Source: a virus
Reading direction: 5' to 3' (one strand)
IMG/VR virus record: IMGVR_UViG_3300042503_001307
Coordinates: 1-32,022 of that record
Length of the DNA: 32,022 bases
Shown: positions 1-32,022 of the stretch, one piece after another
Layout of the letters: each line of letters starts with the position of its first letter
Numbering within the stretch: position 1 is the stretch's first letter
Translations under genes and position numbers: made by a program
The notes under the pieces: generated by a model
What the model was told of the DNA's origin: nothing
Databases searched by the model: none
The model's input: only the letters and a program-made list of their open reading frames with translations

Positions 1-758
1 GACTGTTCCCGCTTGTCGGTAGTGGTCGCGCTCGGCAGCACCCCGTAGGTGGTTTCCAACGCGCGAAGGAAGAACTCTTGCACCTCGGCGCGGCTGCGAA
101 CGGGGGCAGCGGCGAAGCGGTTAGCCTCGGTCACGGCAGCGTCCTGCCCCGCCTTCCATCCGGCGATCACCTTCCGCACATCCGCCATGCGGTCGCCCAT
201 GTTGCGAGTGTGGCGCAGGGTGAACCCGGTGCGGGATGCGAGATGGTTGGCCGTCATGGTGTTGTTGCAGACCGTGCGGATGAACGCGCAGTCGCCCCGG
301 AGAGCCATCGTGCCGTCGAAGGCTTGCGCCAACAGCAGGTAACCCTTGGACAGGTCGCCACGGTTGCCGATCTCCACGGTGTCGCCCTTGAGGGAGCAGA
401 ACAGCGTCTTCCCCCCACGCAGCGTACCCGCGCTATCGACCTTGACGGTATCGTGCGCCCCGAACTCATACGCGAGGTCGAAGAAATCGCCCACGCTCAC
501 GGGGGAGTACTTCCGCGAGTGGAGGCCAAGGATCGCCCAATTGTCAGACCGGACGATGGCCTTGAACTCATCGGTGCTGACCTCGCCCATATCGCGGAGG
601 TTCACGGTGAGGTCGGTGGACGCGAGGATTTCCCAAGGCGCGACGATCTGCCGTGCCTCGGTCGGGGAGGGGTAGGTGTCGAGGGCCTGCGCGAGGCCGT
701 GCCAAGCCTTCGACTGGTAGACGGCGACGGTGTCGGACGATTCGATAAGGTGAGCCAT
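1..758 (-). CDS. DUF932 family phage/plasmid-like protein, C-terminus cut by window edge
   Basis: An open frame runs leftwards from the ATG at 758 to the window edge without a stop (252 complete codons). The protein starts MAHLIESSDTVAVYQSKAWH and contains an AWEILASTDL-like segment, a TVCNNTM motif and a DMADVRKVI-like helix; this order is typical of the DUF932 / TIGR03299 'phage/plasmid-like protein' family. The biochemical role of the family is not established. The start is chosen because a sigma70-like promoter (823-850) and a leader stem-loop lie just upstream and the family N-terminus fits. The gene is G+C-rich, unlike the late genes beyond 4 kb. Family members usually exceed 250 residues, so some of the C-terminus is missing. 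Confidence 0.85.
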   Translation of the reverse strand, partial: MAHLIESSDTVAVYQSKAWHGLAQALDTYPSPTEARQIVAPWEILASTDLTVNLRDMGEVSTDEFKAIVRSDNWAILGLHSRKYSPVSVGDFFDLAYEFGAHDTVKVDSAGTLRGGKTLFCSLKGDTVEIGNRGDLSKGYLLLAQAFDGTMALRGDCAFIRTVCNNTMTANHLASRTGFTLRHTRNMGDRMADVRKVIAGWKAGQDAAVTEANRFAAAPVRSRAEVQEFFLRALETTYGVLPSATTTDKREQ

Positions 759-800
759 GATGATGCGTTTCCTATGCCCGGAGATGGGTCGGGCAACCCT

Positions 801-850
801 GTAGCAGACTTGCTACCCCATCACTATACACCGGATTCCAGATGATGCAA
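801..850 (-). promoter_or_regulatory. Leftward sigma70-like promoter and 5' leader hairpin of the DUF932 gene
   Basis: On the minus strand TTGCAT (850-845) is followed after exactly 16 bases by TATAGT (828-823). The predicted start point near 816 coincides with a stem-loop, GTAGCA-agtc-TGCTAC (816-801), so the transcript would begin with a hairpin. A second, weaker GC-rich hairpin follows before the ATG at 758. Confidence 0.7.
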
Positions 851-1123
851 ATAGTGGACGAGATATTCCGCGAAATAAATCTTGATAAAAATTTTCAGAA
901 TTTCCTTGCATTGGTCGAAATGTGTGATCGGGAATCGATCACCTGGGCATCGCCCAGGAACAATTGCTAGCATCCAAAAACGACATGAGAATCAGCGAGA
1001 GTCAAGGAAAAACCAGAAAAAAATCGCAAAAACTGTCACGAAGCAGCAGCTCCTTTGGAGCAGCTGCTGCTTCTGCTGCTTCGTGACAGTTTCGCAAAAA
1101 TTTCACAATGTTAATTTTGCAAA
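851..1123. other. Gene-free stretch with tandem strong hairpins
   Basis: No convincing gene is seen here. The 882-1130 reading frame on the plus strand runs through inverted repeats and ends in an A/T-rich tract, so it is taken as a shadow. The stretch holds two back-to-back 7-bp hairpins (GTGATCG-ggaat-CGATCAC at 924-942 and CCTGGGC-atc-GCCCAGG at 942-958) and the long inverted repeat listed separately at 1030-1092. Positions 851-880 contain a degenerate copy of the AGATATTCC element found upstream of the 3.6-kb promoter. Confidence 0.6.
1030..1092 (-). repeat. Long inverted repeat (20-bp perfect arms), possible second terminator
   Basis: Arms AAACTGTCACGAAGCAGCAG (1030-1049) and its exact complement (1073-1092) flank a 23-base loop that itself contains CTCC-ttt-GGAG. 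The left arm plus loop can alternatively pair as AGCAGCAGCTCC with GGAG-CAGCTGCTGCT, so two folds compete. Read leftwards the stem is followed by a T-rich tract (about 1029-1005), so it may act as a second terminator behind the one at 1124-1168 and insulate the DUF932 gene. Confidence 0.75.
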
Positions 1124-1168
1124 AAAATAAAAAAAACCCCCCGCGCCCTTATCAGGCGGCAGGGGGCA
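1124..1168 (-). terminator. Intrinsic terminator of the leftward 1773-1184 operon
   Basis: Read on the minus strand, a G+C-rich hairpin (GCCCCCTGCCGCC ... GGGCGCGGGGGG) runs straight into a run of eight T residues. It lies just beyond the stop codon of the small membrane protein gene at 1184. Confidence 0.85.
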
Positions 1169-1183
1169 TCACCATTGTTTGGT

Positions 1184-1372
1184 TCAGTACGGATAGCCGT
1201 ACTTCCTCATGACGGTGAGGACGATTGCCCTCATCATCGGCACGGCACAGAGAACTGTACCGACGATGAGCGGGATCGGGTTGGTTGGTGGGACTAGCGC
1301 GATGAAGGTCAGGAGCAGGCCCGTGGTGAACGCGGAGAGGTAGACGAACGCAGGGGTGATGTGGTGTCGCAT
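1184..1372 (-). CDS. Small two-helix membrane protein
   Basis: A 62-residue protein starting MRHHITPAFVYLSAFTTGLL. The start is at 1372 because AAGGAG lies seven bases upstream and it sits two bases after the stop of the preceding gene; a longer frame upstream is out of place. Two hydrophobic segments (about residues 8-27 and 30-50) separated by a proline/asparagine turn, followed by a basic tail (VMRKYGYPY), suggest a small inner-membrane protein. It is the last gene before the terminator at 1124-1168. No family was recognised. Confidence 0.75.
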   Translation of the reverse strand: MRHHITPAFVYLSAFTTGLLLTFIALVPPTNPIPLIVGTVLCAVPMMRAIVLTVMRKYGYPY

Positions 1373-1374
1373 GG

Positions 1375-1773
1375 TTACTCCTTGACGAGGCTTGCGTCGA
1401 TGTACTGGGTGCAGTCCTTGGTGGGCGGGATCATCCGCACCGGATCTTCCATCAGAGCCTGCAAGAATGCGGACAGACGACGGGGCGAGAGGTGTTCGTA
1501 ACCCACGAACCGATCCCCCCACATGGCATACGCTGCCATGACGCGCTCGTTGAACAGGATGGCCTGATCGTCCGTCGCGGGAACGAAGTCAGCGGGGAAC
1601 TCAAAGCCGATCAACTGGAACTTCTTGCGGTCGGTGGTTTGCGGGGCCACTTCCCCGTCATACCGGATGGCTGCGACCATGTAGTTGCAACCTTCCTTAT
1701 CCATGATGTCGCTGATGACCTTGGTGCGGGTTTCGGACAGACGGGCGAAGATGCTTTCGATTTCGGGAGTCAT
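1375..1773 (-). CDS. Hypothetical early protein, 132 aa
   Basis: The product starts MTPEIESIFARLSETRTKVI and is a soluble, mixed alpha/beta protein. The start at 1773 is preceded by AAGGAATCACC, the same ribosome-binding context as several neighbours; the frame is open 25 codons further upstream but that part overlaps the promoter and leader hairpin. It is the first gene of a two-gene operon with the membrane protein at 1184. The middle of the protein (MVAAIRYDGEV, FELIGFEFPADF-like) shows no motif I can tie to a function. Confidence 0.8.
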   Translation of the reverse strand: MTPEIESIFARLSETRTKVISDIMDKEGCNYMVAAIRYDGEVAPQTTDRKKFQLIGFEFPADFVPATDDQAILFNERVMAAYAMWGDRFVGYEHLSPRRLSAFLQALMEDPVRMIPPTKDCTQYIDASLVKE

Positions 1774-1794
1774 GGTGATTCCTTGGGTGATGTT

Positions 1795-1848
1795 GTCGAG
1801 TAACGCACTCGACTGGGGGTACTGTAGCACGGGATTGGCCGGGGTCAA
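1795..1848 (-). promoter_or_regulatory. Leftward promoter plus 5'-terminal leader hairpin
   Basis: On the minus strand TTGACC (1848-1843), a 16-base spacer and TACAGT (1826-1821) form a sigma70-like promoter. The predicted start near 1814 is immediately followed by the stem-loop GTCGAG-N7-CTCGAC (1813-1795), then the ribosome-binding site and the ATG at 1773. Confidence 0.75.
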
Positions 1849-1878
1849 GTGGAATCCGAAGATTTCTTGGCCCCGGCC
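1837..1878. repeat. Inverted repeat overlapping the -35 box (copy 1)
   Basis: GGCCGGGGTCAAG (1837-1849) and CTTGGCCCCGGCC (1866-1878) pair over 13 bp with one G-T wobble. One arm contains the -35 element of the promoter at 1821-1848. A more perfect copy lies at 2294-2335. There is no T run after it, so it is not a standard terminator and could be an operator. Confidence 0.7.
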
Positions 1879-1885
1879 CTGGGGG

Positions 1886-2221
1886 TCAGACCGCAGCGAC
1901 GCGCTCCTTATACGACGCGCACCAATGGGTTGGGGTGTTCGCAGGGTAGTTCACGAACCCGCGCGTTTCCATCTGAATCAGAGCGGCCTCTGCGGCGAAC
2001 GGATCGTTCCACTTGTCCATTGCCTGCCGCCACTCTTCGTAGGGCATGACATTGAGCGAAAGAACCTTACAGACGGAGTTGACCTCGATCGTGCCGATGT
2101 GCATGGCTTCGCACCATTCCTTCGACGGCCCTTCGATGACGATCTCGCGGTCGAACCGCAGAGTCCATGTATCGCTACCGAACTCACGGACGAGTTGCTG
2201 CTGCCAGAGAACGAACTTCAT
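1886..2221 (-). CDS. Hypothetical early protein, 111 aa
   Basis: The product starts MKFVLWQQQLVREFGSDTWT. The ATG at 2221 is preceded by AAGGAATCATCACCA, a ribosome-binding context shared with the 2980 gene. A predicted helix (PYEEWRQAMDKWNDPFAAEA) and an aromatic C-terminus are visible; no family was recognised. It appears monocistronic, between its own promoter (2278-2305) and the inverted repeat at 1837-1878. Confidence 0.78.
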   Translation of the reverse strand: MKFVLWQQQLVREFGSDTWTLRFDREIVIEGPSKEWCEAMHIGTIEVNSVCKVLSLNVMPYEEWRQAMDKWNDPFAAEAALIQMETRGFVNYPANTPTHWCASYKERVAAV

Positions 2222-2251
2222 TGGTGATGATTCCTTGTCAGGGGTGATGTT

Positions 2252-2305
2252 GTCGAGCAACGCACTCGACTAGATGAAAGGTAACACGAAACTGGCCGGG
2301 GTCAA
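2252..2305 (-). promoter_or_regulatory. Leftward promoter plus 5'-terminal leader hairpin
   Basis: TTGACC (2305-2300), a 16-base spacer and TACCTT (2283-2278) on the minus strand. The predicted start near 2271 is directly followed by GTCGAG-N7-CTCGAC (2270-2252), nearly the same hairpin as the one at 1795-1813, then the ribosome-binding site of the 2221 gene. Confidence 0.72.
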
Positions 2306-2335
2306 GAAGTTTCTGAATATTTCTTGACCCCGGCC
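2294..2335. repeat. Perfect 15-bp inverted repeat overlapping the -35 box (copy 2)
   Basis: GGCCGGGGTCAAGAA (2294-2308) is the exact complement of TTCTTGACCCCGGCC (2321-2335), with a 12-base A+T-rich loop. Both arms carry a TTGACC, one being the -35 element of the leftward promoter. It lies just beyond the stop codon of the 2343 gene, so it could serve as operator, as terminator without a T run, or both. Confidence 0.8.
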
Positions 2336-2342
2336 TTGGGGG

Positions 2343-2594
2343 TCAGGGACGGGGGAAAGCAGCCATCACGCGCTCTACCCACTCCGGGGCAGGTTCGATG
2401 ATGTAGGCCGTTCCCGCGTCGATTGCTTCGAGGATCGACGGGCAGACTTCTTCGAAGGGGCAGTCGCAGGGAAGATCTTCCCCGTGCGACTCATGGACTT
2501 CCCCCCTGCCGTTGCAGCAGGGGCAGGAAGCGGAGGCGGTGAGTACCCATGCCTCGCCTCCGTTGGGCGTGAGGCGGAAGGTGGGTGGCTTCAT
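2343..2594 (-). CDS. Small cysteine-rich protein with a DnaJ-type CxxCxGxG motif
   Basis: An 83-residue protein with ATG at 2594 preceded by GGAGGT and overlapping the previous stop as ATGA. It contains CPCCNGRGEVHES near residues 24-36 and then a CDCPFEEVC cluster, which together look like a zinc-binding site related to the CxxCxGxG repeats of DnaJ-type proteins. The C-terminus is short and helical. The rest matches nothing I recognise. It is translationally coupled to the 2980 gene. Confidence 0.78.
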   Translation of the reverse strand: MKPPTFRLTPNGGEAWVLTASASCPCCNGRGEVHESHGEDLPCDCPFEEVCPSILEAIDAGTAYIIEPAPEWVERVMAAFPRP

Positions 2595-2980
2595 GCCGCA
2601 CCTCCGATCTCGACTGCGTACCCGTGCTCCAAGGCTTCCACGAAGCCGTCCCATGCCTCCCGTTGGGACGGGGAAAGTTCGCCGCGCGGAGCGGCATCGG
2701 CTGCGATCATGCCGATCAGCCGTTGGGCATCCGCAGGGCTGCGGTACTTGTCTCCGGCAAACTTCCGGATTGTGGCGCAGACGGTCGGGTCGGGATGAAT
2801 CTCCATCCAAACCGTGGCAGTTCCCGACGAACGAGACTGGAAGGAAAGCCGGGTCGTGTTGCCCCAAGGGGCAGTTTCGTCGCCCAACGAGAACGAGAGG
2901 TAGATGGTTCCGGATGGGGCCGAAATCTCGGCATCGATCCAGTAGACGAGTCGGGCGGTTTGCCAAGTTTCAACTTTCAT
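2591..2980 (-). CDS. Hypothetical early protein, 129 aa
   Basis: The product starts MKVETWQTARLVYWIDAEIS and shows beta-rich N-terminal strands followed by a helical C-terminal half (SPADAQRLIGMIAADAA, REAWDGFVEALEHG). The ATG at 2980 follows AAAGGAATCATCACC. Its promoter is at 3003-3030 with a very short leader. The next gene (2594) overlaps its stop by four bases. No known family was recognised. Confidence 0.8.
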   Translation of the reverse strand: MKVETWQTARLVYWIDAEISAPSGTIYLSFSLGDETAPWGNTTRLSFQSRSSGTATVWMEIHPDPTVCATIRKFAGDKYRSPADAQRLIGMIAADAAPRGELSPSQREAWDGFVEALEHGYAVEIGGAA

Positions 2981-3002
2981 GGTGATGATTCCTTTCAGGT
3001 GG

Positions 3003-3030
3003 ACTATGCCACCGATTTCAACAGAGTCAA
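3003..3030 (-). promoter_or_regulatory. Leftward sigma70-like promoter for the 2980-2343 operon
   Basis: TTGACT (3030-3025), 16-base spacer and CATAGT (3008-3003) on the minus strand. GGTGG-catagt-CCACC places the -10 box within a small hairpin-forming sequence. The leader is only about 16 bases long and lacks the separate 5' hairpin seen at the sister promoters. Confidence 0.65.
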
Positions 3031-3050
3031 GGCGTTTCAGACGATTTTTC

Positions 3051-3089
3051 GGGGAGGGGGAGGGGGGCCGAAGCCCCCCATCCTCCCCG
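3051..3089 (-). terminator. G/C hairpin downstream of the 3098 gene
   Basis: Read leftwards, GGGGAGGATGGGGGGC-ttcg-GCCCCCCC...CTCCCC forms a long G+C stem with a stable TTCG loop, placed directly after the stop codon of the 3580-3098 gene. There is no T run after the stem, so termination efficiency is uncertain. Confidence 0.55.
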
Positions 3090-3097
3090 CTAGAGGA

Positions 3098-3580
3098 TCA
3101 GACCTCCACCCCTGCGAGGGCGTGGATGTTGCTCACCTTGATGGTGAGGACTTCGGGGCGATCCCCATCGAGGATCGCCGCGCGCTTGCTCGGCGTGAGC
3201 ATCGACAGGTAGTCCTCCCGGCTCACTTCGGCCCCATCGACCATGTAGGTCGAGCGGGCAGACTGGGGAACGCCATCGATGGTAACGCGCAGGTACTCCG
3301 CGCCCTTATGGGTGATCAGCCAAGGGTGGATGGCCCACTCGCCCCATGCGAGAGGCTGCACCTCGCCGCGTTCCCCGGAGGCGATCGCCAACTGGACGCT
3401 GGCAAGGTTGCCGAACTCGACTCCGGTACGGACGACCATGGTGGTGCGCTTGGAGAGGCTGCGGCCCTTATGGGCAGCGGCTGGTTCGGTCGAGGTGGTG
3501 TACTCGATCCGCACGAATTGGCCCTTGCGGGAGCGCAGGGTATCGATCATGCGGGAGGCAGATGCGGAAGGCTGAAACAT
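3098..3580 (-). CDS. Hypothetical early protein, 160 aa
   Basis: The product starts MFQPSASASRMIDTLRSRKG and is basic in its first third, with AHKGRSLSKRTTMVVRTGVE followed by beta-rich sequence (EWAIHPWLITHKGAEYLRVT) and a helical stretch (SREDYLSMLTPSKRAAILDG). The start at 3580 is supported by a purine-rich site (AGAGGATCACCACC) and the promoter at 3635-3662. No family was recognised; the basic N-terminal segment would suit nucleic-acid binding, but that is a guess. Confidence 0.8.
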   Translation of the reverse strand: MFQPSASASRMIDTLRSRKGQFVRIEYTTSTEPAAAHKGRSLSKRTTMVVRTGVEFGNLASVQLAIASGERGEVQPLAWGEWAIHPWLITHKGAEYLRVTIDGVPQSARSTYMVDGAEVSREDYLSMLTPSKRAAILDGDRPEVLTIKVSNIHALAGVEV

Positions 3581-3604
3581 GGTGGTGATCCTCTAGCGTG
3601 CGTC

Positions 3605-3662
3605 AGTCGATCACGACGATCGACTTACATACACACTATACATCGGATTCGGGCAGAGTCAA
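3605..3662 (-). promoter_or_regulatory. Leftward promoter plus leader hairpin of the 3580 gene
   Basis: TTGACT (3662-3657), 16-base spacer, TATAGT (3640-3635) on the minus strand, the best match in the left block. About three bases after the predicted start near 3628 lies the stem-loop AGTCGATC-N5-GATCGACT (3625-3605). Confidence 0.8.
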
Positions 3663-3733
3663 GTACTGGAACAGATATTCCTGCACGAAGTTGTGTTTCG
3701 TGAAAGTCAAGTACGGGATCAGATATTCCGGCA
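3658..3733. repeat. 28-bp imperfect tandem repeat with hairpin between copies
   Basis: Copies at 3658-3685 and 3706-3733 match at 25 of 28 positions and share GTCAAGTAC, then AGATATTCC. Between them CACGAA-N7-TTCGTG (3684-3702) forms a hairpin. The first copy overlaps the -35 box of the leftward promoter; a degenerate copy sits upstream of the DUF932 promoter near 847-875. This looks like an activator or repressor site. Confidence 0.65.
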
Positions 3734-3766
3734 AAAAGTTTTTTTCGAATATTTGTTTTTTTTTTC

Positions 3767-3794
3767 TTGACTTGTCCGAACAGTATGGTATACT
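3767..3794 (+). promoter_or_regulatory. Rightward sigma70-like promoter with no gene behind it
   Basis: TTGACT (3767-3772), 16-base spacer, TATACT (3789-3794). The boxes and spacing are the same as at the gp32 promoter. The next rightward gene starts only at 5346, beyond a terminator, so the product may be an RNA. Confidence 0.7.
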
Positions 3795-3800
3795 TGGGTC

Positions 3801-4067
3801 CCCTCCCTGGGATCCGGGGGCTAGCTCGTTCCAAAAAAACCAAAAAGACCCCCCCCCCCTTCCTAAAAAATAGGGTCCCCCCTCAGAGACTCCCAAAAAT
3901 AAAAAGGGACCCCCTAAATAATTTCATGGGTCCCCTTCCAAAGATTCCCCCTTTTATTAAGAAGGTACTCTTTTGGTTCTTCTTTATTTTTTTCTCTATA
4001 TGTTACTTGTTACCAATAGTAAAAAATTTAACAAAATAAAAAACCCTCATTTCTGAGGGTTCTTTTT
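3801..4067 (+). ncRNA. Candidate orphan RNA with repeated GGGTCCCC elements
   Basis: The stretch lies between a sigma70-like promoter and an intrinsic terminator. No gene is evident: the one rightward frame (3767-4039) would have to start inside the promoter. GGGTCCCC occurs at 3796-3803, 3873-3880 and 3928-3935 and its complement at 3906-3913, so several mutually exclusive 7-bp stems are possible. An 11-C run lies at 3849-3859. The exact RNA ends and any function are inferred only. Confidence 0.4.
4042..4067. terminator. Bidirectional intrinsic terminator (copy 1)
   Basis: AACCCTCA-tttc-TGAGGGTT with T runs on both strands. It follows the stop of the leftward 4419-4081 gene and would also end rightward transcripts from the 3767-3794 promoter. 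It lies inside a 44-bp exact repeat. Confidence 0.88.
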
Positions 4068-4080
4068 TATTTATTTTTTG

Positions 4081-4419
4081 TCAAGGATATGCCATAGTTA
4101 ATCTATAATTACCATTTCTTAGTTTTTTAATAGAATGCCATCCTGTTTCGCCCTGTATATTAAGTTTGTCTGTAACAGTCTCTCCGTCATAAGATGTTGC
4201 TGATTCCAAATCATCTTCTAATTTAGCTTCCAAATGTCTGGCAAATGGATCTGATTCGTGAAAAATAGTTTCACCTTTATTTTTTAATTCAAGATATCTT
4301 CTTTGAATCGGATCTTCTGGATCTTTTTTGTTTGCTTCCAAAATAGCTCTTAAATTATTATTTTCTTCTTGAAGCTTTTGAATCTGACGCTTTAAGTAAA
4401 GATTTTCTGTAAAAGACAT
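4081..4419 (-). CDS. Coiled-coil N-terminus protein, 112 aa
   Basis: The product starts MSFTENLYLKRQIQKLQEEN and continues as a leucine-zipper-like helix to about residue 30, followed by a charged helical segment and a C-terminal part with GETGWHSIKKLRNGNYRL. The N-terminal coiled coil resembles those of the genes at 4951-5313 and 8979-9686, whose remaining parts differ. A TATAGATA box ends four bases before the ATG, consistent with late expression. Function unknown; a virion-surface or fibre-associated protein is a reasonable guess. Confidence 0.78.
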   Translation of the reverse strand: MSFTENLYLKRQIQKLQEENNNLRAILEANKKDPEDPIQRRYLELKNKGETIFHESDPFARHLEAKLEDDLESATSYDGETVTDKLNIQGETGWHSIKKLRNGNYRLTMAYP

Positions 4420-4449
4420 ATACTATCTATAAATTTTAACAAAATAAAA

Positions 4450-4475
4450 AACCCTCATTTCTGAGGGTTCTTTTT
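4450..4475. terminator. Bidirectional intrinsic terminator (copy 2)
   Basis: Same AACCCTCA-tttc-TGAGGGTT hairpin with flanking A and T runs as at 4042-4067. It follows the stop of the leftward gene at 4496. Confidence 0.88.
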
Positions 4476-4495
4476 TATCAAAATATAATTAAATA

Positions 4496-4933
4496 TTAAT
4501 TTGTAACCCAACCATTTTGTCCCCAGAAGTATGTAACAGATTGTCCGTTTTGTGTAACAACTAGCAATGTTGGTGGTCCAGGATAATAGGTATAAACTAC
4601 ACCATTCAATGAACCCTCTGGTGGATATACAAAACCATTTGCTGGTTGAGTTATTCTTTTCCCACTCTTTAATGTTCCTAAAGATGGTCCGTTATTAGGA
4701 GTAGGTGTACCATCTGAAGGAGTACTTGTAGCAACCATTGATGTTGATGGTCTGGGAGTCGGCAGGTCCGATGGGAATGGATTTGGATTGAATGGTTCTG
4801 GTTGTGGCTGTGGCTGGGGTTGTTGAGGTGGAAGATCTGGAGGGAATGCACTTAGTGGTGCATTCTCTCTCAAAGCTTGACGAATGTAAGATTCAGATAA
4901 TTGCTGAATCCATGTTTTATATTTTTTTCTCAT
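4496..4933 (-). CDS. Proline-rich protein, 145 aa, probable virion component
   Basis: The product starts MRKKYKTWIQQLSESYIRQA; after a helical N-terminus a PQQPQPQPQPEP tract and further proline/serine/threonine-rich sequence (residues about 28-75) lead to a C-terminal beta-rich domain with aromatic residues (TYYPGPPTLLVV, TYFWGQNGWVTN). The N-terminal WIQQLSES resembles the short leader peptides of other late proteins in this window. It lies between two other leftward late genes and ends at a terminator. No family recognised. Confidence 0.75.
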   Translation of the reverse strand: MRKKYKTWIQQLSESYIRQALRENAPLSAFPPDLPPQQPQPQPQPEPFNPNPFPSDLPTPRPSTSMVATSTPSDGTPTPNNGPSLGTLKSGKRITQPANGFVYPPEGSLNGVVYTYYPGPPTLLVVTQNGQSVTYFWGQNGWVTN

Positions 4934-4950
4934 TTTTTTTCCAAATTTAT

Positions 4951-5313
4951 TTAGTATCCTTCTGACCCAGAAGGACCTGATCCTGATCCTGGTAGGGTTT
5001 GTCCTGGTTTTAGAGCAGGCTGACCATATCCATACCCAAACGATCCAGGACCTGGCCCATATCCATGCCCAAACTCTCCAGGAACTTTAGGTTTTGGTGA
5101 TGGTGTTTGCGATGGTGGTTGTGATGGTGGTTGTGTTGTTTGAGTTGGTTTTTTCTTTCGAAGTGCTTTTGTAACTGACTGTACCGCACCACCACCAAAT
5201 AATGGTCTTAATATATCTCCAATACCAGCTTCTTGTAAGGCATGTCTTAATTGCCGATTTTCTTCTTGGAGCTGTTTAATTTTATTTAAATAAATTGAGT
5301 CAAATGTTCCCAT
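4951..5313 (-). CDS. Coiled-coil plus Pro/Gly-rich protein, 120 aa
   Basis: The product starts MGTFDSIYLNKIKQLQEENR and forms a leucine-zipper-like helix to about residue 30. A basic segment (KALRKKKP) and a TQPPSQPPSQ-type proline tract follow, and the C-terminal third is glycine/tyrosine-rich (GHGYGPGPGSFGYGYGQ). The helix resembles that of the 4081 gene. AAGGA lies upstream of the start, and a TATAAATA late box (minus strand 5336-5329) places the start of the RNA about ten bases before the ATG. Probably a virion accessory protein. Confidence 0.78.
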   Translation of the reverse strand: MGTFDSIYLNKIKQLQEENRQLRHALQEAGIGDILRPLFGGGAVQSVTKALRKKKPTQTTQPPSQPPSQTPSPKPKVPGEFGHGYGPGPGSFGYGYGQPALKPGQTLPGSGSGPSGSEGY

Positions 5314-5328
5314 ATATGTCCTTTTAGT

Positions 5329-5340
5329 TATTTATAAATA
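5329..5340. promoter_or_regulatory. Palindromic divergent T4-type late promoter
   Basis: TATTTATAAATA is its own complement, so a TATAAATA box exists on both strands: 5333-5340 rightwards and 5336-5329 leftwards. It sits between the divergent genes starting at 5313 (minus) and 5346 (plus). The rightward box ends exactly five bases before the predicted start codon. Confidence 0.65.
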
Positions 5341-5345
5341 ATATT

Positions 5346-6110
5346 GTGCATAAAAATTGGCTAAAAGAAATTGCTTTAAAATGTTATGAATTAAATGAAT
5401 TCATTATTCCTGATAAGTTATTTTCTTCTGCTGCTTCTGGTGTAGCACAAGCAAATCTAGAAATGAAAAAGAAAAAGGCTGCTGATGCGGTTCAACGCGG
5501 AGAAGATGCAGCTGAAAGGTTATCAGCAGCATCAGCAAGAATCAAAGCTAGAGGAGCCGTGAATGCTGTAAGCCCAACAGAAGCTCAAGTTTCTGGATCT
5601 GAGAATTTGATATCAAGATTTAGTGCAGCAAGTAAAGCTGGAGTAGATTCTGCAAATAAAACAATTGGTTTAATAAAAACTGCCGATGCTTCTGGTGGTT
5701 TGATGCCAAGTGATTATTCAACAAGAGATCCACTTAGAAGAGAATTGAATGATGTTTCACCTGAATTCAAAGCAAGATATGATTCTCGTCAAGCAAGAAT
5801 TGATGCTGTAGAAAGAAAAGCAAGAGAACCAATCGTGACCAAAAAAGCAAAAACAGCTCCAAACACTGAAAAACCAAAAGAAGAAACAAAGGAAGAAAGA
5901 TTAAAGCGTATTGGCAGTATGTCAAAAGAAGAAAGATTAAATTTTATTAAAGAATTGAATAAGCCTCAACAATCTGCCGAAGATCTTATTAACAAGTCAA
6001 ATCGTTCTATGTCTGATGCTGAAATAGAACAAAAAAGATCAATTACAACTCAACAACCAAGAATAAAATATAGTCATTTAGTCAGTGACAATAAAACTTG
6101 GGGAAGATGA
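5346..6110 (+). CDS. Highly charged helical late protein, 254 aa
   Basis: The frame opens with GTG at 5346 (MHKNWLKEIALKCYELNEFI). From about residue 35 onward it is almost all helix, rich in lysine, alanine and glutamate (KKKKAADAVQRGEDAAERLS; KEETKEERLKRIGSMSKEER). There is no Shine-Dalgarno site; the late box at 5333-5340 would start the RNA at the GTG. The next ATG in frame is at residue 39, which would lose the N-terminal segment. The composition resembles T4 internal head or scaffold-like proteins, but no homology is evident. Confidence 0.72.
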   Translation: MHKNWLKEIALKCYELNEFIIPDKLFSSAASGVAQANLEMKKKKAADAVQRGEDAAERLSAASARIKARGAVNAVSPTEAQVSGSENLISRFSAASKAGVDSANKTIGLIKTADASGGLMPSDYSTRDPLRRELNDVSPEFKARYDSRQARIDAVERKAREPIVTKKAKTAPNTEKPKEETKEERLKRIGSMSKEERLNFIKELNKPQQSAEDLINKSNRSMSDAEIEQKRSITTQQPRIKYSHLVSDNKTWGR

Positions 6111-6125
6111 TAATAAAAAAATAAT

Positions 6126-6154
6126 TTGACAAAAAGACTCATTATTGATATGCT
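6126..6154 (+). promoter_or_regulatory. Possible sigma70-like promoter in a late intergenic gap
   Basis: TTGACA (6126-6131), 17-base spacer, TATGCT (6149-6154). Downstream are a small stem (TCGC-tgtgtag-GCGA) and AAGAAA-ttttg-TTTCTT. It could drive the 6214 gene or a very short RNA. Confidence 0.4.
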
Positions 6155-6213
6155 TCGCTGTGTAGGCGATCAACAAGAAATTTTGTTTCTTTATTAAATT
6201 CATACATATTACT

Positions 6214-6558
6214 ATGAATATGAATCTTTTTCTCAATTACATAAAAGATAAACAAAATAATAATTTTGAAATGACTTCTTTTTCTAATGAAAGAAGATTG
6301 AATTCATATTTAAAACCAAAATCTTTGTATACTGAAGATTGGAATTCTGATGCAAGAGGAGCTATTTCTAGAGGATTGCATAAGAAACCTTTTGAGTCAT
6401 TGACCTCAGAAGAAAGACATCAGTTAGGAGCTGATAGTAGACATTTGGGTACTCATGAAGGGTTTGTTGCAAGCGATGAACATTTTGATGATCCTCATTT
6501 TGTCAGAGGATTGGAAGGAAAACCCTTTAGAAGAATGTTTACTCCAATTTCAAAATAA
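6214..6558 (+). CDS. Hypothetical late protein, 114 aa
   Basis: The product starts MNMNLFLNYIKDKQNNNFEM and is hydrophilic, with a central segment GAISRGLHKKPFESLTSEER and several histidines (RHLGTHEGFVASDEHFDDPH). There is no Shine-Dalgarno site; a degenerate CATACATA box ends five bases before the ATG. It lies between the helical 5346 gene and the GP88-like gene, in the same direction. No family was recognised. Confidence 0.65.
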   Translation: MNMNLFLNYIKDKQNNNFEMTSFSNERRLNSYLKPKSLYTEDWNSDARGAISRGLHKKPFESLTSEERHQLGADSRHLGTHEGFVASDEHFDDPHFVRGLEGKPFRRMFTPISK

Positions 6559-6576
6559 ATTAATAAATAAAATACT

Positions 6577-8241
6577 ATGCTTTCCAAAAGAGCAAAATAT
6601 ATAAAATTTTTACATGAAGCAAAAAAGCCATCGGCTAAATCAAAAACACCTAAATCCAGCCATAGACATTCTGTACATGCAAAAGTAGCTGCTCAGTCAA
6701 CACAACAAGGATTTGTTCCATATTCATTTAGAACACAAACTGGTGAAATTGTTGATGTTCGTGAGGAACCAAAAGAAGTTGTTGCAGATTTTGAGCCAGT
6801 AACTGGTCTTGCTACTCCTGGCAATGAAGAAGCACATACACAAAGACTTGGTAGAATCCGAGATATTTTAGGTTCTTATTCTGTGGTTGGAGTTCCTGGT
6901 GGCGATATAGGATCAAAAACAGAAAAATCAAAAAATTATGTAACATACGGTCAGTTAGATGGCCAGCAACTATTCACTCCACCAACATTGGCAAAGCCAG
7001 CAGCAATTTCCACTAGAACTGGTGGAAAGGGACATAATGAGGACTGGGATGCCCATATCAAAGCAGGAATGCAAGAAGCCTGGAGGTTGTTCACTACGGA
7101 TAAAAAAGCATTTGACCGACTTCATAGAGAAGCACGGGATTTGGCTCCAGGTCTTAAAGTTTGGTCAGAAAGTCCAAAGACAAAAGCAACAAGTGAAGAT
7201 GATCCTACAACGCATAATTATGCAATTTATGCTCCTCCAGCCGATACTGGTAGAATTCAAAATAGAACAGCATGTGTTCATTGCAGCGTTGGTTGTAAGG
7301 GTGCGTGCCTTTCTCAATCAGGCCATGCTTCAATTGCAGAAGCAGTTCCTCTTGCAAGATTGAAGAGAGGTCATTTGATGCATGCTGCTCCTGCTCACTT
7401 TGCGGCACTAATGCTTAGAGAGATGGAAGGACATCATAGAGCCGCAACATCAGAAGGTGCTGTTGTTGCATGGCGACCAAATGGGACAACTGACGAAAGA
7501 TTCCATGAGTGGATTCCTCACCTTTTTGATAGAAAACATACAGTTAAGAACAACAAAGGTGTAAATGTAATGAGCCAACAACATGCTCCGATGTTTGCTG
7601 GTTCTTATAGCTACGCATATACAGCAGTTCCAGAAATTTTAAAGAACTTTTCAAACGCAACACATTCTTTCAAAGAAACTGGTCATAGCATTCATACAGG
7701 AATAGACCATGTTGCTGGAAGTGAAGATGCTACATCTTGGCTTCCTATGGCAACAACAAAAGAACAAGAACTACCACATGCTGTTGTTTTTCATAGAGGA
7801 GATGAACTTGTTGTTGCTCCAACTATAAATGGCAACGAAAGAGATGATAGACCAAATGATCCCTGGAAATCTTTAGCAACTGAAACTGTAAGAACTATAA
7901 GAAATTCCGCAAAGGCTTTAACACAAGCAGGATTTAAACTTGCCAAGGGAACAGTAGCTGTTGGAACAACAAAAGTTCCAAAGAATAAACCAGGTGCAGA
8001 TAGAGTTCTTGGTCATGGCATCAAAACAGGATTCCTTCGTGATCCAAATTCAGTTTTACCGGATGCAATAAGAAGTAGACTTCCAAAAGCATTACAAAAT
8101 TTAAAAATACATTATTTTCCAGTCAAACCAAAATCTCAACCAACAGTTCAAATTACAACATCAGCACCTAAACAGACAAATGAAAGTGTTTGTACTGAAT
8201 GCTATTATGATATGTTAAGGTCACTTTATAATTATAAATAA
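6577..8241 (+). CDS. GP88-like domain protein with a capsid-targeting-like N-terminus, 554 aa
   Basis: The protein starts MLSKRAKYIKFLHEAKKPSA; the stretch YIKFLHE|A resembles the T4 capsid-targeting peptide and its protease site. A linker of about 120 residues follows. From about residue 230 the sequence TACVHCSVGCKGACLSQSGH, then AHFAALMLREME, VVAWRPNGTTDERFHEWIP, a tyrosine-rich YSYAYTAVPEIL and a THSFKETGHS segment follow the order seen in the 'gene product 88' family of actinophages and other phages (cysteine cluster, then xRxNGTsD-type motif, then Y-T-x-P). The biochemical role of that family is not known; the cysteines could bind a metal or an Fe-S cluster. The family assignment is from memory of motifs, so moderately sure. 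Confidence 0.7.
   Translation: MLSKRAKYIKFLHEAKKPSAKSKTPKSSHRHSVHAKVAAQSTQQGFVPYSFRTQTGEIVDVREEPKEVVADFEPVTGLATPGNEEAHTQRLGRIRDILGSYSVVGVPGGDIGSKTEKSKNYVTYGQLDGQQLFTPPTLAKPAAISTRTGGKGHNEDWDAHIKAGMQEAWRLFTTDKKAFDRLHREARDLAPGLKVWSESPKTKATSEDDPTTHNYAIYAPPADTGRIQNRTACVHCSVGCKGACLSQSGHASIAEAVPLARLKRGHLMHAAPAHFAALMLREMEGHHRAATSEGAVVAWRPNGTTDERFHEWIPHLFDRKHTVKNNKGVNVMSQQHAPMFAGSYSYAYTAVPEILKNFSNATHSFKETGHSIHTGIDHVAGSEDATSWLPMATTKEQELPHAVVFHRGDELVVAPTINGNERDDRPNDPWKSLATETVRTIRNSAKALTQAGFKLAKGTVAVGTTKVPKNKPGADRVLGHGIKTGFLRDPNSVLPDAIRSRLPKALQNLKIHYFPVKPKSQPTVQITTSAPKQTNESVCTECYYDMLRSLYNYK
8233..8240 (+). promoter_or_regulatory. T4-type late promoter box
   Basis: TATAAATA, perfect match, overlapping the last codons of the GP88-like gene and 15 bases before the ATG of the thrombospondin-repeat gene at 8256. 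Predicted start near 8246 gives a ten-base leader. Confidence 0.55.
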
Positions 8242-8255
8242 AATAGAGAATAAAT

Positions 8256-8957
8256 ATGAAAAGAAAATTTAGCAAAAAACTTTTAGAATCTTTCCACAAT
8301 AACTTTTTATTCGAACGCGATTTAGGCACTCCATACGATCCTAATGCGGATGATGATAACGACGGCATTCCAAATAGAGATGATTTGGATGATGATGGAG
8401 ATGGTTTAAAGGATTATGAAGATCCAGATCATCCAGATTATGATCCAGGTGGTGGTGGTGGTGGCGGTGGTGGGGGATATTCTGAACCAGATCCTTCTGT
8501 GTGGCCAGATAATTGGTGGTTAAATCAAACATTTTTACAATGGCTACAAAAAAATTTCCCTGAGTGGTATTCTGAAAACCAAGATATGATCAGAAATAGA
8601 CAGAATCTCACCGATCCTGATGGAGATGGCATACACAACGATGATGATGTAGATGATGATGGAGATGGAACACGAGATCGGTACGATACAGATCATCCAG
8701 ATTATCAGGGAGGAGGAGGTGGTGGTGGCCACGGCGGAGGTGGAGCACCAACTAGTGGAAAATATAGATTACCAGGAACTACTTCTTTAGATGGTTGGAC
8801 AGATCCAGAAACAGGACACCAGTATTCTGGTTGGTATGGTGGTCATTCCCCAGAACATCCTCGCTGGAGGCCACCTGGATCACCAGGAGGTGGTGGAGGC
8901 AGCGGAAGTGGCAGCGGGGGTGGTGGTTTCGGCAGTGGTGGTGGCGGTGGAAGATAA
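8256..8957 (+). CDS. Protein with thrombospondin type 3-like calcium repeats and Gly-rich tail, 233 aa
   Basis: The product starts MKRKFSKKLLESFHNNFLFE. Two aspartate-rich blocks (DDDNDGIPNRDDLDDDGDG near residues 32-50 and DPDGDGIHNDDDVDDDGDG near 122-140) match the DxDxDGxxD calcium-binding pattern of thrombospondin type 3 repeats. Each is followed by a DPDHPDY/DTDHPDY motif and a polyglycine run, so the module is duplicated. The C-terminus is an SGSGSGGGG-type tail. The family suggests calcium-dependent structure, probably on or in the virion; the FSKKLLES leader may be a packaging signal. Confidence 0.78.
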   Translation: MKRKFSKKLLESFHNNFLFERDLGTPYDPNADDDNDGIPNRDDLDDDGDGLKDYEDPDHPDYDPGGGGGGGGGGYSEPDPSVWPDNWWLNQTFLQWLQKNFPEWYSENQDMIRNRQNLTDPDGDGIHNDDDVDDDGDGTRDRYDTDHPDYQGGGGGGGHGGGGAPTSGKYRLPGTTSLDGWTDPETGHQYSGWYGGHSPEHPRWRPPGSPGGGGGSGSGSGGGGFGSGGGGGR

Positions 8958-8978
8958 TATATAAAATAAGGAAAAAAT

Positions 8979-9686
8979 ATGTCAACATTCATTTACACAT
9001 TACAGAGAAAAGTTCAAGAACTACAAAACACTCTTCGTTCACTTCAAGAGCAAAACAATAGACTTAAATATAGAGCCAGAATGCTTTCAGAAGCTGCACC
9101 TCCAGGACCACCTCCAGGTGGTGATTTTCAAGTCGCTGATGCACCAGAACAAATGGCCCCACCCACCTATGGTGGTCTTGGTTCCGCTGCATTCTTAACA
9201 AGAACTACACAACAAAGAGGAGATGCAAGAAATTGGTGGGAAGATCCAACATATGCTGGATTTAGTATATCTGGAACAAACAATCAAATTATTCCTGGAG
9301 GAGACATTAGCCAGTTTATGAGAAATACAAATAGAATAGTACTGGCTGATGGTACTATTATTTATTTACCACAAACTCCACTTGGACAACCAATGCAGTA
9401 TAGTTCTAGACAAGTATTCCAGATGATAACTGCATCTATGTTAGGAAATCCTGCTTTTAATCTAGCAAATTTTGCATCGGCTGCACAAATGTTGCAGGCT
9501 TTTTCTGAAGCAATTACTCAGGCAGCTGAAGAAGGTCTTATGACAGCCTCGGCAAGAGATTCAATTTTGAATAGAATACAGTCTCCAATGGGTCAAACCG
9601 GAGTTCACCCATATTTTCAAGCAGCGTGGCAAAGTATTACCACTACCGGATCTTGGAATATGAACAATCCCCCGCCACAATTCTAA
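8979..9686 (+). CDS. Coiled-coil N-terminus virion-like protein, 235 aa
   Basis: The product starts MSTFIYTLQRKVQELQNTLR and forms a long helix to about residue 42 (LQEQNNRLKYRARML), then a proline/glycine linker (PPGPPPGG) and a globular part with GYSISGTNNQ-like strands, YLPQTPLGQPMQY and two alanine-rich helices. AAGGAAAAA provides a ribosome-binding site. The N-terminal helix recalls those of the 4081 and 4951 genes. It ends at the terminator at 9701-9729, facing the leftward 10414 gene. Function unknown. Confidence 0.75.
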   Translation: MSTFIYTLQRKVQELQNTLRSLQEQNNRLKYRARMLSEAAPPGPPPGGDFQVADAPEQMAPPTYGGLGSAAFLTRTTQQRGDARNWWEDPTYAGFSISGTNNQIIPGGDISQFMRNTNRIVLADGTIIYLPQTPLGQPMQYSSRQVFQMITASMLGNPAFNLANFASAAQMLQAFSEAITQAAEEGLMTASARDSILNRIQSPMGQTGVHPYFQAAWQSITTTGSWNMNNPPPQF

Positions 9687-9700
9687 AAAATAAGTGAAAT

Positions 9701-9729
9701 AAAAAAGGCCCCGAAAGGGGCCTTTTTTT
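9701..9729. terminator. Bidirectional terminator between convergent genes
   Basis: GGCCCC-gaaa-GGGGCC (9707-9722) with A6 before and T7 after, so it works in both directions. It separates the rightward 8979-9686 and leftward 10414-9728 genes. Confidence 0.92.
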
Positions 9730-10414
9730 ATCCAACATCAGCTGTATCAGTTATTAAAAAAGTATCTATAGTTTGATTTGTTTCTGCATTTATTATGGAA
9801 ATGCCAAATTCTAATATATCTCCGTTTGATGCACCACCAAAATGATTTGATTCATATATAAATTGAGCAGTTGGAGAAACAGATGTTGGTAATGGAAATG
9901 GAACAGTAAATGTTGAACTTTCATCATTTACACTAGAACTTAGTAAATTAAATGTTATTCTAGTAGTGGTTGTCGGTAATGCATTAAATACTAATGTTGC
10001 ACTTTGCGGAGTAAAATCCATTGTTTTTTCTATTAATTTTAATTTTATTCTTACTGGAGTATTGTGAGCAACAGTAAAATATCTAATTTCTGATGGTGTT
10101 ACTGTACCATTTACAATTTCTATTAGATCTTCAAAGGGATCGGCCATACCGACTAGCTGATTTTGAGTTGCAGCAAATCCAAGATCATAATATAATTTTT
10201 TTTTATACTTATCGCCAGATCCTTCTTCGCCGTAACCACCAAAAGTATTCATTGCTTCTTGTGCAAACATTTGTTCATTTAAACTTCTTCCATTATTTTT
10301 CCACATTCCGGTATTTGGATCTTGTGTATAATGTGTGCCAAGATAATCAACATATTCATTAAGTCCATTTACATTTTTTTTAAATGTTCCAAATTGTCTA
10401 AGAAAGTTGTTCAT
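9728..10414 (-). CDS. Hypothetical virion-like protein, 228 aa
   Basis: The product starts MNNFLRQFGTFKKNVNGLNE. The first ~80 residues are hydrophilic with aromatic and glycine residues (GTHYTQDPNTGMWKNNGRSL; NTFGGYGEEGSG); the rest is strongly beta-rich and threonine-rich (FNALPTTTTRITFNLLSSS), as is common in fibre, head-decoration or neck proteins. The start lacks a Shine-Dalgarno site and lies 20 bases from the divergent 10434 gene, with TATATAT sequences between them. No family recognised. Confidence 0.72.
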   Translation of the reverse strand: MNNFLRQFGTFKKNVNGLNEYVDYLGTHYTQDPNTGMWKNNGRSLNEQMFAQEAMNTFGGYGEEGSGDKYKKKLYYDLGFAATQNQLVGMADPFEDLIEIVNGTVTPSEIRYFTVAHNTPVRIKLKLIEKTMDFTPQSATLVFNALPTTTTRITFNLLSSSVNDESSTFTVPFPLPTSVSPTAQFIYESNHFGGASNGDILEFGISIINAETNQTIDTFLITDTADVG

Positions 10415-10433
10415 GTAGAATATATATTACATT

Positions 10434-11165
10434 ATGCAATCTTTTAAACAATATCTGGAAGAAAAAAATTGGATGATTGCTGGGGCGTTAACAGGAGCCT
10501 TACTCGGAGGGGGAATGGCTTATCTAAAAAATAAGCAAAGAGATATACCAAAAGCTGAACAATCTGAAAGATTAGTAGTAACTCCAAGAGCATCAAATGC
10601 AGAACAAGCAGTAACACAAACTGTAGAAAAAGAACCAGAAGTAGTAAAAACCGGATATACTCCATCTCATCCACTTATTGGAAATCTGTTGGACGCTTTT
10701 TCTCAAGCAGAGCATAGAGGAACAGGTACAGTCGATTATAGAACTTTTAACCCAAAACACGCCATCAGAACAAAAGCTGGTGGAGGAAAATCTTCTGCAT
10801 GGGGAGTATTTCAAATAACAGGATCAACTGCCAAAGATTTTGTTGCAAGAAAGCCACATTTATTTGATGATGAAACTAAAGCATACGCACAAAAATTTTC
10901 CAAAGTCGGAAGCAGTATGTTGAAGGCAAATAAAAATCATCCAGAACTTGGGCTGGGAAGACCAACAGTTTTGGCAAATCCAGACGAACACCATCTTTAT
11001 TTAAAGATGTCAGATGGTATTTTACGAGGAATGATGGATGATATGAAAATAAATTGGAAAGATGGAATGAACGATCAAGAGTTGGTTAAGATAACCAAAC
11101 GCTTCCGTGGAGTAGATGAACAAAAATATCTTGATATAGTGAGAAATCATTTGAATAGGAGATAA
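10434..11165 (+). CDS. Lysozyme/transglycosylase-like protein with membrane anchor and capsid-targeting-like N-terminus
   Basis: The product of 243 residues starts MQSFKQYLEEKNWMIAGALT. Residues 2-10 (QSFKQYLEE) closely resemble the T4 capsid-targeting sequence (MKTYQEFIAE). Residues about 14-30 are a glycine/alanine-rich transmembrane segment. Around residue 87 the sequence DAFSQAEHRG followed by SSAWGVFQITGSTAKDF (120-136) resembles the catalytic-glutamate and SxxxGxxQI region of lysozyme-like and soluble lytic transglycosylase proteins, making E93 a candidate catalytic residue. It could be a virion-associated peptidoglycan hydrolase or an endolysin with a signal anchor. A TATATATT sequence ends five bases before the ATG. 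Confidence 0.65.
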   Translation: MQSFKQYLEEKNWMIAGALTGALLGGGMAYLKNKQRDIPKAEQSERLVVTPRASNAEQAVTQTVEKEPEVVKTGYTPSHPLIGNLLDAFSQAEHRGTGTVDYRTFNPKHAIRTKAGGGKSSAWGVFQITGSTAKDFVARKPHLFDDETKAYAQKFSKVGSSMLKANKNHPELGLGRPTVLANPDEHHLYLKMSDGILRGMMDDMKINWKDGMNDQELVKITKRFRGVDEQKYLDIVRNHLNRR

Positions 11166-11167
11166 TA

Positions 11168-11638
11168 ATGTTAGCAGATAAATTTTGGATAAACCCAAAA
11201 GGTGAAATACTTTGGGTTGTGGAAGATTTTAAACAAACAATTTTAGATAATTTAGAATTTTTTAATTTTAAAAAAGAAAAAGCAAATCGACAAGATGCAT
11301 ATAAACTAGGTTTCGTAGAAGGTGATTATTCAAATGATATCTTAATTTTAAGATCATCTAATATAAATTTTTTACATGAATGTCTAAATAAAATAAAACC
11401 ACATATAAGTGAAATTAAAAATATAGAATTTCACCTTATAATTGATAATAAAATTCTTATAAGAAGATTAATTGGAAATAACGAAATTAATCTATTTTTA
11501 GAAGAAAGAATATTTAGCAGGCGTGGAATTTATAAAGAAATAAAAGAAAAAGATAAAATAGCCTTTTGGAAAAATATATTATCTATTATAAATAATTTAT
11601 ATGTTAAAAAGACAAAAACCAACACTTCCCCCAAATAG
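11168..11638 (+). CDS. Hypothetical late protein, 156 aa
   Basis: The product starts MLADKFWINPKGEILWVVED. AGGAGATAATA precedes the ATG, two bases after the stop of the lysozyme-like gene, so the two are probably co-translated. Sequence is lysine/isoleucine-rich with alternating strands and helices (EIKNIEFHLIIDNKILIRRL). The N-terminal FWINPKGEILWV recalls short phage proteins of unknown function. The 3' end overlaps the next gene by 38 bases. Confidence 0.72.
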   Translation: MLADKFWINPKGEILWVVEDFKQTILDNLEFFNFKKEKANRQDAYKLGFVEGDYSNDILILRSSNINFLHECLNKIKPHISEIKNIEFHLIIDNKILIRRLIGNNEINLFLEERIFSRRGIYKEIKEKDKIAFWKNILSIINNLYVKKTKTNTSPK

Positions 11639-12611
11639 ATTTAAAAATAATGATTTAAAAAATTTAAGTGAATCTATTTTAAATGTATGTAATAAATCTA
11701 TACTTGTCGAACAGTTGGTTTTACCTACAACTGTTTCTAATGCAGTAACAAGTGCTGTATTGGCTTCAGGATCCAGTACAGGAACACAAAAGAAAAAACC
11801 AGATAGAGATGGAGATGGAGTTCCAGATGATGAAGATGCAGCACCAGATTCTAAAAATTACGATGGTGATGCAGAAAAAAACACAACTGGAACTGGAGTA
11901 CCAGCAAGAATAGATCCTGCTCCTGCTGGACCAGTTCTCCCAAATGTAAAATCAGCAGAGGACTTGAAATCAACCAGAAAGTCTCCATTAACTCCTGTAA
12001 CAAATACCAATAATACAGGACCGAATGTATTTGGGGCATCTGACGATCAATTGGGAGGAACGAGAGAAAGAGGAAAACCAAATTCATTTCAGGGCGGTGG
12101 TTTTCGAAGGGGCAACCAGGCTTTTGGGCCAAAAGAAAAAACTCAATCGGGCGATATAATGTTTGCTCAACGCGATTATGCTATACCGGGTGACCCTAGA
12201 AGTTCTTTTGCTCTAGATAAAAAGAGAACAGAAAAAGTAGGAAATGTTGACGTAATGAAAAATATAGGTCAACCAGCAAAAGATTATTTAGCAAAAACTG
12301 GAACGGCTAAACAAAAATTCAGTATGCCAGGATATGATTTTGCAGCAGCACAAGATTATGTAAAAGATCAAGCAGATTTTGTCGCAGCTACAACTGCTCT
12401 TGCTGCTGGAGCACAAATCCCAGCTGGACTTGGACCTGTTGGCATTTTAGCTGGTATAGCAGCAGGCAAAAATATGGATATAGCTAAAGGCATTCAAGAT
12501 TTTACTAGTATTATGCGTCCAGGACAATATGGTGCAGGATCAACGGCAGCAAGTCCTCTAGAAAAGATGATAGATCCTTCAAACGATACTAGAAGATTTA
12601 CTAATAGATAA
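11601..12611 (+). CDS. Hypothetical late protein with one thrombospondin type 3-like repeat, 336 aa
   Basis: The frame opens at 11601 (MLKRQKPTLPPNRFKNNDLK) inside the preceding gene. Residues about 72-90 read DRDGDGVPDDEDAAPDSKNY, a calcium-binding DxDxDG repeat like those in the 8256 gene. A long low-complexity part follows, then an alanine-rich helical C-terminal half (AATTALAAGAQIPAGLGPVG, a possible membrane-active hairpin) and a polar tail. LSESIL and NKSILVEQ near residues 23-39 might be part of a late-protein leader. Probably virion-associated. Confidence 0.7.
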   Translation: MLKRQKPTLPPNRFKNNDLKNLSESILNVCNKSILVEQLVLPTTVSNAVTSAVLASGSSTGTQKKKPDRDGDGVPDDEDAAPDSKNYDGDAEKNTTGTGVPARIDPAPAGPVLPNVKSAEDLKSTRKSPLTPVTNTNNTGPNVFGASDDQLGGTRERGKPNSFQGGGFRRGNQAFGPKEKTQSGDIMFAQRDYAIPGDPRSSFALDKKRTEKVGNVDVMKNIGQPAKDYLAKTGTAKQKFSMPGYDFAAAQDYVKDQADFVAATTALAAGAQIPAGLGPVGILAGIAAGKNMDIAKGIQDFTSIMRPGQYGAGSTAASPLEKMIDPSNDTRRFTNR

Positions 12612-12613
12612 AA

Positions 12614-13195
12614 ATGCCAAAAAATAATAAATTTTCTAGTCTAAAAATATTTTTTGAAAAACCAACGCAAAAATTATTAAAAAATTTATATGGTCTTATT
12701 AAAAAATTAATAATAAGCACAGATGAAAAAAGTTTAAAAAAATTAGAAGAAAATTTAAAAGTACCAGAATTAACAAAAGATAGAGAAATAGTTGTAGATC
12801 CTATCGGAAAATTAAAAAATTTTGGTGAAGTTTCTTTAAAACCTTTAGAAGATTTATCTGTAAAAGAAGAATCAACTCAAGAAAAAAAACCAGTAAAACA
12901 AAAAAGAAAAATTACTAGGATTGTTAAAAATAAAGATGAATTTTTAAATGTTCTTAATTCTTATGAGTGTGTAGTGTCATTTACAAGAATAACCACTCCA
13001 AAAATTTTAAGAAAAATGAGATGTTCTTTAAATGTAAAATATGGTGGAAATGACGAATCGGGACCAACATTTTCAAAAAATGGACTACTGATAGTTGTTG
13101 TTGATTTGGATTTAAGATCTTGGAGAAGTTTTTATCTTAATAGAGTCATTAGTATATCTTACGAAGAAGAAATAGAACAAGAAGTATTAATGTAA
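12614..13195 (+). CDS. Basic late protein with a small conserved C-terminal domain, 193 aa
   Basis: The product starts MPKNNKFSSLKIFFEKPTQK. The first 110 residues are lysine-rich and helical. The last ~80 residues (VVSFTRITTPKILRKMRCSL ... VVVDLDLRSWRSFYLNRVIS) match a pattern I recall from small proteins of many T4-like phages: a FTK-like strand, RxMxxTL, then VxDxxxxxWRSFxxxRV. No function is known for that family. It begins two bases after the previous stop. Confidence 0.68.
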   Translation: MPKNNKFSSLKIFFEKPTQKLLKNLYGLIKKLIISTDEKSLKKLEENLKVPELTKDREIVVDPIGKLKNFGEVSLKPLEDLSVKEESTQEKKPVKQKRKITRIVKNKDEFLNVLNSYECVVSFTRITTPKILRKMRCSLNVKYGGNDESGPTFSKNGLLIVVVDLDLRSWRSFYLNRVISISYEEEIEQEVLM

Positions 13196-13197
13196 GC

Positions 13198-13205
13198 CAT
13201 AAATA
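13198..13205 (+). promoter_or_regulatory. Possible late promoter box
   Basis: CATAAATA (one mismatch from TATAAATA) ends four bases before the ATG at 13210. Confidence 0.4.
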
Positions 13206-13209
13206 AAGT

Positions 13210-13377
13210 ATGGCAAAAGAAACACAAGAAATTGATGTTTTATTATATGAAGCAAAAAAAGTAGCAAAATGCTATGAAGATTATTTATTAGATAAAACTG
13301 ATTGGCGTGAACTTGCTAAAATAATGAAAATTCTTGTTGAAACTATTGAAACTATAGAAAAGAAAAGAAAAAAATGA
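13210..13377 (+). CDS. Small helical protein, 55 aa
   Basis: A short frame starting MAKETQEIDVLLYEAKKVAK and ending KKRKK; it is predicted to be all helix. The stop overlaps the start of the next gene as ATGA, which supports translational coupling and thus a real gene. Position and composition agree with the surrounding late genes. Function unknown. Confidence 0.65.
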   Translation: MAKETQEIDVLLYEAKKVAKCYEDYLLDKTDWRELAKIMKILVETIETIEKKRKK

Positions 13378-14939
13378 GTAGAAGAAGGTGTTGTTGTGGA
13401 GGCAGAATAATATGCCCTGATTGTTTTTATATTTTTGGTAATAATATTGATATAACTCCAGATATATTATCTTTTGAAGAATTTCAATTAACTTCAGAAC
13501 CAATACCAGATGTTATTATTATTCTTGAAAATTGGAGAGCAATATCATTAAATACGGATCAACAACAAACTGAAGAAAATATATTATTATATACCAATAA
13601 ATTAAGACAAGCAAGAAGAATATATTTAGCAGATTATCTTCAACAAAGATTACTATTGCTTCCTGTTTGGTTTAGAAATTTACAGCCTTCTCCTGTAGAA
13701 TATACTAATTGTTCTATTTGTGCAACTGGTGTTTGCGGAACTACATTTGCTCTTATTGAAAACTTTTCAGCTTCTCTTAATCCATTAATGTGGGGAAAGG
13801 TATCAGGATATCCTTCAGGATTAGATGATGATTCAGATAGATGCGCTCAACTTGGTAGGTTTCTTCCAATTGCTCCGTGCTTTCCTCCTTTTGGTTCTAT
13901 AGTATATTTTTGTGTCAATCCTGAATTTTCAACAACACAATGTTACTCAGATCCAGGTCTTTGTGCATGGAAATATAATGGTCCTCCTAGTATAAGTGGT
14001 GGATTGAATCAATTAGAATTGGTTTTACCGGACGCATATGAAAGACCTTTTGGATGTCGTGAATGCCCTTCAGCTAGTCCAGGAGACTATGTTTTTAAAC
14101 CACAACCATTTACATTACCATCTCAACAAATTTCATTTATAAGAAGATTTAGAAATATTAATTGTGGTTTAGGATTTAATACAACATATTGTGGTCATCT
14201 TCAAGTCACAGATAATACTTTACAACCAGAAGAACAAATTAGTGGAGATTATTTTCATTGCACAAAAATATCTGGATATACAGCAGGAAGTAGCGGCAAT
14301 ACTTATTATCCATGTGTTGTGGATGTTGGACAGATTGAAGGATATGATTTAATCTTTGGAGAGTTTGGTTGTGATAATGCTGGCAACAGCTATGATTGTA
14401 GTAGATGCGTTGATTTAGGTAGAGATTTTTATGAATATGTTCATAGAAATGTTACCGACGATGAAGTGAATATTTATAACAAAAGATTTAGTATAATAAG
14501 ATTAACTATGAGTTTTTATGCTACTAGTTTTAAGGATCCTAGAGATAATTTTTGTAAACAATATTCTGATTATTCTTCTTTAGATGCTACTTTAAAAGAT
14601 GGAAATGGAAATCCAAAAAAAGGACAAATAGGACAGTTAACATTATTTTATTATAGACCAGTAGCAGATTGTGAAGAACAAAAAAAGGCAGATTATTGTT
14701 TTAATAGAGGACAATATGAGCTAGGATATGTTATAGCAAGATATATTGGAGGCATATATGGTTTTAATTCAGGCTCAATACCGGCACTAGCAGGAAAAGC
14801 TTTATATCAATCTACTGATAGTGTTAGTGATATTTTAATTTATAACGCTGCTGGTGCTCCTCCTGGGAATTTATCAGGAACTCCTGATACTATCAGTAGA
14901 GGAGATTTTGGATATCCCAGTATTATAGAACTTAATTAA
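13374..14939 (+). CDS. Cysteine-rich virion-like protein, 521 aa
   Basis: The product starts MSRRRCCCGGRIICPDCFYI, with five cysteines in the first 17 residues that could form a metal site. About 20 further cysteines are spread over the protein, for example CSICATGVCG, GFGCRECPSAS-like and NCGLGFNTTYCGH segments. The middle is rich in tyrosine, glycine and beta strands, as in phage structural proteins. It overlaps the previous gene by four bases and is followed by the guaC promoter. No family recognised. Confidence 0.75.
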   Translation: MSRRRCCCGGRIICPDCFYIFGNNIDITPDILSFEEFQLTSEPIPDVIIILENWRAISLNTDQQQTEENILLYTNKLRQARRIYLADYLQQRLLLLPVWFRNLQPSPVEYTNCSICATGVCGTTFALIENFSASLNPLMWGKVSGYPSGLDDDSDRCAQLGRFLPIAPCFPPFGSIVYFCVNPEFSTTQCYSDPGLCAWKYNGPPSISGGLNQLELVLPDAYERPFGCRECPSASPGDYVFKPQPFTLPSQQISFIRRFRNINCGLGFNTTYCGHLQVTDNTLQPEEQISGDYFHCTKISGYTAGSSGNTYYPCVVDVGQIEGYDLIFGEFGCDNAGNSYDCSRCVDLGRDFYEYVHRNVTDDEVNIYNKRFSIIRLTMSFYATSFKDPRDNFCKQYSDYSSLDATLKDGNGNPKKGQIGQLTLFYYRPVADCEEQKKADYCFNRGQYELGYVIARYIGGIYGFNSGSIPALAGKALYQSTDSVSDILIYNAAGAPPGNLSGTPDTISRGDFGYPSIIELN

Positions 14940-14943
14940 TTAC

Positions 14944-14971
14944 TTGATTTAGTTATAAGTTTTGTTAAAGT
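14944..14971 (+). promoter_or_regulatory. Possible promoter of guaC
   Basis: TTGATT (14944-14949), 16-base spacer, TAAAGT (14966-14971). The predicted start falls at or near the ATG at 14978, so the message would be leaderless, or the match is fortuitous and guaC is read from upstream. Confidence 0.4.
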
Positions 14972-14977
14972 AGTCAT

Positions 14978-15994
14978 ATGGATGTACAACTTGATTATTC
15001 AGATGTTTTAATCGTACCTCGTCAGTCATCGGTCAACTCTCGCTCAGATGTCAATCTGATGCGAACGATTGGTCGTATTTCTTGGACTGGTGTTCCAATT
15101 GTGGCTGCAAACATGGCGACGATTGGTACGCTGGAGATGGCAGAAGCCCTCGGTAAGTATCAGTGGCTGACATGCCTGCACAAGCATTATACCGCAGAAG
15201 AGATTTTGTCCCTATCGTATCACGGGCAATATTTCTCTGCTCCAACTATCGGACTTGATACGACTAGCCAGCAGACATTCCGGCAAGTCATGAAGTCTGA
15301 GAACAAGTTCAAGTTTGTTTGTATCGATGTTGCGAATGGTTACATCGATAATTTCAGTGAGTTAGTGTACAATATTCGCCAAGAGTATGGCGAAAGAGTA
15401 AATATCATTGCAGGGAATGTAGTAACACCAGAAGGAGTAAATTTATTATGCAAAGCAGGCGCGGACTTTATCAAGGTTGGAATCGGCCCCGGAAGTGCTT
15501 GCACAACGCGCAAGATGACCGGAGTAGGGTTTCCACAGTTCTCGGCAGTCCAGAACTGTGCAAGAGAAGCAAAGAACAACTCAAATCGATTGGGAATAGT
15601 CGCGGATGGTGGGTGCGTACATCCCGGTGATGTCGCCAAGGCATTCGCTGCTGGCGCACAGATGGTAATGATTGGTGGTATGCTAGCAGGCCACGACGAA
15701 TGCGGCGGATGGGAGTTTGATTATAATACGAATACTATGGTTCCAACCTTCTACGGAATGGCATCGGAACATGCAATGAAGACGCATTATAATCAAAGAA
15801 ACTCCTATCGTGCCGCAGAAGGCAAGCGAGTAATTGTTGAGGCGAAGGGACCAGTAGAGAATACTGTCACGGAAGTCATGGGCGGTATTCGTTCTGCTTG
15901 TACCTATGTTGGGGCAAAAAATCTTGATGAATTTTCTAAGAATGCCCGATTCATTCAGGTCAATCATCAGTACAATACCGTCTTCGGACACTAA
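14978..15994 (+). CDS. guaC: GMP reductase
   Basis: GuaC reduces GMP to IMP with NADPH, releasing ammonia, and so moves guanine nucleotides towards adenine nucleotides. The 338-residue product is close to the 345-350 residues usual for the family. It shows the N-terminal YSDVLIVPRQSSVNSRSDV, the IVAANMATIGT and VCIDVANGY strands, the catalytic loop KVGIGPGSACTTRKMTGVGF with Cys175 as the expected nucleophile, DGGCVHPGDVAKAF and GGMLAGH phosphate-binding segments, and the GRxYRAAEGK-like flap. The lack of a CBS domain and the match to GuaC around Cys175 argue against IMP dehydrogenase. The gene is richer in G+C than the late gene before it, marking a change in block. Its presence in a phage is unusual. 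Confidence 0.96.
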   Translation: MDVQLDYSDVLIVPRQSSVNSRSDVNLMRTIGRISWTGVPIVAANMATIGTLEMAEALGKYQWLTCLHKHYTAEEILSLSYHGQYFSAPTIGLDTTSQQTFRQVMKSENKFKFVCIDVANGYIDNFSELVYNIRQEYGERVNIIAGNVVTPEGVNLLCKAGADFIKVGIGPGSACTTRKMTGVGFPQFSAVQNCAREAKNNSNRLGIVADGGCVHPGDVAKAFAAGAQMVMIGGMLAGHDECGGWEFDYNTNTMVPTFYGMASEHAMKTHYNQRNSYRAAEGKRVIVEAKGPVENTVTEVMGGIRSACTYVGAKNLDEFSKNARFIQVNHQYNTVFGH

Positions 15995-15996
15995 CT

Positions 15997-16524
15997 ATGA
16001 ATATTTTTGCTCTTCACTCAGACCCGCTCATGGCCGCTAGTTACATGTGCGATAAGCATGTCGTTAAGATGATCCTTGAAAGCGCACAAATGCTTTCTAC
16101 AGTTAATCATGTCAGCGAAAGCTCCATCAATAAGGAAACTTTGTACAAGAAGTGTTTCGTGAATCATCCCTGTACGCTATGGGCTGCATATAGCAAGGAT
16201 AACTATATCTGGCTCACGGATCATGCCATTGCACTTTCGCACATCTACGCTAGGCGTTATAACAAGTGCCACAAGTCCTTTCCTCTTTTGTACTCCATGA
16301 GCGTACAAATTCCTGAACTACCCAAGCGCGGTCTGACTCATTTTGCTCAGGCTATGCCAGATAAATACAAGGTTCATGGAGATCCCGTACTTGCTTATCG
16401 TAAGTACTATGTGGGAGAAAAAAGCAAGTTTGCAAAATGGACTTGCAATCCTGAACCTGAGTGGTATACTATAATGCTAAAGGAGAATGAAAATGAGCAA
16501 TGTACAAATCTTGCGTTTAACTAG
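15997..16524 (+). CDS. Conserved phage protein with CDKHVVKM motif, 175 aa
   Basis: The product starts MNIFALHSDPLMAASYMCDK and continues HVVKMILESAQMLSTVNHV; an NHPCTLWAAYSKDNYIWL segment and a C-terminal DPVLAYRKYY...WTCNPEPEWY follow. I recognise this combination as a widespread but uncharacterised protein of large tailed phages; some databases label relatives as DNA glycosylase-like, which I cannot confirm. It follows guaC after two bases, so the two form an operon, and it overlaps the next gene by 32 bases. Confidence 0.8.
   Translation: MNIFALHSDPLMAASYMCDKHVVKMILESAQMLSTVNHVSESSINKETLYKKCFVNHPCTLWAAYSKDNYIWLTDHAIALSHIYARRYNKCHKSFPLLYSMSVQIPELPKRGLTHFAQAMPDKYKVHGDPVLAYRKYYVGEKSKFAKWTCNPEPEWYTIMLKENENEQCTNLAFN
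16443..16470 (+). promoter_or_regulatory. Internal promoter for the 16493 gene and tRNA cluster
   Basis: TTGCAA (16443-16448), 16-base spacer, TATACT (16465-16470), inside the 3' end of the previous gene. Predicted start near 16477 is followed by AAAGGAG and the ATG at 16493. Confidence 0.6.
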
Positions 16525-16813
16525 TGGTGAAGAACTTATCGGTAGGGTGGATTTCCATGACGAGGAAGGATATTATGCAATCAGTAAGGCATATATCCTG
16601 ATCCCGATGGGACAGGGGCAAATTGGATTTGCTCCATATATGCCATATACTCGCGCAGAGGACGGCTTTACAATCAGTGAAGAACATGTTATGTTTATGA
16701 TCCGTCCAATGAGTGAAATGGAAACACAGTATACTTCAGCAGTCAGCGGTCTTGTTACTGCCCCAGCAGGAGCAAATAAGATTCTAGGCTCTGGTCTGAA
16801 GCTTACTAACTAA
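16493..16813 (+). CDS. Sm-like fold small phage protein, 106 aa
   Basis: The product starts MSNVQILRLTSGEELIGRVD. The ATG at 16493 is preferred to the one at 16487 because AAAGGAG lies seven bases before it and only one base before the other. The LTSGEELIGRV...YYAISKAYIL pattern resembles the strand-turn-strand of LSm-like proteins found in many T4-like phages, and a V/A-rich tail follows. RNA binding is a possibility by fold only. The tRNA-Arg gene begins seven bases after the stop. Confidence 0.75.
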   Translation: MSNVQILRLTSGEELIGRVDFHDEEGYYAISKAYILIPMGQGQIGFAPYMPYTRAEDGFTISEEHVMFMIRPMSEMETQYTSAVSGLVTAPAGANKILGSGLKLTN

Positions 16814-16819
16814 AAATAT

Positions 16820-16894
16820 ATTCCCGTAGCTCAGTTGGATTAGAGCAAGTGCCTTCTAAGCACTAGGTCGTAGGTTCGAATCCTATCGGGAATG
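16820..16894 (+). tRNA. tRNA-Arg (anticodon UCU)
   Basis: Full cloverleaf: acceptor ATTCCCG/CGGGAAT, D-stem GCTC/GAGC, anticodon stem AGTGC/GCACT with loop CTTCTAA, T-stem and TTCGAAT loop. CCA is not encoded. It reads AGA, which is very common in the phage late genes. Confidence 0.95.
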
Positions 16895-16895
16895 C

Positions 16896-16966
16896 TGAAG
16901 ATTGGTGTAACGGTAGCACAACTGACTCTGACTCAGTTTGTCCTAGTTCGAATCTAGGATCTTCAA
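16896..16966 (+). tRNA. tRNA-Gln (anticodon CUG)
   Basis: Acceptor TGAAGAT/ATCTTCA, anticodon stem AACTGA/TCAGTT with loop CTCTGAC, T-arm CCTAG-TTCGAAT-CTAGG. It would read CAG. The gene begins one base after tRNA-Arg. Confidence 0.93.
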
Positions 16967-16967
16967 T

Positions 16968-17039
16968 GAGGATGTAACTCAATGGCAGAGTGTGACCCTT
17001 CCAAGGTCAATGTTGCGGGTTCAAGTCCCGTCGTCCTCT
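16968..17039 (+). tRNA. tRNA-Gly (anticodon UCC)
   Basis: Acceptor GAGGATG/CGTCCTC with one G-T pair, anticodon stem TGACC/GGTCA with loop CTTCCAA, T-arm CGGG-TTCAAGT-CCCG. It reads GGA, the preferred glycine codon of the late genes. Confidence 0.93.
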
Positions 17040-17042
17040 TTT

Positions 17043-17363
17043 ATGTCAACACTTGATGAAGAAATTTACGCGCTACAACGCTGTAAAGAATTTATTTACA
17101 GCCTTCTAGACCCAAAACAAACACCCAAAGTGCCGAAAGCAATTCGGCAAAGGGCAAGAAATGTTGTCAAACACTATCCAATAGTGGTTGACTTCTTCGT
17201 TGAGAGATATTATAATGAGAAGATAGTCGGGTCAAAGGCGACTAATTATGATTATTCCCAAATTGAGCGTGAAGCTAAACGATATTTTGGTCCAGACAAT
17301 GCCGATCTGCCTCCAAATGGAGAGGCAAAAGAAGCATGTGAGTCTGATCTTCCACAAGAATAA
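17043..17363 (+). CDS. Hypothetical protein (BPSL0761-like small helical), 106 aa
   Basis: The product starts MSTLDEEIYALQRCKEFIYS at 17043, four bases after tRNA-Gly; a longer frame that begins inside the tRNA is rejected. The sequence LDPKQTPKVPKAIRQRARNV followed by HYPIVVDF is a helix-turn pattern known from small, uncharacterised bacterial and phage proteins that carry a 'KVPkaIRqrAr.lLrHyP' motif; I do not know a function. It overlaps the deaminase-like gene by 26 bases. Confidence 0.78.
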   Translation: MSTLDEEIYALQRCKEFIYSLLDPKQTPKVPKAIRQRARNVVKHYPIVVDFFVERYYNEKIVGSKATNYDYSQIEREAKRYFGPDNADLPPNGEAKEACESDLPQE

Positions 17364-17643
17364 GCTGGTTTCGATTGGAACTAATCAATTCAAGACACAT
17401 CCACTTGCTCGTAAGTATGGATATGTTATTGATTGTGTTCATTCTGAGCTAGATGCGTTCAATAAGCTGCCAAAATGCTACAAAAGAGGCGAAAAGAGGT
17501 TGAAATTGATCAATTTTCGCATGAATCGGTTTAATGAATTGCGAAATTCTAAGCCTTGTAAGCATTGTTTGGCGTGGTGTGTTGACTTCTTTGACGAAAT
17601 TTGGTACACTGACAACGAAGGTTTTCAAGAATTGGAGATTTAA
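17338..17643 (+). CDS. Cytidine/deoxycytidylate deaminase-like protein, about 101 aa
   Basis: Zinc-dependent deaminases carry an (H/C)xE and a PCxxC motif; here HSELDAF (H35, E37 when counted from the GTG at 17338) and PCKHCLAWC (C74, C77) are both present with the usual order and spacing. GTNQFKTHPLA before the first motif is typical of phage relatives. The start could be the GTG at 17338 (GGAGAGG about 15 bases upstream) or ATG at 17317; the longer frame from 17248 lies within the previous gene. The substrate is not clear: dCMP, a tRNA base, or none. A strong possibility is nucleotide-pool remodelling together with guaC. Confidence 0.72.
   Translation: MSLIFHKNKLVSIGTNQFKTHPLARKYGYVIDCVHSELDAFNKLPKCYKRGEKRLKLINFRMNRFNELRNSKPCKHCLAWCVDFFDEIWYTDNEGFQELEI
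17582..17610 (+). promoter_or_regulatory. Possible promoter for the 17644 gene
   Basis: TTGACT (17582-17587), 17-base spacer, TACACT (17605-17610), within the end of the deaminase-like gene. The leader would be about 27 bases with GGAG before the ATG. Confidence 0.45.
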
Positions 17644-17835
17644 ATGTATAAGCACGGAGAAAAAGTAGTAAATTCGGAAAATAGCCGTCCTTGCACCGTA
17701 ATTGGATCTCAAACCTCACGGGCAAAGGATAAGAAGGGTATGATTTACGAAGAGACTGAATATTGCGTTCGGTATGAAGATGGTTCTACCGATTGGATTT
17801 CGGCAGAAAGCACAAAGAAGTTCCTAATCGACTAA
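17644..17835 (+). CDS. Small hypothetical protein, 63 aa
   Basis: The product starts MYKHGEKVVNSENSRPCTVI and looks like a small beta-barrel (SH3-like or Tudor-like): alternating strands EYCVRYEDGSTDWISAESTK. TTGGAGATTTAA precedes the ATG, which directly follows the previous stop. Its stop overlaps the next start as TAATG. No function known. Confidence 0.75.
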   Translation: MYKHGEKVVNSENSRPCTVIGSQTSRAKDKKGMIYEETEYCVRYEDGSTDWISAESTKKFLID

Positions 17836-18101
17836 TGGCATATCGAATCCACATTGATATTCCTCTCATGTCCTCCTCCCAAGAGGAGGCTGTGGTGGCT
17901 GCTAAGGCCATCATGGAGCGTCTAACCTCCCCAGAGGCCCTAGAGTGCGTAAAGGCCCATAGTGGCACACAGGTCAACTATCGCCTTGGTGACGATACTG
18001 ACCGCCAGAAGAGCAATTATTTGGTTTTGACTCCTTCTGGGCATGTTACTAACCAAAAATGCAGAATTCTCTTGACAGAGGAGCCATCATCTGTAGAATG
18101 A
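17835..18101 (+). CDS. Hypothetical protein, 88 aa
   Basis: The product starts MAYRIHIDIPLMSSSQEEAV at 17835, coupled to the previous gene by TAATG. A helix (EEAVVAAKAIMERLTSPEAL) and strands (TQVNYRLGD, SNYLVLTPSG) are predicted. The longer frame from 17793 lies inside the previous gene and has no ribosome-binding site. The end of the gene carries the promoter of the structured RNA/tRNA-Ile unit, and its stop codon lies inside a 7-bp hairpin (CCATCAT/ATGATGG). Confidence 0.72.
   Translation: MAYRIHIDIPLMSSSQEEAVVAAKAIMERLTSPEALECVKAHSGTQVNYRLGDDTDRQKSNYLVLTPSGHVTNQKCRILLTEEPSSVE
18072..18099 (+). promoter_or_regulatory. Strong promoter for the structured RNA and tRNA-Ile
   Basis: TTGACA (18072-18077, perfect -35), 16-base spacer, TAGAAT (18094-18099). 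The predicted start is near 18106, outside the coding region. Confidence 0.75.
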
Positions 18102-18105
18102 TGGT

Positions 18106-18187
18106 GTAGCAGGGAACGACAAAGAGCAAATCGTTCCGCCCTAACGGGAAAGCGAGAACTAACTCGCCAGCACATAAGGTGCTGATA
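18106..18187 (+). ncRNA. Candidate structured RNA, four consecutive hairpins
   Basis: Four hairpins follow the promoter: GGAACGA-N11-TCGTTCC (18113-18137), CCC-taac-GGG (18139-18148), GCGAG-N6-CTCGC (18152-18167) and CAGCAC-N5-GTGCTG (18168-18184). Tight packing with almost no single-stranded linker is unlike a random leader. No T-loop or CCA-like end is seen, so it is not a normal tRNA. It may be a separate small RNA cleaved from the tRNA precursor, like the stable non-tRNA species of the T4 tRNA cluster, or a protective leader. Confidence 0.5.
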
Positions 18188-18189
18188 TT

Positions 18190-18262
18190 GGGTAGGTAGT
18201 TCAATCGGCAGAACCTTCCGCTTATAACGGTAGATGTGTGGGTTCGATCCCCACCCTACTCA
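18190..18262 (+). tRNA. tRNA-Ile (anticodon UAU)
   Basis: Acceptor GGGTAGG/CCTACTC with one G-T pair, D-stem GTTC/GAAC, anticodon loop CTTATAA, T-arm GTGGG-TTCGATC-CCCAC. The anticodon stem TTCCG/CGGTA has one T-T mismatch. UAU would read AUA, a codon that is frequent in the late genes and rare in many hosts. Confidence 0.88.
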
Positions 18263-18276
18263 TTGGAGATATAAGT

Positions 18277-18429
18277 ATGATTATGACTGAAGAAGATAGA
18301 AAAATCGTACTAGTTCTCAAGGATGAGATTGAAAAGATCAAGGTCAATATGATTCTGGAGAATCGCAAAATTGACCAAATTGTTTCAGTTTTAAGTAAAA
18401 TTATTCAAAAGGAGAATAAAAATGATTAA
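18277..18429 (+). CDS. Small helical protein, 50 aa
   Basis: The product starts MIMTEEDRKIVLVLKDEIEK and is predicted to be a single long coiled-coil helix (KIDQIVSVLSKIIQK). TTGGAGATATAAGT gives the ribosome-binding site; the frame upstream of 18277 lies in tRNA-Ile and is not used. The 3' end overlaps the next start by eight bases. Function unknown. Confidence 0.7.
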   Translation: MIMTEEDRKIVLVLKDEIEKIKVNMILENRKIDQIVSVLSKIIQKENKND

Positions 18430-18733
18430 TACTAATGTTTTTGGTCTGCGTTGGCTTGCTGCGTTTACTGCGTTCGGTGCTCTGCTTCTGCATCTTGATA
18501 ATGCAAAGGCTCCAATTGTCTGGTCGTTCGTTGGCCTGACGGTCTTCCTACTTATTTGTGAAATTCGTGCGCTTCAGAAGCACATTTGCCAACTACAAAA
18601 GGAATTTGACAATGTGACTTTTAATAATGAAATTCACAGCGTTCGAAGTGATATGTGGCGAAATTTTGATGAACTTCACACTCGTATTGAGCAGTGCTCA
18701 AATAGCTGCACAAAGGCGAAGAATCGTATCTGA
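18422..18733 (+). CDS. Small membrane protein with C-terminal coiled coil, 103 aa
   Basis: The product starts MINTNVFGLRWLAAFTAFGA. Two hydrophobic segments (about 8-24 and 31-46) are followed by a helix of about 50 residues (IRALQKHICQLQKEF...), with the C-terminus probably cytoplasmic. AAGGAG lies before the ATG. It is the last gene before the terminator at 18757-18786. The topology recalls phage membrane-associated accessory proteins; no family was recognised. Confidence 0.75.
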   Translation: MINTNVFGLRWLAAFTAFGALLLHLDNAKAPIVWSFVGLTVFLLICEIRALQKHICQLQKEFDNVTFNNEIHSVRSDMWRNFDELHTRIEQCSNSCTKAKNRI

Positions 18734-18756
18734 TACAACTGAATAGTTAATTTTTA

Positions 18757-18786
18757 AAACCCTCTGCTCCAGCAGGGGGTTTTTTA
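18757..18786 (+). terminator. Intrinsic terminator of the guaC-tRNA block
   Basis: CCCTCTGCT/AGCAGGGGG (18760-18779) followed by T6. It ends the rightward block of moderate G+C content; A+T-rich late genes resume right after it. Confidence 0.88.
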
Positions 18787-18787
18787 A

Positions 18788-18795
18788 TATAAATA
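18788..18795 (+). promoter_or_regulatory. T4-type late promoter box, five bases before an ATG
   Basis: Perfect TATAAATA, then GCTAT, then ATG at 18801. By T4 geometry the RNA would start at the A of the start codon. Confidence 0.65.
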
Positions 18796-18800
18796 GCTAT

Positions 18801-19049
18801 ATGGAAAATTTTAAATCAGCAACAAATATTTCTATGGATGGATCTGGAAAGATTCCAGCAAAAAATAAAGCATGTATGCTTAACGCCGGAACAGCAACAA
18901 ATCCAGGATTTACACTAGATTTTAGATCAAATGATGGGACTCTTAATTCTACCCATATAAAAATAGGATCAAATACATCAGCATTTATTCCTACTCGCGT
19001 ATATGGAATAACAGGAATAGCCAACAGTTCAGCAATATTTTTTAACTAA
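18801..19049 (+). CDS. Small beta-rich late protein, 82 aa
   Basis: The product starts MENFKSATNISMDGSGKIPA; it is beta-rich with a hydrophobic C-terminus (YGITGIANSSAIFFN). Its plan (short polar protein, TLNSTHIKIGSN, aromatic end) resembles that of the next gene, with which it overlaps by one base (TAATG). Both may be small structural proteins. No Shine-Dalgarno site; see the late box at 18788-18795. Confidence 0.65.
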   Translation: MENFKSATNISMDGSGKIPAKNKACMLNAGTATNPGFTLDFRSNDGTLNSTHIKIGSNTSAFIPTRVYGITGIANSSAIFFN

Positions 19050-19363
19050 TGTATAGTTCTTTTCCCTATAATATGTCTTTTGACGATGTATATAAATCTG
19101 CAAAGGTTTTATACGAACTTGATTCAAATTCTGCTTTAAATTTATCATTTCCTTTAACTGTTGAAAATAATAAAGCATTTATGTTTTTCTCAAATACATC
19201 TGATTCTGCTACTACATCAATAACAATCAATGAAAATATTACTATTAGATTTCCTAAAAATGATTCAGCTCCAAAATGTTTTGGATTTCCATTTGAACTA
19301 AAAAAAATAAATTCATGGAATACTGCATCAACTGGAAAATTAATAATAATTGGTTTTAATTAA
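19049..19363 (+). CDS. Small beta-rich late protein, 104 aa
   Basis: The product starts MYSSFPYNMSFDDVYKSAKV and is beta-rich with many serine, asparagine and threonine residues; it ends with LIIIGFN, similar in character to the neighbour's FFN ending. It is coupled by TAATG at both ends. No ribosome-binding site is evident and no family recognised. Confidence 0.65.
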   Translation: MYSSFPYNMSFDDVYKSAKVLYELDSNSALNLSFPLTVENNKAFMFFSNTSDSATTSITINENITIRFPKNDSAPKCFGFPFELKKINSWNTASTGKLIIIGFN

Positions 19364-20079
19364 TGCATTATTTGCGTAAATTTTTACAAGAGTCATCAAC
19401 CCTACAATATCATTCGGAACTGAATCCGAAGTTTTGGGTAAATATTTTTCTTAAAGATGAAGTAAGAAATCATTTAATAGAGATTTCAAAAGAATGGCTG
19501 AAGTTTACAGAAACACCAAGTTCTTTTGTTGACGATATTGTTCTTACTGGCGGAAATGCAAATTACAATTATACTGAAAATTCTGATCTAGATGTTCATA
19601 TAATTTTAAAACCAGAAAAATTAGATATTTGCAAAAAAGATCCAAATTATTATAAAGATAAAAAATTAATTTGGTCATTAACACACGATATAACAATTTA
19701 CAATACTCCAGTTGAAGTATATGCCCAGACTGAAAATGTTGAAATACCAAAAAATCAGGGTGTATATTCTCTAAAGAAAAATAAATGGTTAGTTAAACCA
19801 GAAAATTTAAATTTAGATTTTTCAGCGGATTCTCTATTGGATAAAAAAATAGAAGATCACATTTATGAGATCGAACACGCATTAAATAATACAAGCGATA
19901 TCAAGGCAGCTGAAAAATTATTAAAAAGATATAAGAAACTAAGAGAATCTTCTATAGCAAAAGAAGGCGAATTCAGTCAAGATAATCTAATATTTAAAGA
20001 ACTTAGAAATCGCGGTTATATCGATAAGATAAGAAAATTTATTATAACTATGACTGATAAAAAATTATCTTTAAGATAA
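19363..20079 (+). CDS. Nucleotidyltransferase-fold protein with capsid-targeting-like N-terminus, 238 aa
   Basis: The product starts MHYLRKFLQESSTLQYHSEL; residues 4-11 (LRKFLQES) resemble the T4 capsid-targeting peptide. Residues 61-80 read LTGGNANYNYTENSDLDVHI, the GGxANx...SDxD signature of minimal nucleotidyltransferases, with D75 and D77 as metal ligands and a possible third acid in TPVEVYAQ. The C-terminal half is helical and lysine-rich. T4-like phages often carry such a protein but its substrate is unknown. It ends overlapping the opposite-strand 21417 gene by nine bases, with no terminator between. Confidence 0.75.
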   Translation: MHYLRKFLQESSTLQYHSELNPKFWVNIFLKDEVRNHLIEISKEWLKFTETPSSFVDDIVLTGGNANYNYTENSDLDVHIILKPEKLDICKKDPNYYKDKKLIWSLTHDITIYNTPVEVYAQTENVEIPKNQGVYSLKKNKWLVKPENLNLDFSADSLLDKKIEDHIYEIEHALNNTSDIKAAEKLLKRYKKLRESSIAKEGEFSQDNLIFKELRNRGYIDKIRKFIITMTDKKLSLR

Positions 20080-21417
20080 GTAAATTATAGGTTGAATTGT
20101 TGGAAAATTAGCTGCAATATACTGACCAATAGTCACATTTGTTGTATCTACTACAGTAGTATTTACTGAAATCGTTCCGCCCATATTTGGTGTTGATAAT
20201 GATTCGTAATAAAATGTTGATGGTATATCTGCTGTTACATTTAATGTAATATATGAATTTTTTTCACCAGGACTACCATTTACCGTATAAAAATTAGTTA
20301 ATAAATTTTCTAGATCTGTGTTTCCCTGTACTTTAGTAAATACTAATTGTTCTCCAATGTTATTAGACTTATTACTAAAATGTCCTTGATAGAATAAATA
20401 TACAGTTCCTACAACTAATGTTATATTAGGAGATCTTTGTCCATTAACATAGAATTTTTTAACAGAAGAAGCTGTTTCTGTTTTTACATCTACTAAAGTA
20501 TTGTACGATACGCCATTTGAAGGAAGAATACTATCTGTAACACCATCACATGGAATGTTTGCTGACCAGTTTACTATTAAATTTGGATCATTTTCATTAT
20601 ATCGTCTTAAATATGCTTGTAGCTCGTTTTGATAATCAAAACAATTTAAATAAATTCCATTTTTATTATAAAGTTTTGCAGATCCATTAATATTTTTATC
20701 TACATTTAATAGCTCTACAGTTCCTCTACCTCTAGAATAAATTTCTAGTGTTGTTAATTTTCCAATTCTATTTTCAGAAATAATAGAATCTTTTAAAAAT
20801 ATTATTTCTTCACCATCACTCGTTTCTTCTACTTTTTCTACTCTAAATCTATCAACATTTTGAGTAATACCAGAGTATAAAATTTGTATTAAATCATCTT
20901 CATATAAACCCAATTTTTTTATTGATTCTGCATTAGTTACAGATTTTATAATATTTGCAGTATCTCCAGTAAATCCTGAATTTAATGATAATTGTAAAGA
21001 ATCAACAAAATATTCTTTTTCATATCTAAATTCTCCAGTATTTAATTTTGTTGCGCTAATTTTTGTAGCAAAAATAATATTATCACCAGTAGAACCATCA
21101 TACTGATAAATACCGTCTAAATTAGATGTTATTCCGTCTTGTTCTTTTACATAATAACTATCGGAAATTGAAAATGTATTTCCATTTGTTATTCCTTGTA
21201 AAAAAAAATTTAAATATTCTAAATCATCATATGAATTAGTTTCTGTATAATCAATAATTAATTTATTAAAAGAATCGTAAAAATAAATTAATGGATTTGA
21301 ATTTATTTGTTTACCTGATAATGTAAAGTCTCCATAAGAGCTTATTATATTGATTCCATAAGAATCTAAACTCTTTACGAGAGTAGTATATGAATCTTTT
21401 TCGTAATAATCTGCCAT
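20071..21417 (-). CDS. Large virion-like protein, 448 aa
   Basis: The product starts MADYYEKDSYTTLVKSLDSY. It is beta-rich and polar, with many tyrosine, serine and asparagine residues. Near the C-terminus TADIPSTFYYESLSTPNMGG resembles a repeated motif of marine phage structural proteins (yyY...P.MGG.I). One extra feature is GRGTVELLNVDKN in the middle. The start overlaps the preceding stop by one base (TAATG), so it is co-transcribed with the 22478 gene. A fibre, neck or baseplate-associated role is likely by composition only. Confidence 0.72.
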   Translation of the reverse strand: MADYYEKDSYTTLVKSLDSYGINIISSYGDFTLSGKQINSNPLIYFYDSFNKLIIDYTETNSYDDLEYLNFFLQGITNGNTFSISDSYYVKEQDGITSNLDGIYQYDGSTGDNIIFATKISATKLNTGEFRYEKEYFVDSLQLSLNSGFTGDTANIIKSVTNAESIKKLGLYEDDLIQILYSGITQNVDRFRVEKVEETSDGEEIIFLKDSIISENRIGKLTTLEIYSRGRGTVELLNVDKNINGSAKLYNKNGIYLNCFDYQNELQAYLRRYNENDPNLIVNWSANIPCDGVTDSILPSNGVSYNTLVDVKTETASSVKKFYVNGQRSPNITLVVGTVYLFYQGHFSNKSNNIGEQLVFTKVQGNTDLENLLTNFYTVNGSPGEKNSYITLNVTADIPSTFYYESLSTPNMGGTISVNTTVVDTTNVTIGQYIAANFPTIQPIIYLS

Positions 21418-22478
21418 TATCTAGCTATAAAATATAAACTTTGTGCTATTGTTCCTGTTGAACCACTACTCTTAGCAAATAATTTATTAGTATTTGAAAT
21501 TTCTAAAAATATTTCATCTCCCTGAGCTAGAGGATAGCCATTAGTAAAACCTGATGATTCCCCAATAAATAAAAATTGAGTATTAGAGGCAAGAGATTTA
21601 ATATTAACTCCGCGCTGGCATGTAAATCCTGGACTAAACTGAACAATAGATTGAGTTAAGCCTAATAATCCACTTATAAACGATGTTGGTAAGGTAAAGG
21701 TATCTACTTTAACCTTAGCAGTACCGTCAGTTAAAAGAGTTTCAATTGTTGGAATATGAGCAGCAAAAGAGGCTCCAGAAATTCCAGAATTTTTTATAGT
21801 ATTAAGAAGTGATTCTAAAGTTACTCCAGTTATACTTACAGGAGAACCAGTCGAACCTTGTATGAATAGAGCAGTGGCGTTAGAGTTTGTTACGCCAACA
21901 GTAGAACTAATATTTGCTGTCAATGAAATTGGAGCACCTAATACTTGAACCATTAAGGCATTAGATCCCCCACCATTAGTTATCCCGGCCAGTAAATTGG
22001 TGCTAGGATCAAATAAACGAACATAAGTTCCACTAGTAGCACCATCTGGACCAACACCAATAGCCTTTATCTTGTAATTTCCGCTTGTTAAATTAGTAGA
22101 AAAAGCTTGTGTATCAGTATAAATGCTAGGTAATAATGTATTTCCTGCATTGTCTTGTGTAATGACTGCATTATTGAAACCAGTACCATTTACTTTTAGT
22201 GCAGTTGTGCTATAATTCACTACCTGAATGGATCCTGCTGTTCCTCCACCAGTTACTGTAGCTCTGGTATTTAATGTAACACCAGTAGATGCTAAGTATG
22301 TTGGTAATGGGCTGCTAGATGAAACTCTGGTAGCATCTGATGTTCCTCCAAATACAACTTTAGTCAATTGAACATGCGAAGTAGCACCATAAATATCAAT
22401 GACAAAATCAGTTGCAATAGTGGCGGTAAGACCACCAGCAATACCTACATTCAAATTGGGATCAGTATTATCAGGCAT
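21417..22478 (-). CDS. Beta-rich virion-like protein, 353 aa
   Basis: The product starts MPDNTDPNLNVGIAGGLTAT. It is threonine/serine/glycine-rich with repeated short strands (SGNYKIKAIGVGPDGATSGT; SITGVTLESLLNTIKNSG) and ends in FIAR. This composition is typical of tail-fibre, whisker or decoration proteins. GGAGAAAAA precedes the ATG. It diverges from gp33, with about 40 bases between the two starts, and is followed directly by the 448-residue gene. Confidence 0.72.
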   Translation of the reverse strand: MPDNTDPNLNVGIAGGLTATIATDFVIDIYGATSHVQLTKVVFGGTSDATRVSSSSPLPTYLASTGVTLNTRATVTGGGTAGSIQVVNYSTTALKVNGTGFNNAVITQDNAGNTLLPSIYTDTQAFSTNLTSGNYKIKAIGVGPDGATSGTYVRLFDPSTNLLAGITNGGGSNALMVQVLGAPISLTANISSTVGVTNSNATALFIQGSTGSPVSITGVTLESLLNTIKNSGISGASFAAHIPTIETLLTDGTAKVKVDTFTLPTSFISGLLGLTQSIVQFSPGFTCQRGVNIKSLASNTQFLFIGESSGFTNGYPLAQGDEIFLEISNTNKLFAKSSGSTGTIAQSLYFIAR

Positions 22479-22516
22479 TTTTTCTCCAAATTACACTACT
22501 ATATAGGGTATTCATT

Positions 22517-22741
22517 ATGCTTATAGAACCAACATTTAAAAACGAATTTTCACGACTTGTAATAGAACATGTTTCAAAAACAAATTGTACATATATGGAT
22601 GCAATTTTAAAATTTTGCGTAGATTACGAGGTTGAACCAGAAGGAGCCGCAAAATTACTCACAAAACCAATAATCGAAAAACTAGTCGAAGAGGGAAGAG
22701 ATCTGCATCTATTGCCTAAAAAGGCCAAACTTCCCTTTTGA
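22517..22741 (+). CDS. 33: gp33-like late transcription coactivator, 74 aa
   Basis: In T4, gp33 joins host RNA polymerase to the gp45 sliding clamp and is needed for late transcription together with gp55. The product starts MLIEPTFKNEFSRLVIEHVS; CTYMDAILKFCVDYEVEPEG and AAKLLTKPIIEKLVEEGRDL match the pattern of gp33 in marine T4-like phages (YMDAIL...C...EPE...L...P...K). It is shorter than T4 gp33 (about 112 residues) as in those relatives, and it lies next to gp32 as there. The C-terminal LHLLPKKAKLPF may be the clamp-binding tail. The gp32 promoter overlaps its last bases. Confidence 0.78.
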   Translation: MLIEPTFKNEFSRLVIEHVSKTNCTYMDAILKFCVDYEVEPEGAAKLLTKPIIEKLVEEGRDLHLLPKKAKLPF

Positions 22742-22792
22742 CTAAACACCAATCTTTGGTATACTACACCATCGGCCAAGGGAGTTCCTTGG
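22738..22792 (+). promoter_or_regulatory. gp32 promoter and leader hairpin
   Basis: TTGACT (22738-22743), 16-base spacer, TATACT (22760-22765), identical boxes to the 3767-3794 promoter. A few bases after the predicted start (near 22772) comes CCAAGG-gagtt-CCTTGG (22776-22792), then AAGGAG and the ATG at 22812. In T4, gp32 represses its own translation at a leader structure, so this hairpin could have that role. Confidence 0.78.
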
Positions 22793-22811
22793 GTTAATAT
22801 AAGGAGACTAT

Positions 22812-23684
22812 ATGTCATTTAGCGATTTTAAGAAGCGTTCGAAGTCAAGCATTGAAGATCTAACCAAGAAGATCGAAGACCTAAACAAGACTGCCGATTA
22901 CAAGGATGATCGGTTCTGGCGACCGGAAGTTGATAAGGCTGGCAATGGCTATGCCGTTATTCGCTTCCTGCCTGCGTGTGAAGGTGAAGATGTTCCGTGG
23001 GCCAAGGTCTACTCACACGGCTTTCAGGGCAAGGGTGGCTGGCTAATCGATAACTGCCCGACCACCATCGGCCAGAAGTGTCCGATCTGCGAAGCCAACA
23101 GTGAACTCTGGAATAGCGGAGTTGAGAAGGATAAGGATCTTGCTCGTACCCGTAAGCGTAAGCTAACCTATATCAGCAACATTCTGGTTGTTAGCGATCC
23201 CTCCAACCCCCAGAACGAAGGTAAGGTGTTCCTCTTCAAGTACGGGACTAAGATCTTCCAGAAGGTCCAGGAGGCCATGCAGCCTCAGTTCAAAGACGAA
23301 GAAGCCATCAACCCATTCGACTTCTGGAAGGGTGCTAACTTCAAGCTAAAGATTCGTAAGGTTGCTGGTTACACCAACTACGATAAGTCTGAGTTTGATG
23401 GTGCTAGCGAACTCTACAAGGGCGATGATGAGAAGCTAGAAAAGCTCTGGAAGACTCTTTACAAGCTTCAGGACTTTGTTGCTCCTGGTGAGTTCAAGTC
23501 ATATGACGAACTCAAGAAGAAGCTCAATGATGTTCTCGGTGGCGACATTCGCAGCGTTGCCCCTGCCGCAAAGAGAGCGGAAGATGAGGACGATGTTGAG
23601 GCTGCTGCTGCTCGTAAGGCTCCAAAGCCTGACGAGGATGAAGATGCGCTTGAGTACTTCAAGCGACTGGCTAAAGAAGACTAA
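22812..23684 (+). CDS. 32: Single-stranded DNA-binding protein gp32
   Basis: gp32 coats single-stranded DNA during replication, recombination and repair. The 290-residue protein (T4: 301) starts MSFSDFKKRSKSSIEDLTKK with a KKRSKSS basic motif needed for cooperative binding, an OB-fold core (RFLPACEGEDVPWAKVYSHG), a zinc site with H69, C82, C90 and C93, and an acidic C-terminus (EDEDDVEAAA...DEDEDALEYF) that recruits partner proteins. AAGGAG precedes the ATG. Unlike the late genes it is G+C-rich and uses many GTT, AAG and CTG/CTA codons, fitting high early or middle expression. A terminator follows at 23708-23735. Confidence 0.97.
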   Translation: MSFSDFKKRSKSSIEDLTKKIEDLNKTADYKDDRFWRPEVDKAGNGYAVIRFLPACEGEDVPWAKVYSHGFQGKGGWLIDNCPTTIGQKCPICEANSELWNSGVEKDKDLARTRKRKLTYISNILVVSDPSNPQNEGKVFLFKYGTKIFQKVQEAMQPQFKDEEAINPFDFWKGANFKLKIRKVAGYTNYDKSEFDGASELYKGDDEKLEKLWKTLYKLQDFVAPGEFKSYDELKKKLNDVLGGDIRSVAPAAKRAEDEDDVEAAAARKAPKPDEDEDALEYFKRLAKED

Positions 23685-23705
23685 TATTTTTTTAAATATT
23701 AGATA

Positions 23706-24380
23706 TTAAGTCCTCCACTCAGGAGGACTTTTTATTTCATCCATAAAATATTTTAAATCAGAAATATGGCCGCTATTTACATCTATTATACCACCGTCAT
23801 CAAAATCCATAACAGTTCCTGCCATAGTATTTAATCGTGTATCAAAATCAGAAACACCACTAGATTCCGTTTGCATCTTTTCTATAGAATCTATTCTTTC
23901 TATTATTACATCTTTTTGTACATTAGTTAAAGCTTGTGTTTCATTTAATATTGTGGATAATTCATTTGCTTCTGTATTATCTTTTACCACATCAGATAAC
24001 ATAAAATTTTCAGAGTTTTCTTCTGCTTGTTTTTGCTCTGGTATATCATTTTCATTGTTTGGAGTCAATGAATCTGTCGGAAAACTAACTGGCTTAAGAG
24101 TTTGTTTGTTTGTTAAATTTTCTGATGATGGTCCTTCTGGACTTTTTTCTTTTTCGGTACTTTGATTAGAATTTTCTTCTGGTAAAGAATCTTTTTTTTC
24201 TGGTATTGTTATTGATTCTTTTTCTTGAACAATTTCGATAGATGAATTTTTTTCATCATCATCAATAATAGAAGAGTAATTTGCCGATGAAAAAACTTCT
24301 TTTTTTTCATCCATCATTTCAGTAGAACGATTATCTTTTGGTGTTTCTTCTTCGTTAGAAAACATTTCTGTTTCTGGCAT
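23706..24380 (-). CDS. Acidic low-complexity protein, 224 aa
   Basis: The product starts MPETEMFSNEEETPKDNRST. It is rich in Glu, Ser, Asn and Pro and predicted to be largely disordered up to about residue 120, then helical (LNETQALTNVQKDVIIERID), ending with DVNSGHISDLKYFMDEIKSP. The start overlaps the 24355-24501 frame. Its stop codon lies in the gp32 terminator hairpin. It follows the gp26-like genes on the same strand, so a tail-assembly role is possible; no homology was recognised. Confidence 0.7.
   Translation of the reverse strand: MPETEMFSNEEETPKDNRSTEMMDEKKEVFSSANYSSIIDDDEKNSSIEIVQEKESITIPEKKDSLPEENSNQSTEKEKSPEGPSSENLTNKQTLKPVSFPTDSLTPNNENDIPEQKQAEENSENFMLSDVVKDNTEANELSTILNETQALTNVQKDVIIERIDSIEKMQTESSGVSDFDTRLNTMAGTVMDFDDGGIIDVNSGHISDLKYFMDEIKSPPEWRT
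23708..23735 (+). terminator. gp32 terminator
   Basis: AAGTCCTCC-actca-GGAGGACTT (23708-23730) followed by T3 after the stem's own TT, giving a run of five T. It also contains the stop codon of the leftward 24380-23706 gene. Confidence 0.88.
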
Positions 24381-24501
24381 TTTCTGCGTCCTCTTCTAAT
24401 TTATTTTTATACTGATTGAAATAAATATCTCTTTCCCACGGAAACATACTTTCAAGTTCATCTACAGAAAGAATTTTATTAGAACATAAAAAGAAATTCA
24501 T
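24355..24501 (-). CDS. Small tail-assembly-like protein (gp51-type), 48 aa from ATG or longer by frameshift
   Basis: From ATG at 24501 the frame reads MNFFLCSNKILSVDELESMF, then PWERDIYFNQYKNKLEED. The pattern L-x-E-L-x-x-M-x-P-[WY]-E-R-x-[IY] with a charged helix is familiar from short proteins that follow gp26 in T4-like phages, sometimes labelled gp51. The frame extends upstream of the ATG to just after gp26 (YFNLNHIDLLVYYK) without a start codon, so it might be expressed by a -1 frameshift on T7 (24543-24549). It overlaps the next gene by 26 bases. Confidence 0.6.
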   Translation of the reverse strand: MNFFLCSNKILSVDELESMFPWERDIYFNQYKNKLEEDAENARNRNVF

Positions 24502-24530
24502 CTTGTAATAAACTAATAAATCTATATGAT

Positions 24531-25217
24531 TTAAATTAAAGTAAAAAAATTAAGTACTCCGTCCAATCTGAGTGTTCTTTCTACTCCATCTGCTGTGATG
24601 TATTTTACATCTGCACAAACTTTAGGTAAATCATTAATAAATTTTTTTATTTCATTGTATTCTTTTTTAGTAAATAAAGAAAAAATTTCTTCTATATCAG
24701 AACTACTCAAATCTTCAAAGTTATAAATTGAATGTTCTTTTTGAATTTGTGATATCGAACATTTTATAAAATGATCCATATCAAATTTTCCATCTATTAA
24801 AAGTATTTTAACTATAGTTGGAGATTCAAATTTTATTTTTAAATTATCATCTAATTGCAATTCGAAGGATGTTTTACCCTCTTTTAAAAATAAATTAGAT
24901 AAATCTAAACTAGTTCTAATTTTTTCTTGTGTTATAGGACATGTAAAATTAGTTTTTACAATTTCACCTATTGATTTTGATCTGAGTGAACAAAAAAGAT
25001 ATTCCATATCTTGTAATGTTATTTTTTCTTTATTAATACCATCAAAACATTTTTCAATCAATTCTAAAACATTTTTAATTATCAGAGATGAATTTTTTTC
25101 TTCTTTTATAATTAATAAAGATTTTTCATCAGAGACTAAAAATGGTCTAAAATAAATTTTTTCTCCAGTTGAAGGTAAAACGGTTTGATACTTTGGATAT
25201 GATCTTTGAAATTTCAT
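24531..25217 (-). CDS. 26: gp26-like baseplate hub assembly protein, 228 aa
   Basis: In T4, gp26 is a baseplate hub component or assembly factor. The product starts MKFQRSYPKYQTVLPSTGEK and continues IYFRPFLVSDEKSLLIIKEE; LEDMEYLFCSLRSKSIGEIV-like and TNFTCPITQEKIRTSLDL segments give the conserved sequence of the family (LPSTG, YRPFLVKEEK, LPxFDIEYLFLxLRAKSVGE, CP). Length fits T4 gp26 (208). No clear Shine-Dalgarno site. It follows the gp19-family gene on the same strand. Confidence 0.85.
   Translation of the reverse strand: MKFQRSYPKYQTVLPSTGEKIYFRPFLVSDEKSLLIIKEEKNSSLIIKNVLELIEKCFDGINKEKITLQDMEYLFCSLRSKSIGEIVKTNFTCPITQEKIRTSLDLSNLFLKEGKTSFELQLDDNLKIKFESPTIVKILLIDGKFDMDHFIKCSISQIQKEHSIYNFEDLSSSDIEEIFSLFTKKEYNEIKKFINDLPKVCADVKYITADGVERTLRLDGVLNFFTLI
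24543..24549 (-). other. Candidate -1 frameshift site (T7) at the end of gp26
   Basis: Read leftwards, AAT TTT TTT ACT near the end of gp26 contains seven T residues, a slippery sequence for -1 shifting. A -1 shift bypasses the stop three codons later and enters the gp51-like frame. No pseudoknot or strong downstream stem was found. Confidence 0.4.
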
Positions 25218-25243
25218 AGTTTAAATCTTAAATATATTTGATA

Positions 25244-25879
25244 TTAAAATTCGGGCTGTGTTTGAAGTGCTGGGGATTGTTGCGCGTTAATACCAACTCC
25301 AGTTGGTATTGTAAATTCATATGATCTAAAAACAAAAAATACATCAAACTTTGCTGGTTCTCCTGTTTTAGCACTCATTGTGATTGGATTTAATTTTATA
25401 GGATATGCTTCTCTAAATGTAAATAGCCCTCTAGCATTCCCATTCATATCTAAACATTCTACTTCTACTAATCCAGGTCTTGCATAATCGTTATATGATC
25501 TAGCAAATGAAATACTAGAATTTGGAAATGGTATTAATCCATCTTGTACTATAAGATTCATCCAATTTTCTATTTTAGAATATGTTGACCAATTTTGTTC
25601 TATTGGAAATGTTATAAGAAGATTTGATTGATATTGGGTAATTGACCGTGAAAATCCAGTATCATTATACGATTGTGCAATTGGTATACTTCTCCCCAAT
25701 CCTGTACTACCAATTCTATCCGTAACAACATCTATTTGTCTTCCGCCAAATGATACTTCCAATGCAGTCATTGTATTTGTTCCACTAGGAGTATATACAA
25801 TGACATTAAATCTATTGGATCTTTGAATTCCTCCAGAATTTATTATTAATGATCTAATTGTGTCTATAGAATTGCTCAT
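25244..25879 (-). CDS. 19: gp19-family tail tube or tube-initiator protein, 211 aa
   Basis: Proteins of this fold build the tail tube of contractile phages. The product starts MSNSIDTIRSLIINSGGIQR, then SNRFNVIVYTPSG, the strand-loop pattern FSRSITQYQSNLLITFPIEQ, IENWMNLIVQDGL and a C-terminal AYPIKLNPITMSAKTGEPAK...FRSYEF, which fits the gp19 family (RF.V...P, F...I..W, YP..I.PI.LS, V.F.Y). The size is above the 163 residues of T4 gp19, so it may be the related tube initiator of the baseplate (gp54). The start overlaps gp4 as ATGA. Confidence 0.75.
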   Translation of the reverse strand: MSNSIDTIRSLIINSGGIQRSNRFNVIVYTPSGTNTMTALEVSFGGRQIDVVTDRIGSTGLGRSIPIAQSYNDTGFSRSITQYQSNLLITFPIEQNWSTYSKIENWMNLIVQDGLIPFPNSSISFARSYNDYARPGLVEVECLDMNGNARGLFTFREAYPIKLNPITMSAKTGEPAKFDVFFVFRSYEFTIPTGVGINAQQSPALQTQPEF

Positions 25880-26304
25880 CTGAATAAATTTTTTTCTGTT
25901 AGTATTTTAAAATTCCAACTGTTATTCTCGCAAAGATTTTTAGCTGCTTTCCATTTAGCATCATTTACTAAAAATGTTTTCATTTCATTTTTATATGATT
26001 TAGTTTTAATATTTTTTGGAGCTTCTGTTTGTTTTTCTGGTTTTACTTCAACAATTAAAGTTTTTTCTTTTCCATTTTTTTCTTTAAGAAGAACTAAAAA
26101 ATCAGGATAGTAATTGTGTTTTTTATTATCAACAGGAGATATGTAAGGTATTTTTATACATTCGTAACACCACTTAATTATATTTTCTTGTGAATCAAAA
26201 TACTTGCATAATTTTCTTTCCCACAAAGATTTGCAAAAAATTTTATCCAAATTACCAACATATTTTTTTATGTTTTGTGGAGTAAATTTTGTCTTATATG
26301 CCAT
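25876..26304 (-). CDS. 4: gp4 head-completion nuclease, 142 aa
   Basis: T4 gp4 (also called gp50/65) completes the packaged head before tail joining; the fold is that of a PD-(D/E)xK nuclease. The product starts MAYKTKFTPQNIKKYVGNLD, then FCKSLWERKLCKYFD, the catalytic HNYYPDFLV (D68) and IVEVKPEKQT (E86, K88), and ends with NDAKWKAAKNLCENNSWNFK and ILTEKNL, all hallmarks of the family. AATATATA ends five bases before the ATG on this strand. It is followed by and overlaps the gp19-family gene. Confidence 0.93.
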   Translation of the reverse strand: MAYKTKFTPQNIKKYVGNLDKIFCKSLWERKLCKYFDSQENIIKWCYECIKIPYISPVDNKKHNYYPDFLVLLKEKNGKEKTLIVEVKPEKQTEAPKNIKTKSYKNEMKTFLVNDAKWKAAKNLCENNSWNFKILTEKNLFR

Positions 26305-26329
26305 GTAAATATATATTAAAGAAAAAAAA

Positions 26330-27118
26330 ATGGCAAATTTTGTATATCCACAAGACGATTTAACAGAAATACCATATTGGTTAATATTCCATCATGCACC
26401 ATATAGTGTTTTAGCAAAAGAAAGAACTAGAGATGCTATAGTTTCTAGGTCTGATGGATATATTCAACTTCCTCTACCGCAAGAACTTTTAATTAAAACT
26501 GAACACGAATATAATGCAACGGCAGGTACTGTTGGTGGAAATCAATTATCAAAAGCAAATGAATTAAATACAGTTGGAGGAAGACCAGCATTATATAAAA
26601 AGTTCTTTGTTGATAGAGCATTATATTCTTTAGAAAAGGCAGCTACTACTTCAACATATAGACGATTTGGAAATACAAACGAATTAACATTAGTAAATGA
26701 AGCTAGAAGAGTTTTTATATTTGAATATGTTTTAGTTCCTAGAAGCTTACTTGAGTCTAGAACTATAACTGATATGTGTAATTATTTTAGAACAAATTCC
26801 TATCCTGCGGCGACTTCAACACCCGAAAGAACATTTCCCCCAGATTTATGGAGAGTGGCAGTAGCAGGAGAAGGATCAACTGAATTTTTAAGTGCTTCTT
26901 GGCTCTCAGATCCATTAGTTTGTGTACTTAGATCTGTACATATAAATAAAAGTCCAATACCACAAGATGTTCCTAGATTTTTTGAAGATGGTGGGCCAAT
27001 GGTCACTGCTTTAACTTTGGTGTTTCAAGAACATGAAACAGGTACAAATAAAGGTGGAAGAATATTGAGTAAATCTGAATTAGCAGCTGATGCTTTAGAA
27101 TCATCAACTGATATTTAA
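26330..27118 (+). CDS. 48: gp48/gp54-like baseplate tail tube cap or initiator, 262 aa
   Basis: These proteins join the baseplate hub to the first tube ring. The product starts MANFVYPQDDLTEIPYWLIF; the IQLPLPQELLIKTEHEYN segment and the C-terminal GGPMVTALTLVFQEHETG (a strand shared with tube-like proteins) follow the plan of gp48 and gp54 in T4-like marine phages. Between lie helices and a proline-rich loop. Family assignment rests on these patterns and the position next to gp4, gp19-like and the hub genes. It is the first of five rightward baseplate genes. Confidence 0.65.
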   Translation: MANFVYPQDDLTEIPYWLIFHHAPYSVLAKERTRDAIVSRSDGYIQLPLPQELLIKTEHEYNATAGTVGGNQLSKANELNTVGGRPALYKKFFVDRALYSLEKAATTSTYRRFGNTNELTLVNEARRVFIFEYVLVPRSLLESRTITDMCNYFRTNSYPAATSTPERTFPPDLWRVAVAGEGSTEFLSASWLSDPLVCVLRSVHINKSPIPQDVPRFFEDGGPMVTALTLVFQEHETGTNKGGRILSKSELAADALESSTDI

Positions 27119-27126
27119 GGAAAGTA

Positions 27127-27870
27127 ATGTTTAATAATTTTAATAAAATTTCATATAATTTTCAAGGAAAAGAATTAAAAATGTTTAATTTTTCTAATGG
27201 GTATTCTATAGAAAAATTTAAAAATAATATTTTTTCTAAAAAATTAAATTATGATTTATTATTAGATAAAATATCAATAGAAAATTATTCTGACTTTAAA
27301 TATTATTATGTACCATTTTATTGTGGAGAAATAATAAATCCATTTTTAGAATTTCCTAAATCCCAAAAGGATGTTGAAGAGGAAATAGATTCTTATAAGG
27401 CTATTTTTTATAGTGGAATTTCTGGTTCATCTTTTTCTTCTGGAGACTTAATTGCAGCAGCCACAGCAGGATTTTGTGCAGGTTTTGATGTGTCTCAAAA
27501 TTTTGGTTACATAATCGATAAACAAGAAAATTTAAATAAATTAAAAGCCTTTGTAGTTGGTTCTTTAGGAACTGGAATTAACTATGTTTTTAGAAAAGAA
27601 GATAACCAGTGGAATCAAAAATATTCCTTTGAATTAAAACTAGTAGAAAATTTTTCTGATTCAGTTGAATATTTTATTAATAATGGTATAGAAGAAAAAA
27701 ATAATGAAAGTAAATTAAATGAATATTATGATTTTAAAAATGGTATTTCTGGTATAAATAGTTTGTTCATATCGAGTCAAGAAACATATAAACAAAATAA
27801 AGAAATATTATATTTTATTGATTCTTTTTCTTTAACAAATTTTGAGAATGAAATAAATGGCAGTAGCTGA
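27127..27870 (+). CDS. Hypothetical baseplate-cluster protein, 247 aa
   Basis: The product starts MFNNFNKISYNFQGKELKMF. AAGGAAAGTA precedes the ATG. It is asparagine/lysine/phenylalanine-rich with a hydrophobic glycine/serine segment (YSGISGSSFSSGDLIAAATA), and two FINNGIEEKNNESKLNEYYD-like helical parts. Position between the tube cap and the hub suggests a baseplate protein, for instance a gp53-like wedge subunit, but the sequence does not prove this. The 3' end overlaps the next gene by 14 bases. Confidence 0.7.
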   Translation: MFNNFNKISYNFQGKELKMFNFSNGYSIEKFKNNIFSKKLNYDLLLDKISIENYSDFKYYYVPFYCGEIINPFLEFPKSQKDVEEEIDSYKAIFYSGISGSSFSSGDLIAAATAGFCAGFDVSQNFGYIIDKQENLNKLKAFVVGSLGTGINYVFRKEDNQWNQKYSFELKLVENFSDSVEYFINNGIEEKNNESKLNEYYDFKNGISGINSLFISSQETYKQNKEILYFIDSFSLTNFENEINGSS

Positions 27871-30277
27871 TCCTATTATAATTAAAGAATTAACCATAAC
27901 ACATGGCAGAGATCCCGATAACATTAAATGGGAAATAATTAAAGATAATCAAAGTTTTGGTTATTTTGAAGATATTATTATAGAAGAAAGTATGTTGGGT
28001 ACAGTTCCTACTGGGACTCTAATATTAAAAGATCAGGGGGATATAGCAGCAGATTTTAATTTTACAGGAAAAGATAAATTAACAATAGTAATAATTGATA
28101 TTAGTGGACAAGAAAGAACATTTGATAATTTTTATATCTACCAAGTAAATAGACTAACAAATTATCAATCCAAAGAATCTCCAAAAGTAATTTCTTTAAA
28201 ATTTGTCGATGGTTGTTATTTTTCAAACTCAAAAGTATCTTTTGAGTTTGAAGAAGATATAAAGCTTATTTCAGCAGTAAATGATACTGATAATTGGATA
28301 AAAGATATTTTTCTGCAATATTTTCCAAATCAACAGGATAAATTTTGGGTTACAAAAAGTTCAAATTATGCTTGGTTAAAAAATAAAAATCTTACTTATC
28401 CAATAGGAAGAAGATTTGATAATACTAAATTTTTAACATTATTAAATTATCTTTCTGAATATGCTACATCAACACCACCTATAACAACTGAAAAGACAAA
28501 ACAAAGATCTTTTTTATATGATTCATCTTTAGTAGAGACTTCAACAAAACAAGGAACAGAATCAACACAAGAACCATTTCCAGATATGTTTTTCTGGAAG
28601 GACTTGCATACTATTAATTTTGCTTCAGTAAGAGAATTGATTGATACAGATCCTGTTTCTACATTTTCTGTAACAGAAACAGAAGCATATAGTGGTCCTA
28701 TTAGTTCTGTATCTACTCCAATTAAAATAGATTACATTGAACAATATACAACTTCATTTATGGATTTGGAAAACAATGGAGCATTTGCTTCTTATTATGA
28801 AAGAATAGATCCTAATCTAGATGATCCTATTGCATTTTTATTAGATCAAAGAAATTCTTTAACAAAAAAGAATGTCTATTATAATATTACTGATTTTGCT
28901 CCAATATCAACATATAACTTTTACGATAGCGTTACTACAAAATGGAAAGTCGCAGATGCACCAGAGGCTGAAAATTTTCCATTAGACTTAAATGATATTG
29001 TAATACCTCCAGAAAAACCATCTGATCCAATATATGTAAAAAGATTTTATGATCCCGATGGATATGGTTATTTTGATAATTTTACTGAAAATTCATCTTA
29101 TTCAGAACCAATCTATACTTATAGAACAAATTCTGGTTTTACTCTTTCTAGTGAGTATTCATCAAGAGCTTCGACTAATTATTGGCAATCTATGTTTGAT
29201 ATAGAGGAAGAAAATCCAAATGAAATAGTAGAAGATGCTGGTGGAGACAGCTTAAAAGAAGTTGCAAAAAAATATATTCAATTTAAAAAAATAAATGCAG
29301 AAAATACTGCACATTATTATAAACTTAGATCATTAAAAGAAAAATGGAATGTATACAAATATGTTATTTGTTGCATTTATAGGCCAGCTATAGAATCTTT
29401 CTGGGCATTAATTACTGGTGCTAGACAAATACCAGGACAAACATGGAGACAGGGAGTTGCATATGAATATGGTTGGTCAGAAGTAAATTTTTTCCCGACA
29501 GGTATTTCTGGATTTACTTTGGGTAGTTCTATTTCTCTTAGAAATCCAAAATTTGCTGTTAATTTTGGTTCTAGAATTTCTACCACAAATTTATATGAAA
29601 TTGTGCAAGAAGGAGAAGATCCTATTTTTCAGCCAGATGATGGTGGACCGAATCCGAGTCCAGTAATTTTTGATGAACAAGATCCATCTGCTTGGCCAAT
29701 AGGAACAACTCTTGAATATGCAACTTATGCTTATAATATAAATGAATTTTTTAATGGTCCGACAGCTAATGCAGGAAATTACGCTGGTCCTGGAACCAAT
29801 TTTAGTGTTTCTGACTATCCAGTAAACTTTTTTAATGTTCCTATTGGCGGATTTCATCCAGCTCTTTCAAATCGATATGACTATGGAATAGCTGGTCAAA
29901 TAGTTAGAATGTATCAAATAGATATTGCATCTATACCAGGAATAACTTTTAATAGACAATCATACGAATTAATGCCGTTCATTTATGTTTTTGATGTTGC
30001 TAATGATAAGGAAGGAACTTGCGATGTATCAACAGCATTAACTGCTACTGTATTGGCATCAGAATCTATTTGTATTCCACCTGAAGCTGATCCTCAATAT
30101 TGCTGTTGCATTTATGATGCTTCAATAGAGTGCCAGCAATCATCTAGCGGATATCCTTTAAACTGTGTGGATGTAGCTTGTTATAATCTAGTAATATCTT
30201 ATGATGATACTTGTATAAATTGTTGGTCTGAAACTTGTGCGTTTTTTGCTAGTGCTCTTTGTGGATGTACTTGTTAA
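27857..30277 (+). CDS. Large putative baseplate hub protein with cysteine-rich tail, 806 aa
   Basis: The product starts MAVADPIIIKELTITHGRDP. The first ~160 residues (VPTGTLILKDQGDIAADFNF, VIIDISGQERTFDNFYIYQV, KVISLKFVDGCYFSNSKVSF) are two beta-barrel-like halves like the N-terminus of gp27-type hub proteins, followed by WIKDIFLQYFP. The long middle part is beta-rich and unrecognised. The last 60 residues hold about 15 cysteines (YCCCIYD, CINCWSETC, LCGCTC), unusual for a phage hub. The next gene carries a hub-type C-terminal motif, so the hub may be split over two genes. Confidence 0.65.
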   Translation: MAVADPIIIKELTITHGRDPDNIKWEIIKDNQSFGYFEDIIIEESMLGTVPTGTLILKDQGDIAADFNFTGKDKLTIVIIDISGQERTFDNFYIYQVNRLTNYQSKESPKVISLKFVDGCYFSNSKVSFEFEEDIKLISAVNDTDNWIKDIFLQYFPNQQDKFWVTKSSNYAWLKNKNLTYPIGRRFDNTKFLTLLNYLSEYATSTPPITTEKTKQRSFLYDSSLVETSTKQGTESTQEPFPDMFFWKDLHTINFASVRELIDTDPVSTFSVTETEAYSGPISSVSTPIKIDYIEQYTTSFMDLENNGAFASYYERIDPNLDDPIAFLLDQRNSLTKKNVYYNITDFAPISTYNFYDSVTTKWKVADAPEAENFPLDLNDIVIPPEKPSDPIYVKRFYDPDGYGYFDNFTENSSYSEPIYTYRTNSGFTLSSEYSSRASTNYWQSMFDIEEENPNEIVEDAGGDSLKEVAKKYIQFKKINAENTAHYYKLRSLKEKWNVYKYVICCIYRPAIESFWALITGARQIPGQTWRQGVAYEYGWSEVNFFPTGISGFTLGSSISLRNPKFAVNFGSRISTTNLYEIVQEGEDPIFQPDDGGPNPSPVIFDEQDPSAWPIGTTLEYATYAYNINEFFNGPTANAGNYAGPGTNFSVSDYPVNFFNVPIGGFHPALSNRYDYGIAGQIVRMYQIDIASIPGITFNRQSYELMPFIYVFDVANDKEGTCDVSTALTATVLASESICIPPEADPQYCCCIYDASIECQQSSSGYPLNCVDVACYNLVISYDDTCINCWSETCAFFASALCGCTC

Positions 30278-30278
30278 T

Positions 30279-30286
30279 AATAAATA
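30279..30286 (+). promoter_or_regulatory. Late promoter-like box, five bases before an ATG
   Basis: AATAAATA (one mismatch), TTGTT, then ATG at 30292; the geometry again predicts an RNA that starts at the start codon. Confidence 0.5.
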
Positions 30287-30291
30287 TTGTT

Positions 30292-31011
30292 ATGTCTAGC
30301 AACTTTATTTTACAATCTTTAATACAAGCTCCGGGTCTTGTTGGGCAAATAAATGAAAAATATGCAGAGCACAAGAACTATAAATGTGCAAATCCTGGAG
30401 CAGTTGGCGGAAAAATTTCAACAATAAACCAATGCGAAGATTTATTTTTTAAAGATTTAGATGGCGAATGGTTACCGGGAATAACATTTAGACCAAAAGA
30501 ACCAGAACCATCAAATATTGATATAGATACTGCATTTAAAAGTTTAAATGGTTGCACATTTTTAGAAACCGAATTGGGATATGAGTACCTTGGATGTAAT
30601 TTTTCAGATCCAGATGCTGTTTTTAGTTGCAATTGCCCCATAGTTGGAACTAAATATCCAAAACTATTAAAAATAGCAACAAAAAATGCAACATTTTGGA
30701 ATACTGATTTAAAAGTTCCTCTTATGCGCGGAGCATTTAAAACTTTATTAGATGCTTATAAAATTAAAATAAGAGTAACTGGAACATTTAGAGTTTGGCC
30801 TGGTAATATTGTTGAAATAATTGATCCTCCCCATCCAGAATATCAAATAGCAGATCGTAAATTAAATGGAAAATGGTTAGTTTTAAGTATGTCTCATAGA
30901 ATTTTTAAAGATAGACATCATGAAACTACTTTAATATTATCTGCTCTTCCAAATTCTGGTTTCTTTAATTCTTTTAAATCAAATATTCAAGATATAAATA
31001 TACAGACATGA
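30292..31011 (+). CDS. Baseplate hub-like protein, C-terminal barrel, 239 aa
   Basis: The product starts MSSNFILQSLIQAPGLVGQI at 30292; the longer frame from 30259 lies inside the preceding gene. Residues about 160-230 (GTFRVWPGNIVEIIDPPHPE, LNGKWLVLSMSHRIFKDRHH, ETTLILSAL) match the C-terminal part of hub proteins in contractile tails (a W/G-x-P/R-G-D/N-x-V strand, then LSGxWLVxxxxH). The N-terminal half has several cysteines. It overlaps gp25 as ATGA. Confidence 0.68.
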   Translation: MSSNFILQSLIQAPGLVGQINEKYAEHKNYKCANPGAVGGKISTINQCEDLFFKDLDGEWLPGITFRPKEPEPSNIDIDTAFKSLNGCTFLETELGYEYLGCNFSDPDAVFSCNCPIVGTKYPKLLKIATKNATFWNTDLKVPLMRGAFKTLLDAYKIKIRVTGTFRVWPGNIVEIIDPPHPEYQIADRKLNGKWLVLSMSHRIFKDRHHETTLILSALPNSGFFNSFKSNIQDINIQT

Positions 31012-31385
31012 GCTTAAAGGATTTAGATATTTACTTTAGAACGAATGCTCAAAACGACATAAATAGCATTTCACAAACATTTTTTGTAAAACAACAAATA
31101 AAAAATATATGTGTAACTGAAATTAATGGTTTTAGATTTAATAAAAATATTGGCTCTGCACTAGATGAATTAAAATTCAACAATAGTAAATCTAGACAAA
31201 TTTATTTATTAAATTATCTTGAATCAAAATGTAAATTACTTATAAAAGGATTACAAACTATTGCATTTTCTGTGGATAGATCTGATATTTTTAATAGAAA
31301 AATCTATTTTAATGTCAATTATAGCAAAAATTCCGATTCTTCTTCATTGACTAATTCTTCGTTCAAATTTTATTTAAATAAATAA
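31008..31385 (+). CDS. 25: gp25-like baseplate wedge subunit, 125 aa
   Basis: gp25 is a small lysozyme-related wedge protein that helps sheath assembly in contractile tails. The product starts MSLKDLDIYFRTNAQNDINS; INGFRFNKNIGSALDELKFN matches the GxRPFxPxfGcdlxdlLF core of the family and the C-terminal strand KIYFNVNYS ends it. T4 gp25 is 132 residues. It overlaps the preceding gene by four bases and is followed within five bases by gp6, the same order as in T4. Confidence 0.78.
   Translation: MSLKDLDIYFRTNAQNDINSISQTFFVKQQIKNICVTEINGFRFNKNIGSALDELKFNNSKSRQIYLLNYLESKCKLLIKGLQTIAFSVDRSDIFNRKIYFNVNYSKNSDSSSLTNSSFKFYLNK
31377..31384 (+). promoter_or_regulatory. Late promoter-like box, five bases before the gp6 ATG
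   Basis: AATAAATA (one mismatch), ATTTT, then ATG at 31390. It overlaps the end of gp25. Confidence 0.5.
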
Positions 31386-31389
31386 TTTT

Positions 31390-32022
31390 ATGAATGAACC
31401 AAAAAATATAGATCTTATCAATCTTGATTATAATGATCTAAAAGAAAATCTAAGAACATATTTAAAATCAACTAGTTACGCAAATACTTTTGATTTTAAT
31501 AGTGAAGGTACAGCAATTGATATGTTGCTGGGGATATTTACATATAACAATTTAATTTGGTTGCATTATTTGCATGCTCTTAATAATGAAAGTTTTATTG
31601 ATAGTGCTCAAAAAACAAGTTCTTTGGTAAAATTATTACAGACAAATGGTTTTACTGCCAATAGATACAAATCTTCAACTTGTCTTGTATCGTTTAGTAA
31701 GATTAATAGCTCTGTTGCTGAAATCGATAGATTTGCCGTTTTACAAAATAAAAATTCAAATAATAATTTAATAAATTTTTATTATGTTGGTCCAAGAACA
31801 ACCGTTGATATTTCAACAACATTACAATTTTATTCTGGTTCTAAATTAGTTAAAAATTTAATTCCAACTGTAGATTATGATAATCAGGAAATAGAATTAC
31901 CAGATTCTAATGTTGATATTAGAACAATTGTTGTAAATATTAATGATGAATATTGGACTAATTATACAAATGAACCAATAATAGGAACAAATGAAACATC
32001 AAAAATATTTTTTACTGTAAAT
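31390..32022 (+). CDS. 6: gp6-like baseplate wedge protein, N-terminal part (runs off right edge)
   Basis: gp6 forms the inner wedge ring of the baseplate. The frame is open from 31390 to the window end (211 residues; T4 gp6 has 660). It starts MNEPKNIDLINLDYNDLKEN and has LRTYLKSTSYANTFDFNSEG, AIDMLLGIFTYNNLIWLHYL and NNESFIDSAQKTSSLVKLLQ, the conserved gp6/J-type opening (L..YL......  DF.gS....L.dl.AYN......  NESFl.SA..r..v). It directly follows gp25, as in T4. Confidence 0.85.
   Translation, partial: MNEPKNIDLINLDYNDLKENLRTYLKSTSYANTFDFNSEGTAIDMLLGIFTYNNLIWLHYLHALNNESFIDSAQKTSSLVKLLQTNGFTANRYKSSTCLVSFSKINSSVAEIDRFAVLQNKNSNNNLINFYYVGPRTTVDISTTLQFYSGSKLVKNLIPTVDYDNQEIELPDSNVDIRTIVVNINDEYWTNYTNEPIIGTNETSKIFFTVN

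Follow-up and report, generated by a model that had tools for sequence, protein, structure and literature searches.

A compact transcription unit at a G+C switch in a T4-like phage genome

The DNA that we analyzed (the window) is a 32-kb piece (32,022 nt) of a T4-like phage genome, held as a virus record in IMG/VR. Its gp32 matches cyanophage gp32 with an identity of up to ~67%. The G+C content is 56 to 60% in the first 3.7 kb and mostly 24 to 46% in the remainder; at the unit described here it drops from ~57% to ~34%. A sequence-only reading had noted this switch together with a promoter, a C run, and an intrinsic terminator, and we found all four, although the terminator (4042 to 4070 within the feature listed below) proved to be bidirectional. 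It had also described about 270 bases without a gene, which was wrong, since a conserved small gene occupies positions 3926 to 4039. What the earlier reader saw is a real conserved transcription unit, misread as gene-free. The features of the locus are as follows.

3635 to 3662, minus strand: divergent promoter (TTGACT-N16-TATAGT) driving the leftward genes of the G+C-rich block; a neighbor, outside the unit
3767 to 3794, plus strand: early (sigma-70-like) promoter (TTGACT-N16-TATACT) with 10 of 12 consensus bases and a TG before the −10 element
3796 to 3815, plus strand: element 1, a hairpin (GGGTCCCC-TCCCT-GGGATCC; −12.3 kcal/mol fold) covering the discriminator and the expected start at ~3801
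3816 to 3859, plus strand: GGGGGCTAG, then an insertion and the C11 run (3849 to 3859), as aligned with the relative L231
3873 to 3880, plus strand: element 2 (GGGTCCCC), identical in the relatives G002 and L231
3906 to 3914, plus strand: element 3 (GGGACCCCC), 5′ arm of the predicted start-codon hairpin, pairing with 3928 to 3934
3913 to 3920, plus strand: late promoter octamer CCTAAATA, a CTAAATA variant, in the hairpin loop and 5 nt upstream of the ATG
3926 to 4039, plus strand: small gene of 37 codons (37 aa; MGPLPKIPPFIKKVLFWFFFIFFSICYLLPIVKNLTK) with homologues in four IMG/VR phages
3928 to 3935, plus strand: element 4 (GGGTCCCC), 3′ arm of the hairpin, overlapping the G of the start codon and codons 2 to 4
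about 4038 to 4070, both strands: bidirectional intrinsic terminator (AACCCTCATTTCTGAGGGTT), T-rich on both sides and conserved in L231
4081 to 4419, minus strand: convergent leftward gene, a neighbor that shares the terminator with the unit

We searched IMG/VR for relatives with protein and pattern scans and obtained six contigs: G001 (3300007735_000657), G002 (3300032322_001069), G003 (3300045417_000161), G004 (3300007735_000797), G009 (3300011113_000491), and L231 (3300022752_000167). The matches listed in a scan for pairs of GGGTCCCC came mainly from G+C-rich genomes, and it was longer patterns that yielded the informative relatives. T4-type genes for terminase, portal, protease, and capsid are found on related contigs, with ~46 to 60% identity to those of Synechococcus phage S-CRM01; psbA and psbD gave no match in the ~400 kb of sequence examined. 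Among named phages, none matched the small protein or its 554-aa neighbor and none covered most of the DNA of the locus, and no relatives of the two flanking leftward genes were found in IMG/VR.

Alignment of the window with L231 showed similarity from the −35 box through the terminator, with unrelated flanks on either side. The L231 promoter reads TTGACT-N17-TACACT, with a 17-nt spacer, and all sequence upstream of it differs. Judged by this alignment, the promoter, repeats, and terminator are one conserved unit, the make-up of which is kept in L231. The earlier reading had proposed that the repeats should be kept where the promoter is kept, and this held in L231, the one relative to which it applies. 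Because the terminator is bidirectional and a 96% identical copy of it lies behind the next leftward gene (4428 to 4478; 4449 to 4478 for the terminator), it also ends the leftward gene at 4081 to 4419. On the other side of the unit, two 41-nt direct repeats (83% identity; AGTCAAGTAC..AGATATTCC) lie at 3657 to 3745, by the divergent promoter and upstream of the leftward genes. Similar GATATTC motifs occur near 860 and in G004; these sequences are possibly operators.

The unit contains a conserved small gene and an even more conserved leader

The small gene has homologues in G001, G002, G004, and L231 and is thus conserved in five phages including the window, with 17 residues invariant among the four homologues. 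Comparison of the window with G001 over 34 codons gave 12 synonymous and 10 nonsynonymous codon changes, and 18 of the 31 base changes were at third positions (P = 0.004); the corresponding excess between G002 and G004 was nonsignificant (P = 0.12). The coding signal rests on ~34 codons. The L231 gene carries a 12-nt insertion that keeps the frame. The product is probably a single-pass membrane protein, as suggested by its one hydrophobic span. It is a gene that standard annotation would miss.

The 72 nt upstream of the ATG differ at no position in G002 and at one in L231 (99 to 100% identity across the three phages), and 17 of the 111 nt of the open reading frame differ between the window and G002 (Fisher P = 0.00014, leader versus open reading frame). 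By this count the leader is more conserved than the gene, a near-identity that could stem in part from recent recombination rather than from selection.

The three direct copies of GGGTCCCC that had been reported were found at 3796, 3873, and 3928, all inside 3796 to 3935, and 0 of 100 shuffles reached three. The fourth copy, reported as a complement, matches over 7 bases only (GGGACCC at 3906). Together they supply four copies of the palindromic core GGGWCCC in 165 nt (3796, 3873, 3906, and 3928), with none elsewhere in the window, a density reached in 0 of 20,000 local shuffles of either type (40,000 in total). Not all of these copies lie within the RNA as had been supposed: the first occupies about −5 to +3 relative to the expected start (~3801), downstream of the −10 box, and is therefore largely outside any RNA. 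The sequence of element 1 differs in L231. In L231, GGGGGCTAG and the C run are adjacent (GGGGGCTAGCCCCC), so that the C run can serve as the 3′ arm of a G5:C5 hairpin, and GGGGCTAGCCC is present in G004 too.

A predicted hairpin would hide the start codon and enclose a late promoter

Mutually exclusive 7-bp stems can form among the repeats, as had been noted. GGGACCC (3906 to 3912) and GGGTCCC (3928 to 3934) were predicted to pair with a probability of 0.94 in the window and 0.96 in L231, as an inverted repeat of which one arm lies on the initiation region and takes in the last base of the AUG plus the two codons that follow. The third copy of GGGTCCCC doubles as codons 2 to 4 of the gene. 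Sequence variation in the leader is too slight for covariation to bear on the pairing. Neither the GGGACCC arm nor a clear late promoter precedes the small gene in G001 and G004, which leaves three of the five homologues with the hairpin arrangement. A bistable switch between stems 2:3 and 3:4 was considered and dropped, since pairing of elements 2 and 3 before element 4 is made was predicted in the window (0.83) but not in L231 (0.05).

In T4, late transcription starts ~6 nt past TATAAATA. The corresponding position here is the A of the AUG, so an RNA from the late promoter, which lies 3′ of the upstream arm, would lack that arm. The late promoters of T4 and of cyanophages are TATAAATA and NATAAATA, respectively (PMC2984593), and the same octamer stands upstream of late structural genes in these phages, with CCTAAATA close to the cyanophage type.

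Several late genes are controlled by hairpins in this way, namely, e, soc, 49, I-TevI, and segB of T4 and mobE of Aeh1: the initiation region is hidden by a hairpin in the early read-through RNA, whereas a shorter RNA, started from a late promoter located in the hairpin's upstream part, is translated (PMC3014915, PMC2988022). The unit described here shares with these genes the predicted hairpin over the start and the late promoter inside it. It differs in that the AUG that would be hidden has no Shine-Dalgarno sequence and the late RNA would be leaderless, in that a repeated palindromic heptamer supplies both arms, and in that the gene encodes a new 37-aa protein.

Late promoters lie 5 to 6 nt from start codons across the lineage

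We then looked for N[A/C]TAAATA before the ATG of open reading frames of at least 40 aa in six records (the window, G001 to G004, and G009). The distance was 5 nt in 28 cases and 6 nt in 12, and the genes concerned include gp6-, gp13-, and gp25-like structural genes. Anagram motifs gave ~1 case per position, so that about 2 would be expected against the 40 found. In 50-kb samples of other phages, the octamer mostly lay farther from the ATG, at 16 to 25 nt in S-CRM01, 14 to 29 nt in DSL-LC03, 20 to 32 nt in Syn9, and 12 to 35 nt in T4 (mostly 12 to 30 nt overall). The 5- to 6-nt spacing suggests, as its simplest reading, that the late mRNAs are leaderless. No report of leaderless late translation in T4-like phages was found in the literature that we searched.

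There seems to be an even chance that the pattern is general, i.e., that a T4-like lineage related to cyanophages shifted its late promoters onto start codons, giving leaderless late mRNAs for baseplate and neck genes among others, with start-codon hairpins around such promoters, like the one at 3906 to 3935, replacing Shine-Dalgarno masking as the early/late translation switch. If true, this would bear on how the phages use host ribosomes and on the type of host infected, and the spacing may be a more important result than the unit itself.

Cassettes are exchanged at GGRTCCCC elements

Units containing GGRTCCCC lie between small late genes across these genomes, often in tandem and with a late promoter behind them. 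Their stem-loops have 4- to 7-bp stems, and the forward strand shows no U tract. In the present unit an early promoter (3767 to 3794) is joined to the stem-loop, whereas most other copies are joined to late promoters. The number of units varies, L223 having one where G009 has two. Many of the cassette genes start with a short motif such as MLSFKQYL, which we take to resemble the capsid-targeting start of T4 internal proteins. An MKLSK cassette is 94 to 98% identical among G001, G004, and G009, yet is followed by a different gene in each, and the identity ends at the element. Apart from the insertion, the open reading frames of L231 and the window differ at 3 of 111 positions; between L231 and G002 the leader-and-ORF block is only 86% identical, in contrast to 90 to 98% for the neighboring genes. 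By these identities the L231 cassette is closer to that of the window than to that of G002.

Promoter-early stem-loop cassettes (PeSLs) of T4-like phages have been described (Arbiol 2010 and Comeau 2014, cited in PMC4503421). As far as that citing paper portrays them, the likeness lies in a promoter and a stem-loop that occupy short spacers among small genes, cluster in a variable region, and mark the points where genes are exchanged. The elements here differ from that portrayal in being coupled to a late-type promoter (N[A/C]TAAATA), in having a stem-loop without the U tract expected of an intrinsic terminator, and in forming tandem units of variable number.

Two further observations concern the same elements. 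In G003 (L168), comparison of positions 1691 to 1829 with 2459 to 2563 shows that the beginning of the MKSFRSF gene has a truncated second copy, 94% identical along 106 nt, directly behind an array of GGRTCCCC elements and late promoters, which is another trace of recombination at the element. The G002 contig ends, and the G003 contig starts, at or near the C run of the element; assemblies of these phages probably often break there.

A self-contained late-gene cassette as the preferred reading

We propose that the locus is a self-contained, exchangeable late-gene cassette, and we put the probability of this reading at roughly 0.6. The early promoter could transcribe through the structured leader into the small gene. 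In that early RNA, GGGACCC would pair with GGGUCCC, hiding the start codon and keeping the gene silent. Late in infection, CCTAAATA within the hairpin would start an RNA at, or ~1 base from, the AUG; having no 5′ arm, this RNA would be translated without a leader. The bidirectional terminator would close the unit, and the GGRTCCCC repeats, placed by late promoters and between late genes along the border of the G+C-rich island, would act as joints for cassette exchange. What the DNA itself shows is the gene, a conserved unit, complementary arms on either side of the late-promoter motif, the lineage-wide spacing, and the cassette exchange; from these we infer two active promoters, a hairpin that represses translation, leaderless late mRNAs, and a product located in a membrane. 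Such a unit would be a small natural switch between early and late expression that moves from phage to phage as a module.

The strongest competitor, though we consider it unlikely, is that the GGRTCCCC repeats serve chiefly as recombination joints, or are simple tandem repeats that spread with late-gene cassettes, the hairpins and the masking of the start being by-products without a regulatory role. Cassette breakpoints at the repeats, the differing unit number in G009 and L223, and hairpin arms that are uncompensated between copies all agree with it. Against this, the leader between the repeats is nearly constant in three phages while the open reading frame varies, the arms are positioned exactly around the late promoter and start codon, and the repeats adjoin late promoters rather than being placed at random. 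The proposal of the sequence-only reading, an orphan regulatory RNA (3801 to ~4067) acting in trans through GGGTCCC stems, with the small open reading frame incidental, appears less probable still. The promoter-to-terminator unit is conserved, its leader is better conserved than its open reading frame, and the strand folds better than shuffles (z = −2.2), as such an RNA would predict. An orphan RNA should nevertheless lack conserved coding sequence, and we rejected it because the reading frame is conserved, with third-position changes and an in-frame insertion; in addition, the stem contains a late promoter and a start codon, the gene is kept without the leader in G001 and G004, and an Rfam covariance-model search of the window returned only four tRNAs and no family at the unit. 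A start-hiding hairpin with a late-promoter module, of a type that recurs at several borders between cassettes, explains the repeats better, and nothing was found in favor of the protein decoy or replication element that had also been suggested.

We think it quite improbable that the repeats work as leftward terminators, insulating the G+C-rich island against the late genes. T-rich tracts do follow some minus-strand copies (3890 to 3866), and the reverse-strand hairpins are equally or more stable. The tract occurs at only some copies, however, the neighboring late genes of G004 and G009 run away from the island and call for no leftward terminator there, and a strong terminator is already present at 4038 to 4070. 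An assembly chimera, two genomes joined at the C run with the repeats as a by-product, might be suspected from the contig ends of G002 and G003 there and from the abrupt change in G+C content. We rejected it as scarcely credible: the junction is found again in G004 and L231, the island lies within the G009 contig, and one gene is shared (47% identity, E = 4e-19) by the left blocks of the window and G004, which also carry the same 23-bp terminator.

The G+C-rich island and other elements

The G+C switch is also seen in G004 and L231, and in G009 the G+C-rich block lies inside the contig (~67 to 82 kb of 123 kb); the switch is therefore a genuine feature of these genomes, with the repeats at its edge. 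The feature is a G+C-rich island (about 50 to 67%; about 14 kb in G009) of small genes inside an otherwise A+T-rich T4-like genome. It spans 1 to 3766 of the window, 66.7 to 82 kb of G009, 1 to 3290 of G004, and 1 to 2700 of L231. The portion in the window includes a gene similar to one of many actinophages (phrog_1221), which we take to be DUF932-like.

Elsewhere in the window, four tRNA genes (Arg-tct, Gln-ctg, Gly-tcc, and Ile-tat) lie at 16820 to 17039 and 18189 to 18263, three of which directly abut one another. Another conserved intergenic element (GACAAAACTCAAGACCTTCGATAYRCTTCGCTGTGTAGGCGATCAACAAGAAAT..TTGT; 80 to 94% identity) was found at 6122 to 6196 of the window, 763 to 842 of G001, 535 to 584 of G003, and 4017 to 4087 of L231, and in two copies in G002 (77238 to 77308 and 21751 to 21812). 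With its complementary ends and UUCG hairpin, it may be a small structured RNA.
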